Part shown: positions 1 to 64,000 of the stretch, piece by piece
Layout: each line of letters starts with the position of its first letter
How positions within the stretch are numbered: the first letter of the stretch is position 1
From: Lachnospiraceae bacterium
Lineage (GTDB): Bacteria; Bacillota; Clostridia; Lachnospirales; Lachnospiraceae
DNA: 64,000 nucleotides
Assembly (NCBI GenBank): GCA_017437065.1
Contig: JAFSBX010000141.1
Location: 62,001-126,000, forward strand
Direction: 5' to 3'
Notes under the pieces: generated by a model
Told to the model about the DNA's origin: nothing
The model's input: only the letters and a program-made list of their open reading frames with translations
Database searches by the model: none
Translations under genes and position numbers: made by a program

Positions 1-1
1 C

Positions 2-328
2 AAAGCATTAGGCTGTATTGACTGGAATAAAAGTGCAGTAGAAATCGAAAGACTGATTCGAGGCTTAAATTCCTGGCCAAGTGCGTATACTACATTTAAG
101 GGAAAAACCTTAAAAATATGGGAAGCAGATGTAGTGGAAAAGAGTGCTGACGGAGAGCCGGGCAGCATTGCGGAAGTGACAAAAACGGATATTACAGTAA
201 ATACGGGAGAAGGGCAGCTTACACTAAAGAGTATACAGTTAGAAGGAAAGAAACGAATGGAAGTAAAAGATTTCTTACTGGGATACAAAGTTGAAACAGG
301 AGAAACTCTAGGAATATCGGAACAGTAA
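2..328 (+). CDS. fmt: Methionyl-tRNA formyltransferase, C-terminal part
   Basis: This is the 3' end of a gene whose start lies before the window; about 108 residues are readable in the frame starting at base 2 and it stops at 326-328. Features such as GCIDWNKSAVEIERLIRGLNSWPSAYT are typical of the C-terminal tRNA-binding OB-fold domain of Fmt, which adds a formyl group to initiator Met-tRNA in the cytosol; here only the short pieces IDWNKSA, RLIRGLNSWP and AYTTF are needed to recognise it. The catalytic domain is not in view. Its position just ahead of a zinc metallopeptidase, rsmB and rlmN matches the usual Firmicutes def-fmt-yugP-rsmB-rlmN order, which supports the call. Confidence 0.9.
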   Translation, partial: KALGCIDWNKSAVEIERLIRGLNSWPSAYTTFKGKTLKIWEADVVEKSADGEPGSIAEVTKTDITVNTGEGQLTLKSIQLEGKKRMEVKDFLLGYKVETGETLGISEQ

Positions 329-357
329 TTAATGCATAGAAAGAAAGGGAAATGATT

Positions 358-1056
358 ATGCCGGGATTTTACGGATTTTATTTTGATCCAACTTATTATT
401 TAGTGTTAATTGGTGCAGTTCTTTGTATGTGGGCAAGTTTTAGGGTGAACAGCACCTTTAAGAAGTACAGCAGAGTAAAAAGTCGAAGCAATATGACAGG
501 AGCACAGGCAGCGGCAGAACTTTTACAGAGACAGGGAATTTTTGATGTACAGATTGAACATGTAAATGGAAATCTGACAGACCATTATGATCCAAGGTCT
601 AAAGTACTTAGACTTTCGGATGCGACTTATTCTTCAACTTCTGTAGCGGCTATTGGTGTAGCAGCTCATGAATGCGGACATGCCATTCAGCATAACGAAG
701 AATATCTGCCACTAAAGATAAGAAGTACAATTGTTCCTTTCGCTAATTTTGGCTGTCGTTTTGGGATTCCAATTATTTTACTGGGACTTTTCTTAGGGCA
801 GTTTTTTGTGGAATTGGGTATCTGGGTATTTGCTATTTCCGTTTTATTCCAGATTATTACCCTTCCGGTAGAATTTAATGCTTCCGGCAGGGCAGTGGCT
901 TTGCTTTCGGATTATGGTATTTTGGACAGCGAAGAAAACGGACAGTGCAAAAAGGTACTGCGTGCGGCGGCACTTACTTACGTAGCAGCGGCAGCGTCTT
1001 CCATATTACAGCTTTTAAGGCTAATTCTTTTATTCGGTAACAGAAGAGATGATTAG
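358..1056 (+). CDS. Neutral zinc metallopeptidase, YugP type, membrane-bound
   Basis: A membrane protein of about 232 residues. It has a hydrophobic N-terminal segment (about residues 8-24), the zinc-binding motif HECGH at about residues 104-108, and further membrane segments at about 125-170 and near the C-terminus. This is the pattern of the YugP/PF04298 family, commonly found between fmt and rsmB. Substrate and role are not established. An ATG at 352 is also possible but lies only one base after the AAAGGGA ribosome binding site, so the ATG at 358 (7 bases spacing) is preferred. The protein starts 29 bases after fmt and is probably cotranscribed. Confidence 0.85.
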   Translation: MPGFYGFYFDPTYYLVLIGAVLCMWASFRVNSTFKKYSRVKSRSNMTGAQAAAELLQRQGIFDVQIEHVNGNLTDHYDPRSKVLRLSDATYSSTSVAAIGVAAHECGHAIQHNEEYLPLKIRSTIVPFANFGCRFGIPIILLGLFLGQFFVELGIWVFAISVLFQIITLPVEFNASGRAVALLSDYGILDSEENGQCKKVLRAAALTYVAAAASSILQLLRLILLFGNRRDD

Positions 1057-1155
1057 TAAGCGTCCTGTATGTTCTGCATATCTTTAGATTAAAATAGATT
1101 GGGTTATATGCAGAGCAGGATATGGGAAGGAAAGTTAAAAGGCAGGTTATATATA

Positions 1156-2511
1156 TTGGAAAATACACGGGAAATTATATTGGATATGCTGATGGAAATC
1201 ACGGCGGCAAAAGAATATAGCCATAAAGTGATAGGACAGGTTTTGGAAAAGTATAATTATATGAGCGGACAGGATAAAGCGTTCATGAAAAGAGTTACGG
1301 AAGGGACGATTGAACGTCAGATACAAATTGACTACATCCTGAATTCTTTTTCTAATGTAAAGGTCAATAAAATGAAGCCCCTGATTCGCAATTTACTGCG
1401 TATGAGCGTGTATCAGCTTTTGTTCATGGAAAGCATACCCGACAGTGCGGTATGTAATGAAGCGGTAAAACTGGCGGTAAAACGTAAATTTCATAATTTA
1501 AAAGGATTTGTAAACGGAGTGCTGAGAAATATTGCAAGAAATAAAGAAACTATTCAATATCCCGACAAACAAAAAGAACCTGTAAAAGCACTCTCCATAA
1601 TGTATTCCTGTCCGGAATGGATAGTAGAAATGTGGATAAAGGAGTACGGAGTGGAACTTTGTGAGGATATATTGCAGGCACTTTTGGAAATCCATCCGGT
1701 GACGGTCAGATTTGATGAAACATTAGTGGAAAAAGAACTGGAAGAAGTGTTGACAGAGTTGCAAAAAAAGGCAAAGCATGTGGATAAGCAGCCGTATCTT
1801 CCTTATGCTTATACAGTTACCGGAGCGGAAGGATTTGCAAATATTCCGGCATTTGTGGAAGGAAAGTTTACTGTGCAGGATGTCAGTTCCATGCTGGCCG
1901 TAGAGGCAGCAGGAATCAGGAAAGGTGACTTTGTACTGGATGTGTGTGCAGCACCCGGTGGAAAAAGTCTTCATGCGGCAACCAAAACCGGGGAAAGAGG
2001 ACGTGTGGAAGCCAGAGATGTCACCGAAAGAAAAACGGATTTAATAGAAGAAAACAAGAGGCGGCTGAAAAAAGATTGGGTGGAAACCAAAGTCTGGGAT
2101 GCAGCCGTTTTGGATGAAAGCATGATAGAGCGTGCGGATGTAGTACTTGCAGATGTGCCTTGTTCAGGCCTTGGTATTCTTGGGAAAAAGAGAGACATTA
2201 AATATCGGGTAAGCGAAGAGTCTTTGGAAGAGGTTGCAAAACTTCAAAAGAAGATTATCGACACAGTCTGGCAGTATGTAAAGCCGGGCGGAACGCTTCT
2301 TTATAGTACCTGTACCATCAATCGGGTGGAAAATCAGGATATGGTTTTATATATTACAGAAAAGTATCCTTTTGAGACAGAGAGTTTAAATGACTATCTG
2401 CCCCGTGAACTGTGGAATGAAACAACAGAAAAAGGATTTTTACAGTTTCTGCCGGGAGTGCAGGAAAGCGACGGCTTTTTTATTGCAAGATTAAGGAGAA
2501 AAGCTGAGTAA
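1156..2511 (+). CDS. rsmB: 16S rRNA m5C967 methyltransferase RsmB
   Basis: About 451 residues. An N-terminal NusB-like helical domain (about 1-130) is followed by a Rossmann-fold SAM methyltransferase. Motif I is DVCAAPGGKS, the motif IV cysteine is in ADVPCSGLG, and the catalytic motif VI cysteine is in YSTCTI; both cysteines needed for m5C chemistry are present. It methylates C967 of 16S rRNA. The open frame extends upstream to an ATG at 1099, but the family normally begins close to the NTREI motif, and a TTG at 1156 sits 9 bases after AAAGGCAGG; I therefore prefer the TTG, with moderate confidence. It is followed 17 bases later by rlmN. Confidence 0.9.
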   Translation: MENTREIILDMLMEITAAKEYSHKVIGQVLEKYNYMSGQDKAFMKRVTEGTIERQIQIDYILNSFSNVKVNKMKPLIRNLLRMSVYQLLFMESIPDSAVCNEAVKLAVKRKFHNLKGFVNGVLRNIARNKETIQYPDKQKEPVKALSIMYSCPEWIVEMWIKEYGVELCEDILQALLEIHPVTVRFDETLVEKELEEVLTELQKKAKHVDKQPYLPYAYTVTGAEGFANIPAFVEGKFTVQDVSSMLAVEAAGIRKGDFVLDVCAAPGGKSLHAATKTGERGRVEARDVTERKTDLIEENKRRLKKDWVETKVWDAAVLDESMIERADVVLADVPCSGLGILGKKRDIKYRVSEESLEEVAKLQKKIIDTVWQYVKPGGTLLYSTCTINRVENQDMVLYITEKYPFETESLNDYLPRELWNETTEKGFLQFLPGVQESDGFFIARLRRKAE

Positions 2512-2528
2512 AGTTTTGGAGAAAAATT

Positions 2529-3566
2529 ATGGAAAAAACAGATATAAAATCTCTGACATTGGAAGAATTACAGGCAGAGATGCAGAAACTTTCGGAAAAG
2601 CCTTTCCGGGCAAAACAGATTTACGAGTGGATGCACAAAAAACTGGCAAGAAGTTTTGAGGAAATGACAAATGTATCCAAGGAGCTACGAAAAAAGTGTG
2701 AAGAAAATTATGAATTTACGGCACTACATGCAGTACAGGTGCAGGAGTCAAAAATAGACGGAACAAAGAAATTTTTATTTGAGCTGGCAGATGGAAATGT
2801 GGTAGAAAGCGTATGGATGAAATACAAGCATGGCAATTCTGTGTGTATTTCTTCTCAGGTAGGCTGCAGGATGGGATGTCGCTTTTGCGCGTCTACGCTG
2901 GATGGTTTGGAACGGTCACTGCTTCCTTCGGAAATGTTAGACCAGATTTATGAAATTACCAGACTGACCGGAGAGCGTGTTTCCAATGTAGTTGTCATGG
3001 GAACCGGAGAGCCGATGGATAATTATGATAATCTGTTGAAGTTTTTAAAGCTACTGACGGATGAAAACGGACTGAACATCAGTCAGAGAAATATTACGGT
3101 ATCTACCTGTGGATTAGTACCACGGATGCGGCAGCTTGCAGAGGAACAATTACAAATAACACTGGCGTTATCTTTACATGCAACAACAGATGAAAAAAGA
3201 AGAAAATTAATGCCGATAGCCAATAAATACGGACTGGATGAGCTGATGGAAGCTTGTGCATACTATTTTGAAAAGACAGGAAGAAGGATTACATTTGAAT
3301 ACAGTCTGGTAGGCGGTGTCAACGATACGGATGAGGATGCAAAAGAGCTGATAGAGTTAGTAAAGCCCTTGAATTGTCATGTAAATCTCATTCCGGTAAA
3401 CCCCATTGCAGAGCGCGATTACGTGGAATCTGCAATGGAACAGGTGCAGGCATTTAAAAATAAACTTGAAAAAAACAAAATAAATGTTACCGTACGTAGA
3501 GAAATGGGAAGGGATATAGATGGTGCTTGTGGTCAACTTAGACGTAAGCATACAAAGAATATCTGA
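2529..3566 (+). CDS. rlmN: Dual-specificity rRNA/tRNA adenine C2 methyltransferase RlmN
   Basis: A radical-SAM enzyme of 345 residues, normal length for the family. The cluster-binding CxxxCxxC is CRMGCRFC at about residues 113-120, followed by the GTGEP glycine-rich motif and SLHA. The C-terminal catalytic cysteine in GACGQL (about C334), which forms the methyl carrier/covalent intermediate pair with C-type residues of the core, is present. It methylates A2503 of 23S rRNA and A37 of some tRNAs. In related genomes rlmN is directly followed by the PP2C phosphatase gene; here about 2.5 kb separate them because of an inserted two-gene unit. Confidence 0.95.
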   Translation: MEKTDIKSLTLEELQAEMQKLSEKPFRAKQIYEWMHKKLARSFEEMTNVSKELRKKCEENYEFTALHAVQVQESKIDGTKKFLFELADGNVVESVWMKYKHGNSVCISSQVGCRMGCRFCASTLDGLERSLLPSEMLDQIYEITRLTGERVSNVVVMGTGEPMDNYDNLLKFLKLLTDENGLNISQRNITVSTCGLVPRMRQLAEEQLQITLALSLHATTDEKRRKLMPIANKYGLDELMEACAYYFEKTGRRITFEYSLVGGVNDTDEDAKELIELVKPLNCHVNLIPVNPIAERDYVESAMEQVQAFKNKLEKNKINVTVRREMGRDIDGACGQLRRKHTKNI

Positions 3567-3615
3567 GATGGATGAAAAAAATGTATTATTTGAGTGATTT
3601 ACGTTTCGGTAAGAT

Positions 3616-3643
3616 TTGAAATAATAAGATATATTAATATATT
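3616..3643 (+). promoter_or_regulatory. Putative sigma-A promoter of the ATPase/partner insert
   Basis: TTGAAA at 3616-3621 and TATATT at 3638-3643 are separated by 16 bases, 27 bases before the ATPase start codon. The surrounding region is strongly A+T rich, which makes chance matches likelier, but a private promoter fits an inserted unit inside an older operon. Confidence 0.45.
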
Positions 3644-3669
3644 TAGAGAGGAATTATGAGGAGAAGAAG

Positions 3670-5058
3670 ATGCAGATTTGGATAGGAGTAGAAAATTTTG
3701 CCAAAATTGAAAGTGCGAAAATTTGTATTAATAACTATACTGTTTTAGTTGGTCCCAATAATAGTGGTAAGACTTTTTTAATGCAACTCATGCAAGGGAT
3801 GAGTAAAAAGTTAGTTTATATGATGGATGAAACTATAATGAGTATCTTGTTGGCAAATAAATGTGAAGCATATAAAGAATATGTTATTTGCTCTGAAAAT
3901 ATTGCAGAATTAGTTTCTCATATTAATTCGAAACTTTCATGTGAAAAAGAAAAAATCATAAAAGAAATATTTGGGAAAAATATTGTTATAGAAAAATTGT
4001 ATATTGATATTTCGATGGAAGAAAGTGATGTATATAGTCTATTAATGATTGATGTTGCTGGAAAAAATGCCATAGAAAATATAAAACGATTTACAGAAGG
4101 ATTTGAACCGGTTGCAGTTGAAATTTTCAGTAAAGTGCAAATGGGAATGGTAACCATTGTGACAAAAAAAAGTACAGATAGTCAAGAAATAACCCCCATG
4201 GCTATATTAGGAGCATTTGAGAAGGATGAAATGGGGGCGTTAAAGAGTGCACTGCATTCAGTTGTTGATATTGAAAGTTTATTTTTACCAGCATCAAGAA
4301 CCGGATTAATGTTACTATATAGAGAGTTTTTTGCAAAAAAAACAGATAAGGAACTTGCTTTTGTTGTTAAAGAAAATAGACTTGTTGAGGATAAAGAACA
4401 TCTTGCTAATTTGACGCAACCGGTATATGAATTTTTACGTTTTTTGCAGACTTATTCAGAGCGCGAGGACATGCGAAAAAAATTTGAAAAGGAGCTAATT
4501 TTTTTTGAGGAACAACTAATAGAAGGACATATTAGTGTAGATGAGCAAGGTGTTTTTTCGTATAGTTCCGAAAATGAAAATAATAATGTTCCGATGTATT
4601 TAGCATCATCTATGATTAATGAAGTAGCACCTTTAATTTTGGCGATTACATCTCAAAATGTATACAACAGGTTGATTATAGATGAAGTAGAAGCAAGTCT
4701 GCATCCACAAAAACAGTTGGAACTTGTTCGATTTTTGAACCGATTAAGTAACAAGGGGATGCAGATTATTGTAAGTACACATAGTGATACATTCGTTTCT
4801 AAATTGAATAATTTATATATTTTGTCGGAAATGGTAAAAACAAATGAAGTTGATATTTTAGAACAATTTAATTTAGAAAAAGAGGATTTGATTTCTACTG
4901 AAAAACTATTTGTGTATGAGTTTGTAAACCAGTCAAATGGAAAGAGTGTCGTAAGGGAGATTAAAGCCAATGAAAAGATGGGGTATCAATTTGACTTGTT
5001 TACAGCCTCAGCAATGCATCTTTATGAGGAAGCGAATAAATTAGGAGAAATAAAATAA
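3670..5058 (+). CDS. AAA family P-loop ATPase (SMC/OLD-like), unknown role
   Basis: A 462-residue ATPase of the ABC/SMC-like AAA_15/AAA_21 type. The Walker A motif is GPNNSGKT at residues 28-35, the Walker B is LIIDEVEASLHP with D338 and E339, and the switch histidine motif STHSD is at 369-373. The middle 200-300 region is charged and probably helical. No TOPRIM domain follows, so it is not a complete OLD nuclease. The gene is visibly richer in A+T than its neighbours and sits with the next gene inside the conserved rlmN-prpC operon. ATPases of this type often pair with an effector in defence modules (RloAB, PARIS, Septu, Gabija), but assignment of that role here is inference. The start is supported by GAGGAGAAGAAG just upstream. 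Confidence 0.7.
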   Translation: MQIWIGVENFAKIESAKICINNYTVLVGPNNSGKTFLMQLMQGMSKKLVYMMDETIMSILLANKCEAYKEYVICSENIAELVSHINSKLSCEKEKIIKEIFGKNIVIEKLYIDISMEESDVYSLLMIDVAGKNAIENIKRFTEGFEPVAVEIFSKVQMGMVTIVTKKSTDSQEITPMAILGAFEKDEMGALKSALHSVVDIESLFLPASRTGLMLLYREFFAKKTDKELAFVVKENRLVEDKEHLANLTQPVYEFLRFLQTYSEREDMRKKFEKELIFFEEQLIEGHISVDEQGVFSYSSENENNNVPMYLASSMINEVAPLILAITSQNVYNRLIIDEVEASLHPQKQLELVRFLNRLSNKGMQIIVSTHSDTFVSKLNNLYILSEMVKTNEVDILEQFNLEKEDLISTEKLFVYEFVNQSNGKSVVREIKANEKMGYQFDLFTASAMHLYEEANKLGEIK

Positions 5059-5784
5059 ATGATAAATCTGGTTTTTCGAGAATTTACTCCACTAAAATCT
5101 GTTGAAAAAAATATTTTATATAAAGTGGATAAAGATGTAATCGTAAAATTTATTGAGCAACATGAGGTCACTAAAGAAATTGTTAATGTATATTTTGGTT
5201 TAAAAGATGGACAATATGGAATTTATGCTAATGAATACAGACGTCCGGGAACACAAAAAGAAGGATGTAAAACAACAGATGTTTTATCATGTGTGGTAGA
5301 CGAGCAGAAAAAAGAAATTAAATCTCTTATTTTTGATGTGAAAAGTAATATTTCTGCGTTTAGTGATGACTTGTCGAAAACAGAAGCTATGATAACTGCA
5401 ATAAAGGAAGTGCGTGATTTTATAGAGCAAATTCGTGCAGAATTATTACATAAGGATAGTTTTTTATTATATTATAAAGCTGATGGTTATGTGGAAGAAG
5501 AACGTGTTGGAATAGTCACTAAAAGTTTTGAATCTGAGAAATTCAAAAGAGTTGCAGAAAAACTTGAGCGAATGGTAACAGAAGAGGATACAGATGTTCC
5601 GACATTGGTTTCATATAAGTTGAAAAATAACATTAGGGCATATAGGACAGAAATTGAGCCATTATATAATTTTGCAGACAAAAAGATTGTGCTTAATAAA
5701 ACTACTTATCAGCTAAAAGTCTTTGTATTACAGAAAATAAATGATACAGATTATGAAATAACAATAAAAATGGCTAATGAATGA
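5059..5784 (+). CDS. Unrecognised partner of the AAA ATPase
   Basis: A 241-residue protein with no signal peptide or membrane segment. It starts at the base following the ATPase stop codon, so the two are almost certainly translated together. I do not recognise a family. It has no visible HNH, TOPRIM or HEPN motif. One hint is a possible PD-(D/E)xK-like core: an acidic residue at D81 in SCVVDEQKK, then SLIFDVKSN with D93-V-K95 on a predicted strand; this is weak. A helical region follows (about 100-130) and a second mixed segment (about 170-241). Base composition is as A+T rich as the ATPase gene. Possible roles are an effector or regulator of the ATPase. Confidence 0.6.
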   Translation: MINLVFREFTPLKSVEKNILYKVDKDVIVKFIEQHEVTKEIVNVYFGLKDGQYGIYANEYRRPGTQKEGCKTTDVLSCVVDEQKKEIKSLIFDVKSNISAFSDDLSKTEAMITAIKEVRDFIEQIRAELLHKDSFLLYYKADGYVEEERVGIVTKSFESEKFKRVAEKLERMVTEEDTDVPTLVSYKLKNNIRAYRTEIEPLYNFADKKIVLNKTTYQLKVFVLQKINDTDYEITIKMANE

Positions 5785-6037
5785 CAGTAAGGTATTAAAT
5801 AAGAACAAGGCAAAGGCCGAGTGATGAGAAAGGGAGTTTTTTCTTGCCCATTTACTGTTTATATGCTAATATTTGATGATGTAAAATAGTATAATTTACT
5901 AAAAAGTGTGATTATATAGAATAATGCATTCATAAGTCACGCAGAGGGAATAAAGCCCTTGAAAAGTGGTAAATTACTAATTAATGAAGACATAAAAAAG
6001 AAACAGACTTACGATAGGACTGACAGGAGGAAAAAAG

Positions 6038-6784
6038 GTGTTAAAGACATTCTCCATAACGGATATTGGACAAAAGAGAAAATTAAATCAGGATTATGTT
6101 TATACATCGGAAATGCCAATCGGCAATCTGTCAAATGTATTTATTGTGGCAGATGGTATGGGAGGACATAATGCGGGAGATTACGCTTCCAAATATACGG
6201 TGGAAACAATTGTAGAGGAAATAGAGCGTTCTTTTGAAAAAAATCCTGTCAGAATATTGGAAAAAGCAATAGAAGAGGCAAACAGCCATATACGCAGGAA
6301 GGCAAGTGAAGATGAGTCTTTGAGCGGAATGGGGACAACAGTTGTTGTGGCTACCTGTATAGGAAAATATTTAAAAGTAGCAAATGTAGGCGACAGCAGA
6401 CTGTACATTGTGAATGATGAAATTACTCAGATTACAAGAGACCATTCTTTAGTGGAAGAAATGGTAAGAATGGGTGGAATTGACAGAGAAACTGCGAAAC
6501 ATCATCCGGATAAAAATATAATTACAAGGGCCGTAGGTGCCAAAGAGACAGTGGAAATCGACTTCTTTGATGTGGAATTAAAAGAAGGGGATGTTGTTCT
6601 TATGTGCTCGGACGGATTGACAAATATGCTTGAGGATGAAGAAATCCGTATGATTTTAAACGGTCAGAGGGACATTGTGGAAAAAGCACAGGAACTGGTG
6701 AAGGCAGCCAACAATAACGGAGGGAAAGATAACATAAGTGTTATAGTGATTGAACCTTTCGCGAAGGAGAGTAGTAAGCCATGA
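6038..6784 (+). CDS. prpC: PP2C-type protein serine/threonine phosphatase
   Basis: A 248-residue PPM/PP2C phosphatase. Metal-binding aspartates lie in ADGMGGHNAG, and the other family motifs are SGMGTT, VGDSRLY, RDHSLVEEM, MCSDGLTNML and GGKDNISV. It removes phosphate from targets of the adjacent PASTA kinase PrkC, and acts in the cytosol. The start is a GTG with a strong AGGAGG at 6025-6030. It overlaps prkC by four bases (ATGA), a sign of translational coupling. The 253 bases upstream hold a TATAAT at 5890-5895 without a clear -35 box; otherwise I see nothing there. Confidence 0.93.
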   Translation: MLKTFSITDIGQKRKLNQDYVYTSEMPIGNLSNVFIVADGMGGHNAGDYASKYTVETIVEEIERSFEKNPVRILEKAIEEANSHIRRKASEDESLSGMGTTVVVATCIGKYLKVANVGDSRLYIVNDEITQITRDHSLVEEMVRMGGIDRETAKHHPDKNIITRAVGAKETVEIDFFDVELKEGDVVLMCSDGLTNMLEDEEIRMILNGQRDIVEKAQELVKAANNNGGKDNISVIVIEPFAKESSKP

Positions 6785-8922
6785 TTAAAATTGGAATGAT
6801 AATAGGAGACCGCTATGAGATTTTGGAAAAAATCGGAACCGGCGGTATGTCCGATGTATATAAAGCAAAAGACCATAAGCTGAACCGTTTTGTTGCGGTA
6901 AAGGTGTTAAAACAGGAATTTAGTGAAAATGCTAATTTTGTTTCTAAATTCCGAATTGAAGCACAGGCGGCAGCAGGGTTAATGCACCCGAACATTGTAA
7001 ACGTATATGATGTTGGAGAGGAAAATGGCATTCATTATATTGTAATGGAGCTTGTGGAAGGTATTACACTGAAAAAATATATAGAGAAGAAGGCAAGGCT
7101 TTCCGTAAAAGAAGCAGTCAGCATTGCCATTCAGGTATCCATGGGAATTGAGGCAGCACATAACAGTCACATTATTCACAGGGATATTAAGCCGCAGAAT
7201 ATTATTATTTCCAAAGAAGGTAAAGTAAAAGTTACCGATTTTGGTATTGCAAAAGCGGCAACCAGTAATACAATAACTTCTAATGTTATGGGTTCGGTAC
7301 ATTACACATCACCGGAGCAGGCAAGAGGCGGTTACAGTGATGAAAAGAGTGATATTTATTCGCTCGGTATTACGATGTTTGAAATGCTTACGGGACGCGT
7401 GCCGTTTAACGGAGAAACTACTGTGGCAATTGCCATCAAGCATATACAGGAAGAAATGCCGTCTCCAAGAGAATATGTGTCTGAGATTCCAATTTGTGTG
7501 GAACAGATTGTATTTAAATGTTGTCAGAAGAGTCCGGACAGACGTTACCAGTCGATGGCAGAGTTGGTGGATGATTTGAAAAAAGCACTGATTACGCCGG
7601 ATGAGGATTTTGTAAAAGTAGTAGATCCGGATGAAGAGGCAAGTACAAAATTCATATCTGACAGGGATATGGCACAAATAAAAAGACAGTCGGAAAGACG
7701 GGAGTACATGGAAGAAGCCATGAGACTTAAGAGACAGTCTGATGTGGAGGATGAGGAGATAGAAGAAGACGAGGACGGAGATTATAGTGAGGATGACTAT
7801 GATGAGGATTATGATCCGAAAATGGAAAAACTCACTACTATCCTTGCTATTGTTGCAGCGGTTTTAATCGGTGGTATTATTCTTTTTCTGGTTGGAAAAA
7901 CAGTAGGACTTTTTTCGTTGGGAGATAACAGCGAAAAAGAAGAAAACAGCATTGTACCGGAAACACAAATAACTGAGCCGATAAACGAACAGGTGGAAAT
8001 GATTAATGTCATTGGTATGACGATGGAGGAAGCAAGAACAGCGTTAGTGAAGCTGGGGCTTAGTCCTGAATTTGATTATGTGGAATCGGATTCGGTAGAA
8101 GAAGGTATAGTAATCAGTGCAGATATATCTACAAGCACACTGGTGGATGTGAACTCTGTGGTAAAAGTGACAGTCAGTGCCGGACGAAAGGGTGTGGAAG
8201 TACCGGACGTGTCAGGAGTTTCTTATGCAGAAGCAGTAACTATGTTACAACAGAAAGGTTTTGTTGCAAATAAGGCAGAGAGTTATTCGTCCGAAGTAGA
8301 AAAAGGAAATGTTATTTCCCAGACACCGGCAGCGGGTGACAAAGCACCCAGTGGTTCGGCTGTGACAGTAAGAGTGAGTCTTGGTGCGGAGGAAAATAAA
8401 GTCAGAGTACCAAATGTCATCGGATTAGATGAGGAAGATGCGACTGTATCATTGATAGAAGCCGGGTTAACTCCCGGTGTTGTGGAAGAGGTAAATAACG
8501 AAGATACAGCATTGACAGGATTGATTTGTTATCAGAGTTATTCGGTTGGATCCTATGTGGAAGCAGGAACAGTCGTAGATATGAAGTTAAGCATCGGGCC
8601 GAAGGCGGTAACTTATAAATATAATGGAAGTATTCAGGCACCGACAAAGGAAGAAGATCCGGATTATAAAGGTGATGTGAGTGTTCATGTGGTAATTACC
8701 AGTGCGGATGGAATGACCATTTTGGATACAACAACAAGTTCTTTTCCGATTTCCATCAATAGTGCGGGAATTAAATCGGCTACAGGAACCATCACTTTTA
8801 CTTATACAGTAACAACAGAACCGACAACATCAACAAATCCGGAAACGGGAGAAACCATTACCGTACCGGGAACCAGTATGGAAAAGACGGTAACAAGACC
8901 TATTGAATTTACCGAGGAATAA
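6781..8922 (+). CDS. prkC: PASTA-domain Ser/Thr protein kinase
   Basis: A 713-residue Hanks-type receptor kinase. The cytosolic kinase domain (about 10-275) has the glycine loop GTGGMSDVY, the catalytic lysine in VAVKVL, HRDIKPQN with HRD at 133-135, DFGIAKA and the SPEQARGG activation-loop region. An acidic linker (about 315-348) precedes a single membrane helix at about 350-372. Outside are three PASTA domains (about 400-605), the second and third with the VPDVSG and VPNVIG openings, and a Thr-rich C-terminal region. PrkC-type kinases sense muropeptides or lipid II and control growth, division and spore germination. The pairing with prpC and rsgA is the usual one. Confidence 0.95.
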   Translation: MIKIGMIIGDRYEILEKIGTGGMSDVYKAKDHKLNRFVAVKVLKQEFSENANFVSKFRIEAQAAAGLMHPNIVNVYDVGEENGIHYIVMELVEGITLKKYIEKKARLSVKEAVSIAIQVSMGIEAAHNSHIIHRDIKPQNIIISKEGKVKVTDFGIAKAATSNTITSNVMGSVHYTSPEQARGGYSDEKSDIYSLGITMFEMLTGRVPFNGETTVAIAIKHIQEEMPSPREYVSEIPICVEQIVFKCCQKSPDRRYQSMAELVDDLKKALITPDEDFVKVVDPDEEASTKFISDRDMAQIKRQSERREYMEEAMRLKRQSDVEDEEIEEDEDGDYSEDDYDEDYDPKMEKLTTILAIVAAVLIGGIILFLVGKTVGLFSLGDNSEKEENSIVPETQITEPINEQVEMINVIGMTMEEARTALVKLGLSPEFDYVESDSVEEGIVISADISTSTLVDVNSVVKVTVSAGRKGVEVPDVSGVSYAEAVTMLQQKGFVANKAESYSSEVEKGNVISQTPAAGDKAPSGSAVTVRVSLGAEENKVRVPNVIGLDEEDATVSLIEAGLTPGVVEEVNNEDTALTGLICYQSYSVGSYVEAGTVVDMKLSIGPKAVTYKYNGSIQAPTKEEDPDYKGDVSVHVVITSADGMTILDTTTSSFPISINSAGIKSATGTITFTYTVTTEPTTSTNPETGETITVPGTSMEKTVTRPIEFTEE

Positions 8923-8939
8923 ATAATAAGAAGGAATGT

Positions 8940-9833
8940 ATGCAGGGAAAGATTGTAAAAGGAATTGCCGGATTTTATTATGTTTATGCAAAAGAAGACG
9001 GTGACCGGGAGGGAAACGTCTATGAGTGTAAGGCAAAAGGCATATTCCGAAAGGATAACATCAAACCACTTGTGGGGGATGATGTAGAAATGGATGTAAT
9101 AGATGAAGAAAAGAAGCTGGGAAATATAATAGATATACTTCCCAGGAAAAATGCACTGATACGTCCGGCAGTAGCAAATATTGATCAGGCACTTGTCATT
9201 TTTGCAATGACAAAGCCTGAACCGAATTTGAATCTGCTGGACAGATTTTTACTTATGATGCAGCAACAAGGAAGAGGGTGTATTATCTGTTTTAATAAAA
9301 TGGATATTGCATCAAAGGAAGAGCAGGACAGACTTCTTTCGGTTTACGAAAAAAGCGGTTGTAAAGTGTTATTTGTCAGTGCCAGAGAAAAACAGGATAT
9401 GGATAAGCTACGGGAACTGCTACGAGGAAAAACAACAACGGTTGCCGGACCGAGTGGAGTGGGAAAATCCTCCATTATCAATGAAATCCAGTCAGAAATT
9501 AAAATGGAGACAGGCTCCATTAGTGAGAAAATTGCAAGAGGTAAACATACTACCAGACATTCAGAATTGATTGCAATGGGAGAGGATACATATATTTGTG
9601 ATACTCCCGGTTTTAGTTCTCTTGGGATTTTTGAACTGGAAAAGGAAGAATTGAAATTTTATTATCCTGAATTTGAAGAATACGAAAATACATGTCGCTT
9701 TGGTGGTTGTGTCCATGTGAATGAACCGGACTGTAAAGTACAGGAAGCGGTGGAAAAAGGCGAAATCAGCAGGGAACGCTATGAAAATTATAAATTGTTG
9801 TATGAAGAACTAAAGCAGAGAAAGAAATATTAA
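8940..9833 (+). CDS. rsgA: Ribosome small subunit-dependent GTPase RsgA
   Basis: A circularly permuted GTPase of 297 residues. An N-terminal OB fold is followed by G motifs in permuted order: NKMD (G4), SAR (G5), GPSGVGKSS (G1) and DTPGFS (G3). The C-terminal zinc knuckle has C-x4-C-x-H-x5-C in CRFGGCVHVNEPDC. It helps late maturation of the 30S subunit. It follows prkC after 17 bases, ATG after an AAGAAGGA site. In many Firmicutes rpe comes next; here it is ychF. Confidence 0.95.
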   Translation: MQGKIVKGIAGFYYVYAKEDGDREGNVYECKAKGIFRKDNIKPLVGDDVEMDVIDEEKKLGNIIDILPRKNALIRPAVANIDQALVIFAMTKPEPNLNLLDRFLLMMQQQGRGCIICFNKMDIASKEEQDRLLSVYEKSGCKVLFVSAREKQDMDKLRELLRGKTTTVAGPSGVGKSSIINEIQSEIKMETGSISEKIARGKHTTRHSELIAMGEDTYICDTPGFSSLGIFELEKEELKFYYPEFEEYENTCRFGGCVHVNEPDCKVQEAVEKGEISRERYENYKLLYEELKQRKKY

Positions 9834-9865
9834 ATACAGTTTAAACTGAGGAGGAAATATAAAAA

Positions 9866-10963
9866 ATGAAACTGGGTATCGTAGGTTTACCGAACGTAGG
9901 AAAGAGTACATTATTTAATTCATTAACAAAAGCAGGAGCAGAATCAGCCAATTATCCATTCTGTACCATCGACCCGAATGTAGGAATCGTAATGGTACCG
10001 GATGAAAGATTAAAGCTTTTGGGAGACATGTATCAGTCGAAAAAAGTAACTCCGGCAGTGATTGAGTTCGTTGACATTGCAGGACTCGTAAAAGGAGCTT
10101 CCAAAGGTGAAGGTTTAGGAAATCAGTTCTTAAGCAACATTCGTGAGGTAGATGCAATTGTTCATGTAGTGCGTTGCTTTGAAGATGGAAATGTAGTACA
10201 TGTAGACGGAAACATTAACCCTTTAAGAGATATTGAAACAATCAATCTGGAACTTGTTTTCTCGGATATTGAAATTTTAGAGCGTCGTATTGCCAAAACG
10301 ACAAAAGTGGCAAGAATGGACAAAACAGCGGCAAAAGAGCTTGATTTATTGGAGAGAATCAAAGCACATCTGGAAGACGGAAAGCTGGCAAAAAGCTTTG
10401 AAACAGAAGATGAGGACGAACTTGCATGGATTGCTTCTTACAATCTTTTGACCTATAAACCGGTTATTTTTGCGGCTAACGTAGCAGAGGATGATTTGGC
10501 TAATGACGGTGCAGACAATGCAGGTGTACAGTCAGTCAGAGAATTCGCAGCAGAAAACGATAGTGAAGTATTTGTGATTTGTGCACAGATTGAACAGGAA
10601 ATTGCAGAATTAGACGATGAAGAAAAAACAATGTTTTTAGAGGATTTAGGATTAAAAGAATCCGGTCTGGAAAAGTTAATTAAAGCAAGTTATTCTTTAT
10701 TGGGATTAATCAGTTATCTGACAGCCGGAGAGGATGAAACAAGAGCATGGACCATTAAAGTTGGTACAAAGGCTCCTCAGGCAGCAGGAAAAATCCACAC
10801 CGACTTTGAACGTGGATTTATTAAGGCAGAAGTCGTAAATTACAAAGATTTATTGGAACATGGTTCATTGTCAGCAGCAAGAGAAAAAGGTCTTGTAGGT
10901 ATGGAAGGAAAAGAGTACGTTGTAAAAGACGGAGATGTTATTCTTTTCAGATTTAACGTTTAA
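9866..10963 (+). CDS. ychF: Redox-regulated ATPase YchF (Obg family)
   Basis: 365 residues, normal for YchF. The N-terminal G domain has GLPNVGKST (Walker A) and DIAGLVKGAS; the NxxE-type G4 motif replaces NKxD, which explains ATP preference. A coiled-coil region (about 130-200) and a C-terminal TGS-like domain ending GDVILFRFNV follow. YchF binds ribosomes and is linked to stress responses. It stands 32 bases after rsgA with its own GAGGAGG site. Confidence 0.95.
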   Translation: MKLGIVGLPNVGKSTLFNSLTKAGAESANYPFCTIDPNVGIVMVPDERLKLLGDMYQSKKVTPAVIEFVDIAGLVKGASKGEGLGNQFLSNIREVDAIVHVVRCFEDGNVVHVDGNINPLRDIETINLELVFSDIEILERRIAKTTKVARMDKTAAKELDLLERIKAHLEDGKLAKSFETEDEDELAWIASYNLLTYKPVIFAANVAEDDLANDGADNAGVQSVREFAAENDSEVFVICAQIEQEIAELDDEEKTMFLEDLGLKESGLEKLIKASYSLLGLISYLTAGEDETRAWTIKVGTKAPQAAGKIHTDFERGFIKAEVVNYKDLLEHGSLSAAREKGLVGMEGKEYVVKDGDVILFRFNV

Positions 10964-10983
10964 AATCAGTCAGGAGGCTTTAC

Positions 10984-11877
10984 ATGCAGGATACGATGGG
11001 GCAATGGGATATTGCTTTTCCGAATTTGGGTATTTATTTAGAGAATGTTCCTAAAAGTTTTGAACTGTTTGGAATTACAATAGCACTTTATGGAGTGATT
11101 ATTGGAATTGCTATCATGGCAGGAATTATGATGGCAGAAAGAGAAGCAAAGGTAAATGGTCACGACCCGAATCTGATTTGGGATTTTGCCATATATGCGG
11201 TAATTTTTTCTGTCATCGGTGCGAGAGTTTATTTTGTAATCTTTTCGTGGGATTTATACAAAAATGATTTACTCAGTATTTTTAACACCAGAAACGGTGG
11301 ACTTGCCATTTATGGGGCAGTAATAGCAGCCTTTTTGACGCTGTTTATTTATTCCAAAGTAAAAAAGAAAAATCCTTTTCTGATAGGTGATATGTGTATA
11401 TTTGGATTGATATTAGGTCAGATTATCGGAAGATGGGGAAACTTTACGAATAGAGAAGCTTTTGGACAATATACGGACAGTCTTTTTGCCATGCGTCTTC
11501 CAATTACGGCAGTACGCAGTAATGAGATTACGGTGGAAATGGCAGATCATGTTGTGAACGGAATTAATTACATTCAGGTGCATCCTACATTCCTTTATGA
11601 AAGTGTGGGAAATCTGATTATACTGATATTGATGCTTCTTTACAGAAAAAAGAAGAAATTCGAAGGTGAAATGTGTCTGATTTATTTGGGTGGCTATGGA
11701 ATTTTAAGATTTTTTGTGGAAGGACTTCGTACCGACCAGCTTCTCATTCCGAATACAAATCTGGCAGTGTCACAGCTTTTGGGATTTGCTTTGTTTGTAA
11801 TTTCTGTGACAGGAGAAGTAATTATAAGAAAGAATATAAAGAAAAAAGAGAAAGAGAAGGCTTTAGAGGCCGAATAA
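10984..11877 (+). CDS. lgt: Prolipoprotein diacylglyceryl transferase
   Basis: A membrane enzyme of 297 residues with about seven hydrophobic segments. The Lgt signature is seen in GARVYFVIF, NGGLAIYGA and GRWGNFTNREAFG, and HPTFLYES lies near the C-terminal part; the arginine and histidine positions thought to bind phosphatidylglycerol are in these motifs. It attaches diacylglycerol to the lipobox cysteine of prolipoproteins. The C-terminus is a basic tail rich in Lys. A hairpin terminator follows about 50 bases downstream. Confidence 0.95.
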   Translation: MQDTMGQWDIAFPNLGIYLENVPKSFELFGITIALYGVIIGIAIMAGIMMAEREAKVNGHDPNLIWDFAIYAVIFSVIGARVYFVIFSWDLYKNDLLSIFNTRNGGLAIYGAVIAAFLTLFIYSKVKKKNPFLIGDMCIFGLILGQIIGRWGNFTNREAFGQYTDSLFAMRLPITAVRSNEITVEMADHVVNGINYIQVHPTFLYESVGNLIILILMLLYRKKKKFEGEMCLIYLGGYGILRFFVEGLRTDQLLIPNTNLAVSQLLGFALFVISVTGEVIIRKNIKKKEKEKALEAE

Positions 11878-11926
11878 CAGTAAGTATTTAAGATTTTCTT
11901 AATAATCAGATTGGAAAATTATTAAA

Positions 11927-11964
11927 AATGAGCTTTGCAATTGTCGTTGTAAAGCTCATTTTTT
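11927..11964 (+). terminator. Rho-independent terminator after lgt
   Basis: AATGAGCTTTGCAA and TTGTAAAGCTCATT form a 14-base stem with one G-T pair and a 6-base loop, followed by a run of T. It separates the rsgA-ychF-lgt segment from the division cluster. Confidence 0.85.
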
Positions 11965-11986
11965 ATGAAAAAATAGCTTGTTTTAC

Positions 11987-12015
11987 TTGTCAAAGTGGCT
12001 TTTTTAGTATAGAAT
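11987..12015 (+). promoter_or_regulatory. Promoter of the mraZ division and cell-wall cluster
   Basis: TTGTCA at 11987-11992 and TAGAAT at 12010-12015 are 17 bases apart. The first AAGTGG copy (11993-11998) lies inside the spacer, and four more begin 9 bases downstream, so MraZ binding there would affect initiation. Confidence 0.7.
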
Positions 12016-12023
12016 TGCTTTAT

Positions 12024-12059
12024 AAGTGGTGAAAAGTGGTGTGAAGTGGAACAAAGTGG
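12024..12059 (+). promoter_or_regulatory. MraZ-binding repeat array upstream of mraZ
   Basis: AAGTGG occurs at 12024, 12034, 12044 and 12054, exactly 10 bases apart, so all copies face the same side of the helix. A fifth copy lies at 11993. MraZ proteins of other bacteria bind short GTG-containing direct repeats in the dcw promoter (established for E. coli and mollicutes); the same role is inferred here because the array precedes mraZ. Confidence 0.8.
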
Positions 12060-12127
12060 TGGATAAGTATCTGAAAAACACATTTGTTCATTTTTTTCGT
12101 ATGCCGCTTTTAAAGCAGGTGATTGAT

Positions 12128-12559
12128 ATGTTTATGGGAGAATACAATCATACAATTGATGCAAAAGGCAGGTTAATCGTTCCTTCCAAATTCAGAGAAG
12201 CACTTGGAGATGAATTTGTTGTTACAAAGGGATTGGATGGCTGCTTATTTGTGTACGACAACAATGAGTGGACTGTATTCGAGGAAAAGCTGAAATCACT
12301 ACCGCTTACCAACAAAGAAGCACGACAGTTTGTACGTTTCTTTCTGGCAGGAGCTGCCAGTGTGGAAGTGGACAAGCAGGGAAGAATTTTAGTACCGTCA
12401 AACTTAAGAGAATTTGCGAAGCTAAGTAAGGATGTGGTACTGGTCGGTGTTGCAAGCCGTATTGAAATCTGGAGTAAGGAAATCTGGGAAAGTAATGCAG
12501 CCTTTGAAGATATGGATGAAATTGCAGAACATATGGCTGATTTGGGTCTCGGAATATAA
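12128..12559 (+). CDS. mraZ: Transcriptional regulator MraZ
   Basis: 143 residues with two SpoVT/AbrB-like swapped-hairpin repeats: [18 protein letters not shown] near the start and [16 protein letters not shown] in the middle, each with the DxxGR hallmark. The frame stays open upstream to 12026, but that would translate the operator array; ATG 12128 starts exactly at the family N-terminus (MFMGEYNHT) and has an AGGTGATT site. It represses its own cluster in studied bacteria. The 10-base repeat array just upstream is its likely target. Confidence 0.93.
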
Positions 12560-12583
12560 GACCGCGGGAAAGGAAAGGTTTTT

Positions 12584-13519
12584 GTGGAATTTAAACATAT
12601 ATCCGTTTTATTGGAAGAAACAATTGAAAATCTGAATATTAACCCGGACGGTATTTATATGGATGGTACTCTGGGTGGCGGTGGACATGCTTATGAAGTA
12701 TGTAAACAGCTTTCTGATAAAGGGCGGTTTTTCGGCATAGATCAGGATGATGCCGCAATTAGTGCCGCAACGAAACGATTAGAAGAGTTTTCTGATAAAG
12801 TTACCATTATCCGCAGTAATTATTGTAATGCGAAACAGGCACTTTTAGAAAAAGGCGTGGACAAGGTGGATGGTATTGTTTTGGATTTAGGAGTATCTTC
12901 CTATCAGCTGGATACGGTTGAAAGGGGATTTTCTTATAAATATGATACGGCTTTGGATATGCGTATGGACAGAAGGGCAACACTTTCAGCGAAAGATATT
13001 GTCAATGAATATTCGGAAATGGAGTTATACCGCATTATCAGAGACTATGGAGAGGACAAGTTCGCTAAAAATATTGCGAAACATATTGTAAGATACCGGG
13101 CAGACAAGCCAATAGAGACAACGGGAGAGCTGAACGAAATTATTAAAGCGGCGATTCCGGCAAAAATGAGGGCAAAAACAGGTCATCCTTCCAAGAGAAC
13201 TTTTCAGGCAATACGTATTGAGTGCAATCATGAATTAGATGTATTGAAGGATTCTCTGGATGATATGATAGAAATGTTAAACCCGGGAGGAAGGCTGTGT
13301 ATTATTACATTTCATTCTTTAGAGGACAGAATTGTAAAGTCTGCTTTTAAAAAGAATGAAAATCCGTGTACCTGTCCACCGGAATTTCCGGTGTGTGTGT
13401 GCGGTAATGAATCAAAGGGAAAGGTGATTACAAGGAAACCGATATTACCCGGAGAAGAGGAACTGGAAGTGAATTCAAGATCTAAGAGTGCAAAGCTTAG
13501 AGTTTTTGAAAGAAAGTAA
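12584..13519 (+). CDS. rsmH: 16S rRNA m4C1402 methyltransferase RsmH
   Basis: 311 residues, the usual length. The SAM site is [10 protein letters not shown], with [21 protein letters not shown] and [16 protein letters not shown] as further MraW-family motifs, and [12 protein letters not shown] near the C-terminus. It methylates C1402 of 16S rRNA. Translation begins with GTG 24 bases after mraZ, with a GGAAAGG site. Its place between mraZ and ftsL is standard. Confidence 0.95.
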
Positions 13520-13594
13520 CTGAAAGATGAGTATAGATTGAAAAATATATTAAAAAATTGGAAGTATAAATAAGGGAAAAGGAAGGGTAAATGC

Positions 13595-14101
13595 ATGTCA
13601 GGAAGAGTGGTTAGAACGCACAATACGTCAAGAACCAATACAGTCAGAAGACAAAATGCATATAATAGAACAGAATATATACAGGGTAGTGCAGTACGTA
13701 AGCTGGATGTACAAAGAAAGATGGAAGAACCACCGCGTAAAAAGCTGAGTCATTCCACAAGAAAAAACAGGGATAAGGCATTTTATATGAGTCTCCCATA
13801 CGTTGCGTTTTTAGCATCTGCACTGTTAATTATGGGAGTTGTGTTAGTAGGTTATATTCAGTTACAGGCAGAGATTACAAGTACCGTAAAAAATATATCT
13901 AAGCTGGAAAGTGAATTGAACGATTTAAAATTGGCGAATGATGAAGCGTACAGCAGAATTACAAGTAGTGTAGACTTGGAAGAAATACGAAAAATTGCCA
14001 TTGGAGAGCTTGGAATGCACTATGCACAAGAGGGACAGGTGATTAACTATTCCATAGACGGCAGTGATTATGTAAGGCAGTTTGCGGATATTCCGGAGTA
14101 G
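13595..14101 (+). CDS. ftsL: FtsL-like septum protein
   Basis: 168 residues with a basic cytosolic N-terminus of about 65 residues, one membrane helix at about 68-90 and an extracytoplasmic coiled-coil part (LQAEITSTVKNISKLESELNDLK region, heptad-like). Sequence similarity within FtsL is always poor; the assignment rests mainly on topology and position between rsmH and the PBP genes. FtsL forms a complex with DivIB and DivIC/FtsB that controls septal PBP activity. The basic N-terminus is long for the family. Confidence 0.8.
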   Translation: MSGRVVRTHNTSRTNTVRRQNAYNRTEYIQGSAVRKLDVQRKMEEPPRKKLSHSTRKNRDKAFYMSLPYVAFLASALLIMGVVLVGYIQLQAEITSTVKNISKLESELNDLKLANDEAYSRITSSVDLEEIRKIAIGELGMHYAQEGQVINYSIDGSDYVRQFADIPE

Positions 14102-14134
14102 CCTTTGGAAGTTTAAGAAGGGCAGGGCTGTACA

Positions 14135-16402
14135 GTGCAGAAAAAAAATGGAAAAAGGAAAAAGCATAAAAAAAATAAATTTACAATAACAATGCAAAAG
14201 AAGCTGGTAGTATTATATGGAATAATACTACTGGCTTTCGCCGGTTTAAGCTGGAGGCTTTATTCTATCACAAAAGAAGACGGGGAATCTTATAAAAAAC
14301 AGGTATTATCTCAGCAAAGATATGACAGTACCACTTTGCCGTTTAAACGTGGAGATATTGTAGATGCTAAAGGAACTCCGTTGGCAGTCAGTGAAAAGGT
14401 GTATAACGTAGTGTTGGATACAAGACTGATGCTGCAGGACAAGGAGGCTTTAGAGCCAACCGTTCATGCATTGGTAAGCCAGTTTGGACTGGATGAAACA
14501 GAACTTAGAAAATATATTAGTGAAAATCCAAATTCCGCATATAAGGTATTGGCAAAAAGACTGACTTATTCAGAAATCAGTGATTTTGTCGCAATGCAGG
14601 AGGATAAAGAAAATAATCCCCATTTGGTGGGAGTATGGTTTGAAGAAGAATATAAGAGAAATTACCCGAACGGAACGCTTGCATGTGATGTCATTGGATT
14701 TACGAGTAATGATAATGTGGGTACTTACGGATTAGAAGAATATTATAATGATACACTGAACGGTACTCCGGGAAGGGTATACGGATATTTGAGCGATGAT
14801 TCTACCTTTGAGAGAACCACAAAGGCAGCAGTGGACGGAAATACCATTGTATCCACAATTGACGTAAATATTCAGTCCATTGTAGAAAAATATTTAAAGA
14901 AGTTTAATGAAGAACATTTGAATGAAGCAAGAACGGGGCTTGGAAGTAATAATACGGCATGTATTATTATGGAAGTAGATACCGGAGAAATTCTTGCCAT
15001 GGCAAGTTATCCGTTTTATGATCTGAACACACCGAGAGATGTGGAAACTTATTTTACGCAGGATGAAATAAATGCTTATTTTTCGGAAGAAGATTTGGCA
15101 CTTTTGGCGGCAGATGAAAAGCCATATGAGAGTTTGAATGCACTTTGGAAGAACTTTTGTATTTCTGAGACCTATGAGCCGGGGTCTACGGCAAAACCTT
15201 TTACGGTGGCGGCAGCCCTTGAAAATGGTGCAATTACCGGAAATGAAGTGTATCAGTGCGATGGAGTACTGGAAGTGGGTGGTCATCCAATCAAATGTCA
15301 TAGTTACAGCTACGGTGGAGATGGTGCAGTTTCCGTAAAAGACAGTGTGGCATATTCCTGTAACGTAGCTCTTATGAAGATAGCCCAGGCATTGGGAAGT
15401 GATAATTTTGCAAAATACCAGAATTCTTTCGGGTTTGGATTAAAAACCAATATTGATCTTGCGGGAGAGGCAAGAACGGCAGGACTTATTTATGGTGCGG
15501 AGTCATTAGGGCCTACGGAACTTGCAACAAACTCTTTCGGACAGTCGTTTAATGCTACTATGATACAAATGGTAACCGGATTTTGTTCTTTGATTAATGG
15601 AGGATATTACTATGAACCGCATGTGGTAAGTAAAGTAATAAGTCCAACAGGGGCGACGGTAGAAAACATTGAACCTCGTGTATTAAAACAGACAGTGTCA
15701 TCTTCTACAAGTAAAAATATTGTGGAGTATTGCAATGCGGTTGTGGAATATGGTACCGGAAAAACTGCAAGGCCGGCAGGATATGCAATTGGTGGAAAAA
15801 CAGGAACAGCAGAAACACTGCCACGAGGCAATCGTGAATATGTAGTTTCTTTTATGGGGTATGCGCCGGCTGACGATCCACAGATTGCTATTTATGTAGT
15901 AGTGGACCGTCCTAATGTGGCAAGACAGGATGATGCCAAATATGCGACACGGTTAGTCAGAGATATTTTGACAGAAGTGTTGCCTTATTTGAATATATTT
16001 ATGACAGAAGAGCTTTCCGAGGAAGAAATAGCAGAGTTAGAGGAAAGACAGCTTGCGATTACTATGCAGTATGCACAGCCGGAAAGTGAAGAAGGAACAG
16101 AGGGTGAGACAGAAACCGAGAATGAAAGCACAGAGGGAGAAAGCACAGCAGAAGGAGTAAATGGTGAATCGGAAGAAGAAAGTACAATAGAACGTATCTG
16201 GACAACCTTCCCAATTGATCCTGCAACCGGCTATGCGGTGGACCCGGATACCGGAGAGTTTGTAGATCCGGATACAGGTGCTCTTATTAATGGAGAATCA
16301 CTGCTTGATAATGTGGGAGTGATTGGTACGCAGATACCGTCAGAAAGCCATTCGGAAGAAGGGGCGGATAATGAAGAGACAAAAGAGACTCCCGAAGAGT
16401 AA
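14135..16402 (+). CDS. Class B penicillin-binding protein (FtsI/SpoVD type), first copy
   Basis: 755 residues. A basic start is followed by a membrane anchor (about 23-42), an N-terminal dimerisation domain and the transpeptidase domain with S351-x-x-K in STAK, SCN and K555-T-G-T. It cross-links septal or spore peptidoglycan. Beyond about residue 620 there is a long Glu/Ser/Thr-rich tail with repeated DPxTG-type pieces (IDPATGYAVDPDTG, VDPDTGALIN), and no PASTA domain. The GTG at 14135 is used because a nearby ATG at 14148 is out of frame; an ATG at 14192 is a possible alternative. Division versus sporulation role cannot be separated by eye. Confidence 0.9.
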   Translation: MQKKNGKRKKHKKNKFTITMQKKLVVLYGIILLAFAGLSWRLYSITKEDGESYKKQVLSQQRYDSTTLPFKRGDIVDAKGTPLAVSEKVYNVVLDTRLMLQDKEALEPTVHALVSQFGLDETELRKYISENPNSAYKVLAKRLTYSEISDFVAMQEDKENNPHLVGVWFEEEYKRNYPNGTLACDVIGFTSNDNVGTYGLEEYYNDTLNGTPGRVYGYLSDDSTFERTTKAAVDGNTIVSTIDVNIQSIVEKYLKKFNEEHLNEARTGLGSNNTACIIMEVDTGEILAMASYPFYDLNTPRDVETYFTQDEINAYFSEEDLALLAADEKPYESLNALWKNFCISETYEPGSTAKPFTVAAALENGAITGNEVYQCDGVLEVGGHPIKCHSYSYGGDGAVSVKDSVAYSCNVALMKIAQALGSDNFAKYQNSFGFGLKTNIDLAGEARTAGLIYGAESLGPTELATNSFGQSFNATMIQMVTGFCSLINGGYYYEPHVVSKVISPTGATVENIEPRVLKQTVSSSTSKNIVEYCNAVVEYGTGKTARPAGYAIGGKTGTAETLPRGNREYVVSFMGYAPADDPQIAIYVVVDRPNVARQDDAKYATRLVRDILTEVLPYLNIFMTEELSEEEIAELEERQLAITMQYAQPESEEGTEGETETENESTEGESTAEGVNGESEEESTIERIWTTFPIDPATGYAVDPDTGEFVDPDTGALINGESLLDNVGVIGTQIPSESHSEEGADNEETKETPEE

Positions 16403-16480
16403 TAAAAATACACAACAGAATAAAGAATAACCTCATAAAAAGAGTAATAGACTGTATTAATACCTTTATAGAGGCAACTC

Positions 16481-18277
16481 ATGTACAAAACATTTCACAG
16501 AAAAAAAATTGTAGTGACGTTTCTCTTATGTGCTGTTATGTTTTTCGGTCTGATAGGACGGCTTGTCTATTTAATGATATGGCAGTCGGAATACTATATG
16601 GAGAAGGCGGCAGATTTACACGAAAGGGAAAGAAGTATAAAAGCGGCAAGGGGAAGAATACTTGATCGCAATGGTGTTGTACTTGCAGATAACAGAACGG
16701 TATGTACGGTATCCGTAATTCACAGCCAGCTGACAAATCAGGAAGAAGTGATTGATATGCTGTGTAAGGAATTGAATCTGACAGAAGAGTTTGTGAGGAA
16801 GAGAGTAGAAAAATTTTCTGCAATAGAACGTATTAAGAGTAATGTTGATAAGGAGACCGGTGATAAAATCAGAGCCTATGATTTAGACGGAGTAAAGGTC
16901 GATGAGGATTATAAACGATATTATCCGTATGACAGTCTTGCTTCAAAGGTACTTGGATTTACCGGAAGTGATAATCAGGGGATTATCGGACTGGAAGTTG
17001 TCTATGATGAATATTTAGAGGGAACGGAAGGGACGATTCTTACCTTAACCGATGCAAAGGGTGTGGAGCTGGAAGAAGGCGGGGAAGGGAGAATTGAACC
17101 GATAAGCGGCAAAGATTTAAATATCAGTATGGATGTAAATATTCAGACGTATGCCACCCAGCTTGCAAAGCAGGTAATGGAAACCAAACAGGCAGACAGT
17201 GTCAGTATTCTGGTAATGAGGGTAAAGGATGGAGAACTATTGGCGATGGTCAATGTACCGGAATTTAACCTGAATGAGCCGTATACATTGACGGATACTT
17301 ATCTGTATCGGGAAATGGAAACGGAAACAGAAGAGTATGGAGAAATTGTGAAAAAGAAGGTAAAAGTGCCTGCTACTCAGGAGGAAATGACGGATAAAGA
17401 GTATCAGGACCGTTTAAATCAAATGTGGAGAAACGGGACAATTAACGATACTTATGAACCGGGTTCTACGTTTAAAATTGTTACGGCTGCGGCAGGACTG
17501 GAAGAAGGAGTTGTAACGACTCACGATTCGTTCAGTTGTCCGGGATATGTAATTGTAGAGGACAGAAAAATACGCTGTCATAAGGTAGGAGGACACGGAG
17601 CAGAGGATTTTGTACAGGCGACAATGAATTCCTGTAATCCGGCTTTTGTTACGGTAGGACTCAGACTGGGAGCAGAAAAGTATTATGATTACTTTAAACA
17701 GTTCGGACTTTTAGGAAAAACGGGGATAGATTTACCCGGTGAGGCGGCAACCATTATGCATAAGCAAGAAGCAATTGGTGCGGTAGAGCTTGCAACGGTT
17801 TCTTTTGGGCAGTCCTTTCAGATTACTCCCATACAGCTAATGACAACTGCTGCTTCCATAGTAAACGGAGGCACGAGAGTAACTCCTCATTTTGGGGTAC
17901 AGGTAACGGATGAAGAGGGAAAAGCGGTAGAAGTTTTTCAATATGAACAAAAGGAAAATATCGTATCCGAAGAAACGTCGGCTACCATGCGGTATATGTT
18001 AGAACAGGTAGTGGAGAACGGAGGCGGTATCAATGCGTATATTGAAGGCTACCGGATTGGAGGAAAGACGGCAACCAGCCAGACACTTCCGCGAGGAAGC
18101 GGCAAATATATTGCTTCCTTTTTGGGATTTGCACCGGCAGATGATCCGGAGGTTGTTGCACTTGCCATTATTAATCATCCGAAGGGTACTTATTATGGCG
18201 GGCAGATAGCCGCACCGGTAGTCAGACAGCTTTTTGAAAATATTCTTTCTTATTTAGAAAGAATGGACTATAATTAA
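16481..18277 (+). CDS. Class B penicillin-binding protein (FtsI/SpoVD type), second copy
   Basis: 598 residues with a membrane anchor at about 10-30, a PBP dimer domain and a transpeptidase domain. S329-x-x-K (STFK) and SCN are intact, but the third motif reads K529-T-A-T instead of KTG(T/S), in GGKTATSQTLPRG. The rest of that strand matches the first copy closely. The tandem pair suggests one division enzyme and one sporulation (SpoVD-like) enzyme. No PASTA domain. ATG follows an AGAGGCAACTC leader. The Gly-to-Ala change may alter beta-lactam binding, which is inference. Confidence 0.9.
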   Translation: MYKTFHRKKIVVTFLLCAVMFFGLIGRLVYLMIWQSEYYMEKAADLHERERSIKAARGRILDRNGVVLADNRTVCTVSVIHSQLTNQEEVIDMLCKELNLTEEFVRKRVEKFSAIERIKSNVDKETGDKIRAYDLDGVKVDEDYKRYYPYDSLASKVLGFTGSDNQGIIGLEVVYDEYLEGTEGTILTLTDAKGVELEEGGEGRIEPISGKDLNISMDVNIQTYATQLAKQVMETKQADSVSILVMRVKDGELLAMVNVPEFNLNEPYTLTDTYLYREMETETEEYGEIVKKKVKVPATQEEMTDKEYQDRLNQMWRNGTINDTYEPGSTFKIVTAAAGLEEGVVTTHDSFSCPGYVIVEDRKIRCHKVGGHGAEDFVQATMNSCNPAFVTVGLRLGAEKYYDYFKQFGLLGKTGIDLPGEAATIMHKQEAIGAVELATVSFGQSFQITPIQLMTTAASIVNGGTRVTPHFGVQVTDEEGKAVEVFQYEQKENIVSEETSATMRYMLEQVVENGGGINAYIEGYRIGGKTATSQTLPRGSGKYIASFLGFAPADDPEVVALAIINHPKGTYYGGQIAAPVVRQLFENILSYLERMDYN

Positions 18278-18326
18278 GAGAATTGCGGCAAATGTGTTCT
18301 CGCGGGAAAGGACTTGGAAAGAAAGC

Positions 18327-19292
18327 ATGAGGTTTGAAGCAGCCATACCGGCAGTACCCGTGATACTCTCTTTTTCTGTCAGTGTTATCTTAAGCCCTGT
18401 TATTATTCCTTTTTTGAAGAAACTGAAAGCAGGGCAGACAGTCAGAGACGATGGACCAAAGACTCACCTGAAAAAGTCAGGGACACCTACAATGGGTGGA
18501 ATCATTATTTTGTTGAGTGTAGTAATTACATCTGTTTTTTATATGAGAAATTATCCGAAAATCATGCCGGTTCTTTTTGTAACGCTGGGATTTGGAATTA
18601 TTGGATTTTTTGATGATTATATCAAAGTAGTTTTAAAACGGTCTATGGGGCTTACACCGCTTCAGAAGTTGTCAGGACAGATAGTAGTTACCGGTATTTT
18701 TGCTTATTATATAACACAGGTTTTACACATGGATCTGGCAATGAAACTTCCATTTTTTCAGGGAAAGATGATAGATTTTGGTGTATGGAACATTCCGGTG
18801 TTATTTCTTATTATAATTGCAACTGTAAATGGAACAAATTTTACAGACGGACTGGATGGTCTGGCAAGTAGCGTAACTGTTATAATAGCTACTTTTTTTT
18901 CTGTAGTAGCCATTGGGACGAAAAGTGGAATTGAGCCGATTACCTGTGCCGTGGCAGGGGCACTTCTTGGATTTTTGCTGTTTAATGTTTATCCGGCAAG
19001 TGTTTTTATGGGAGACACAGGTTCGCTTGCATTGGGAGGATTTGTGGCAGCAGCTGCGTACATGATGCAGATGCCGCTGTTTATTGCCATTGTTGGTCTT
19101 GTTTATGCAGCAGAGGTACTTTCTGTAGCAATACAGGTTGTGTATTATAAAATAAGTGGTGGAAAAAGGCTTTTTAAAATGGCACCGCTGCATCATCATT
19201 TTGAATTATGCGGATGGTCAGAAACGAAAATTGTTGCCTGCTTTTCCATTGTGACGGCAATATTGTGTCTGGCAGCATTGATGATGCTGTAA
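18327..19292 (+). CDS. mraY: Phospho-MurNAc-pentapeptide translocase MraY
   Basis: About 321 residues with ten hydrophobic segments. Family motifs include GTPTMGGI, the FFDDYIK aspartate pair, NGTNFTDGLDGLA and FMGDTGSLALGG, and the PLHHHFE histidine cluster near the C-terminus. It makes lipid I on the cytosolic face of the membrane. An in-frame GTG at 18294 exists, but ATG 18327 has a GGAAAGAAAGC site and fits the family start. Confidence 0.95.
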   Translation: MRFEAAIPAVPVILSFSVSVILSPVIIPFLKKLKAGQTVRDDGPKTHLKKSGTPTMGGIIILLSVVITSVFYMRNYPKIMPVLFVTLGFGIIGFFDDYIKVVLKRSMGLTPLQKLSGQIVVTGIFAYYITQVLHMDLAMKLPFFQGKMIDFGVWNIPVLFLIIIATVNGTNFTDGLDGLASSVTVIIATFFSVVAIGTKSGIEPITCAVAGALLGFLLFNVYPASVFMGDTGSLALGGFVAAAAYMMQMPLFIAIVGLVYAAEVLSVAIQVVYYKISGGKRLFKMAPLHHHFELCGWSETKIVACFSIVTAILCLAALMML

Positions 19293-19351
19293 AGAACAGA
19301 TATGGAATAGCATAAGTGCAGGAAAATGCAATGTGCTAGGAAAGGTTAAAG

Positions 19352-20713
19352 ATGAATTTAGAAAAGAAAAAAGTACTGGTTGTGGGAAGTGGAATCAGCG
19401 GCATAGGAGCCGTAAAGATGTTGATAAAGCAAGGTGCATATCCGGTATTATTTGATGAAAATGAGAAAATAACGAAAGAAGATATAGAAGCAAAGCTGGA
19501 AGGTGAAAAAATTACGGAAGTCTATGTGCATACGCTTCCACAGGAAGTGAAGGACAGTATTTCACTTGTAGTTTTGAGTCCCGGAGTTCCGGTGGATACA
19601 GCCCTGTGTGATGAATTCCGGAAAAAGGGGATTTCAATTTGGGGTGAAATTGAACTGGGATTTCAGGCAGAAAAGGGAAAAGTAATTGCCATTACGGGAA
19701 CGAATGGAAAAACCACCACAACAACTCTGGTGGGTGAAATCATGAAAAGCCGGAATGAGGAAGTGTTTGTTGTTGGAAATATTGGAAATCCCTATACACT
19801 GGAATCGGATAAAACAAGTGAAACTTCCGTAACGGTAGGAGAACTCAGCAGTTTTCAGTTGGAAACGGTAGAAAATTTCCGCCCTATGGTTTCGGCAATC
19901 CTGAATGTAACACCGGATCATTTAAATCGTCATCATACAATGGAAAATTATGCGAAGGCAAAAGAAGCCATTGCCATGAATCAGACAAAGGAAGATACCT
20001 GTGTTTTAAATTATGACAATGAATATACAAGAGCATTCGGAGAAAGATGTCCTGCAAAAGTGGTTTATTTTTCTTCCTGTCATAAATTAAAAGATGGTAT
20101 CTATTTGGACGGAGAAGAAATCTGCATTGCCGAAAACGGAAAAGAAACCAGAGTAATGAATATCCACGATATGAATCTGGTAGGTATCTGTAATGTGGAA
20201 AATGTAATGGCTGCAATCGGCATTTGTCTGAATGCAGGTGTACCACTTTCTTCCATATTAAATGTAGTTCGTACATTTAAGGCAGTAGAACACAGAATTG
20301 AGTTTGTGGCAACGAAAAGAGGGGTGGATTATTATAACGATTCAAAAGGTACCAATCCTGATGCGGCAATACAGGGAATCAAGGCAATGTCTAAGAAAAC
20401 TGTTTTGATTGGCGGAGGTTATGATAAGCAGAATGAGTACGATGAGTGGATTGAAAGTTTTGACGGAAAAGTAAAAAAGCTGGTACTTATCGGTCAGACA
20501 AGAGAAAAGATAGCAGAGTGTGCGAAAAAGCATGGATTTACGGATTACTGTTTTGCGGATACTTTTGAAGAAGCAATGCAAATCTGTACAGATACAGCAA
20601 AACCAGGTGAGGCTGTATTGCTTTCCCCTGCATGTGCAAGCTGGGGAATGTTCCCGAATTACGAAGTGAGGGGAAAAATATTTAAAGATTATGTAAATAA
20701 TATAGAGGAGTGA
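19352..20713 (+). CDS. murD: UDP-MurNAc-L-Ala:D-Glu ligase MurD
   Basis: 453 residues in three Mur-ligase domains: N-terminal Rossmann fold starting KVLVVGSGISGIGA, central ATPase with GTNGKTTTT, and C-terminal domain with DYYNDSKGTNPDA, which carries the conserved Asp-Ser-Lys. Adds D-glutamate to UDP-MurNAc-L-Ala in the cytosol. Lies between mraY and the SEDS gene, as in other Firmicutes dcw clusters; it ends 4 bases before the next start codon. Confidence 0.95.
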   Translation: MNLEKKKVLVVGSGISGIGAVKMLIKQGAYPVLFDENEKITKEDIEAKLEGEKITEVYVHTLPQEVKDSISLVVLSPGVPVDTALCDEFRKKGISIWGEIELGFQAEKGKVIAITGTNGKTTTTTLVGEIMKSRNEEVFVVGNIGNPYTLESDKTSETSVTVGELSSFQLETVENFRPMVSAILNVTPDHLNRHHTMENYAKAKEAIAMNQTKEDTCVLNYDNEYTRAFGERCPAKVVYFSSCHKLKDGIYLDGEEICIAENGKETRVMNIHDMNLVGICNVENVMAAIGICLNAGVPLSSILNVVRTFKAVEHRIEFVATKRGVDYYNDSKGTNPDAAIQGIKAMSKKTVLIGGGYDKQNEYDEWIESFDGKVKKLVLIGQTREKIAECAKKHGFTDYCFADTFEEAMQICTDTAKPGEAVLLSPACASWGMFPNYEVRGKIFKDYVNNIEE

Positions 20714-20717
20714 TTGC

Positions 20718-21875
20718 GTGGCAGGCACAAGGAGAAAAGAACGACAGGGACAATCAGAGTACTTTTTTGATTACAGTCTTTTGTTTATCGTATTATTTCT
20801 GCTGGGGTTTGGTCTGGTGATGATTTATTCCGTCAGCAGTTATGAGGCAAATCTGGAGAATGGGGATGCGGCCTTTTACCTGAAAAAACAGCTGTTTTCT
20901 TCTGCGCTCGGACTGGTGGCAATGATAGTGGTTGCGGTCATTCCCTATCATTTCTGGGAACGGTTTGCTACACTGGGATATGTGGTTTCTGCAATTTTGA
21001 TTCTCATGGTTGTGACCCCTTTGGGAAGGGAAGTAAATGGTGCAAGACGTTGGTTGAATGTAGGTATATCCATTCAGCCGGCAGAGATTGCCAAGCTGGG
21101 AATGATTTTATTTCTTGCAAGTTTTATTTGCAAAATGGGAAGAAGTATTCGCAGTTTAAAAGGCTTTCTTACCGTAATTGCCATACCGGCTCCGATATGT
21201 GCAATGGTGTGGAAGATAACAGATAACTTAAGTTCGGCAATCATTATCTTCGGTATTGCGGCATTGATGCTTTTTGTCAGTAGTCCGGACTATAAAAAGT
21301 TTGTGATTGCCGGTGCTGCCGGTATAGCCGGTGTTGCAGCTATTGTATATTATATTGTGAATGCGGCCAATGCAGAAAATGCATCTTTCCGATTTGCACG
21401 AGTACTGGCATGGTTAGACCCGGAGGCATATGCAAGTGGAAGAGGATTTCAGACATTACAGTCATTGTATGCCATAGGTTCCGGCGGCGTCTTTGGAAAG
21501 GGGCTTGGAGGAAGTATGCAGAAGTTAGGATTTTTGCCGGAAGCCCAAAATGATATGATATTTTCCATTATCTGTGAAGAATTGGGATTGTTTGGAGCAT
21601 TTGCAATTATGCTGATGTTTATGCTGTTAATATGGCGTTTTATGATTATAGCCAGCAATGCCAAAGATTTATTTGGAGCACTTTTGGTAGTAGGTGTCAT
21701 GGGGCATATTGCCATACAGGTAATTTTAAATATTGCGGTTGTAACAAATACCATACCAAATACCGGTATTTCCCTGCCGTTTATCAGTTACGGAGGATCG
21801 TCAGTTATGTTTCTTCTGATTGAAATCGGTCTTGTCTTAAGTGTGGCAAGGGGAATCAGATTAAAGGATTTATAA
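20718..21875 (+). CDS. ftsW: SEDS-family peptidoglycan glycosyltransferase (FtsW/SpoVE type)
   Basis: 385 residues with about ten membrane helices. SEDS signatures are GARRWLN with the following SIQPAEIAKLG, and GLGGSMQKLGFLPEAQNDMIFSIICEE split here as GLGGS, FLPEAQNDMIF; the C-terminal part has PNTGISLPFISYGGSS. It polymerises lipid II with a class B PBP partner, and two such PBPs are encoded just upstream. GTG start with AGAGGAG site. FtsW and SpoVE cannot be told apart by eye. Confidence 0.92.
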   Translation: MAGTRRKERQGQSEYFFDYSLLFIVLFLLGFGLVMIYSVSSYEANLENGDAAFYLKKQLFSSALGLVAMIVVAVIPYHFWERFATLGYVVSAILILMVVTPLGREVNGARRWLNVGISIQPAEIAKLGMILFLASFICKMGRSIRSLKGFLTVIAIPAPICAMVWKITDNLSSAIIIFGIAALMLFVSSPDYKKFVIAGAAGIAGVAAIVYYIVNAANAENASFRFARVLAWLDPEAYASGRGFQTLQSLYAIGSGGVFGKGLGGSMQKLGFLPEAQNDMIFSIICEELGLFGAFAIMLMFMLLIWRFMIIASNAKDLFGALLVVGVMGHIAIQVILNIAVVTNTIPNTGISLPFISYGGSSVMFLLIEIGLVLSVARGIRLKDL

Positions 21876-21876
21876 A

Positions 21877-22632
21877 ATGATGAAAGAAAAGAAAAAACAG
21901 AGAAAATCCGGAAACGGGCATAAAAAAGTTGTTTTGTTTTTCAGTATTCTTGTTGTTTTTGTTTTATTGGCGGCAGCATTGTTATACATAGAAAGTACTT
22001 ATAAAATCAGAAATGTATATGTAGACGGGAATGTACATTATACGGATGAGGAAATTATGGATATTGTTATGGCAGGACCATTAGGAGACAATTCTGTATT
22101 TCTTTCCCTGAAATATAAAAAGAAAGGGATTGATGATATTCCGTTTGTACAGACCATGGATGTCGCCATTCTTTCACCGGATACGATACGAATTACCGTA
22201 TATGAAAAGTCACTTGCCGGATATGTGGAGTATTTAGGGAATTACATGTACTTTGATAAAGATGGTACGATTGTGGAAAGTTCTACAAGCAAAACTGTTG
22301 GAATTCCGCAGGTAACAGGGCTTGTGTTTCAGTATGTGGTAATGTATGAACCGCTTCCGGTAGAGGATAAGGAAGTTTTCGAAACTATATTGGATATGAC
22401 ACAGCTTTTGAATAAGTATAGTTTGTCAGCGGACAGGCTGTACTTTGATTCAAATTATGAAATGACAATTTATTTCGAAAATGTGAAAGCGGCAGTGGGA
22501 GCCGGAGATAATATTGATGAAAAAGTAATGCTTTTACAAAGTATTTTGCCGGATTTAGAAGGGAAAAGCGGTACCATTCATTTGGAAAATTATACGGAAG
22601 ATACCAAGAATGTTACTTTTGAACCGGACTAA
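21877..22632 (+). CDS. ftsQ: Cell division protein DivIB/FtsQ
   Basis: 251 residues: a short basic cytosolic start, one membrane helix at about 16-37, then a POTRA domain (YKIRNVYVDGNVHYTDEEI region) and a beta-domain. It belongs to the FtsL/DivIC/DivIB septal complex outside the membrane. It starts one base after the SEDS gene stop. In many Firmicutes murG and murB stand between these genes; both are missing here and must lie elsewhere. Confidence 0.9.
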   Translation: MMKEKKKQRKSGNGHKKVVLFFSILVVFVLLAAALLYIESTYKIRNVYVDGNVHYTDEEIMDIVMAGPLGDNSVFLSLKYKKKGIDDIPFVQTMDVAILSPDTIRITVYEKSLAGYVEYLGNYMYFDKDGTIVESSTSKTVGIPQVTGLVFQYVVMYEPLPVEDKEVFETILDMTQLLNKYSLSADRLYFDSNYEMTIYFENVKAAVGAGDNIDEKVMLLQSILPDLEGKSGTIHLENYTEDTKNVTFEPD

Positions 22633-22699
22633 TATAGGCAAAAGAAGAAAAATATGAATAATAATCCGATAAAAAACAATATTTTTTAAAAAAAACGGG

Positions 22700-22728
22700 T
22701 TGCTAAATTGATTAAATAATTATATGAT
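22700..22728 (+). promoter_or_regulatory. Promoter of ftsZ
   Basis: TTGCTA at 22700-22705 and TATGAT at 22723-22728 are 17 bases apart, 42 bases before the TTG start codon of ftsZ. It allows ftsZ to be expressed apart from the upstream cluster. Confidence 0.7.
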
Positions 22729-22770
22729 AGTCTATATGAGTTTAAATGGGACATTGAAGGAGGAACAACC

Positions 22771-23961
22771 TTGCTTGAAATTAAGACGAATGACGCAGAA
22801 GCTGCAGCAAAAATCATCGTAGTCGGTGTAGGTGGTGCAGGTAATAATGCTGTAAATAGAATGATTGATGAATGTATTGAAGGAGTAGAGTTTATCGGGG
22901 TGAATACAGATAAACAGGCTTTACAGCTCTGTAAAGCACCAAAACTGCTTCAGATTGGTGAAAAATTAACAAAAGGTCTTGGAGCCGGAGCTAAACCTGA
23001 AATCGGTGAAAAGGCGGCAGAAGAAAGTATTGAAGAAATTACCGAGGCATTAAAAGGTGCCAACATGGTCTTCGTAACATGCGGTATGGGTGGCGGTACC
23101 GGTACAGGTGCGGCACCGGTAGTTGCCAGAATTTCCAAAGAAATGGGTATTCTTACGGTAGGTGTAGTAACCAAACCTTTCCGTTTTGAAGCAAAAGCAC
23201 GTATGACAAATGCAATCGGCGGTATTGAACGTATCAAAGATAATGTAGATACACTGATTGTAATTCCTAACGATAAATTATTAGAAATTGTTGATAGAAA
23301 AACAACAATGCCGGATGCTTTAAGAAAGGCAGACGAAGTGCTTCAGCAGGCAGTACAGGGAATTACAGACCTTATTAACGTACCTGCAGTTATTAACCTT
23401 GACTTTGCAGACGTACAGACTGTCATGAAGGACAAGGGTATTGCACATATCGGTATCGGTGCCGGTAAAGGCGATGATAAAGCAAGTGATGCAATCAAGA
23501 TGGCAGTGGAAAGTCCGCTTCTTGAGACAACCATTTCCGGTGCAACAGACGTTATTATTAACGTTTCCGGTGATATTACATTGATGGATGCTTCTGAAGC
23601 AGCAGATTATGTAAGAGAATTAACAGGCGATGATGTAAATATCATCTTTGGTGCAATGTATGATGAATCAAAAACAGATACATGTACAATTACGGTAATT
23701 GCTACAGGTCTTGAAGAAGAGACTCCGACAGTAGCTCCGGGAAGAGTTGGAACAGGATTTACATATAAAGCGACAACACCACACGTTACACCGTCTACAT
23801 TGCAGGGAATGAATTTAGGTGGGCAGACTGTGACACCGACACCTACACCCACACCAATTACTCCGGTACGTCCGGTTACGGGAATTAACAGACCGGGAGA
23901 TATCCGCAGCAATGTAGAAGAGAAATCTTTAAAGATTCCTGATTTCTTACAGAGAAAATAA
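22771..23961 (+). CDS. ftsZ: Cell division GTPase FtsZ
   Basis: 396 residues. GTPase domain with [14 protein letters not shown], the tubulin signature [10 protein letters not shown] and [11 protein letters not shown]; a Thr/Pro-rich linker (about 345-372, [11 protein letters not shown]) leads to the C-terminal peptide IPDFLQRK that binds FtsA/SepF-type anchors. It forms the Z ring. The start codon is TTG, with AAGGAGG eight bases ahead; the first residues match the family after this start. A terminator follows. Confidence 0.97.
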
Positions 23962-23994
23962 GATATAGATTATTCAAAGCTATGCAGATTTAAG

Positions 23995-24035
23995 AAAACA
24001 GTCCGGGCAAGGTTGCTTGCTGAGGACTGTTTTTA
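23995..24035 (+). terminator. Terminator after ftsZ
   Basis: AAAACAGTCC pairs with GGACTGTTTTT, with an inner GCAAG/CTTGC stem, and the T run completes it. It closes the division cluster. Confidence 0.85.
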
Positions 24036-24062
24036 AAAGACGAAAAGATATGGAGATGTTTT

Positions 24063-24941
24063 ATGAATATTACGATTACAGGTAACTTAGGTTCGGGAAA
24101 GTCTACTGTATGTAAAGAACTGGCGAAGATTGATTATCAGATTATTTCTACAGGTACTATTTTTAGGGAAATTGCGAAAGAACGCGGTCTGTCTGTTGTA
24201 GAACTGAATGAAGAAGTAAACAGAGAAATCGCTGCCGGAAAGCACGATATTGATGACATGATTGATAACCGCAGCAAAAAACTCGGTGAAGAGCTTGATA
24301 ATGCGGTTTTTGATTCCAGACTTGCATGGAACTTTGTAAATGAAAGTTTTAAAGTTTTCCTTACTGTGGATATTAATGAAGCGGCAACACGCGTATTTAA
24401 TGATAACAGAGATACTGAAACTTATACTTCCGTACAGGAATGCAAAAAAGCATTGTTGGACAGACAGCTTATGGAGCAGGAACGTTTTGAAAAATTGTAC
24501 GGCATAGATTATTATAATATGAATAACTATAATCTTGTGCTGGAAACAACGAATGCTTCACCGGAAGCGATTGCAAAAGAAATTTTAAAACAGTTTGAAG
24601 CATATAAACAGCAGAAGTTTAAACAGGTGATGCTGTTAAACCCTACTTCTGTATATCCTACAGGGAAAGTGGAGGAGTCTGTGACTGCTGAAATGGCAGA
24701 AGCAGAAGAATATAAGGAAATTAAAGTAGGAATTAAGAATAATGAATGGTATGTATTGGACGGACAGGAGCAGTTGTTAGATGCAGTTTGTAAAAAGCAT
24801 ACTTTCATTTATGTGACAGCAGAGAATTGTGAAATTACTGCGGTAGAAATGTCTAATATTACCGAATTTGAAAAAGCAGGTAATTTTCAGTATAAAAAAT
24901 ATCCTGTGGAACAGGAAGAAAAAAATCTGATACATTTTTAA
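24063..24941 (+). CDS. Cytidylate-kinase-like protein with ParB/Srx-like C-terminal domain
   Basis: 292 residues. The first part (about 1-180) is a P-loop kinase: GNLGSGKST, STGTIFREIAKERG and the FDSRLAWNF segment resemble the short, archaeal-type CMP kinase (cytidylate_kin2) family. The last part (about 195-292) is not part of any CMP kinase. Its LNPTSVYPTG, YKEIKVGI, NEWYVLDGQEQLLDAV pieces follow the pattern of the ParB/sulfiredoxin N-terminal fold, where a V-x-D-G-x-x-R-L loop binds nucleotide; the Arg is replaced by Glu-Gln here. The function of such a fusion is unknown. The gene is monocistronic, flanked by terminators. Confidence 0.7.
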   Translation: MNITITGNLGSGKSTVCKELAKIDYQIISTGTIFREIAKERGLSVVELNEEVNREIAAGKHDIDDMIDNRSKKLGEELDNAVFDSRLAWNFVNESFKVFLTVDINEAATRVFNDNRDTETYTSVQECKKALLDRQLMEQERFEKLYGIDYYNMNNYNLVLETTNASPEAIAKEILKQFEAYKQQKFKQVMLLNPTSVYPTGKVEESVTAEMAEAEEYKEIKVGIKNNEWYVLDGQEQLLDAVCKKHTFIYVTAENCEITAVEMSNITEFEKAGNFQYKKYPVEQEEKNLIHF

Positions 24942-24945
24942 TTAG

Positions 24946-24984
24946 AAAAGCCCATTGCTCAGAAAAAGAGTAGTGGGTTTTTTT
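24946..24984 (+). terminator. Terminator after the kinase fusion gene
   Basis: AAGCCCATTGCTC pairs with GAGTAGTGGGTTT (G-T pairs at two places), with loop AGAAAAA and a seven-base T run. Confidence 0.8.
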
Positions 24985-25035
24985 GTACAAAAAAAGAATG
25001 TTAATGAAACTGTCAGAAAATTAATAAAAATATTG

Positions 25036-25064
25036 TTGATTGATTGTTTATAAAGTGATATGAT
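25036..25064 (+). promoter_or_regulatory. Promoter of the chemotaxis receptor gene
   Basis: TTGATT at 25036-25041 and TATGAT at 25059-25064 with a 17-base spacer; the transcript has an untranslated leader of about 75 bases. Confidence 0.6.
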
Positions 25065-25145
25065 AATTTTATGTTTATACAATAATAAGGAAAAATTACT
25101 TGTAAAGGACAGGTAATAAAGACAAAAGAGAAAAGAGGGAAAGAC

Positions 25146-26600
25146 ATGACAGAAAAACAGTATCGAAAAGCGGATTCAAAGGTATTAATTATAGCGTTGA
25201 TGATTATTATCGGTATTTTTTTAAACGTATTAGGGCTTGTAATGAAGAATGGTGGAATCATGCCTATAAATGTAACGATTGCAGTCTGTATTGTTGGTGT
25301 AATTGTCAATATTATTACGTATTTTAAGTTAAAGGGAACAAGCCGTTGTGGGATAATTATGATATTGACAACAGTTGTTGTTTGCAGTGTTATGGTTATG
25401 TGTGTGGATGCCATTTTGTTTTATGTAATTGCAACGGCTACAGTGGTTATGAGTATGGCATATATGGATATGAAGATAACCGTGATTTGTGGCGTGATTA
25501 CGATGTTAATCGTAATAGGAAAATCAGTCGTACTTGTTATGAAAAATACTGTTTCTGCAATGGAAGCAGGAACAACGGTTTTTATACTGATATTTATATT
25601 GACAGCAGTATTTTATGTTACTAAATTAAGAATGCTTTTTAACAAAGAGAATTTAGAGGCGGTAGAGGAAAGCGCAAAGAAGCAGTTGGAAACAGCAGAG
25701 AAAATGTCTCATGTTTCTGAGAACATTGTTACCAATTTTGATGTAGCAGACAGTTATATCAGAGAATTATCCGCGGCGATTGATACCAGCAATTCCTCCA
25801 TGCAGAGTATTGCATCCAGTATTGAAGTGACCACACAGTCTATACAGGAGCAGGCACAGCGATGTCAGGATATTCAGTATAATACGCAGAATGCAAAAGA
25901 ACAGACGAAAAAGATGGTGGAAGCATCCGGCAGGACACTTGTAGAAGTAAAACAGGGTGTAGAGGCAATGGAAGAGCTGCATAATCATGCTCAGAGTGTT
26001 GAAAAAAATAATAACGAAACAGTTGCCTATGTAGAAGCATTGAATGAAAGAACATCAAAAGTTGCAGACATATTAAGTACGATAGTAAATATTTCTTCGC
26101 AAACCAATTTACTGGCACTGAATGCTTCCATTGAAGCTGCAAGAGCAGGAGAAGCAGGAAAAGGTTTTGCGGTAGTTGCAGATGAAATCAGAGTTTTGTC
26201 AGAGCAGACAAAGGCAGCAACAGAAAATATAACAGGTATTTTAAATGAATTAAGCAGTGATGTGGAAAGTGTAACCAATAGTATTGGTAATTCTGTGAAT
26301 TCGGTAGAAAAACAGAACCGATTAATTGAAGAAACAAAGGGTAAATTTGATGCAATTGATTATGGAGTAAATGAATTGATGTCCGTAATTCAAAGTTTTG
26401 AGAAGATTATTGGGGATATTACGGATTCAACAGATGTAATTGCAGAGGGTATTACAAGTCTTTCAGTAAACAGTCAGGAGGTTGCGGCAGCATCGGATGA
26501 AGGAACAAATCTGATGGCTCAATCTGTAGATGATATGAATAAGGTAAATGCAACTCTTACCAATATTTATCATTTAGCACAAGAACTAAAAAGTGAATAA
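25146..26600 (+). CDS. Methyl-accepting chemotaxis protein
   Basis: 484 residues. The N-terminal 160 residues form about five closely spaced membrane helices and no extracellular sensing domain of size; then a cytosolic coiled coil with the near-invariant receptor tip [20 protein letters not shown] and [15 protein letters not shown]. It should couple a membrane or cytosolic signal to CheA, affecting flagellar or other output. No che genes are close by. The gene has its own promoter and terminator. Confidence 0.9.
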
Positions 26601-26610
26601 GAAATGTAAG

Positions 26611-26649
26611 AAGAATTTCTGTTAATGATATAGCAGGAATTCTTTTTTT
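26611..26649 (+). terminator. Terminator after the chemotaxis receptor gene
   Basis: AAGAATTTCTG and CAGGAATTCTT form a stem around TTAATGATATAG, followed by a T run. Confidence 0.8.
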
Positions 26650-26724
26650 GCTTTCATATGAGTTATCAAGTACGGGTTATCAAGTAAAAAATTGCGATAA
26701 TTAACAGCATTTTCAATTATAAAA

Positions 26725-26757
26725 TCGACAAAATAAGTAGTACAGCCTCTGTATAAT
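26725..26757 (+). promoter_or_regulatory. spoIIG-type promoter with a Spo0A-like box
   Basis: TCGACA at 26725-26730 and TATAAT at 26752-26757 are 21 bases apart, too long for an ordinary sigma-A promoter but like the well-studied spoIIG promoter of Bacillus, whose unusual spacing makes it depend on Spo0A~P. AATCGACAAAA read on the opposite strand is TTTTGTCGATT, one base off the TGTCGAA Spo0A box. Confidence 0.6.
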
Positions 26758-26781
26758 AAATGAAGAAAAAGGAGGTGGAAA

Positions 26782-27645
26782 GTGTACTACATTCTTTACA
26801 TTGACCGTATGTTGTTCTTGAATTTCTGTATGAATTTCTTTGCATTGGAATTGACGAATATTTCATTCGGACGAAAAATTTCCCACTTTAGAATGATTTT
26901 GAGTGCGTGTGTAGGAGCAGTCGGTTGTGTGGGAGTTTTGTTTCTGCCGGCAGTTCCATATGCAGTAAAGATTCCGGCAGGATTTGTGGTGCTTAGCATC
27001 GTTATGATATGGATACTTTATCCCGGAGAAAATTTACAGTTTTTTGTAAAAGCACTGACAAGCCTGTATGGTTTTTCTTTTTTGCTTGGAGGAGTACTTA
27101 TTTTTTTGAAAAGATACATAAAAACGGATGGAAATAATTATATTTTTACCGTATTACTGCCGTCAGTAGTAGTCTTTTTTTTAGTGCGTTTTTTCTTAAA
27201 AAGAAGACAAGAGGTTCGAAATGAGTGTGAAGTAGTTCTGGATTGTGGAGAAAAGAAGCTTAAGCTGAAGGCATTTATTGATACGGGAAATATGCTTACA
27301 GAGCCAATTAGTAAAAAGCCGGTTTCCATAGTGGAAGCAGACTGTTTAAGGAAAGCCGGAATTACTATGCCGGAGGAAAAGTGTAAAGCAATTCCATATC
27401 ACAGCGTGGGAAAAAGCAGTGGAATATTAATGGGATATGAGTTTACGGAAATGGAAATTTGCACACAAAATGCAGTAATTAGAAGAGAAAAAGTGATAGT
27501 AGCGGTAAGTATGGAAACTCTTTTTTCTAATGGAAAGTATCAGATGATTCTGCATCCGCATCTTTTGGAAGGAGAAGCAGAAAAAAAAGACTGGAGGAAT
27601 TTACATGATATTAAAAATAGCAATGCCGGGCAGAATACAGTTTAA
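26782..27645 (+). CDS. spoIIGA: Sigma-E processing peptidase SpoIIGA
   Basis: 287 residues. Five membrane helices fill about the first 145 residues, and a cytosolic aspartic-protease-like domain follows with the active-site motif IDTGNML near residue 173 and the GILMGYEF segment. It cleaves pro-SigE in the mother cell when triggered by SpoIIR. Starts with GTG after AAGGAGG. Overlaps sigE by 41 bases. Confidence 0.92.
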
Positions 27646-28345
27646 AATGTTTGGTCCGCAGAACAATCTGTTTATGGCAAAACAGGGAGACATTCATTAT
27701 ATAGGAGGCACTGAGGTATTACCACCGCCACTGGAAATAGAGCAGGAAAATGAAGTAATAAACGATTTGGGAACAGAATATGAGGATGAGGCAAAGTCCA
27801 TTTTAATAGAGCATAATTTAAGATTGGTAGTGTATATAGCTAAAAAGTTTGACAATACCGGAGTTGGAGTAGAAGATTTGATATCGATTGGAACAATCGG
27901 GTTAATAAAGTCCATTAATACTTTCAAACCGGATAAAAACATTAAGCTGGCAACTTATGCTTCACGTTGTATTGAGAATGAAATATTAATGTATCTCCGA
28001 AGAAATAATAAGACGAAGTTGGAAGTGTCTATTGATGAGCCGTTAAATGTAGACTGGGATGGCAATGAACTGCTTTTATCAGATATTCTCGGAACGGAAG
28101 AAGATGTTATATACAGAGATATGGAAAATGAAGTAGAGAGAAAACTTTTGATGAAAGCGGTGAATAAGCTTTCGGAACGGGAGAGAACCATTATTAAGTT
28201 AAGATTTGGATTGGGAAAAGGAGACGGAGAGGAAATGACACAAAAAGAAGTGGCAGAGCTTCTTGGTATTTCTCAATCTTACATATCCAGATTGGAGAAA
28301 AAAATAATGCGTCAGCTGAAAAAAGAGATGGCAAGAGAAGTATAA
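27605..28345 (+). CDS. sigE: Sporulation sigma factor SigE (pro-form)
   Basis: 246 residues with regions 2 ([28 protein letters not shown] area), 2.4 and 4.2 ([33 protein letters not shown]). About 25 N-terminal residues precede the core and would be the removable pro-sequence. Controls early mother-cell genes. Directly coupled with spoIIGA, as in all endospore formers. A short intrinsic terminator follows. Confidence 0.95.
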
Positions 28346-28346
28346 A

Positions 28347-28378
28347 GACAGGCTGGTGATTATACACCAGCCTGCCTG
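28347..28378 (+). terminator. Terminator between sigE and the facing gene
   Basis: CAGGCTGGTG and CACCAGCCTG form a perfect 10-base stem around ATTATA. Since the gene at 28382-28687 converges on it, it may stop transcripts from both directions; the T run on the plus strand is poor. Confidence 0.65.
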
Positions 28379-28381
28379 ATT

Positions 28382-28687
28382 TTACCAACTAATAATTTTC
28401 TCGGATTTCTTTACTTTTTTTGAAAGAGAGTAGATAAGAGTTTCCATTTGGTCGTTACTTATTGAGGTCCAGTCTCCACCGAGGCAATTTTTGATTTCAT
28501 CAACCGGTTTGTCCAGAAAAGCAATTGCTTCGTCCGGATTATATCCCTGAAGAGGAGATACTCCTTTTTGTTCACAAAGATAAATAGTAATGTTCTTTAA
28601 AAGTTTTTGTTCTCTTTCAAAAAAATTTTCTTCTGCTTTCTTTGCGTCGCGCTCAAAAGCATTTTTAATATCATTCCAATCTGCCAT
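28382..28687 (-). CDS. Small conserved-looking hypothetical protein
   Basis: 101 residues, charged and mostly helical in appearance, no membrane segment or cysteine pair motif (single Cys residues only). I do not recognise its family. A good GGAG site precedes its ATG, and a sound sigma-A promoter lies about 37 bases upstream (28724-28752), so it is very likely a real gene. It sits between sigE and sigG and faces sigE. Confidence 0.7.
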   Translation of the reverse strand: MADWNDIKNAFERDAKKAEENFFEREQKLLKNITIYLCEQKGVSPLQGYNPDEAIAFLDKPVDEIKNCLGGDWTSISNDQMETLIYSLSKKVKKSEKIISW

Positions 28688-28723
28688 CCTTGATGCTCCT
28701 TCCCCTGTAAATCTTCTATGTCT

Positions 28724-28752
28724 ATTATAACTTTAATAGGAAAAAAGTACAA
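28724..28752 (-). promoter_or_regulatory. Minus-strand sigma-A promoter of the 101-residue gene
   Basis: On the minus strand TTGTAC (28747-28752) and TATAAT (28724-28729) are 17 bases apart. A tandem repeat array begins five bases upstream of the -35 box. Confidence 0.65.
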
Positions 28753-28757
28753 GAGAA

Positions 28758-28796
28758 CAGTGAATTTTCACAGTGAATTTTTCACAGTGAAAATTC
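28758..28796. repeat. Three tandem copies of a CAGTGAA/TTCAC element
   Basis: CAGTGAATTTTCA, CAGTGAATTTTTCA and CAGTGAAAATTC follow each other with steps of 13 and 14 bases. Each contains a GTGAA-TTCAC palindrome. The array lies directly behind the -35 of the minus-strand promoter and downstream of sigG, so it could be an activator site or a weak hairpin ending sigG. Confidence 0.75.
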
Positions 28797-28827
28797 CATT
28801 GTATAAAATTTAAAAGAAGACATAAAA

Positions 28828-29607
28828 TCAGGCGGTCAGATAGGAACGCATGGATTTTAGGGCATTTTTTTCAAGGCGGGATACCTGGGCCTGAGAAATG
28901 CCAATCATTTCAGCTACTTCCATCTGTGTTTTTCCTTCAAAAAAACGGAGTGTAATAATTTCATGTTCGCGTTCATTCAGTCTTTTCATGGCTTCACTTA
29001 AGGAAATATGCTCTATCCAGGTTTCTTCTTTGTTCTTTTTATCACTAATCTGATCCATGACATAGAGTGTATCTCCACCATCGGTAAAAATCGGTTCGTA
29101 AAGACTGCATGGGCTTTGAATGGCATCTAAAGCATACACAATATCTTCTTTTGGAATACCGATTTCTTCTGCAATTTCCATTACAGTAGGTTCTTTTAAA
29201 TTACGCTTGGTCATGGCTTCTTTTGCGTAAATCGCTTTGTAGGCAGTATCTTTCAGAGAACGGCTCACTCGAATGGAGCTGTTATCGCGCAGAAATCTGC
29301 GTATTTCACCGATAATCATGGGGACGGCATAGGTACTGAATTTTACATTTAGTGAAGAATCAAAATTATCAATTGCTTTAATCAGGCCGATACAGCCGAT
29401 TTGAAATAAATCATCTACGTTTTCGTTGCTGGAGGAAAAGCGCTTGATAACGCTTAAAACAAGGCGCAGATTTCCTTCAATATATTCCTGTCTGGCATCC
29501 ATATCCCCCTGCTCTATGCGTACAAACAGAGCATCTTTTTGTGCCTGCTTTAACAGTGGGAGTTTTGCAGTATTTACTCCGCAGATTTCAACTTTACCCT
29601 GTGCCAT
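28828..29607 (-). CDS. sigG: Forespore sigma factor SigG
   Basis: 259 residues. The N-terminus KVEICGVNTAKLPLL is characteristic of SigG. Regions 2.1-2.4 (GNLRLVLSVIKRF, DLFQIGCIGLIKAIDNFD, FSTYAVPMIIGEI) and 4.2 (GKTQMEVAEMIGISQAQVSRLEK) are intact. Directs late forespore transcription. ATG with AAGGAGG. It lies opposite to sigE; in many Clostridia it follows sigE on the same strand. Confidence 0.95.
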   Translation of the reverse strand: MAQGKVEICGVNTAKLPLLKQAQKDALFVRIEQGDMDARQEYIEGNLRLVLSVIKRFSSSNENVDDLFQIGCIGLIKAIDNFDSSLNVKFSTYAVPMIIGEIRRFLRDNSSIRVSRSLKDTAYKAIYAKEAMTKRNLKEPTVMEIAEEIGIPKEDIVYALDAIQSPCSLYEPIFTDGGDTLYVMDQISDKKNKEETWIEHISLSEAMKRLNEREHEIITLRFFEGKTQMEVAEMIGISQAQVSRLEKNALKSMRSYLTA

Positions 29608-29738
29608 TTATGTGCCTCCTTAATCTTGTCTGATATATAAAATCATTTACAGAAGACAGGAAAATTATTCATGTGTATCGGACAAAATAAGAGATGCTGC
29701 ATATAATAAGAAAAAGAGTATATATTTTGAGGATAATT

Positions 29739-29972
29739 ATGCTTTTTTCAGAATTTAAAAATAAGGAAGTAATTAACATAAAGGATTGTAGAAGACTAGG
29801 AAAAGTATCGGATTTTGAATTTGACCATTGTACGGGACAGATAAAAAAAATAAAGATACCGGGAAGTTGCGGGTTATGCAATTTGTTTTGTAACGAACCG
29901 GAATTTTGGATTTGTTATAACGAGATATGTCAGATTGGACCGGATATCATTTTAGTTGACATAAGGATATAG
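29739..29972 (+). CDS. YlmC/YmxH-family PRC-barrel sporulation protein
   Basis: 77 residues: one PRC-barrel-like strand set with the typical start MLFSEFKNKEVINIKDC and RLGKVSDFEFD, and two CxxC-like cysteines (CGLCNLFC) in the second half. The family is widespread in endospore formers and often sigma-G or sigma-E dependent; the role is unclear. The frame is open from 29694, but ATG 29739 has a GAGGA site and fits the family start. Divergent from sigG; its end overlaps the -35 area of nrdR. Confidence 0.8.
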   Translation: MLFSEFKNKEVINIKDCRRLGKVSDFEFDHCTGQIKKIKIPGSCGLCNLFCNEPEFWICYNEICQIGPDIILVDIRI

Positions 29973-30001
29973 TTGACTTGAAAAAATGGATATTTTATAA
30001 T
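29973..30001 (+). promoter_or_regulatory. Promoter of nrdR and following genes
   Basis: TTGACT at 29973-29978 and TATAAT at 29996-30001 with a 17-base spacer, 69 bases ahead of nrdR. Confidence 0.7.
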
Positions 30002-30070
30002 GAACATAGGTTTTTTTGGAATTTTATTATAAGGAAAGGTGCCGACAATTGAGGCAGATGGGAAAAAACT

Positions 30071-30523
30071 ATGAAATGTCCATTTTGTGGTCACGAAAAT
30101 ACGAGGGTTATTGATTCAAGACCTGCGGAAGATAATAATTCCATTCGAAGAAGACGAGTGTGTGACGAGTGTGACAAGCGATTTACTACATATGAAAAGA
30201 TAGAAACCATTCCGCTAATTATTATTAAAAAAGACAATAATAGAGAACCCTATGATCGTGCCAAAATTGAGGCAGGAGTTTTACGTGCATGTCATAAACG
30301 TCCGATTAGTGTATCACAGATTAACCAGCTGGTAGATGAGGTTGAGAATGAAATTTTTAATCGGGAAGAAAAGGAAATTTCCAGCCAGGTAATCGGTGAG
30401 CTGGTAATGGATAAATTAAAAGATTTAGAAGCGGTTGCTTATGTCAGATTTGCTTCCGTATACAGAGAGTTTAAAGATATTAATACATTTATGGATGAAT
30501 TAAAAAATGTATTGAAGAAATAG
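30071..30523 (+). CDS. nrdR: Transcriptional repressor NrdR
   Basis: 150 residues. The zinc ribbon has CPFC and CDEC, with the RVIDSR and RRRRVC context; an ATP-cone follows (KIETIPLIIIKKDN through the helical part). NrdR senses dATP/ATP and represses ribonucleotide reductase genes. Own promoter upstream; 24 bases separate it from the phosphatase gene. Confidence 0.95.
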   Translation: MKCPFCGHENTRVIDSRPAEDNNSIRRRRVCDECDKRFTTYEKIETIPLIIIKKDNNREPYDRAKIEAGVLRACHKRPISVSQINQLVDEVENEIFNREEKEISSQVIGELVMDKLKDLEAVAYVRFASVYREFKDINTFMDELKNVLKK

Positions 30524-30546
30524 TAGAGAGTAAAGGGAAAAGAATT

Positions 30547-31047
30547 ATGTTTCAATGTTTTTATCCGAATAGCTATTTGGATTCTACTTATGATATTGAT
30601 TTTGAAAAAGAATATGAAAAGGGAATACGAGGGGTAATCTTTGATGTAGATAATACACTGGTGCCTCACGGTGCCCCGGCAGATGAGAGAAGTCTGCAGT
30701 TGTTTCAGAAATTAAAGCAGCTTGGAATACAGACATTGTTATTATCAAATAATAAGGAGCCGAGAGTAAAATCCTTTGCGGGGGAAGTGGGGAGTACTTA
30801 TATTTATAAAGCAGGAAAGCCTTCTCCCGTCAATTACAGAAAGGCAATGGAGATGCTGAAAACAGACGAAAGCTCCACATTATTTGTAGGAGATCAGCTG
30901 TTTACGGATGTCTGGGGTGCGAATAAGGCAGGAATCAAATCTTATCTTGTAAAACCGATACATCCGAAGGAAGAAATACAAATTGTACTGAAACGATATT
31001 TGGAAAAAATTGTATTGTTTTTTTATGAAAGGCAGAAGGAAAAATAA
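30547..31047 (+). CDS. YqeG-family HAD phosphatase (IIIA type)
   Basis: 166 residues. HAD motif I is FDVDNTLVPHG, motif II LLLSNN and motif III GKPSP with a later GDQLFTDVWGANKAG. Similar to YqeG, commonly placed next to aroE and ribosome assembly genes in Firmicutes. Natural substrate is not established; phosphatidylglycerophosphate phosphatase activity is known only for related proteins. Confidence 0.88.
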   Translation: MFQCFYPNSYLDSTYDIDFEKEYEKGIRGVIFDVDNTLVPHGAPADERSLQLFQKLKQLGIQTLLLSNNKEPRVKSFAGEVGSTYIYKAGKPSPVNYRKAMEMLKTDESSTLFVGDQLFTDVWGANKAGIKSYLVKPIHPKEEIQIVLKRYLEKIVLFFYERQKEK

Positions 31048-31058
31048 GGGGACAGAAT

Positions 31059-31934
31059 ATGAGCAATGGCAATTATACAAACGGAAAAACAAGAACCTGT
31101 GGTGTAATAGGTAATCCGGTAGAACATACCATGTCACCGGCGATACATAACGGTTTGGCAACAATGTTTGAACACAATTTAGTATATGTACCGTTTCATG
31201 TGGAAGCGGATTTGGACAAAGCAGTAGAAGGTGCATATGCTTTGAATATTCTTGGAATGAATGTAACCGTCCCCTATAAAAGCGATGTGATGGCTTCTTT
31301 GAAGGAAGTGGACAAGCTGGCGGCACAGATAGGAGCAGTCAATACACTGGTACGCATGGAAGGCGGTTATAAAGGATATAATACGGACATGCCGGGACTT
31401 TATCGTGCCATGAAAGAGGATGGTGTGGAACTGGAAAATGCGGATGTGCTGATTTTGGGAGCCGGAGGAGTGGCAAGAGCAGTTGCAGTTCTGGCAGCAG
31501 ATAAGAAGGCAGAGAAAATCAGAGTGTTAAACAGGACGATAGAAAAAGCCGAAGCGATTGTAGAAGAGGTTAAGGAACATTATCCTAAGGCAGATATCCA
31601 AGCAATGGCAATCTCTGATTATGAAAAACTGGAAGGCGAAAGCTGGGTGGCAATACAGGCAACCAGTGTGGGGATGTACCCGAAGACAGAAGATGTTGTG
31701 ATTTCAGAAGAAGGATTTTATAAAAAAGTAAGGGTTGGTTATGATTTGATTTTTAATCCTTATGAAACAAAGTTTATGAAGCTTTTGAAGGCAGCAGGAA
31801 AAGAAGCTTATAATGGTCTGAAGATGCTGTTGTATCAAGGGATTATTGCCTATGAATTATGGAACGAATGTGAAGTGACAAAAGAACAGGCGGCTGTGAT
31901 ATACGAAGAAATGAAAAAGCAGATGTCAGCTTGA
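31059..31934 (+). CDS. aroE: Shikimate dehydrogenase
   Basis: 291 residues. The substrate part has NPVEHTMSPAIHN and NVTVPYKSDV with the catalytic Lys-Asp pair; the NADP-binding part has GAGGVARAVAV and NRT. Reduces 3-dehydroshikimate to shikimate. Followed by the fused aroK-aroQ gene, making a chorismate mini-operon. Confidence 0.95.
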   Translation: MSNGNYTNGKTRTCGVIGNPVEHTMSPAIHNGLATMFEHNLVYVPFHVEADLDKAVEGAYALNILGMNVTVPYKSDVMASLKEVDKLAAQIGAVNTLVRMEGGYKGYNTDMPGLYRAMKEDGVELENADVLILGAGGVARAVAVLAADKKAEKIRVLNRTIEKAEAIVEEVKEHYPKADIQAMAISDYEKLEGESWVAIQATSVGMYPKTEDVVISEEGFYKKVRVGYDLIFNPYETKFMKLLKAAGKEAYNGLKMLLYQGIIAYELWNECEVTKEQAAVIYEEMKKQMSA

Positions 31935-32009
31935 TAAATCAGGGATTTGGCAAGCGGGAATTTGAGCAATGCACAAAGTGCAGAGTTTAGAAAAGGTACG
32001 GTAATATAT

Positions 32010-33014
32010 ATGGAAAATGTAATTTTAACAGGATTTATGGGAAGCGGAAAAAGCAGTCTTGGGATTAAGCTTTCTTATCGCTTGAAGATGCCGTTAGTGG
32101 ATACCGATAAAAAGATAGAAAAAGAACAGGGATGTACAATATCGAGCCTGTTTGAAGAAAAGGGCGAAGAGTATTTCAGACAGTTAGAAACGGAATGTAT
32201 TGAAAAACTTATAAATCAGAAGGGTGCTTATATAATATCTGTAGGAGGCGGTCTTCCGGTAAAAAAAGAAAACAGAGAGATTCTGAAAAAACTGGGAATG
32301 GTAGTCTACTTAAGAATTCGCCCGGAGACAGTTTATGCGAGGCTGAAAGATGATACTACAAGACCTCTTTTACAGGGCGAAAATCCTCAGGAAAAAATTA
32401 GAAGTCTGATGAGTGAAAGAGCAGAATTTTATGAAAGTGGTGCAGATGTTATTATTGATGTAGATAATCTGGATACCGAGCAGATTATGCAGAAAATTGC
32501 CAGACAATACTGGAAAAGGCAAAATAGAGATTTAAGAAAGCGTAAAGAAAGACCGGATGAAAGCAGAAGAGAGCAGAAAAAGCTTCTGGTAATTAACGGA
32601 CCAAATATCAATTTTCTGGGAATACGGGAAAAAAGTGTGTATGGGAAAGAAGATTACAATTTCCTTTTAAATATGATAGCAAAAAAGGGAGAAGAAATCG
32701 GGTGTCGTATTGAAGTGTTCCAGAGTAATCATGAAGGTGCCATTATAGACAGAATTCAGGAGTCCTATTTTGATGGAACAGAAGGAATCGTGATAAATCC
32801 GGGTGCATATACACATTACAGTTACGCAATCAGGGATGCACTGGCGAGTATTATAGTACCGAAGGTGGAAATTCATATTTCTGATATTACGCAGAGAGAA
32901 GAATTTAGAAAAGTTTCCGTTACGAAAGAAGTCTGTGACCATCAGATTTACGGTCAGGGATTGAAGGGATATCTGATGGCAATTGACTGGATTTTGGAGA
33001 CGAAAAAACAGTAA
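32010..33014 (+). CDS. Fused shikimate kinase and type II 3-dehydroquinate dehydratase
   Basis: About 334 residues with two complete enzymes. AroK part (about 1-165): GFMGSGKSS Walker A, DTD and SVGGGLP. A charged linker (about 168-190) joins the AroQ part (about 191-334): INGPNINFLGIREKSVYG with the catalytic Arg and Tyr, FQSNHEG, NPGAYTHYS, then HISD (usually HISN) and EEFRKVS. The two steps are not consecutive in the pathway: AroQ acts before AroE and AroK after it. The frame runs to 31947, but ATG 32010 fits the AroK start. Confidence 0.92.
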   Translation: MENVILTGFMGSGKSSLGIKLSYRLKMPLVDTDKKIEKEQGCTISSLFEEKGEEYFRQLETECIEKLINQKGAYIISVGGGLPVKKENREILKKLGMVVYLRIRPETVYARLKDDTTRPLLQGENPQEKIRSLMSERAEFYESGADVIIDVDNLDTEQIMQKIARQYWKRQNRDLRKRKERPDESRREQKKLLVINGPNINFLGIREKSVYGKEDYNFLLNMIAKKGEEIGCRIEVFQSNHEGAIIDRIQESYFDGTEGIVINPGAYTHYSYAIRDALASIIVPKVEIHISDITQREEFRKVSVTKEVCDHQIYGQGLKGYLMAIDWILETKKQ

Positions 33015-33071
33015 TCAGAGACGTTTTTTTATTTTTTGAGCATTTTTAGGACAGGTTTTTTTAAGAAACAG

Positions 33072-33100
33072 TTGAAAAATAGAAATTTTTAGTATACACT
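33072..33100 (+). promoter_or_regulatory. Putative promoter of efp
   Basis: TTGAAA at 33072-33077 and TACACT at 33095-33100, 17 bases apart, 42 bases ahead of the efp start. Confidence 0.45.
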
Positions 33101-33142
33101 ATTATAGAATTATAACGTGATAAATTTTAGGAGGATTATTTT

Positions 33143-33700
33143 ATGATTTCTGCAGGCGATTTCAGAAATGGTATTACTATCGAATATGATAACAACATCT
33201 ACCAGATTATTGAATTCCAACATGTTAAACCGGGAAAAGGAGCTGCATTCGTTAGAACAAAGCTTAAAAACATCATTAGTGGCGGTGTTGTAGAAAAAAC
33301 TTTCAGACCGACAGAAAAATGCCCACAGGCGCGTATTGATAGAAAAGATATGCAGTATTTATACTCTGATGGCGATTTATTCCACTTTATGGATGTAGAA
33401 AGCTATGAGCAGATTGCATTAAATGAAGATGCAATCGGTGATGCTCTTAAATTCGTTAAAGAAAACGAAATGTGTAAAGTATGTTCCCATAATGGAAACG
33501 TATTTGCAGTAGAACCGCCATTATTCGTAGAACTTGAGATTACAGAAACAGAACCTGGTTTCAAAGGCGATACAGCTACAGGTGCTACAAAACCGGCTAC
33601 AGTAGAAACAGGTGCAGTAGTTTATGTTCCTCTTTTTGTAGAGCAGGGTGATGTAATCAAAATTGATACAAGAACAGGTGAATACCTTTCCAGAGTATAA
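33143..33700 (+). CDS. efp: Translation elongation factor P
   Basis: 185 residues, standard length. The KOW-like domain 1 contains [19 protein letters not shown] with the lysine at the tip (KPGKGA), followed by two OB domains and the C-terminal signature [18 protein letters not shown] relieves ribosome stalling at proline stretches. It has its own promoter and terminator. Confidence 0.96.
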
Positions 33701-33734
33701 GATTACGAAACTGTATATTTATATGAATGCTTGT

Positions 33735-33765
33735 AAGACAATGGATATATTTCCATTGTCTTTTT
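33735..33765 (+). terminator. Terminator after efp
   Basis: AAGACAATGGA and TCCATTGTCTT form an 11-base stem with five T. Confidence 0.9.
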
Positions 33766-33783
33766 GTTATGGCGACGAGGAAA

Positions 33784-33893
33784 GTGGACATCGTGCTTGC
33801 ACGAATGGACATTTGACGAGCGCTAATCAGAGCGGGATTTGCAAAGCATATCTCGTCTCTGTGTCCGAGGACAGAAAATTATTTTTTTCTGAT
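33784..33893 (+). ncRNA. Candidate structured leader RNA ahead of the DUF5688 gene
   Basis: A 110-base untranslated segment with nested pairings: hairpin CGTG/CACG (33792-33803, loop CTTG); GGACA (33807-33811) with TGTCC (33862-33866); GACGAG (33815-33820) with CTCGTC (33852-33857); and CGCT/AGCG (33821-33834) inside. TGTC (33862-33865) can instead pair with GACA (33870-33873), and CAGAAAA with a later TTTTTTCTG next to the ribosome binding site. This suggests two exclusive folds, as in riboswitches or attenuators. I recognise no known class. Confidence 0.5.
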
Positions 33894-33905
33894 GGAGGTA
33901 TACAT

Positions 33906-34871
33906 ATGAATTTATTACAGTTTGCAGAAGCAGTGAAAATGGGACTTGGGAAAAATTTTGACGACGGAACGCAGATTACCATTAATTCCGTTCGTAAAAA
34001 TAACGGGGTATTGCTTACCGGGGTGGTTATTATGGAGAAGAACAGTAACATAGCACCGACGATATATTTAGAAAGTTTTTATGAGGAATTTAAACGGGGA
34101 AAGGAATTAAAGGAGGTTGTTTCGGAACTTGTACAGGTTTATAGGAAAAACAGAATTAAGCATTGTGACGAATTAGATTTTTTTCATGATTATCAGACAG
34201 TAGAGAGAAAGATATTTTATAAACTTATTAATGCGGACAAAAATAAAGAATTATTAAAAGAAGTTCCGTATGTGTCTTATCTGGATTTGGCAATTGTGTT
34301 TTACTGTGATTGCAGTAGTGAATTGTTTGGCAGCGCGGCCATTTTAATAAAAAACAACCATATAAAAATGTGGGGAGTCAGTGTAGATAAAGTATATCAG
34401 GCGGCAATGGACAACACTCCGAAAAATAAACCATATGAGATAAAAACAATGGAAGAAGTTATGAAGGAGTTGTTTGCGGCAGATATTAGAAAAGAGTTGG
34501 AGAAGAGTCATATTTCTTTTTCGGAGAAGTGGGTTGAAGAAATGGCTGCACAGATGCTTGCATCAGAGTTACCGGCGGAAGGCAGAACACCAATGTATAT
34601 TTTAACGAATACGGAAAGATTACATGGTGCAGCATGTATGTTGTATCAACGGTTGATAGAAGATTTTGCAAAAAAACTAAATGATAACCTATATATACTT
34701 CCCAGTTCTGTGCATGAAATTATTATGATACCGGCTTCTTTTGCAGGGAAAGCATCACAATTGAAGGAAATGGTGGAAGAGATTAATGCGACACAGGTAG
34801 AAGCAGAAGAAGTTTTGTCGGATTCCGTCTATTTTTTTAATCGACTGACGAAAAAGCTGGAAATGGTGTAA
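33906..34871 (+). CDS. DUF5688 family protein
   Basis: 321 residues, soluble-looking, with the DUF5688 pattern: NLLQFAEAVKMGL at the start, YLESFYEEFKRG, and C-terminal LYILPSSVHEIIMIP. This family is common in Lachnospiraceae and of unknown function. The frame extends upstream to 33663, but that would read through the efp terminator; ATG 33906 has GGAGG 8 bases ahead. Preceded by a candidate structured leader. Confidence 0.8.
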   Translation: MNLLQFAEAVKMGLGKNFDDGTQITINSVRKNNGVLLTGVVIMEKNSNIAPTIYLESFYEEFKRGKELKEVVSELVQVYRKNRIKHCDELDFFHDYQTVERKIFYKLINADKNKELLKEVPYVSYLDLAIVFYCDCSSELFGSAAILIKNNHIKMWGVSVDKVYQAAMDNTPKNKPYEIKTMEEVMKELFAADIRKELEKSHISFSEKWVEEMAAQMLASELPAEGRTPMYILTNTERLHGAACMLYQRLIEDFAKKLNDNLYILPSSVHEIIMIPASFAGKASQLKEMVEEINATQVEAEEVLSDSVYFFNRLTKKLEMV

Positions 34872-34919
34872 TAGCAGGAAATGGAAGTTTTCATGGAAGA
34901 ATTTGTGACAAGCATATAC

Positions 34920-35030
34920 TAGACAAAGAAGGATATTTGTGATATTATAGGCAAAGTGATGTAACAAATTTGTAATATATCGTATCGGAAAGAGCTGTAA
35001 ATAAATTATTGAAATTGAGCTTTTTCCGAT
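34920..35030 (+). promoter_or_regulatory. Promoter and hairpin upstream of tRNA-Arg
   Basis: TAGACA (34920-34925) and TATTAT (34943-34948) have a 17-base spacer. Thirty-six bases later ATCGGAAAGAGCT (34984-34996) and AGCTTTTTCCGAT (35018-35030) form a 13-base stem with one mismatch. The hairpin may be a processing or termination signal in the tRNA leader, or the end of a short RNA of about 75 bases. Confidence 0.45.
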
Positions 35031-35072
35031 ATGGTTAAACTGAAAAACAGCTGAGTTTATCACATTTATTAT

Positions 35073-35144
35073 GCACCCGTAGTCTAATGGATAGAACGGA
35101 GGCCTCCGACGCCTTTAATGCAGGTTCGATTCCTGCCGGGTGCA
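35073..35144 (+). tRNA. tRNA-Arg (anticodon CCG)
   Basis: GCACCCG and CGGGTGC form the acceptor stem, the anticodon arm has loop CTCCGAC with CCG, and the T arm is GCAGG-TTCGATT-CCTGC. The discriminator is A, and no CCA is encoded (ATC follows). It reads CGG codons. Confidence 0.95.
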
Positions 35145-35192
35145 TCTTTACGTTTGGGGAGTAATGCAAGCAAAGAAAGGCAAGGTCATTTT

Positions 35193-36473
35193 ATGATAAA
35201 TAAAGATCAGTTGAAAGAAAAATTCCATTCATGTAAAGAATGGGTTTTGAATCATAGTAAAATCGTATTGCCGGCAGTTGTTGGGGTTTGCGTGGCAATT
35301 ACAGTAGTTGTAGCATTAAGTGCAAATAAAAAAGAAATGGAAAAGCAGGTTGTTGCAGCAGTTGAAACAGAAGAAAGTTCTACTGAGGTGGCAATACCGG
35401 AAGAACCGTTTGAAGTGAATGCGTATCCTGAGATTAACAATATAATGCAGTCATATTATACAGCTTTGGCAAACGGTGATGTAGCAACAATAGAAACATT
35501 GAACAGTTATGTAAGTGAAAAAGAGAAGATTCATATTGCGGAAATAAGTAAGTATATTGAATCCTATCCGCAGATAGATGTTTATACAAAGAAGGGACCG
35601 GTTGAAAATTCATTTTTAGTATATGCTTATTCTCATGTGAAGTTTTCTGACTATGAGAATACTGTACCGGGTATGCAGACCTTTTATGTTTGCCGGAAGG
35701 GTGACGGCAGTTATTATATTAATGAAGGCGAAGAGGATGAGGCTGTTTTAGATTATATCCGTAATATCACATTACAGGATGATGTTATTGATCTGAACAA
35801 TAAAGTTGCTGTAGAGTATAATGATTTGTGTGCAAGTGATGAAGCACTCAGTGCTTTTTTGGTAGAATTGGACAGTCAGATTAAAATTTCTGTAGGCGAG
35901 ATTTTGGCAGCATCTGAAGCAGAAAGCGAGCAGGCAGCAGGGGAGACTGCAGAGGAAGGCACGGAAGCAGCCGGAGAAGAAACAGCTGAGAACGTAATTC
36001 AGACAGCACGTACAACAGATGTGGTAAATATCCGTAGTTCGGACAGTCAGACTGCCGACAAGCTGGGTAAGGCACAGAAAGGCGATACATTTACTGTGTT
36101 AGAAACTAAGGTAAATGGATGGAGTCGTATAGAATATGAAGGGCAGGAGGCATATATCCGTTCTGATTATTTAGAAATAATTAGTACAGAAACAGTTTCC
36201 AATGAAGGTGACGAAGAAGAAAATGAAGCTTCAGAGAATGAGGCAGAAGAAAATGTTCAGGAAGAGGCGGATGATTCTTCAAATGGAGAAAAAGAATACG
36301 TTACTGTGAAAGAAACGGTAAATGTTCGTGCCGGTCAGAGTCAGGAAAGTGACAAAGTCGGAGTTGCTTATCAGGGCGACAGATTAGAGCTTATTATGGA
36401 ACTGGCAGACGGCTGGTGCAAAATTAAGTATAATGGCGAAACAGCTTATGTAAAATCTGAGTTTGTGGAGTAG
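35193..36473 (+). CDS. Membrane-anchored protein with two bacterial SH3 domains
   Basis: 426 residues. A basic cytosolic N-terminus, one membrane helix at about 22-42, a middle domain (about 75-230) that I do not recognise, an Ala/Glu-rich linker, then two SH3b domains (about 270-330, with VVNIRSSDSQTADKLG, and about 370-426, with TVNVRAGQSQESDKVG). SH3b domains usually bind cell wall peptides. The open frame reaches back into tRNA-Arg; that part is excluded, as ATG 35193 is preceded by AAGGCAAGG. Confidence 0.8.
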   Translation: MINKDQLKEKFHSCKEWVLNHSKIVLPAVVGVCVAITVVVALSANKKEMEKQVVAAVETEESSTEVAIPEEPFEVNAYPEINNIMQSYYTALANGDVATIETLNSYVSEKEKIHIAEISKYIESYPQIDVYTKKGPVENSFLVYAYSHVKFSDYENTVPGMQTFYVCRKGDGSYYINEGEEDEAVLDYIRNITLQDDVIDLNNKVAVEYNDLCASDEALSAFLVELDSQIKISVGEILAASEAESEQAAGETAEEGTEAAGEETAENVIQTARTTDVVNIRSSDSQTADKLGKAQKGDTFTVLETKVNGWSRIEYEGQEAYIRSDYLEIISTETVSNEGDEEENEASENEAEENVQEEADDSSNGEKEYVTVKETVNVRAGQSQESDKVGVAYQGDRLELIMELADGWCKIKYNGETAYVKSEFVE

Positions 36474-36499
36474 AGGTAGAATTTTATAATGTGAAACAG

Positions 36500-36557
36500 A
36501 AAAGTTCTGTTATTTTAAGAGATGAAGTTTGGTATCTTAAAATGCAGAACTTTTTTT
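36500..36557 (+). terminator. Terminator after the SH3 protein gene
   Basis: AAAGTTCTG pairs with CAGAACTTT and the inner TTATTTTAAGA with TCTTAAAAT, followed by seven T. Confidence 0.85.
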
Positions 36558-36565
36558 GATTTGTA

Positions 36566-36617
36566 TTGACAACATATGAAAAAACGATATAATGAATATA
36601 TGAACAAGTATTCATAT
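36566..36617 (+). promoter_or_regulatory. Metal-responsive promoter and ArsR/SmtB operator
   Basis: TTGACA (36566-36571) and TATAAT (36588-36593) are 16 bases apart. The palindrome ATATGAACAAGTATTCATAT lies at 36598-36617 over the transcription start, and closely resembles SmtB/CzrA/CadC operators. The ArsR-family repressor encoded just downstream is its likely binder. Confidence 0.85.
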
Positions 36618-36636
36618 AATGAAAGGAAGTGAAAAG

Positions 36637-36996
36637 ATGGTGCGAGAAGAAGCCGAAAAATGTGAATTTATGTGTGTGCATGAAGATATTGTTAAGCTGG
36701 TAAATGAAAAAATGCCGGAGGAAGAAAAACTGTTTGATTTGGCTGAGTTTTTCAAAATCTTTGGTGATACAACCAGAATTAGAATATTATATGTACTTAT
36801 GTGTTCCGAAATGTGTGTATGTGATTTGGCGCAGATTTTAGGAATGACACAATCGGCAATTTCCCACCAGCTCCGAGTATTAAAGCAGATGGAACTGGTC
36901 AGGAATCGAAGAGAAGGGAAGAGTATTTTTTATTCGTTGGCAGACGGACATATTAAGACAATTTTAAGTCAGGGACTGGAACATATTGAAGAGTAA
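36637..36996 (+). CDS. ArsR/SmtB-family metal-sensing repressor (CadC/CzrA-like)
   Basis: 119 residues with a winged helix (LAQILGMTQSAISHQLRVLKQMELV). Metal-site candidates are the N-terminal C-x3-C (CEFMC), the alpha3 motif EMCVCDLA and the alpha5 pattern D-x-H-x10-H-x2-E (DGH...EHIEE), which would suit Cd(II)/Pb(II) and Zn(II) sensing. ATG 36637 follows AAGGAAGTG; an ATG at 36619 would lie against the operator. It controls the HMA and P-type ATPase genes after it. Confidence 0.9.
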   Translation: MVREEAEKCEFMCVHEDIVKLVNEKMPEEEKLFDLAEFFKIFGDTTRIRILYVLMCSEMCVCDLAQILGMTQSAISHQLRVLKQMELVRNRREGKSIFYSLADGHIKTILSQGLEHIEE

Positions 36997-37010
36997 TGGA
37001 GGAATGAGCT

Positions 37011-37232
37011 ATGAGAAAAACATACATTTTAGAGGATTTGGATTGTGCACACTGTGCAGGAAAGATTGAGGAAGCAGTAGGAAAGCTGGAGGGTGTAAGT
37101 AAGAGTACTGTTACATTACTGACACAGAAGCTGGTGATTGAAGTAGACGAGGAGAAAGCAGCTTCTATCGGTAAAGAGATTAAAGCAATAGTGAAAAAAT
37201 ACGAACCGGATGTAGAAGTCATTGAAAAATAA
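37011..37232 (+). CDS. Heavy-metal-associated (HMA) domain protein
   Basis: 73 residues forming one ferredoxin-like HMA fold. The metal motif is DCAHCAGK near residue 10. It is placed 12 bases before the P-type ATPase gene, whose own N-terminal HMA domain is absent; the two probably work as one transporter. Zn(II)/Cd(II)/Pb(II) is more likely than Cu(I), since the Asp before the first Cys is typical of that group. Confidence 0.88.
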   Translation: MRKTYILEDLDCAHCAGKIEEAVGKLEGVSKSTVTLLTQKLVIEVDEEKAASIGKEIKAIVKKYEPDVEVIEK

Positions 37233-37244
37233 GGGAGTATTTCT

Positions 37245-39134
37245 ATGTCAAAGAAATTAAAGAAAAGAATCAGAAGAGTCGGTATTGGTGCAGCAGTTTT
37301 TTTGACAGCAGTAATTTTAGTAAAACTGATACCGGATATAAATTCCATCATTCATTTGGCAATATTCCTGATTGCGTACGCGGCAATTGGCGGGGATGTG
37401 GTGATGAAAGCGATAAGAAATATTGGCAAAGGGCAGGTATTTGATGAGAATTTTTTGATGATGATTGCGACGGTAGGTGCCTTTTTTGTAGGAGATTATC
37501 CGGAAGCAGTTGCAGTTATGCTGTTTTATCAGGTAGGTGAATGTTTTCAGTCTTATGCAGTTAACAAATCCAGAAAGTCCATTACAGCATTAATGGATAT
37601 TCGACCGGATTATGCGAATGTTGTAAGGGATGGCAAAGAAGAGGAAGTGGATCCTGACGAAGTAGCAGTCGGGGAAACGATAGTTGTAAAACCGGGTGAG
37701 AGAATTCCGCTTGATGGAATGGTTCTTTCAGGAACATCGACTCTGGATACAAGAGCATTGACAGGGGAAAGTATTCCGCGAGATATAGGTACAGGTGAGG
37801 AAGTCGTAAGCGGATGCGTAAACTTGTCCGGAGTACTGGAAGTAAAGGTAAGCAAAGAATTCGGACAGTCAACTGTTGCAAAAATTTTGGATTTAGTAGA
37901 GAATGCAAGCAGCAAAAAGGCAGAATCTGAAAATTTTATTTCAAAATTTGCTAAGTATTATACACCGATTGTTGTAATTTGTGCGTTGGCACTGGCAATA
38001 ATTCCACCACTTGTTTTGGGTGGTGGTTTTAGTGAGTGGATTTACAGAGCGTTAACCTTTCTTGTTATTTCCTGTCCGTGTGCGTTGGTAATCAGTATTC
38101 CGTTAAGCTTTTTCGGAGGACTTGGAGGTGCGTCTAAGGCGGGAATTTTAATAAAGGGAAGCAATTATCTGGAGGCACTGGCCGATGCTGAAATTATTGT
38201 AATGGATAAAACGGGAACACTGACAAAAGGTAATTTTGCGGTTGCTGAGATTTTAACGGAAACAGGAATCAGTGAAGAAGAACTTCTGGAAGTGACAGCC
38301 TATGCGGAAAGTTATTCCAATCATCCGATTTCACAGTCTTTGGTAAATGCTTATCAGAAAGCGGGCGGTCAGATAGAAAAGGCTCGTCTTGGTACGGTGG
38401 AAGAAATTGCGGGGCATGGTGTAAAGGCTGCTGTTGATGGAGCGGTTGTTCTTGCAGGAAATGAAAAGCTGATGTGGAAAGAGCAGATTTCTATAGGTGA
38501 GAATTGGAAAAAGAAAGCAACAGCGGGTACGTTGGTACATGTGGCAAGGGATGGTAAGTATTTAGGGGCTATCGTGATTGCAGATGAAATAAAGCCGGAT
38601 GCAAAAGAAGCGGTAAACGGCATGAAAGCGTGGGGAATGAAAAATATCGTTATGCTGACCGGTGACAGAAAGGAAGTTGCAGAGCATGTCGCTAATGAGC
38701 TGGGAATTGATAAAGTATATGCGGAGTTGCTTCCGGGAGATAAAGTAGAAAGAGTGGAAGATATTTTTAAACAGAAGTCAGAAAAAGGAAAGCTGATTTT
38801 CGTTGGTGACGGTATCAATGATGCGCCTGTTTTAGCAAGAGCAGATATCGGTATTGCGATGGGAGGACTTGGTTCGGATGCTGCAATTGAAGCGGCAGAT
38901 ATAGTAATTATGAATGACGAACCGTCTAAAATCGTAAAAGCCATGAAAATATCCGGAAAAACGCTTGCCATTGTAAAGCAGAATATTGTTTTTGCCATTG
39001 GAACTAAGGTGCTGGTATTGATTTTGGCAGCTTTAGGAGCAGCGAATATGTGGGCAGCTGTATTTGCGGATGTAGGAGTTGCTGTGATTGCCATTTTGAA
39101 TGCGATGCGGGCATTAAAGACAGAAAAGCTGTAG
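37245..39134 (+). CDS. Heavy-metal translocating P-type ATPase (Cd/Zn/Pb type)
   Basis: 629 residues. Membrane helices at the start (about 13-50, 70-105) and the C-P-C motif (C277-P-C279) in SCPCALV; phosphorylation site D321-KTGT; TGES (actuator), HP (NHPIS) and GDGINDAPVLA are all present. Exports divalent soft metals. The N-terminal HMA domain usual in CadA/ZntA is missing and is encoded as the separate gene just upstream. Confidence 0.93.
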   Translation: MSKKLKKRIRRVGIGAAVFLTAVILVKLIPDINSIIHLAIFLIAYAAIGGDVVMKAIRNIGKGQVFDENFLMMIATVGAFFVGDYPEAVAVMLFYQVGECFQSYAVNKSRKSITALMDIRPDYANVVRDGKEEEVDPDEVAVGETIVVKPGERIPLDGMVLSGTSTLDTRALTGESIPRDIGTGEEVVSGCVNLSGVLEVKVSKEFGQSTVAKILDLVENASSKKAESENFISKFAKYYTPIVVICALALAIIPPLVLGGGFSEWIYRALTFLVISCPCALVISIPLSFFGGLGGASKAGILIKGSNYLEALADAEIIVMDKTGTLTKGNFAVAEILTETGISEEELLEVTAYAESYSNHPISQSLVNAYQKAGGQIEKARLGTVEEIAGHGVKAAVDGAVVLAGNEKLMWKEQISIGENWKKKATAGTLVHVARDGKYLGAIVIADEIKPDAKEAVNGMKAWGMKNIVMLTGDRKEVAEHVANELGIDKVYAELLPGDKVERVEDIFKQKSEKGKLIFVGDGINDAPVLARADIGIAMGGLGSDAAIEAADIVIMNDEPSKIVKAMKISGKTLAIVKQNIVFAIGTKVLVLILAALGAANMWAAVFADVGVAVIAILNAMRALKTEKL

Positions 39135-39181
39135 ACGAAGGCATTTGAATATTTGTAAATTATACAAATCAGTAAAATGAA

Positions 39182-39218
39182 ACACCCTCAAAGTGTCTTA
39201 AATTTGAGGGTGTCTTTT
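39182..39218 (+). terminator. Terminator of the metal-export operon
   Basis: ACACCCTCAAA and TTTGAGGGTGT form a perfect 11-base stem, then CTTTT. Confidence 0.9.
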
Positions 39219-39220
39219 CG

Positions 39221-39249
39221 TTGTGAAAACAGTCGAAAAAAGGTATAAT
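39221..39249 (+). promoter_or_regulatory. Promoter of the MBL hydrolase/GGDEF pair
   Basis: TTGTGA (39221-39226) and TATAAT (39244-39249) are 17 bases apart, directly behind the previous terminator. Confidence 0.6.
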
Positions 39250-39318
39250 GTATTTATAGTATTTATGGAATTGAGATAAAATAAATTTACTTGGAAAAGC
39301 ATAAAAAGGAGCCGGATA

Positions 39319-40143
39319 ATGTTTATTATAAATTTAGTGGAAGATACAAAAGGGAATAATGAGTGTTTGTATGAACATGGATTAAGTATTTATGTGGAAA
39401 CTGAAAAGCATAAATTGCTTGTGGACTGTGGAGCAACAGATATGTTTCTGCACAATGCAAGGTTGCTTGGTGTAGATGTGGGACAGGTGGATACGGTGAT
39501 TTTGAGTCATGGGCATTATGACCATTCCGGCGGGATTATGGATTTTGCGAAGGTAAATTCAAAAGCGCCCATTTATATGAGAGAGACAGCGGGAGAAGAT
39601 TACTATCACATTGCACAGAATCTGGAAAAGTATATTGGTATTGATAAGGAAATCTTAAAGCTGCCGCAGGTTGTAAATGTAAAGGAATTGTTGGAGATTG
39701 ATGAGGAATTATTGTTGTTTTCCGGGATTACAGGAAAGAAGTATCCGATAAAAGGGAATTTGGTATTAAAGAAAAAAGTAAATGGCGTATATGTGCAGGA
39801 TGAGTTTGAGCATGAACAGTGTCTGGTTATTACGCAGGGAGAAAAGCATATTCTGTTGTCCGGTTGCGCGCATAACGGGATATTGAATATTCTGGACAGA
39901 TATGTTGAAATTTTTCACGCATATCCGGATATTGTAATCAGCGGATTTCATATGGCACAGAAGGCAGATTATACAAAAGAGGATGAGGAGAATATTCGAA
40001 ATATAGCAAAAGCGCTTCTGGAAACAAAAGCAGAATTTTATACAGGGCATTGCACAGGACAGAAAGCATATGATATTATGAAAAAGATTATGGGTGACAG
40101 ACTGAAACAGATACATAGTGGAGAAACATTGATTGGATGGTAA
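39319..40143 (+). CDS. MBL-fold metallo-hydrolase (MptA/DHPS-like)
   Basis: 274 residues. The metal-binding motif is SHGHYDHSGG, with later histidines in SGCAHNGI and SGFHM, and the closing GHCTGQ. The pattern is that of the soluble MBL group annotated as 7,8-dihydropterin-6-methyl-4-(beta-D-ribofuranosyl)-aminobenzene-5'-phosphate synthase in archaea; in Clostridia the substrate is unknown. The stop codon is one base before the ATG-containing start region of the GGDEF gene, so the two are coupled. Confidence 0.8.
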   Translation: MFIINLVEDTKGNNECLYEHGLSIYVETEKHKLLVDCGATDMFLHNARLLGVDVGQVDTVILSHGHYDHSGGIMDFAKVNSKAPIYMRETAGEDYYHIAQNLEKYIGIDKEILKLPQVVNVKELLEIDEELLLFSGITGKKYPIKGNLVLKKKVNGVYVQDEFEHEQCLVITQGEKHILLSGCAHNGILNILDRYVEIFHAYPDIVISGFHMAQKADYTKEDEENIRNIAKALLETKAEFYTGHCTGQKAYDIMKKIMGDRLKQIHSGETLIGW

Positions 40144-40144
40144 T

Positions 40145-41557
40145 ATGAAAAAGCGAGAAAATATATCAAGCAAAAAAGCTTATGTAAAAAGGATTGATAT
40201 TGTTATTCTTTCAACGGTCTTTCTGATGTTGATTTTTTTACTTATAGGGTTGTGGGCAGGCTCGAACAGCTATAAGTCAAAGCGTCTGGCCATGATACAG
40301 GATACAATGGATGTTCTGGCAGATAATCAAAGGGTACAGTTTGAAAATTATATAAATAAAAATATCGAGATATTGCAAGGTTTGGTGACATTTCCGGAAA
40401 TTTATAAGATGGACATAAAAAAACAGCATGATTTTATTAAGGGACGCTCGCAGAAGCTCGGGTTTCATCATATTTTTGTAATGAGTGCAGAAGGAATCGG
40501 GTTTTATGTAGAGACAGGGGAGCATAAAGATCAAAAGGCTGAGCCATTCTTTCAAAATATTATGGAGAATGATATTTATGTGACAGAACCATTTTATGGG
40601 GATGAATCTCCGATTATGACGATTTGTGTGTCTATTTATGATAAAAGTGATAATAAAGTAGGTGTACTTTGTGGTGCGATTGAATTAGAGCAGATTGCGG
40701 TGTTATTTTCGGAAAACAGAATGATTCAGAGTGGAAAAAGTTTTTTGGTTAATCGTGAAGGACATTATATGACTGCAGAAGATATGCAGAAGGTTCAGGA
40801 GCAGGTGTCTGTTTATGAGGAAACGAATTCGGATTTTGACCTGATACAAAAGGCTTTTGATGAGAAAAAAGATCAAAGCGGCAGGATTATACAAAATGGT
40901 GCAGAGTATCAGGCGAATGTATCCTATTTGGAAAATTACGACTGGGTGATTGTGCAATGTATTGAAACAGATGAAATTTTTAAAGATATACGATATATTG
41001 ATTTTTGGAAATATATTTCACTGGCAATCGTGGTGATTATTTCTTTATGTGTGACCAGAATTGTGATATATTGGCACAAAAGTGAGCGAAGAAGTGAAAC
41101 GGATGTGCTAACCGGATGCAGAAGCCGTGCGTCCATGGAAAAGCTGTTGGAGTGGTTAGAGAAAGAAAAGCAGTATGACGTGACGATTATTTATATGGAT
41201 TTGAATAAATTCAAGCAGATAAATGATACATATGGACACGATAAAGGTGATGATATCTTGTGTATTTTCAGTGCGGTGTTAATGGAAGTATTTGGAGAGT
41301 ACGGATATGTAGGACGTATAGGTGGCGATGAATTTATTGTTGTATTACTTAATACACCGGAACAGTATGTTGCTCAAATGTGTGAGTTGGTTGAGGAAAG
41401 ACTTAAGGAAAAGAGTAAGGAATTGGAATTTGCTCAGATTATAAGTACATCCTTTGGGTTTGCTACCAGAACAAAAGGAAGCAGGGAGTCACTGGATGAT
41501 ATTATATCGAAGGCAGATGAAAAAATGTATCAGAATAAGCAGGAAAGAAGAAGTTAA
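40145..41557 (+). CDS. Membrane diguanylate cyclase with extracellular sensor domain
   Basis: 470 residues. Membrane helix at about 20-42, an extracellular Cache-like sensor (about 60-280), a second helix at about 285-308, then a GGDEF domain with DLNKFKQINDTYGHDKGD and an intact RIGGDEF catalytic loop. It should make c-di-GMP. No RxxD-type inhibitory site was noted four residues before the loop. The start is ATG 40145; an upstream TTG at 40133 overlaps the previous stop. Confidence 0.9.
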   Translation: MKKRENISSKKAYVKRIDIVILSTVFLMLIFLLIGLWAGSNSYKSKRLAMIQDTMDVLADNQRVQFENYINKNIEILQGLVTFPEIYKMDIKKQHDFIKGRSQKLGFHHIFVMSAEGIGFYVETGEHKDQKAEPFFQNIMENDIYVTEPFYGDESPIMTICVSIYDKSDNKVGVLCGAIELEQIAVLFSENRMIQSGKSFLVNREGHYMTAEDMQKVQEQVSVYEETNSDFDLIQKAFDEKKDQSGRIIQNGAEYQANVSYLENYDWVIVQCIETDEIFKDIRYIDFWKYISLAIVVIISLCVTRIVIYWHKSERRSETDVLTGCRSRASMEKLLEWLEKEKQYDVTIIYMDLNKFKQINDTYGHDKGDDILCIFSAVLMEVFGEYGYVGRIGGDEFIVVLLNTPEQYVAQMCELVEERLKEKSKELEFAQIISTSFGFATRTKGSRESLDDIISKADEKMYQNKQERRS

Positions 41558-41608
41558 AAAATATTTTAGTAAAATATATATAGGAACATGAAAAGAAAGG
41601 AAGTAGAA

Positions 41609-42433
41609 ATGACAAAAGAATTAGAATATGCGTTAGAGAGATTTATAGAAATTATGAAACAGGAAAAAGGGATTAAAGGAGCATGGAATCTGGGGTCGAT
41701 AACACGAGGCTTATCGGATAAATATTCCAATGTTAACATTGTTTTTCTTGTAAAAGGAGAAGAGTTTAAGAAAGTAGACGACAAAGTATCTGAGTATTTA
41801 CAGCAGGTTTGTGATGAAGTAGTGTTGTGTCAGCCGGAGAGTTTTAATAGCGATGCAATTAGTAATACAGAATATTTGTTAAAAAAAGAACAACAGCTTA
41901 TGCAGATTGAGGTTGCTATTCTTAATGAAGATAAACTGGATGATGCGATGTGCCGGATGTACTATACGGATTTGAGTATGGAACAGGTAGTGTTTGACAG
42001 TGAAGGATGTGTACAGAAATTACTGGATGAATCTCCAAAGGGAGATAAGTGGCAATCTGATTTGGAAAAGTTAAATGCTACATACTGGTTCAATATTAAT
42101 ATGTCAATCAAGTATCTGAAAAGAAAAGACTTCTTTAAACTGCATTACCTGATGAGAAGTCTTATGGATACCCATGTTGCACTGTTGTTAAATGGGTATG
42201 ATAAAATTTCATGGGGAAATATGGTAAATAAATTGCAGTATCTTCCTGAGAAAATGCAGGAACATATTATGTATTACAGATGTACGGAGGACTTTGTGGA
42301 GAATATCAGTATTCTGTGGAGAGTAATGAACTGGTTTGAAGATGACTATAATGAAGTTTGTAAAATAAAGGGTGTTGAAGCGGATAACAGACTGGCACCG
42401 ATGGTAGAAGAATTCTGGATTGATTGCATGTAG
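41609..42433 (+). CDS. Nucleotidyltransferase-fold protein with altered active site
   Basis: About 274 residues (ATG 41609 with AAGGAAG; ATG 41588 also possible). The N-terminal part has the nucleotidyltransferase pattern G-S-x10-D-x-D, but the last motif reads N-V-N in GSITRGLSDKYSNVN, so both metal-binding aspartates are lost. The C-terminal half looks helical (like aminoglycoside adenylyltransferases). Probably a non-catalytic or repurposed family member; its function is unknown. Confidence 0.6.
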   Translation: MTKELEYALERFIEIMKQEKGIKGAWNLGSITRGLSDKYSNVNIVFLVKGEEFKKVDDKVSEYLQQVCDEVVLCQPESFNSDAISNTEYLLKKEQQLMQIEVAILNEDKLDDAMCRMYYTDLSMEQVVFDSEGCVQKLLDESPKGDKWQSDLEKLNATYWFNINMSIKYLKRKDFFKLHYLMRSLMDTHVALLLNGYDKISWGNMVNKLQYLPEKMQEHIMYYRCTEDFVENISILWRVMNWFEDDYNEVCKIKGVEADNRLAPMVEEFWIDCM

Positions 42434-42460
42434 GTGTAGGGAAGTTTGAGGAGAATTCAG

Positions 42461-42967
42461 ATGATATACGAGAATCACTTTTATACTACAAAGGAAATGT
42501 ATAAAGAATTTGTAAATAAAGTACTTTGCCGAAAAATATGGTTCATGGGAATTGCGGCCGTTGTAATCGGCGTTGTTTCGCTTATTCTTGGAGGTATACT
42601 AGTTAAATCCAATCTTATAATGCTGTCATTTGCATGTTTGTTTTGGGCGGTTGCTTCAATTATTATAGCACCAAGAACTACTCTAAAGAATTTAGTAAAT
42701 TACGATTATAAACTTCATAGAGGAGAAAACCCTGAGTGTATTGTGTCTTTTGAATCTAATATCAAAATGAAAGAGGGCAGGGTTTCCATTGAAATAGAGT
42801 ATGACCAGATTACAGCCTTATACAAATTAAAAACATGTAATATTTTGATGTTTACAAAACAAAATGGGATTATGTATGTAAGTGATGGCTTTGCCGGGGA
42901 ATCTTCAGATTTTGAGGAATTTATTTTGAAGAAATGTAAAAATTTAAAAAGAATTATATCGCGTTAA
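42461..42967 (+). CDS. YcxB-like membrane protein
   Basis: 168 residues with two membrane helices at about 24-70 and a C-terminal YcxB-like domain (IEIEYDQITALYKLKTCNIL region). The ATG 42461 follows GAGGAG; an upstream TTG is also in frame. Function unknown. Follows the nucleotidyltransferase-like gene by 27 bases. Confidence 0.7.
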   Translation: MIYENHFYTTKEMYKEFVNKVLCRKIWFMGIAAVVIGVVSLILGGILVKSNLIMLSFACLFWAVASIIIAPRTTLKNLVNYDYKLHRGENPECIVSFESNIKMKEGRVSIEIEYDQITALYKLKTCNILMFTKQNGIMYVSDGFAGESSDFEEFILKKCKNLKRIISR

Positions 42968-43009
42968 TGGGACAGTGTGTGATAGGAAAGAGTTCATAAT
43001 TGTTATCAG

Positions 43010-43054
43010 TAGGGAAAGGTATGTGGTGAAAAGCGTGACTTTTCCTATTTTTTT
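43010..43054 (+). terminator. Terminator after the YcxB-like gene
   Basis: TAGGGAAAG and CTTTTCCTA form a 9-base stem (one G-T) followed by a seven-base T run. Confidence 0.8.
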
Positions 43055-43067
43055 ATAATATTTTATG

Positions 43068-43088
43068 GCACCCGAAGCCTAATAGGAA
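43068..43088 (+). repeat. Fragment resembling the 5' end of tRNA-Arg
   Basis: GCACCCGAAGCCTAATAGG is close to the start of the tRNA-Arg gene at 35073, GCACCCGTAGTCTAATGG, with substitutions near every third base after CCG. Only about 20 bases are shared. It could be a relic of tRNA recombination or chance. Confidence 0.35.
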
Positions 43089-43205
43089 ACTGCATGTGCT
43101 AAGTTAAGTGGTAAAAATGAAGGGGAGAAAATTTAGAGGTCATTACAGAAAATATGTGGTATACTGGTTGCAGAAATATAGATGACTTAGAGGAAATAAG
43201 TAAAG

Positions 43206-43496
43206 ATGAGCATGAATTTGTCTGAAAATATAATAGTAGAATTAATTATACTTGCTAAAAAGTATCGGATTAAAAAGATGTTACTGTTCGGTTCCAGAGC
43301 AAGAGGAGATAATAAAGAACGTAGTGATATTGACCTGGCCGTCAGTGGTGGGGACATTGTCGGGTTCAGAACAGATGTTGATGATGTTGTGCGTACACTT
43401 TTAATGTTTGATGTTGTCAATCTGGATGGTAATGTTCAGGAAGAACTATTGGAGTCAATTAGGAAAGAGGGAATAATTTTATATGAAGAAGTTTGA
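43206..43496 (+). CDS. MNT-type minimal nucleotidyltransferase
   Basis: 96 residues with an intact nucleotidyltransferase site, GSRARGDNKERSDIDLAV. This is the MNT family, which pairs with HEPN partners; in studied cases (such as MntA/HepT) it polyadenylylates the toxin to silence it. It overlaps the HEPN gene by 14 bases. An extended -10 box (TGGTATACT at 43157-43165) lies ahead; no good -35 is seen. Confidence 0.88.
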   Translation: MSMNLSENIIVELIILAKKYRIKKMLLFGSRARGDNKERSDIDLAVSGGDIVGFRTDVDDVVRTLLMFDVVNLDGNVQEELLESIRKEGIILYEEV

Positions 43497-43872
43497 AAAT
43501 TTTAAGAAGGCACTTTCTAACTTGGAAGAGTGTCGGAAATATGAAGCTCCCTATGATATTGTAACAGAAACAGGACTTGTAAATTTGTTTTCTATTTGTT
43601 TTGAACAATCGTGGAAAGCAATGAAAGAAATATTGGAAAATCATGGCTATAATGAGGGAAAAACAGGCTCACTCAAAATGATTATTAAATTAGCATACAG
43701 TGCAGGAATGGTTCAGGATGAAAAGGGCTGGTTAGAGATTCTTGATAAAAGAAATGAAATTGCTCATTCGTATAATGAAGAAGTGGCAGCAGATATTATA
43801 AATAAAACCAAAAGTTGTTATATTAATATGTTTGAGGAATTAAAAGTAGAAATAGAGACAAATTGGTTATAG
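43483..43872 (+). CDS. HEPN-domain protein, HI0074 family
   Basis: 129 residues, all-helical. It has the nucleotidyltransferase-substrate-binding family pattern and R-x4-H in RNEIAHSYNE, the RNase-site motif of HEPN toxins. With the MNT gene it forms a probable type VII-like toxin-antitoxin pair. RNase activity is inferred. Confidence 0.85.
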   Translation: MKKFENFKKALSNLEECRKYEAPYDIVTETGLVNLFSICFEQSWKAMKEILENHGYNEGKTGSLKMIIKLAYSAGMVQDEKGWLEILDKRNEIAHSYNEEVAADIINKTKSCYINMFEELKVEIETNWL

Positions 43873-43894
43873 AAGAAAATAGATGGAGTAAATT

Positions 43895-45001
43895 ATGTTA
43901 TACACAATTCCCGATTATTATAAAGAATTTCAATGTATCGCTGATAAGTGTGAAGATACCTGTTGTGCCGGATGGCAGATTGTAATTGACAGAAAATCAT
44001 TAAATAAATATCGGAAGACAAAAGGGAAATTTGCGAAAAGACTGCGTCGTTCCATTCAATGGCGTAAGGGGATTTTTAAGCAGTCGGAGGATAAAAGATG
44101 TGCCTTTTTAAATGAACAGAATTTGTGTGATATGTACACGGCGTTGGGAGAAAACAGCTTGTGTCAGACATGCAAAAAGTATCCGAGGCATATTGAAGAG
44201 TTTGAAAATGTCAGAGAAATTACTTTGTCGGTATCCTGTCCGGAGGTGGCACGAATTTTATTGAATAAAAAGGAGCCGGTTTCTTTTTTGTCTTTTGAGA
44301 GACAAGGGGATGAAGAATATGAGGATTTTGATCCTTTTTTATATTCTGTGTTGGTAGAGGCGAGAGAAGTTATAAGAAAAATTTTGCAGGACAGAAATAA
44401 GGACATAGCAGTGCGGGCGGGATTGGTGTTAGGTCTGGCACATGATATGCAGGTGCGTATCAAAAGAAGAGAGTTGTTTTCCTGTGATGAGTTGTTTGCA
44501 AAATATCAAAAGAAAAAAGCGGCTGAATTTGTGGAGAAAAAGAGAGAAGAGAATTACGAGGATAAAAAACAATGTTTTGATAGGGCATTGCATATGTTCC
44601 GGAAGTTGTACCGGTTGGAGCTTTTGCATGAAGAATGGGCAATTCATTTGGAGGAAACAGAGGCACTTTTATTTGGAAAAGGTGCATTTTTTTATGCGAA
44701 AGTGCATGATGAATTTGAAGAGTGGTTGAAAGAAAATATGCCGGATCGGCAGATTTTGTTGGAGCAACTGCTTGTGTATTTTGTGTACACCTATTTTTGT
44801 GGTGCTGTTTACGATGGGAAAGTATATAGCAAGGCAAGGATGGCGATTGTAAATGTATTTTTTATTTATGAAATGCTTGTTGCAAGATGGTTAAAAAATG
44901 AAAGGATACTGGATATGGAAGATGTGATTATGTTGGTGTATCGTTATTCCAGGGAGATAGAGCATTCGGATGAAAATTTGGAGAAAGTAGAGGCATTTTA
45001 A
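43895..45001 (+). CDS. fliB: FliB-family flagellin lysine N-methylase-like protein
   Basis: 368 residues. N-terminal cysteine cluster DKCEDTCCAGW and a second set CDMYTALGENSLCQTCKKYPRH suggest an Fe-S cluster, as in FliB/YkgJ-type proteins. FliB methylates flagellin lysines in Salmonella; in Clostridia such genes also occur without flagella. No flagellar gene is in the window, so the substrate is uncertain. Confidence 0.75.
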   Translation: MLYTIPDYYKEFQCIADKCEDTCCAGWQIVIDRKSLNKYRKTKGKFAKRLRRSIQWRKGIFKQSEDKRCAFLNEQNLCDMYTALGENSLCQTCKKYPRHIEEFENVREITLSVSCPEVARILLNKKEPVSFLSFERQGDEEYEDFDPFLYSVLVEAREVIRKILQDRNKDIAVRAGLVLGLAHDMQVRIKRRELFSCDELFAKYQKKKAAEFVEKKREENYEDKKQCFDRALHMFRKLYRLELLHEEWAIHLEETEALLFGKGAFFYAKVHDEFEEWLKENMPDRQILLEQLLVYFVYTYFCGAVYDGKVYSKARMAIVNVFFIYEMLVARWLKNERILDMEDVIMLVYRYSREIEHSDENLEKVEAF

Positions 45002-45018
45002 GGATTTGGGAATATGTT

Positions 45019-45717
45019 ATGAAAATTGCAATATGTGATGATGAAGTTGTTTTTCAGCAAGAGCTGAAGGATAAATTAGAGAAGTACTATAACAGTCTGG
45101 ATGTGTTGATTCAAGGTTTTACGACAGGTGAAGCATTGGTGAAGAGTTTTGAAAAAGACAGATATGATTTGATTTTTCTTGATATTGAAATGGATGGAAT
45201 GGACGGTTTTACGACAGCAAGACTGTTGAAAGAACAGCAGTCGGATATCACAGTGATTTTTCTTACCGGTCATACGGAGATGGCAATGGAAGGCTATGAA
45301 GTGCAGGCTTTCCGCTTTTTGGCAAAGCCGATAGAACAGGATAGGTTATATTCGGCTTTGCGAGCATTCGGGGAAAGGTTTCAGACGGAAAAGAAAGTAG
45401 TAATTTCTGAAAATGGAAAGCAGCGATTGATTAGATGTCGGGAAATCAAATACATCAAAAGTGAAAATGTATATCTTCAAATTGTGACGGAAAAGGAAGA
45501 ATATTGGGTCAGAAAGAAACAGAAGGAACTGTTGGAGGAATTGCCAAAAGATTATTTTGTGGCGGTTCATCGGAGTCATATTGTCAATATGGAATATGTG
45601 AAGTGTTTTGGTGGAAATGAAATTATTCTTGAGGGTGAGACAAAGATTCCGGTTAGCAGAGGTAAACGGGATTTATTTAAGCAACAGATGATGAAGTATA
45701 TGAAGGAGAAACAGTAA
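45019..45717 (+). CDS. LytTR-family response regulator
   Basis: 232 residues: a receiver domain (IAICDDE start, phospho-acceptor D55 in FLDIEMDG, KPIEQDRL lysine) and a LytTR DNA-binding domain (about 125-232, with KYIKSENVYLQI and VAVHRSHIVNM). Regulators of this type act on direct repeats. Its partner kinase follows after one base. Probable targets are the 21-base-spaced repeats at 47023-47056. Confidence 0.92.
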   Translation: MKIAICDDEVVFQQELKDKLEKYYNSLDVLIQGFTTGEALVKSFEKDRYDLIFLDIEMDGMDGFTTARLLKEQQSDITVIFLTGHTEMAMEGYEVQAFRFLAKPIEQDRLYSALRAFGERFQTEKKVVISENGKQRLIRCREIKYIKSENVYLQIVTEKEEYWVRKKQKELLEELPKDYFVAVHRSHIVNMEYVKCFGGNEIILEGETKIPVSRGKRDLFKQQMMKYMKEKQ

Positions 45718-45718
45718 C

Positions 45719-47020
45719 GTGCAGGAACACTTATATAATATTTTTGGTGAAATCTGTATTATTATCATGATTGCGTTGATTGCTCATTATGTGTTTCTGG
45801 AACCAAAGTGGAGGAAATGGCAATATTATTTTAATTTTGCCGGTTTGTTTATATTAATATTGGCAGAGATATTGATAAAATCAGAAGAACGTGTATTAAT
45901 TTGTCTGTTGGTTGCAGGAATGAATATTTGTTTAGCAAGAAAGAAGCATCGTTTTCGAGGCTTTTTTTTGGTAATTCCGATTATGGGAATCAGTATGGGG
46001 ATTTTGATGCCGATTATGTGTCTTCCGGATGTATTGTTTCAAGTACCGGAAGTTATTGGTGCGATAATTGTTGATAGTTTGACAGTAATTTTATTGCTTT
46101 TCTTTAGCTGGAAAGGAAAAAAATGGCGGGAAAAGTTTGAATTGGAGATGCAATATCGAAAGTTGCAGAGATGGGAAAGCAGATTATTAATTTGTGTTGG
46201 AGTGTTGCTGTTTTGGCTGGTGGAGCCGTTGGTAGATAATGTTTTTTTAGGAAATTTGGAACCGGGTATGAAGGCTTATATTGTATTGAGCAATGTTAGT
46301 GCGTTGGTTTTAACAATTACGGTAATTGTGCTTGTTATGCAGGGAAATAAAAGTGCTTATTATGAAAATATTGCGGCTTTGAATGAAAAATATCTTCATG
46401 CAGAGATTCAGCATTTTCAGGCATACCGGCAGACACAGACGGAAACAAGAAGAGTGCGGCACGATATGAAAAATCATATGCAGTCGATGTTATATTTGGC
46501 GAAGGAAGAGAAATTTGAAGATTTAAAGAAATATCTGGAAACAATAAATTTATCTGTAGAACAGCTTGATGCGGAATTGCAGTGTGGGAATAGTTTAGCG
46601 GATGCTATTTGTAATGAAAAAAATCAACTGGCATTGCATAAAGGCATTTCATTCGAGATTGAGGGAAGAATGCCTGAGAGTGTGAAGATAGAACAGGTAG
46701 ATATTTGTACGATATTTGCAAATGCATTGGATAATGCCATTGAAGCACAGGATAATGAAAACATGAAAAAGAAGTGGATAAAGCTGGAGATATCCTGTCA
46801 GGGAGAAGTAGTATTCTTTCGTTTTACAAATCCGATGGACAGTACAAAGTTAAGATGTAAGCATATGGGTACTTCAAAGAAAGATAAAATAAATCATGGA
46901 TTTGGTTTGCAGAATATCCGATTTTCTGTGGAAAAGTATAATGGAGAGATGAGTACGACAATTTATGAAGACGATGCCGATAGTATATTTTCACTTGAGA
47001 TTATGTTAATGAACAGCTAA
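45719..47020 (+). CDS. GHKL-type sensor histidine kinase (AgrC-like)
   Basis: 433 residues. Six hydrophobic segments in the first 215 residues, a coiled coil, the phospho-accepting H248 in VRHDMKNHM, and a GHKL ATPase with FANALDNAIEA and GFGLQNIR. Such kinases often sense peptides. Starts with GTG. No agrB, agrD or prepeptide gene is visible. Confidence 0.9.
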   Translation: MQEHLYNIFGEICIIIMIALIAHYVFLEPKWRKWQYYFNFAGLFILILAEILIKSEERVLICLLVAGMNICLARKKHRFRGFFLVIPIMGISMGILMPIMCLPDVLFQVPEVIGAIIVDSLTVILLLFFSWKGKKWREKFELEMQYRKLQRWESRLLICVGVLLFWLVEPLVDNVFLGNLEPGMKAYIVLSNVSALVLTITVIVLVMQGNKSAYYENIAALNEKYLHAEIQHFQAYRQTQTETRRVRHDMKNHMQSMLYLAKEEKFEDLKKYLETINLSVEQLDAELQCGNSLADAICNEKNQLALHKGISFEIEGRMPESVKIEQVDICTIFANALDNAIEAQDNENMKKKWIKLEISCQGEVVFFRFTNPMDSTKLRCKHMGTSKKDKINHGFGLQNIRFSVEKYNGEMSTTIYEDDADSIFSLEIMLMNS

Positions 47021-47022
47021 AA

Positions 47023-47077
47023 ACCATTCACAACAAAACAGAGACCATTCACAACATAGTTGAATGGTTTTTCTTTT
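47023..47077 (+). promoter_or_regulatory. LytTR-type direct repeats overlapping a terminator
   Basis: ACCATTCACAACA occurs at 47023-47035 and 47044-47056, a step of 21 bases (two helical turns), as in ComE/BlpR/AgrA-type sites. A third, inverted piece GTTGAATGGTTTTT (47058-47071) pairs with either repeat to form an intrinsic terminator with T-rich tail ending the kinase gene. TATGAT at 47080-47085 may be the -10 of the CPBP gene. Confidence 0.7.
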
Positions 47078-47121
47078 TTTATGATACTCTGTATTCAAGA
47101 ACAAACTTGATGGAGGAAAAA

Positions 47122-48093
47122 ATGGAAGAACAAATAAAACGGAACAGGAAAAGTATACGGAAAGAGGCAGGCAGGATTGGCAGAGGATTGATTGGATATT
47201 CAATCATTTTTTTTGCGGCAGTCATTGTACATCTTATTATTTTAGAAGCTTGCTGGGCGAATAAATATCCGGGGGCAACGGAGCAGGATCCCGGATACCT
47301 TCAAATGTTAGAAAATTTTGAAAACAGTGGTACGTCTTCAATTATAGGAGTATGTCTGGGAGTATTGTTTCTGTTATTCTTCTTTAGGAAGACAATTACA
47401 GTATCCTCAATTATGCAAGCAGAGAAAAAAATGAACGGAGCTGTATTTTTGCAATTATTGTGTGTATTTATGGGTGGACAGCTCTTATTTAGCATTGTGG
47501 GTGAACTATTGGAAAAAGGATTAAATTTACTCGGTTATTCGGCAATGGCATGTATGGAAAGTGCGACAAGTGTAAGTACTACAGTTTCCATGTTTTTGTA
47601 TTCGGCCATTATCGGGCCGATTGTGGAAGAGCTGGTATATCGGGGATTTGTACTGCGAAGCTTTCAAAAATACGGAAAAATGGCGGCAATTGTGGTTTCC
47701 TCGGTGTTGTTTGGTGTGATGCATGCCAATATTCCGCAGAGTATGTTTGCATTTGGCGTGGGACTTGTATTAGGGTATGTTGCTGTGGAATATTCGATTG
47801 TGTGGTCGGTGGTATTGCATATTATTAATAACTGTATTTTCTGTGATGTATTCGGATGGGCTACGTCCGGGTTGAGTGAGCAGGTGCAGACAGTGTTGTC
47901 TACGGGCGTATTTGGGGTATTTGCTGTTGCAGCGGTAGTTATTTTGTGGAGAAAACGTAAGCTGGTTAAGATGTTTTGTGGCGAAAATCGAACAGAAAAA
48001 GGAATCTATGTGCATATTTTTTCTGCGGTTGGGATGGTGTTGTTTATTGCAGGTGAGTTGGGGATGGCAATTTTGATGTTGGAGAAGATGTAG
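47122..48093 (+). CDS. CPBP intramembrane glutamic protease (Abi/CAAX type)
   Basis: 323 residues and about eight membrane helices. Catalytic motifs: E169-E-x3-R (EELVYRGF), F-x3-H (FGVMHAN) and HIINN. Such proteases in Streptococcus and Lactobacillus accompany LytTR systems and often give self-immunity to bacteriocins or process peptides. ATG follows GGAGG at 47112-47116. Preceded by the LytTR repeats. Confidence 0.88.
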   Translation: MEEQIKRNRKSIRKEAGRIGRGLIGYSIIFFAAVIVHLIILEACWANKYPGATEQDPGYLQMLENFENSGTSSIIGVCLGVLFLLFFFRKTITVSSIMQAEKKMNGAVFLQLLCVFMGGQLLFSIVGELLEKGLNLLGYSAMACMESATSVSTTVSMFLYSAIIGPIVEELVYRGFVLRSFQKYGKMAAIVVSSVLFGVMHANIPQSMFAFGVGLVLGYVAVEYSIVWSVVLHIINNCIFCDVFGWATSGLSEQVQTVLSTGVFGVFAVAAVVILWRKRKLVKMFCGENRTEKGIYVHIFSAVGMVLFIAGELGMAILMLEKM

Positions 48094-48181
48094 AGCCTCG
48101 TTTAAAAAAGGTAGCGGTATATAAGGGTGTTGGTTTAAAAAAGAACGTTGATGATGTTGATGAATAAAATCTTCTTGACGT

Positions 48182-48234
48182 GAATTTTACCTTCAATTTA
48201 CGAAAGCATGATAGCGAGTTTGAAGGTCAAATTC
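48182..48234 (+). repeat. 15-base inverted repeat upstream of the EAL gene
   Basis: GAATTTTACCTTCAA (48182-48196) and TTGAAGGTCAAATTC (48220-48234) match at 14 of 15 positions around a 23-base loop. TATAAT follows at once (48235-48240). It may be an operator or RNA hairpin. Confidence 0.6.
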
Positions 48235-48270
48235 TATAATATGCGTGAAAGGTAAAATAAGGTGATAAAG

Positions 48271-49443
48271 ATGAGACTTTTAAAAGAAGATTTTAACGAC
48301 ATATTACAAAAACAAAGAATCAAACCGGTATTTCAGCCGATAGTTTCCCTGACTGATGGGAAAATAATCGGGTATGAGGCACTAAGCAGAATAGTGGAAC
48401 CACAGGAAATAAAGAATTCAGAAGAATTATTTCATTTGGCAGGACTATACGGAAAAATATGGGAATTGGAACAATTATGCCGAAGTAAGATATTAGAAAA
48501 GTATCATGTATTATGTGCGGAAAATGAGACCGGAAAATTATTTTTGAATGTAAATCCAATGGCAATTCATGATAAAGAGTTTCATGCAGGATTTACAAGT
48601 CAGTGTCTGAAACAGTATGGAGTGAATATGGATAATATTGTATTTGAGGTAACAGAGCGGAGTGCTGTAGAGGACATAAAAGGATTTAAGGATACAATCA
48701 GACATTACAAGTCGCAAGGATATGAAATTGCAGTGGATGATGCAGGTTCCTGTTATTCAGGATTGAATCTGATTTGTGATATTGTACCACATTATATTAA
48801 ACTTGATATGGAATTAATTCACGATATCCATAAGGAGCCGATAAAGTATGCTATGGTAAAATCCATGGTGGAATTTGCCAATTTAACCAATATACAGTTA
48901 ATTGCAGAAGGAATTGAATGTAAGGAGGAGTTAAAGACATTAATAAGGCTGGGAGTACATAACGGGCAGGGATATTTCTTAAGAAAGCCAAAGGAAGAGT
49001 TTGGGGAAATAGAGAAAACGGCAATGGAAGTAATTCAAAAATTTCAGAAGAAGGCTGTTTATGGAAAAAATAAAAATGCTGATGTGGGTGAATTTCGTCT
49101 GGTGGTATTTAAAATTGAAAATTATAAATCTTATTGTGCATATTGCGAAAAATACGGGGATGAAAAAGGTGACGAGATTATTGGTGTAATGAAAAAAGTG
49201 GTTGCTGAAAATTTAACAGATACAGAAACAATGGTAATGCTTGATAAAGAGACAATTGTTGCGGCAATAGAGAAGGGAAATTATAAGATAAAATCTGCTA
49301 CCATTGTAAGTATGTTTGGATATAGGATGAAGGAATGTTATACAAAAGAAGACTGGGAAAACGGAGGTATAGAAGGGACAAATAAACATGGTGAAAAGAG
49401 AATGTATCCTATTATAAATATTTGTTCGGAGAAATTGATTTAG
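48271..49443 (+). CDS. EAL-domain c-di-GMP phosphodiesterase with degenerate C-terminal domain
   Basis: About 390 residues. EAL domain (about 15-255): YEALSRI, NVNPMA, EVTERS, DDAGSCYSG, YIKLD, AEGIE and QGYFLR are all present, so the metal-binding residues are intact, though loop 6 is DDAGSCYS rather than DDFGTGYS. The last 120 residues (about 270-390) look like a worn GGDEF fold (KSYCAYCEKYGDEKGDEI) without a GGDEF loop. Start is ATG 48271 with AAGGTGAT. Confidence 0.85.
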   Translation: MRLLKEDFNDILQKQRIKPVFQPIVSLTDGKIIGYEALSRIVEPQEIKNSEELFHLAGLYGKIWELEQLCRSKILEKYHVLCAENETGKLFLNVNPMAIHDKEFHAGFTSQCLKQYGVNMDNIVFEVTERSAVEDIKGFKDTIRHYKSQGYEIAVDDAGSCYSGLNLICDIVPHYIKLDMELIHDIHKEPIKYAMVKSMVEFANLTNIQLIAEGIECKEELKTLIRLGVHNGQGYFLRKPKEEFGEIEKTAMEVIQKFQKKAVYGKNKNADVGEFRLVVFKIENYKSYCAYCEKYGDEKGDEIIGVMKKVVAENLTDTETMVMLDKETIVAAIEKGNYKIKSATIVSMFGYRMKECYTKEDWENGGIEGTNKHGEKRMYPIINICSEKLI

Positions 49444-49560
49444 AGGAGAGTTTGCGTATATCGGAATTAGAGAAAAGATATCCGGCAAGAATGTATTCAA
49501 TCGGATTATGAGTGCGGATAAATATTTTTATTTAAGATAAACTTATATAGTGGTGAAATT

Positions 49561-49599
49561 GCAGTACTGTGGGAAGAGGAGTTGCGGTGCTGTTTTTTT
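49561..49599 (+). terminator. Probable terminator after the EAL gene
   Basis: GCAGTACTG and CGGTGCTG(T) form a G-T-containing stem around a 14-base loop, followed by seven T. Confidence 0.5.
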
Positions 49600-49620
49600 G
49601 TGCAATTGTAAAGTTTGGAG

Positions 49621-49667
49621 TTGCATATGAGAAAAGAATATGATATGATAAAACAAACAAATGTTCG
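49621..49667 (+). promoter_or_regulatory. SOS-type promoter of the Y-family polymerase gene
   Basis: TTGCAT (49621-49626) and TATGAT (49644-49649) have a 17-base spacer. CAAACAAATGTTCG (49654-49667) overlaps the start of transcription and is one base off the Gram-positive LexA box CGAACNNNNGTTCG. Confidence 0.75.
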
Positions 49668-49694
49668 AGTGGAGTGAGAGGAGGTGCTTTCAGA

Positions 49695-50960
49695 ATGGAG
49701 CAAAAAGTATATTTATGCATAGACTTGAAATCATTTTATGCTTCCGTGGAATGTGTGGAGCGGAAGATGGATCCTATGACTACAAATCTGGCAGTGGCCG
49801 ACCCTGAGAGAAGTGAGAAAACAATTTGTCTTGCTATTTCGCCGTCCATGAAAGCACTGGGAATAAAGAACAGATGCAGGGTGTTTCAAATACCTAAGGA
49901 TGTAAAGTATACCATGGCACCACCGCGGATGAAGCTGTATATTGAATATTCCGCAGACATCTATGCGATTTATCTAAAATATGTTGCAAAAGAGGATATT
50001 CATGTATACTCCATTGACGAGGCTTTTTTGGATGTAACGAATTATCTTTCTTTATATCAGCTTACGGCAAAAGAGCTTGCAGTGCAGATTATGGAAGATA
50101 TAATGAAAAGTAAAGGAATTACGGCAACAGCAGGGATAGGAACCAATTTGTATTTGGCGAAAGTAGCATTGGATATTACAGCAAAACATGTGAAAGATAA
50201 TATTGGATATCTGGATGAAGAATTATATAGGAAAACTTTATGGAATCACAGACCACTGACAGATTTTTGGCGTGTGGGAGCAGGTACGGTAAAACGTTTG
50301 GCAGGTTTAGGAATTATGACGATGGGAGATATTGCCCATGCGGATGAAGACACGCTTTACCGTGTATTTGGTGTTGATGCAGAGTTATTGATTGACCATG
50401 CATGGGGCAGGGAATGCACTACAATGGAAGACATTAAGGCATATAAACCGAAAAACAGCTCCATGTCGAGCGGGCAGGTACTTTCCAGGGATTATAATTT
50501 TGAAGAATGTCGATTGATTGTAAAGGAAATGACGGATGCCCTTTGTCTGGATATGGCAGAACAGGGACTGGTAACACAATCCCTTTCATTGATGATTGGA
50601 TATTCTAACGAACTGGCAATGAAGCCGGCAGGCGGAACAACTGCAATGACGGTTTGTACCAATTCTTACCGGATGATTATACCATATGTGATGGATTTAT
50701 ATGAGCGGATTGTACAGAGAGATAAACCGATACGCAGGCTCAGTTTGACTTGTAATAATATTATGGATGAAGCTTATGAGCAGTATGATCTTTTTACAGA
50801 TTATGCGGAAGTTGAGCGAGACAGAAAGCTACAAAAGGCAGCGTTGGAGATTAAGAGACGTTTTGGAAAAAATGCCCTTGTACGTGGAATGGATTTACAG
50901 GAGGCGGGAACGACGATAGAACGTAATCAGCAGATAGGAGGGCATAAAAGCGGTGAGTAA
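49695..50960 (+). CDS. Y-family DNA polymerase (DinB/UvrX type)
   Basis: 421 residues. Catalytic acids are in CIDLKSFYASVE and SIDEAFLDVT, followed by HhH DNA-binding elements (RVGAGTVKRLAGLGI) and a little-finger domain. Performs lesion bypass. ATG follows GAGGAGGTG; upstream frame extension is ignored. Its partner YolD overlaps by 8 bases. LexA-type control is likely. Confidence 0.92.
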   Translation: MEQKVYLCIDLKSFYASVECVERKMDPMTTNLAVADPERSEKTICLAISPSMKALGIKNRCRVFQIPKDVKYTMAPPRMKLYIEYSADIYAIYLKYVAKEDIHVYSIDEAFLDVTNYLSLYQLTAKELAVQIMEDIMKSKGITATAGIGTNLYLAKVALDITAKHVKDNIGYLDEELYRKTLWNHRPLTDFWRVGAGTVKRLAGLGIMTMGDIAHADEDTLYRVFGVDAELLIDHAWGRECTTMEDIKAYKPKNSSMSSGQVLSRDYNFEECRLIVKEMTDALCLDMAEQGLVTQSLSLMIGYSNELAMKPAGGTTAMTVCTNSYRMIIPYVMDLYERIVQRDKPIRRLSLTCNNIMDEAYEQYDLFTDYAEVERDRKLQKAALEIKRRFGKNALVRGMDLQEAGTTIERNQQIGGHKSGE

Positions 50961-51315
50961 TTATAGGAATGTTCATCACAAAATGGACAGGGAAAATCGT
51001 GCAAAACAGTTTATGCCCTTCGACGCCTTAAAAGGATTTCGAGAGGCATTAGAGGAAAAGGAACGGATTGTAGTTCCGAAAAGAGAGCTATCGGAGGAGC
51101 AGAAAGAGGAACTGGATTTTAAGCTGCGGCAGATTCACAAGATGGATATCATTACGGTAGAATACTTTCAAGATGGTGAGTATGTGCAGGTGACGGGTGT
51201 GGTATCACGGATTGATGAGACAAGCAGGGTGATGAAAATTGTGAATACGAAAATTGCGTTTGAGGATATTGTGGATTTGCGAAAGGAAATAAGGATTTTC
51301 AGTGATTATACATGA
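50953..51315 (+). CDS. YolD-like protein
   Basis: 120 residues. YolD-family signatures FMPFDALKGFREAL and IVNTKIAFEDIVDLR. YolD proteins usually follow UvrX-type polymerases and may regulate or assist them. Starts with GTG inside the polymerase gene's end. Confidence 0.88.
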   Translation: MSNYRNVHHKMDRENRAKQFMPFDALKGFREALEEKERIVVPKRELSEEQKEELDFKLRQIHKMDIITVEYFQDGEYVQVTGVVSRIDETSRVMKIVNTKIAFEDIVDLRKEIRIFSDYT

Positions 51316-51442
51316 TAAAGAATTGCATTGAACAAAAATGTAAGTATGTTATAGTTTAGGCAGGGAAATCAAAAGCGAGGCGGCATACCTTCCACTTTCG
51401 GAGGGTCTACAGCCCTCCAGACGAAAGAAAGGAGGGTTGCCA

Positions 51443-51532
51443 ATGATTACATATGCGGATTTAATCCAAATAGGTATCTTCATTGTTGCACTTGTTGGTC
51501 TGTGTTATCAGATTTTCAAGGATAGAAAATAG
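51443..51532 (+). CDS. Small holin-like toxin, type I toxin-antitoxin candidate
   Basis: 29 residues beginning MITYADLIQIGIFIVALVG and ending in a basic FKDRK tail. A short hydrophobic helix with this N-terminus is the pattern of holin-like/TxpA-type peptides, which damage the membrane. The AAGGAGGG site (51429-51436) can pair with CCCTCC (51414-51419), hiding it in a hairpin, as in known type I toxins. A convergent hairpin and a minus-strand promoter follow. Confidence 0.75.
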   Translation: MITYADLIQIGIFIVALVGLCYQIFKDRK

Positions 51533-51565
51533 CCGCCACTACTGCGAATAGTGACGGCTGGTTTT
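51531..51565. terminator. Hairpin terminator after the toxin
   Basis: AGCCGCCACTA and TAGTGACGGCT form a stem around CTGCGAA, with GGTTTT behind. The stem could also serve the antisense strand. Confidence 0.75.
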
Positions 51566-51622
51566 GTAACTGGTCAATCATTAACGAGGTAAGCCGCTTC
51601 AGGTTTCCCTCTTTGTATTCTA

Positions 51623-51651
51623 AATATAACATTTCTGTTAAAAAAAAACAA
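51623..51651 (-). promoter_or_regulatory. Candidate promoter for an antisense antitoxin RNA
   Basis: On the minus strand TTGTTT (51646-51651) and TATATT (51623-51628) are 17 bases apart, and a transcript would run into the toxin's 3' end. The area is A+T rich, so the match may be chance. Confidence 0.4.
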
Positions 51652-51777
51652 TTAGTTTTCTTTATTCTACCTTGTTTAATGATTTACGCTAATTGTAGGC
51701 TTTTTTAGATATGTCTTGCTAAATCAAAACTGGAAATCCTTAAAAAACAATAAAAAAAAAGAAATTTTCAGAAAACT

Positions 51778-51820
51778 TTAGCACTCGCTTATTGACACTG
51801 CTAACAACTGGTGCTATATT
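51778..51820 (+). promoter_or_regulatory. clpB promoter with CIRCE-like operator
   Basis: TTGACA (51792-51797) and TATATT (51815-51820) have a 17-base spacer. TTAGCACTC (51778-51786), 9 bases, and CACTGCTAA (51796-51804) match the CIRCE element (TTAGCACTC-N9-GAGTGCTAA) except at two positions of the second half. HrcA is the expected binder. The rest of the 385 bases between toxin and clpB holds only the toxin terminator, antisense promoter and A-rich DNA. Confidence 0.75.
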
Positions 51821-51917
51821 GTGCATAGAACATGAAACAACTGATAAAATACATTATATGAAGGATGCTTTATATAAAACATGAGAAAGCATTGGTTTAG
51901 TGCAGAGAGGAGTTGCT

Positions 51918-54500
51918 ATGAATATTTCAAAATTTACCCAGAAATCCATGCAGGCGGTACAGCAGTGTGAAAAGCTTGCATACGAATATGGAAACCAGGA
52001 AATCGAGCAGGAGCATTTACTGTACAGTTTATTAACAATTGATGACAGTCTGATTTTGAAGCTGATTGAAAAAATGGAAATTAACACGGAGCATTTTGTA
52101 AATCGTGCCAAAACAGCTCTTGAGAAGAGAGTAAAGGTGCAGGGCGGTCAGGTTTACGTCGGACAGGATTTGAACAAAGTCCTGATTCATGCTGAGGATG
52201 AAGCAAAGGCAATGGGAGACGAGTATGTATCAGTAGAGCATTTATTCCTTGCCATGATAAAGAATCCAAACAGAGAAATGAAAGCAATATTTAATGAATA
52301 TGGCATTACAAGAGAGAGGTTTTTGCAGGCACTTTCTACAGTAAGAGGTAACCAGAGAGTGACAAGTGACAATCCGGAGGCTACTTACGATACGTTGGAA
52401 AAATACGGACAGGATTTGGTAGAAAAGGCAAGAAATCAGAAGTTAGATCCGGTAATCGGCAGGGATAGTGAAATTCGTAACGTGATTCGAATTTTATCCC
52501 GTAAGACAAAAAATAATCCGGTATTGATTGGTGAACCGGGTGTTGGTAAAACGGCAGTTGTGGAAGGGCTGGCACAGCGTATCGTGCGTGGAGATGTGCC
52601 ACAGGGGCTGAAAGACAAAAAAATATTTGCACTGGATATGGGAGCTTTGGTTGCAGGTGCAAAATATCGTGGAGAATTTGAAGAACGTTTAAAGGCAGTA
52701 TTGGATGATGTCAAGAACAGTGACGGACAGATAATTTTATTTATTGATGAGCTTCATACGATTGTTGGTGCAGGTAAGACGGATGGAGCTTTGGATGCCG
52801 GAAACATGTTAAAGCCGATGCTGGCAAGAGGCGAACTACATTGTATCGGTGCTACCACGTTGGACGAATACAGACAGTATATTGAAAAGGATGCGGCACT
52901 GGAGCGAAGATTCCAGCCGGTATTGGTGGATGAGCCAACAGTTGAAGATACGATTTCCATTTTAAGAGGCTTGAAAGACCGTTATGAAGTATATCATGGT
53001 GTAAAAATCATGGATAATGCATTGGTTAGTGCGGCTACGCTTTCCAACCGTTATATTTCGGACAGATTTTTGCCGGACAAGGCAATTGATTTGGTGGATG
53101 AAGCATGTGCGCTGATTAAGACAGAGCTGGATTCCATGCCGACGGAACTGGACGAGTTACAGCGTAAGGTGATGCAGATGGAAATTGAAGAAGCTGCCCT
53201 CAAAAAGGAAGAGGACAGATTGAGTAAAGAACGTCTGGAAAACTTGCAGAAAGAGCTGGCGGAGTTAAAAGAAGATTTCAATAACCGAAAAGCACAGTGG
53301 GATAATGAAAAGGCTTCTGTTGACAAGCTTTCCAAGCTGCGCGAAGAAATAGAAGCAGTAAACAGTCAGATTCAGATAGCACAAAGAGAAGGTGATTTAG
53401 AAAAAGCAGCAGAATTAAGCTATGGAAAATTGCCGGCACTCAAAAAACAGCTGGAAGCAGAAGAGGCTACGGTAAATGCGAAAGATTTGACCTTAGTGCG
53501 TGAAAGCGTGACGGATGAAGAAATTGCCCGTATTATTTCCAGATGGACAGGTATTCCGGTAGCTAAGCTGACAGAAAGTGAGAGAAATAAAACCTTACAT
53601 TTAGATGAGGAACTGCATCGTCGTGTCATCGGACAGGAAGAAGGCGTTACTAAGGTAACAGAGGCAATTATCCGTTCCAAAGCAGGAATTAAAGACCCGA
53701 CGAAACCGATTGGATCATTTTTGTTTTTAGGTCCTACCGGTGTAGGGAAAACGGAGCTTGCAAAATCTTTGGCGGCAGCTTTATTTGATGATGAGAACAA
53801 CTTAGTGCGAATAGACATGAGTGAGTATATGGAGAAGTATTCCGTATCCCGTCTGATTGGAGCACCTCCCGGATATGTAGGCTACGAAGAGGGGGGACAG
53901 TTGACAGAAGCGGTAAGAAGAAAGCCCTACTCGGTTGTTTTATTTGATGAAATTGAAAAGGCACATCCGGACGTATTTAATGTGCTTTTACAGGTGTTGG
54001 ATGATGGGCGTATTACGGATTCACAGGGCAGAACCGTAGATTTCAAAAATACCATTCTGATTATGACATCCAATATCGGTGCACAGTATCTGCTGGAAGG
54101 TATTGATGAAAATGGAAATATCAGAGAGGATGCGGAAGAGTTCGTAATGAATGATTTGCGGAATCATTTCCGACCGGAATTTTTAAATCGTCTGGATGAG
54201 ACAATTCTGTTTAAACCTTTAACTAAAGACAATATTGGTGGTATTATTGAGTTGATTATGAAGGATTTGAACAGAAGGCTTGCAGATAAGGAACTTTTTG
54301 TGGAACTGACACCGGAAGCAGAGAAATTTATTGTAGAAAATGCGTATGACCCTGTTTATGGTGCAAGACCATTAAAACGATATGTGCAGAAGTATGTGGA
54401 GACACTTGCTGCCAAGCTGATACTTGCGGATGTGTTGGAAACCGGGGATACGATTTTGGTTGAGGTTGCGGATGATGCGTTGAAAGCACGGAAAAAATAA
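51918..54500 (+). CDS. clpB: ATP-dependent disaggregase ClpB
   Basis: 860 residues, standard length. Clp N domain, two AAA+ modules (GEPGVGKTA and GPTGVGKTE Walker A motifs, with the VDEATERR/LDEIEKAH-type Walker B regions) and the M-domain coiled coil (about 405-525). Solubilises aggregates with DnaK. ATG 51918 follows AGAGGAG; an in-frame GTG at 51900 is not used. Controlled by a CIRCE-like promoter. Confidence 0.95.
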
Positions 54501-54701
54501 TGGAAAGTATAGAAATTTTTCTTTAATATTGATACAAACAATGAAAAAGCAGGAAGAAAGGTAAAAGGAAAAAGTGTGCGGATTTTTTGGAAAGTGAGTC
54601 TGTACTCTTTTTCCTTTATTATACGAAAAGTGAATGACAAGCGGAAATGTCGAGTATATAATGGAAAAGTAAAAGGTATTTACTAATGTAGGAGGGGAAA
54701 G

Positions 54702-56024
54702 GTGCTTAAAAGAGGAATTGTTAATGTACTGACATGTCTGGGCGTAGCAGGAGCATTTATTTGTTTGTCAATGAATGTCCGGAAAAATGAGAGTTATGCA
54801 AAAGAAGTAAGCGAATCCTTAAAGGAAGATAGAATATTTTCAGAATTTGAAATCATTGATGAAATAACAGACTTTGAAAAAAATACATATGAGGAAATAA
54901 TGTCCGGACCAGGTCAGGTAAATATATTGACAGAAAACGACTATTTACCGATTGAAAATGATATTTATGAAAATGAGTTGCTTCATGAAACGAGGCTGAA
55001 TAATATACGATTTGGGGATATTTCATGCTGTCAGCGAGGATTTGGATATCCGGTATATTATCAGACACATATGAGTGAACGGGAAAAGAAGATGATTCGA
55101 CAGTGGGAGGAACGAACTGTAGATGGGGAAGAATGTCCGGAATGCAATGATGGAATCGAGACTGCCATAAAATGGATAAAAGAAGGTAATCTGCAAGAAC
55201 CATTGGAGGAGTTTTTAAAGAACTATCCTGAAATAAATCCGAAGGAACGAGAATATGCGTTGCATATAACACGTGCAGAGGAAACTTATCGGGAGGAAGA
55301 TGAAACAAGCTGGTGGGAGGTTGGCTTTTGTCTGAAAACTAAAACCGACAATGGTGAAAGAGTAAATCTGATTTTTGGAGAGGTACGGCGGACAACAATG
55401 TATCAGGGAGAAGAGGTATGGTATGAAGATGCAGATTACAGTTTTTCTATACAAAGTGGCGAATTATGGAGACTTTTAGAAAAACCGGAGGAAGATTTTG
55501 GAGAGAACTGGATAGATTTTTTTGAAGAGGATTTCGGAGAGAATGGTTTTTCAGAGTTTTATAGTATTTCGGATGAAGATAGGGAAGAATGGGTACTTAA
55601 ATTATTAGAGAAGTGTGGAACAGAGCTTGTGCTTCCGAAAGGGGCAGACGAAAAAATTAGTTGGGAATGTCACAGAGAAGAAGACTTTTGGTATGATTAC
55701 ATAGTATGTAGTGGAGAAACGTGTGAGTATGAAGTAAAAATAGCAATTCCGTTAATGCCGGCAGACAGTGGAGACTGGTATATGGCATCTCGCATTAGAA
55801 AAGAGGCTCAGGATAAGTCCATGTGTAATGATACATTTTCTATTATGAGGCAGACTTTTCATGCTGTGCCATATGAGTATGTGGTAAAAGAAGGAGATAC
55901 TCTTTTCAAAATTGCAGAAAACTATTTGAAAGATGGAGATGAGTATGTCAGACTTGGAAATGCAAATATGATTAGAAATCAGGATTTGATATATCCGGGA
56001 GAAATAATAACGATAACACCATAA
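54702..56024 (+). CDS. Secreted or membrane-anchored LysM protein
   Basis: 440 residues. N-terminal hydrophobic segment (about 6-24) that looks like an uncleaved anchor or signal peptide, a large acidic central domain that I do not recognise, and a C-terminal LysM domain (VVKEGDTLFKIAENYL through DLIYPGEIITI). Start is GTG after GGAGGGG. Possibly cell-wall bound. Confidence 0.75.
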   Translation: MLKRGIVNVLTCLGVAGAFICLSMNVRKNESYAKEVSESLKEDRIFSEFEIIDEITDFEKNTYEEIMSGPGQVNILTENDYLPIENDIYENELLHETRLNNIRFGDISCCQRGFGYPVYYQTHMSEREKKMIRQWEERTVDGEECPECNDGIETAIKWIKEGNLQEPLEEFLKNYPEINPKEREYALHITRAEETYREEDETSWWEVGFCLKTKTDNGERVNLIFGEVRRTTMYQGEEVWYEDADYSFSIQSGELWRLLEKPEEDFGENWIDFFEEDFGENGFSEFYSISDEDREEWVLKLLEKCGTELVLPKGADEKISWECHREEDFWYDYIVCSGETCEYEVKIAIPLMPADSGDWYMASRIRKEAQDKSMCNDTFSIMRQTFHAVPYEYVVKEGDTLFKIAENYLKDGDEYVRLGNANMIRNQDLIYPGEIITITP

Positions 56025-56069
56025 AAAGATTATGACTGATTGATATTATATAGTTGGAGGATGAAAAAT

Positions 56070-56243
56070 ATGATACCGAATGATCCTGTAATGCTTCTTA
56101 GTTTTGTAAATTTAAAACTGAGAGATTTTTACAAAGATTTAGATAGTATGTGTGAGGATTTAGATGTAAATAAGGATGAAATTGTACAGAAACTTGGTAA
56201 AATAGATTATCACTATGATAAGGAGCAAAATAAATTTGTCTAA
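56070..56243 (+). CDS. DUF4250 protein
   Basis: 57 residues, MIPNDPVMLLSFVNLKLRD...; the typical DUF4250 pattern with DFYKDLDSMCEDL and KIDYHYD. Function unknown. GGAGG at 56056-56060 gives 9 bases to ATG 56070. Overlaps the following gene's start. Confidence 0.85.
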   Translation: MIPNDPVMLLSFVNLKLRDFYKDLDSMCEDLDVNKDEIVQKLGKIDYHYDKEQNKFV

Positions 56244-57753
56244 AACAGTTACAATTACCGTTGCAGACGGACAAAAAAGACTGAAAGTACCGCATGATAT
56301 AAGCAGGAATCTGTTGGAAACATTTTTGCAGGAAAATTTTATAGAGGGAAGTTTTTGTAAAGGACTTTCCCGGTGTGGTCATTGTAAGGTGCGTTTTGTA
56401 AAAAACGCGCCTTATCCGTCTGCCCGGGAAAGAAGTTTTTTTTCAGCGGAAGAATTGCGGGATGGTTTCCGACTGGCATGCCAGGTTAGACCGAAGCAGG
56501 ATTATGTCGTAGAGTTGCATTTTGGGAAAGACAGCAGTATGGAGATTGTATCAGATAGCATTGTGTGTACAGACAAAGAAACCGATGGTGCAGAGAAGAA
56601 GGAAGCAGGAAAACTGCTACAGACAGAAACGTATGCACCAGATGGGGAACGTGATAATGTCAGCAGGGGACAAAGGCGTAAGAATGAGCGTACTTTCGTA
56701 GCCGTGGATATAGGAACCACAACAGTTGTCATGCAGCTTGTGGATGCAGTAACAGAAGAAGTGATACATACAGTAAAGTTTATGAATCCTCAGCGCAGTT
56801 TTGGATTTGATGTATTATCAAGAATTCAGGCGGCAAAAGAGCAGGGAGAAGTTTTAAAAAAATTAATCCAAAATGCAATTGTGCAGGGAGTGGAAACTTT
56901 ACGAAAACAAAGAGGATGTGGGGCTGTACCGGAGCTATTATGTGTTACCGGAAATACGGCTATGCTGCATATTTTTATGGGATATGATACGGAGGGATTG
57001 GGAAAAAGTCCGTTTCAGCCGGTAAGTGTAGCATGTGAGGAAACTGTGCTTGACGGAATAAGAACAGTTGTAATGCCGTCCGTCTCAGCTTTTGTAGGAG
57101 CGGATGTGACTGCAGGGATTCTGGCTGCTAAAATGCAGGAAAGGGAACAAATCAATCTGTTGATTGATTTAGGGACTAATGGAGAAATGGCACTGGGGAA
57201 TCGGGAAAAAATACTGACTTGTGCCACAGCGGCAGGATCTGCATTTGAAGGTGGTGCTGAAAACGGAATTTACGGGTCTGACAGAATCGGTGCGGTTGCG
57301 ATTCTTTTAGAACAGCGAAAAGTGGAAGAAAGTGGCTATATGGAAGAGGCAACTATCTGTAACTATCAGGGAAAAGCTGTAGAAATAACACTGGAGAAGA
57401 TACGTGAGTTGCAGCTTGCAAAAGCGGCAGTAAGGGCAGGAATAGAGATACTTGTACGAAAATATGGGTTAAAGTCTTTGAAAGAAATTGATAACGTTTA
57501 TTTTGCCGGAGGATTTGGATTTTTTCTGGATGCACACGCGGCAGTAAAAGTAGGATTGATTCCGGCAATCTTAGAGGAGAAAGTCAAAGCAATAGGAAAC
57601 AGTGCACTGGCAGGAGCACGTAGATTTGGGAAAGATTATTTACGAGGAAAAGAGGTAGCCAAACAGTCTGTGTGTATGGAACGGATAAGCAGTTTTAATT
57701 TGGCAGAAGAGGATGAATTTCAAGAATTGTATATACAGTATATGAATTTCTGA
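56236..57753 (+). CDS. Ferredoxin-ASKHA protein (RACo-like)
   Basis: About 505 residues. N-terminal 2Fe-2S domain with C-x5-C-x2-C (FCKGLSRCGHCKV) and LACQV, then an ASKHA ATPase domain beginning VAVDIGTTTVVMQL with a second phosphate loop (DLGTNGEMA). Related proteins reductively activate corrinoid enzymes. A TTG at 56236 with AAGGAG is preferred; ATG 56215 is an alternative. No corrinoid methyltransferase gene is near. Confidence 0.8.
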   Translation: MSKTVTITVADGQKRLKVPHDISRNLLETFLQENFIEGSFCKGLSRCGHCKVRFVKNAPYPSARERSFFSAEELRDGFRLACQVRPKQDYVVELHFGKDSSMEIVSDSIVCTDKETDGAEKKEAGKLLQTETYAPDGERDNVSRGQRRKNERTFVAVDIGTTTVVMQLVDAVTEEVIHTVKFMNPQRSFGFDVLSRIQAAKEQGEVLKKLIQNAIVQGVETLRKQRGCGAVPELLCVTGNTAMLHIFMGYDTEGLGKSPFQPVSVACEETVLDGIRTVVMPSVSAFVGADVTAGILAAKMQEREQINLLIDLGTNGEMALGNREKILTCATAAGSAFEGGAENGIYGSDRIGAVAILLEQRKVEESGYMEEATICNYQGKAVEITLEKIRELQLAKAAVRAGIEILVRKYGLKSLKEIDNVYFAGGFGFFLDAHAAVKVGLIPAILEEKVKAIGNSALAGARRFGKDYLRGKEVAKQSVCMERISSFNLAEEDEFQELYIQYMNF

Positions 57754-57882
57754 AAAAATTCAAAATCCGTCAATGTAAAATAATTTTGTGAATATGCCGA
57801 TATATTTCGTAAGGGAATTTTTATACAGGATTGAAGTGTCAAACGGTATTCTAATCCATACCGGAAGAAAGCGGGGATAAAA

Positions 57883-58860
57883 ATGGTTATTAAGGTACAG
57901 AATGACTTAGTTTCTAATGAATATGCAGAGAGCAGGAAGCTTGCCAGAAACGGAGAAGATGGCAGTAACGTAAAGGTAAAGAATGGTTCTGTGTTTACAG
58001 GAAATTTAAATCAGAATGTAGATCCGGTGATGGCACGAAAAGAACATATGCAGAGAAGAGCCATGAGGATGTGGAGCGATGCAGTGAGTGCCGAACAGAG
58101 ACTTGATAAGGAAATGGAAGAACGTAGGAAATATATAGAAAAACTGCAGGGAGATATGGATGACTTGCATGGACGAATTAAATTTTTATCAGGCGAGCAG
58201 GAAGCTTTAAAAGAAAAGTATGGTATTACGGGAGAAGAGTCACAGCAGAAGGATTTAGAGCTTTTAATCAAAAAGAAGTCTTCAAATCCGGCAATGCGGG
58301 AAGAATTTTCCGATGAAGAGTTAACTCGTTTAAAAGAGTTAGAAGGACATCCCCTGAACGAATATCTGGATCGTCATTATGAACTGGAAAGAGCTAAGGG
58401 AGAATTTAGAAAACAGCTGAATGAGTTAAGGAAAGAATGTCTTTCGGAAGATCATATCATAGCAGGAATGAAGAGGGAAAGATTAAAATCCCATGCACTG
58501 TTGGATGCACAGAAAGAAAAAGACGAAATGATGATTGCTGCCAGTGAGGAAGCCGCCAATATGTTGATGGAGGAAGTCAAAGATAAGATAGACGAAGAGC
58601 AGGAAGAACTGGAAGAAAAGGCAGAAGAAAAAGCCGAAAAAGAGGAAGCAGAGGAAGAACGTCTGGAAGCAATTCGTGAGGAGAAGAAAGAGCCGGAAGA
58701 AGACGATAATGACGAAGTGTTGGATGTAATGTTGTCAGAAGATGTTGCTCAGATGGACAGCGTGAAAGAAGAGATAAAACAGGAAGTTAAGAAAATGATG
58801 AACGAAATGAAGCTGGTGGTAGAGGATTTAAAGGGTGCAGCAGTAGACGAACAGTTATAA
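57883..58860 (+). CDS. Coiled-coil protein of unknown function
   Basis: 325 residues, no membrane segment. It is rich in Glu, Lys and Arg with long heptad stretches (about 75-120, 165-245) and a very acidic part (about 240-285). I do not recognise it; scaffold or stress roles are possible. A short non-coiled N-terminus (about 1-60) contains two similar Asn/Val-rich pieces. A terminator follows. Confidence 0.6.
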   Translation: MVIKVQNDLVSNEYAESRKLARNGEDGSNVKVKNGSVFTGNLNQNVDPVMARKEHMQRRAMRMWSDAVSAEQRLDKEMEERRKYIEKLQGDMDDLHGRIKFLSGEQEALKEKYGITGEESQQKDLELLIKKKSSNPAMREEFSDEELTRLKELEGHPLNEYLDRHYELERAKGEFRKQLNELRKECLSEDHIIAGMKRERLKSHALLDAQKEKDEMMIAASEEAANMLMEEVKDKIDEEQEELEEKAEEKAEKEEAEEERLEAIREEKKEPEEDDNDEVLDVMLSEDVAQMDSVKEEIKQEVKKMMNEMKLVVEDLKGAAVDEQL

Positions 58861-58874
58861 TTTCGTGAAGGATA

Positions 58875-58919
58875 AAAGCCTTACTGATTTTCATAAATGA
58901 AGGTCGGTAAGGTTTTTTG
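58875..58919 (+). terminator. Terminator after the coiled-coil gene
   Basis: AAGCCTTACTGA and TCGGTAAGGTTTT form a stem, with an inner TCAT/ATGA pair and a T run. Confidence 0.85.
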
Positions 58920-58968
58920 CCAGATGAACTAAAAGACAGGAAATCTGCATATATTAAAATAAAAAAGA

Positions 58969-59679
58969 ATGAGAAAAGTCTTGAAAGTAAAGAAAAAAAC
59001 AGTTTATATAATATTAGCATCAATCATCTGTCTTTTGGCAGGTGGAATACAGTTAGAGAAAAAAGAAGCGGAGGTACAGGAAACCATGGGAACAGGGGAT
59101 ACAGTAAAAAATGAAAATTCAGGAACAAAGAAAATTGCATTGACCTTTGATGATGGACCGCATCCATATTATACAGAGCAGCTTTTGGATGGATTAAAGG
59201 AAAGAGATATCAAAGCAACATTTTTTGTGACGGGAGAGCATGCGGAACTTCATCCTGATATTATTAAGCGTATGCAGGAAGAAGGTCATCTGATAGGAAA
59301 CCATACATATAACCATTTACAGCTCGCATCGAATAATCAGGAAGAATTTAAAAATCAGATCATTAAGACGAATGATATCATAGAAGAAATTACCGGTGAG
59401 GAAGTGCAATATGTTCGTCCGCCTTACGGAACGTGGGATAAGAAATTTGAGGCAGAATTGAACATGTTTCCTGTACTTTGGACGGTGGATCCGCAGGACT
59501 GGTGCTCAGATAACGCGGCAAGTGTAGCGGAAAAAGTGATAAGTAAGGCAGGAGAAAATGATATTATTTTGATGCATGATTATTTTGAGTCCAGCGTGAC
59601 AGCGGCGTTGAAGGCGGTGGATGAACTGAAAGAGGCTGGGTTTACGTTTGTGACGGTGGAGGAGATACTGTTTGATTAG
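58969..59679 (+). CDS. Polysaccharide deacetylase, NodB fold
   Basis: 236 residues with an N-terminal membrane helix (about 10-28). NodB motifs: FDDGPHP, HTYNH (metal site), RPPYGTW, DPQDW and LMHDYFE. It removes acetyl groups from peptidoglycan or other cell-surface sugars outside the cell. The 215 bases after it contain no gene I can support. Confidence 0.9.
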   Translation: MRKVLKVKKKTVYIILASIICLLAGGIQLEKKEAEVQETMGTGDTVKNENSGTKKIALTFDDGPHPYYTEQLLDGLKERDIKATFFVTGEHAELHPDIIKRMQEEGHLIGNHTYNHLQLASNNQEEFKNQIIKTNDIIEEITGEEVQYVRPPYGTWDKKFEAELNMFPVLWTVDPQDWCSDNAASVAEKVISKAGENDIILMHDYFESSVTAALKAVDELKEAGFTFVTVEEILFD

Positions 59680-59809
59680 AAATTCACAGTTTCCATGGTA
59701 AAAGGCAGATAAACGTGATAATACTTAGAATGAAAGCGGAAGAAGCTGCAAGAAAAGCCGCCGAAGAGGAGGCAAATCATAGGAGTGAATCATAGGAGTT
59801 TGAAAAATA

Positions 59810-59869
59810 TTGACAAAGATTTTATTATGGAGTAACATAACAGTGTTATCTTAAATAACACCGTTATGT
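59810..59869 (+). promoter_or_regulatory. Promoter and double TetR operator
   Basis: TTGACA (59810-59815) and TAACAT (59833-59838) form a 17-base-spaced promoter. ATAACAGTGTTAT (59837-59849) and ATAACACCGTTAT (59855-59867) are two palindromes of the type ATAACNNNGTTAT, 18 bases apart, right behind it. Confidence 0.8.
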
Positions 59870-59894
59870 CCTTTGGCGTACGGAGGGAAAGAAG

Positions 59895-60512
59895 TTGAAA
59901 AATGACAAAGAAACAAGAGAAAAGCTTTTAAAGAGTGCCAAACAGGAGTTTTTGGAGAAAGGTTATATGCAGGCTTCTTTACGGAATATTTGTAAAAATG
60001 CAGGAGTAACAACAGGAGCTTTGTATTTTTTCTTTCAGGATAAAGAGGACTTGTTTGCCAGTCTTGTGCAGGAACCGTTAAGTATGTTACATCAGATTAT
60101 GGGCAGTCATTATCAGGAGGAAACTAATCTGAAGAATTCAAAGTTGGAAAATTTTGAGGATTTTGGAGAGGATTTGGCGGTTGCAAAGCAGGCACTTCGG
60201 TTTATGTATCATTATTATGATGAATTTCAACTTCTTTTAGTTAAGTCACAAGGCTCCCGGTTTGAGAATTGTGTGGATGAGTTTGTGAAGATAACGGAGA
60301 AACATTATCGACATATGGCAGACCGGTTTTCGGAAATGATGCAGACAAGTAAATTGGATGATTATTTGATACACTGGCTTGCACATACGCAGATTGAAAC
60401 ATTTGTGCACATATTGACGCATGAAAGAAATGAAGAAGAAGCGATAAAGCATATAGAACCGATTATCCGATATATTATTGCAGGATGGATGGGAATGTTT
60501 ACAAGAAAATAA
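59895..60512 (+). CDS. TetR-family repressor
   Basis: 205 residues. N-terminal helix-turn-helix (about 20-50, ASLRNICKNAGVTTGALYFFFQDKEDLF) and a ligand-binding helical domain. TTG start with GGAGGG at 59882-59887; no in-frame ATG is near. Its operator copies lie before its own gene and before the ABC exporter. Confidence 0.9.
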   Translation: MKNDKETREKLLKSAKQEFLEKGYMQASLRNICKNAGVTTGALYFFFQDKEDLFASLVQEPLSMLHQIMGSHYQEETNLKNSKLENFEDFGEDLAVAKQALRFMYHYYDEFQLLLVKSQGSRFENCVDEFVKITEKHYRHMADRFSEMMQTSKLDDYLIHWLAHTQIETFVHILTHERNEEEAIKHIEPIIRYIIAGWMGMFTRK

Positions 60513-60556
60513 AGGTATTTTTGCCGTAATTCGCAAATGCGGATGCGGCATAAAAA

Positions 60557-60591
60557 ATTCCGTCAACATAACAGTGTTATGTTGACGGAAT
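60557..60591 (+). promoter_or_regulatory. 35-base perfect palindrome before the ABC operon
   Basis: ATTCCGTCAACATAACA and its exact complement flank a single G. It contains ATAACAGTGTTAT (60568-60580), identical to the TetR operator at 59837. It probably controls the exporter and may also terminate tetR. Confidence 0.8.
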
Positions 60592-60713
60592 ATATATCTT
60601 AGGGACAGATGATGCAGGATAAAAGTAAAAAGCCGGTGTCAGATATTCCAAGGAAAAGGTAAGAAGATAGTGTAAGTGATTGCTGAAAATGTAGTGAATG
60701 AGGAGGAAAAAAT

Positions 60714-61415
60714 ATGTATCTTGAAGTAAAGAACATGAAAAAAAGCTATGGAAAGGATGGAAGCTACATACAAGTGCTAAAGGGAATTTCCACAGGAGTA
60801 GAGCAGGGACAGATGTGTGTGATTCAGGGAACGAGTGGTTCCGGTAAGTCTACTTTTTTAAACTGTATCGGTGGTTTGGATACTTTGGATTCAGGTTCAA
60901 TTAAAGTGGATGGAAAAGAAATTGTTGGATTAAAGCAGGAGAAGCTTTCGGATTACCGCAGAGAGAATTTAGGCTTTATTTTTCAGTTTTATAATCTGGT
61001 GCCTAATCTTACGGTCAGGGAAAATATTCAGGTATGCGAGTATCTTTCAAAACAGCCGTTAGATATGGAGGAGTTATTGGAGAACTTGGGACTGACGGAG
61101 CATCAGAACAAATTTCCGTCCCAGCTTTCCGGTGGGCAGCAGCAGCGTTGCGCTATTGCAAGGGCATTAATTAAAAATCCAAAACTTCTTCTTTTGGATG
61201 AGCCGACGGGTGCACTGGACTCCAAGACTTCAAGAGACATTCTGATTCTTTTGGAGGAAATTAACCGGAAATACGGCACAACAATGCTGTTGGTTACACA
61301 TAACAATTCTATTAAAAATATGGTACATAAAGTAATCATTATCAAGGATGGACAGATTAGTAAAGAATATGAGAATGAAAACAGAGTACCGGCAGAGGAA
61401 TTGGAGGATTTATAA
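60714..61415 (+). CDS. ABC transporter ATP-binding protein (MacB/LolD type)
   Basis: 233 residues. Walker A GTSGSGKST, Q-loop FQFYNL, signature LSGGQQQR, Walker B LLLLDEPTGALD and switch H in VTHN. Pairs with the FtsX-like permease by an overlap at TAATG. GGAGG site. Likely exports a peptide or drug, under TetR control. Confidence 0.92.
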   Translation: MYLEVKNMKKSYGKDGSYIQVLKGISTGVEQGQMCVIQGTSGSGKSTFLNCIGGLDTLDSGSIKVDGKEIVGLKQEKLSDYRRENLGFIFQFYNLVPNLTVRENIQVCEYLSKQPLDMEELLENLGLTEHQNKFPSQLSGGQQQRCAIARALIKNPKLLLLDEPTGALDSKTSRDILILLEEINRKYGTTMLLVTHNNSIKNMVHKVIIIKDGQISKEYENENRVPAEELEDL

Positions 61416-63679
61416 TGCAAAAGATATTGAGAAAAAGAATATTTCGGGATTTGAAGGAAAATTTTTGGCGTTATCTGGCATTGGGATTTCTGATTATTCT
61501 GGGAATGTATATTATCGTTAGTCTGGTGGCGGCAGCGGAAACGATTATTTCAGGAACGCAGAAGGTTGCCAAGGAGCATGAATTAGAGGATGGACAATTT
61601 GGTGTGTTTGTGCCGTTGTCTGTTACAGAAGAAAAGGAGCTGACAAGTCAGGGAATTACATTGGAAAAAATGTTTTATCTGGATTTTTTACAGGAGGACG
61701 AGAGTACGCTTCGTGTGTATAAAAACAGAGAACAGATTAACTTGCTGGCATTGGATGAAGGAAAACAGGCGGAGAGCAGCAATGAAATTGTGATGGAAAA
61801 GCGGTATGCAAAAGAACATGGATTACATGTAGGAGACAGCATTGCCGTTGCGGAAAGTGATTTTGAAATTGTAGGAATCGGTTCTGTGCCGGATTATGAT
61901 GCTCCGTATCGGGAATTTTCGGACAGTGCAGTAGACAGTGGTAGTTTTGGTCTGGCTTTTGTGACAAGTGAGACTTATGAAAATTTGAAAGCAGGTGAAA
62001 AAAGCAGCCGGACGGAAAGTTATTATTATGCCTATCAGTTAAATGATAAAATGACGGATGATGAACTGAAGAAGGAATTGAAAAGCTTTGAATTTTCGGC
62101 AGAGGAAATAGTGGATACCAATCTGACGATGTTTTTAAAGGCAGTTGACAATCCAAGGATTGGTGCGGCAGGAGATGATCAGATTATCAATAAGATGTGC
62201 GGACTTGTAGCCGGCGTTATTGTCATGATTTTGTTTACATATGTTATTTCGGTATTTGTGATTCATGGGATTGAAAAGGAATGTAGTGTTATCGGAGCTT
62301 TATATGCACTGGGAGTAAAAAGAAAGGATCTAATCAGTCATTATCTGATGCTTCCTGTAACGGTGACGTTTCTTGCGGGTATTATCGGTACGGTGTTAGG
62401 TTTTTCGGATATGGGTGTTCCGACACAGATGGCAGACTGCTATGGATATTTTTCCATACCGGTACTGGATATTATGTATCCTGCCTATTTGATTGTGTAT
62501 AGTGTCATTATGCCGCCGGTAGTCGCAGCAGTAGTGAATTATTTTGTCATTCGGAAGCATTTATCAAGAACGGCACTTAGTCTGATTCGGAATGAGCAGA
62601 AGGAAAGCAGAAGACGTAACATTAATCTGGGAAATATGGGGTATGTAAGACGTTTTCAAATCCGTCAGATGTTACGGGAAGCAAGAACCGGATTTACAGT
62701 TATTTTTGGAATGTTTATTGCATTGTTGATTATGATGCTTGGAATTAACTGTTATGTGATGGTTACAAATTTGAGTAAGGAAACAGAAGAGGATACAAAA
62801 TTTGAGTATATGTATACATACAAGTATCCGGAAGAAACTGTGCCGGAAGGAGGAACGGAAGCGTTTGCGTATTCTTTGAAACGGGAAATATTCGGCTATA
62901 ATCTTGAGGTAACTCTTCTTGGAATTACGGAGGAAAATCCATATTTTGATGCAAAAGTGGAAGAAGGGGAAAATAAGGTGGTGCTTTCTTCGGCAGCGGC
63001 ACAGAAATATCAATTGGAAATTGGTGACGAAATTGTGTTAAAGGATGAAGAGGAAGACAGAAATTATGCATTTACGGTTACGGATATTGTTCAGTATATG
63101 CCGAGTCTGTATGTATTTATGGATATTGACAGTATGAGAGCGTTGTTTGGAGAGGAGGAAGATTATTATAATGTAGTATTTTCGGATGATGAGCTGGAAA
63201 TTCCTTCCGGCAGGTTGTATGCAACCACTACGAGAGAGGAGATTATTCATTCTTCGGCAGTATTTATAGAAATGATGGCACCAATGATTACGATGATGTG
63301 TACTGTGGCGGTATTGATTTTCTGTGTGGTTATGTATTTGATGATGAAGGTGATGATTGACCGTTCTGCATTTGGGATTTCATTGATAAAGATTTTCGGG
63401 TATCGGGCGAAGGAAATTCGGAAGTTATATTTGAATGGAAATCTTTTTATTGTGGTTATCGGAGCGTTCTTCAGTATTCCGCTGGCGAAAAAAGTGATGG
63501 ATGTGTTGTATCCTTATATGGTTTCCAATGTGGCGTGTGGAATGAATCTGACTTTTAGTTTGAAATTGTATGGGATTATTTTTGGGGCGGTGATTTTGTT
63601 GTATTTTATTATTAATCCGTTACTGGTACGCAGAGTGAAGAAGATTGTGCCGGCGGAGGTGTTGAAGAATAGGGAGTAG
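61415..63679 (+). CDS. FtsX-family ABC permease
   Basis: 754 residues. Helix near the N-terminus (about 20-42), a large extracellular domain, three or four helices at about 263-380, another domain, and four helices near the C-terminus. Typical of MacB/BceB-like permeases. Translationally coupled to the ATPase gene. Confidence 0.88.
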   Translation: MQKILRKRIFRDLKENFWRYLALGFLIILGMYIIVSLVAAAETIISGTQKVAKEHELEDGQFGVFVPLSVTEEKELTSQGITLEKMFYLDFLQEDESTLRVYKNREQINLLALDEGKQAESSNEIVMEKRYAKEHGLHVGDSIAVAESDFEIVGIGSVPDYDAPYREFSDSAVDSGSFGLAFVTSETYENLKAGEKSSRTESYYYAYQLNDKMTDDELKKELKSFEFSAEEIVDTNLTMFLKAVDNPRIGAAGDDQIINKMCGLVAGVIVMILFTYVISVFVIHGIEKECSVIGALYALGVKRKDLISHYLMLPVTVTFLAGIIGTVLGFSDMGVPTQMADCYGYFSIPVLDIMYPAYLIVYSVIMPPVVAAVVNYFVIRKHLSRTALSLIRNEQKESRRRNINLGNMGYVRRFQIRQMLREARTGFTVIFGMFIALLIMMLGINCYVMVTNLSKETEEDTKFEYMYTYKYPEETVPEGGTEAFAYSLKREIFGYNLEVTLLGITEENPYFDAKVEEGENKVVLSSAAAQKYQLEIGDEIVLKDEEEDRNYAFTVTDIVQYMPSLYVFMDIDSMRALFGEEEDYYNVVFSDDELEIPSGRLYATTTREEIIHSSAVFIEMMAPMITMMCTVAVLIFCVVMYLMMKVMIDRSAFGISLIKIFGYRAKEIRKLYLNGNLFIVVIGAFFSIPLAKKVMDVLYPYMVSNVACGMNLTFSLKLYGIIFGAVILLYFIINPLLVRRVKKIVPAEVLKNRE

Positions 63680-63767
63680 GTGGGAAGGTAATATTTATAA
63701 GAAAATGAATGTGCAGATAGTTTAATCTTATTGAGAATTAGTGTGCAATAACAGGGTTGAATAATGA

Positions 63768-63809
63768 GTTAGTATATGCTAACCTATTAAAGAGTTAGAA
63801 ATAACTAAC
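63768..63809 (+). promoter_or_regulatory. Two GTTAG-N6-CTAAC palindromes before the flavodoxin gene
   Basis: GTTAGTATATGCTAAC (63768-63783) and GTTAGAAATAACTAAC (63794-63809) are 26 bases apart, just before the flavodoxin ribosome binding site. The spacing and sequence resemble MarR-type operators. Confidence 0.7.
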
Positions 63810-63835
63810 CAAATACAAAACAATGGAGGCACATT

Positions 63836-64000
63836 ATGGATAAAATTTATGTAGTATATTGGTCACAAACAGGAAACACTTTAGCGATGGCAGAAGCTGT
63901 TGGAAAAGGAATTACCGAAGCAGGAAAAGAAGCGGCTGTTCTGGAAGTAACAAGTGCATCAGCAGATGATTTAAAATCTGCAAAAGCATTTGCACTCGGC
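63836..64000 (+). CDS. Flavodoxin, N-terminal part
   Basis: 55 residues are visible; the gene runs past the window. The phosphate-binding loop SQTGNT near residue 10 binds FMN. TGGAGG site. Electron carrier; the palindromes ahead suggest dedicated control. Confidence 0.9.
   Translation, partial: MDKIYVVYWSQTGNTLAMAEAVGKGITEAGKEAAVLEVTSASADDLKSAKAFALG

Follow-up and report, generated by a model that had tools for sequence, protein, structure and literature searches.

A two-gene insert between rlmN and prpC in a Lachnospiraceae bacterium, predicted to encode an OLD-type ATPase and a divergent PD-(D/E)xK-type nuclease

Introduction

What are the two A+T-rich genes that separate rlmN from prpC in this genome? 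A preliminary description of the window (the whole stretch of DNA analysed here, 64 kb long) recognized an ATPase and a partner that resembled nothing familiar, and proposed that the two may form a defence or conflict module of an undescribed type. We call the genes A and B. The profile-profile search and structure prediction proposed for the partner, and the survey of rlmN–prpC neighbours, have now been run. The coordinates of the region are collected in Table 1.

Table 1. Features of the rlmN–prpC region, in positions of the window
Feature	Position	Strand	Basis or remark
rlmN	2529..3566	+	ORF list; name assigned by eye
Inserted segment, ~2.43 kb	3553..5984		Limits approximate; missing at the site in relatives examined
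Promoter-like site TTGAAA-16-TATATT, upstream of the pair	3616..3643	+	Not above chance
Gene A, OLD-type ABC ATPase, 462 aa	3670..5058	+	Pfam and PADLOC matches
Walker A, residues 27–35, VGPNNSGKT	3748..3774	+	P29 aside, invariant among the four ATPases aligned
Gene B, divergent PD-(D/E)xK-type nuclease (predicted), 241 aa	5059..5784	+	Invariant residues, model, profile match
D74 codon	5278..5280	+	Invariant in 22/22 aligned; just ahead of core strand 75–81
D93-V94-K95 codons, D-x-K motif	5335..5343	+	D and K invariant in 22/22 aligned
Likely leftover of the original rlmN 3′ end and prpC ribosome-binding region	5985..6035	+	Alignment to L092
prpC, right-hand neighbour	6038..6784	+	GTG start; name assigned by eye

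The inserted segment

Similarity between the window and L092, the closest relative, which belongs to the same genus, has an rlmN with 90% identity and an empty rlmN–prpC site, ends at about 3552 in the last rlmN codons and picks up again at about 5985. The insert thus measures about 2.43 kb, and the separation of the two genes by inserted DNA is real. The last rlmN codons are unlike those of L092 because the insert starts there. The short stretch between the insert and prpC scored 32 against the same stretch of L092, with its rlmN-tail and ribosome-binding parts taken jointly, and 300 shuffles reached 25 at best. A search of the insert ends for terminal repeats gave no convincing ones.

The survey confirmed that rlmN and prpC are usually adjacent: they adjoin in 47 of the 49 other same-family loci examined, the two exceptions being a 0.66-kb gap and a locus with other genes. 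Among the 29 loci that remain when the window is taken from the 30 rlmN loci fetched, the gap was about 5–136 bases in 28 and 664 bases in L107. In 20 further loci, picked by us from the same list of rlmN matches, the prpC start lay 80–215 bases from the region edge inside rlmN in 19, and the last (L153) has the other genes at the site. Among the loci examined, the pair is inserted between rlmN and prpC in the window alone. The other two genomes of the genus have a short rlmN–prpC gap (L092, L093) and are without the ATPase, which is found in one of the three at E≤1e-10; genome G022 has a window-type pair elsewhere and an empty rlmN–prpC site. The pair is not general at this spot in the relatives examined.

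Its base composition is not normal either. The G+C content of A and B is 0.307 and 0.293 (0.24 and 0.186 at third positions), versus 0.404 for rlmN and 0.394 for prpC. When the 64 kb are cut into 2,115-base segments in steps of 100, G+C reaches its minimum at the pair, and only 0.3% of the segments are equally low. The two genes follow each other without a gap, the ATPase stop directly abutting the ATG of B. The private promoter suggested for the pair did not hold up: 13 promoter-like sites were counted, that at 3616–3643 among them, against an average of 14.2 in shuffles. By eye, and within the window, no prophage, integrase or defence island was seen around the pair.

The 664-base gap of L107 (positions 800–1560, minus strand, genome G001) holds a small ORF that looks membrane-protein-like by eye, and ends in a second, decayed rlmN 3′ end with 49 of 57 aligned bases identical. 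Taken with the window, this points to the rlmN tail as a place where insertions occasionally occur.

The ATPase

Gene A is, as judged from its sequence, an OLD-type ABC ATPase. It matches AAA_21 (1.2e-19) and AAA_15 (6.6e-16) in Pfam. Its best PADLOC match is PD-T4-4_A (1.6e-39), which covers residues 6–444 and so aligns nearly end to end; weaker PADLOC matches are to AriA (3.2e-22), OLD, Gabija and Septu. The motifs GPNNSGKT, IIDEVEASLHP and STHSD noted earlier are all there, and their core residues, with the exception of P29, are invariant in four aligned ATPases. The invariant residues include K34 of Walker A, R210 in LFLPASR, D338 and E339 of Walker B, and H371 of the H-loop. No TOPRIM domain was matched in gene A by Pfam.

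Phylogeny and distribution

An alignment of the ATPase was used to fetch the best 80 of at least 157 relatives (L007–L086). This list is not strictly ordered by E-value: L080, with a partner of the sister type described below, stands further down at 9e-47. A maximum-likelihood tree was built from 70 ATPases, which include 64 of the 80 loci and exclude L016, L027, L043, L045, L055 and L058 as well as the fragments or outliers L064, L066, L067, L068, L072–L075, L084 and L086; it was rooted at the midpoint, which is not informative. All rows with window-type partners, together with two relatives that lack B, form one 24-row clade that includes the window (support 100/99). It joins (95/99) a 29-row clade (97/94) with another type of partner. 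The PD-T4-4 copies L121–L123, which come from E. coli plasmids, and a Vibrio phage copy (L135) make up a separate ATPase clade (100/99), and archaeal loci form a further one with weak support (94/22). Partner type agrees with ATPase clade, as expected if the pair is co-inherited, to judge by the sequences. In the phage copy (Vibrio phage 1.202.O, L135:2131–4162), the ATPase and a small partner gene are flanked by the genes of a CI repressor on one side and of a DNA breaking-rejoining enzyme on the other.

The window-type rows are mostly labelled Lachnospiraceae; L027 carries the label Gastranaerophilales, perhaps through a binning error. A search with B found the pair in 4 of 299 family genomes, the window's own among them. 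A fifth match, L006, was dropped, as by eye it resembles a chemotaxis-receptor ORF without the pair, and L002 is a weak partial match. At the level of the order, 3 of 392 genomes matched: the window's own, G022 and that of L089, the last one weak and partial. Neither rlmN nor prpC was found in the available flanks of the 80 loci. Neighbours mostly change between loci, with shared flanks in L009/L010 (after SpoIIIAH), L020/L022 and L025/L026. The Pfam tally of the neighbours comprises 110 of 130 flanking ORFs; the 20 set aside are genes for AIPR and Uma2, six small ORFs and a piece of an ATPase. The 25 families listed of 138 include neither integrases nor transposases; ResIII, a helicase family also seen in restriction enzymes, occurs in three members. 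Sister-type pairs occur on two closely similar viral contigs (L124, L125). Plasmids and viral contigs, when searched with single sequences, yielded no relative of B. The gene upstream of the pair is on the same strand in 22 of 22 window-type loci against a background of 84% (p 0.02) and in 25 of 30 sister loci (p 0.37), a difference we do not press.

This distribution bears on whether the pair might be a chromosomal repair or recombination pair, a RecF/SbcC-like ATPase and a nuclease with a housekeeping role. Such a role would suit the SMC_N match of gene A (1.6e-8, 34.7 bits, under the curated family cut-off of 40) and the flanking genes of relatives, which among those listed are largely of ordinary chromosomal families. 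We regard it as very improbable in view of the patchy occurrence just described, both by B in the family and by A in the genus, the low G+C, the neighbours that mostly differ between loci, and the AIPR/AbiU-like partners described below.

The partner

The preliminary description found no resemblance for B, and the libraries agree: Pfam, PADLOC, NCBIfam, PHROGs and PDB sequences recognise nothing in it, and with no library match it is not assigned to any housekeeping family. Sub-threshold library matches of B, for example to Lon and to a centrosomal coiled coil, were rejected. As a single sequence, B found no relative in genome contigs, whereas the ATPase alignment did find loci. In the first 25 of these (L007–L031), a B relative directly follows the ATPase in 22. 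The other three are L016, whose ATPase is split over two frames near the sequence end, and L021 and L031, which hold B remnants. The 22 include L007, the ATPase of which is the nearest relative (65% identity); its B frame (7408–8160) is interrupted, which is either real or an assembly error.

We aligned 22 B sequences: that of the window, 20 from loci L007–L031 and that of L005. L027, where the B frame is short, and L007, where it is broken, were left out. Six residues, E33, E59, D74, D93, K95 and Q124, are invariant in this set, whose members go down to 17% identity with the window protein. Of the D-x-K core D81, D93 and K95 suggested earlier, D93 and K95 therefore stand. D81 is outside the set of conserved acids, which consists of E33, E59, D74 and D93.

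The AlphaFold2 model of B has a mean pLDDT of 90.1 and a pTM of 0.85. In the model, D74 precedes strand 75–81, D93 ends strand 86–94, and helix 108–141, which carries Q124, is followed by a further strand. We take this order of core elements to be the PD-(D/E)xK layout. Foldseek found no significant fold for the model (best E 0.051 in PDB and 0.017 in BFVD). By our own reading, 18 of its top 50 PDB matches are PD-(D/E)xK enzymes; the first match is not one, and none is significant. As Foldseek gives nothing significant, the nuclease assignment rests on the motif, the topology and the comparison of partners below. The B family is coherent, with a PD-(D/E)xK-like topology as far as alignment and model indicate. 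A gene missed by the copies of Pfam, PADLOC, NCBIfam and PHROGs used here can thus be assigned a likely fold and a likely active site.

The sister-type partners (loci within L032–L080) look different. An alignment of 28 members shows two invariant residues, D89 and E108, and near-invariance of E47, G52, K110 and W183. When the window-type and sister-type profiles were compared by hhalign, the score was 35.2 (probability 50%, E 1.7e-4 for this single comparison), and 60 column shuffles gave 16.3 at most. Addition of PD-T4-4_B to the sister profile raised the score to 40.3 (shuffles 18.7 at most), and further addition of the archaeal partners to 44.6 with a probability of 87%; the shuffles cover the first two scores. 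Control profiles scored 20.3 (AIPR), 12.7 (Uma2) and 13.4 (PDDEXK_9) against the window type, the last two from alignments with 3 and 2 members. The window type did not rise above the AIPR control when compared with PD-T4-4_B by itself (20.9) or with the archaeal partners by themselves (17.0). The sister type itself links to both, with scores of 41.3 and 36.2. The alignment matches E33, D74, D93, K95 and Q124 of the window type with E47, D89, E108, K110 and a glutamine of the sister type. An AlphaFold2 model of one sister partner (pLDDT 86.2) has, by eye, the same core strand and helix order as B; Foldseek found no significant match for it (best E 0.072). We conclude that both types are homologous predicted nucleases, with a third acid that is D in the window type and E in the sister type.

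Relationship to known systems

With its motifs, its length and no TOPRIM match, gene A has the make-up of the ATPase in the class 'OLD-ABC ATPase + nuclease', which includes PD-T4-4 and WonAB. The invariant acids and lysine, the topology and the sister-profile match supply the adjoining PD-(D/E)xK-type nuclease, with Foldseek not significant. From profile comparison and predicted folds, which link B to the sister-clade partners, the pair looks like a new branch of this class and not, as had been suggested, an undescribed type. For the other part of that suggestion, a two-gene defence or conflict module whose nuclease is of the D-x-K type, there is good support in the topology, the six invariant residues, the scattered positions, and the AIPR/AbiU and Uma2 genes beside relatives. 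The class is thereby extended to a well-supported, mostly Lachnospiraceae clade, in which the PADLOC models used here detect the ATPase and overlook the partner.

PD-T4-4, a system known from E. coli (PMC9519451; Vassallo et al. 2022), has an ATPase that aligns nearly end to end with ours through PD-T4-4_A, and its second gene has, by eye in L121–L123, a K-S-C-D ... D-x-K core. The window-type pair differs in occurring mostly in Lachnospiraceae and in a partner that fits no PD-T4-4_B model: none of the 22 B members matches at E≤1, whereas the controls L121–L123 reach 1.1e-43 to 6.1e-108. These references also match PD-T4-4_A far better than gene A does (3.2e-123 or better). One of the four PD-T4-4_B models, PDLC04034, matched none of 299 phylum genomes and none of 14 controls either. 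Membership of PD-T4-4 proper was rejected, with no PD-T4-4_B match and an ATPase outside the PD-T4-4 clade, which is represented by three plasmid rows and one phage row.

A pair of OLD-ABC ATPase and novel REase, with an Anaerovibrio reference, is credited to Krishnan et al. by papers that cite the work. As they describe it, the ATPase goes with a restriction enzyme of novel fold, which our sister clade appears to resemble; we set the two side by side by description only. The window type differs in having D-x-K and not E-x-K, in the extra invariant E59 and in the AIPR-like third gene of one subclade.

PARIS (AriA/AriB) and Gabija likewise combine a sensor ATPase of the OLD type and an effector nuclease, but their nuclease is of the TOPRIM type, and Gabija also has a helicase. 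PARIS was rejected: the AriA model matches A, but B has neither a PADLOC match nor a Pfam TOPRIM match. Gabija was rejected as well, A being without a TOPRIM match and the next genes being B and prpC, so that there is no GajB helicase.

Of the analogues found, the best studied is WonAB of the V. cholerae WASA-1 prophage, an OLD-ABC ATPase with a PD-(D/E)xK-variant nuclease (PMC12137116). K34, R182, E300 and H333 are the four residues of WonA at which mutation abolished function; compared by published positions, these resemble K34, R210, E339 and H371 of gene A in number and spacing. WonB, at 16.1 kDa, differs from the 241-residue B, and the prophage setting differs from the chromosomal insertion here. 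Both WonAB genes and both active sites are needed, and the toxicity of WonB depends on the presence of an active WonA. Translation stops while genomic DNA stays intact, from which the authors propose rRNA or tRNA as the target (PMC12137116).

Proposed role

Taken together, gene A is an ATPase and gene B a predicted nuclease, and the pair is probably a horizontally acquired anti-phage (abortive-infection) operon that encodes an ATPase-gated nuclease. The gating of B by A, the trigger and the target we infer by analogy. A would dimerise on ATP, detect a sign of infection and license B, which would then cut nucleic acid; by analogy with WonB, tRNA or rRNA is a likelier substrate than the chromosome. 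Translation and growth would stop ahead of phage production. Neither gene would suffice by itself, and B would be toxic only with A present and active.

The same ATPase-gated nuclease could instead cut invading DNA in a restriction-like clearance, with infected cells surviving. This reading overlaps with abortive infection and differs from it in target and outcome only. We consider it possible, if on the unlikely side: PD-(D/E)xK enzymes are, as general knowledge has it, mostly DNases, and the non-significant Foldseek matches of B include FokI, Nt.BspD6I, PaqCI, HamA and Shedu, but no restriction-modification gene adjoins the pair in the window by eye, and the intact genomic DNA and halted translation of WonAB point the other way. 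A toxin-antitoxin-like addiction module, in which A restrains B, loss of A frees B and phage defence is secondary, is improbable. It would account for the abutting genes and the small insert, and Pfam calls AAA_21 'putative AbiEii toxin, Type IV TA system'; the dependence of WonB toxicity on active WonA speaks against it. L021, whose ATPase frame is full-length beside a mere remnant of B, counts neither for this reading nor against it.

Companion genes of the relatives

Of the 25 loci L007–L031, 11 have an AIPR/AbiU-like third gene (about 590–640 aa) downstream of the pair, namely L019 (7979–9898), L020–L023 and L025–L030. A single subclade of 11 rows (100/98) contains ten of these; the eleventh, L027, is outside the tree sample. 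The third gene of L019 matches AIPR (PF10592, 2.3e-49) in Pfam and AbiU (1.5e-79) in PADLOC, those of L021 and L025 also match AIPR in Pfam, and the others were assigned by similarity to these three. No third gene was found within the available flanks of sister-type loci; L072, an ATPase fragment, has one. The window's insert has no such gene, and its genome no PF10592 profile match, a profile found in 1 of 14 controls. AIPR is reported to be common in restriction-modification operons. No description of an ATPase–nuclease–AIPR trio was found in the literature searched, which covers subscription papers and preprints thinly.

A reading of the window-type pairs as a distinct defence subtype, which in one subclade has three parts, with one ATPase sensor and two effectors (nuclease and AIPR/AbiU protein) in a layered response, seems to us rather doubtful. 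In L021 the ATPase frame is full-length and the AIPR gene almost so, while B is reduced to a remnant; under the three-part reading, the second effector would have taken over there. The two-gene and three-gene loci provide a natural series for asking how one ATPase sensor couples to different effectors.

A Uma2-type putative restriction endonuclease gene lies beside the pair in L008 (5447–5956), L009 (1816–2373) and L010 (8136–8732), upstream of it in two loci and downstream in one. A Uma2-like piece is also present near the sister-type locus L046 (7964–8248).

Elsewhere in the window, positions 43206–43872 hold another A+T-rich gene pair, in which a Polbeta nucleotidyltransferase gene (PF18765, 1.1e-13) overlaps that of a nucleotidyltransferase substrate-binding protein (PF08780, 1.5e-26). 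MNT/HEPN-type toxin-antitoxin pairs have this arrangement.
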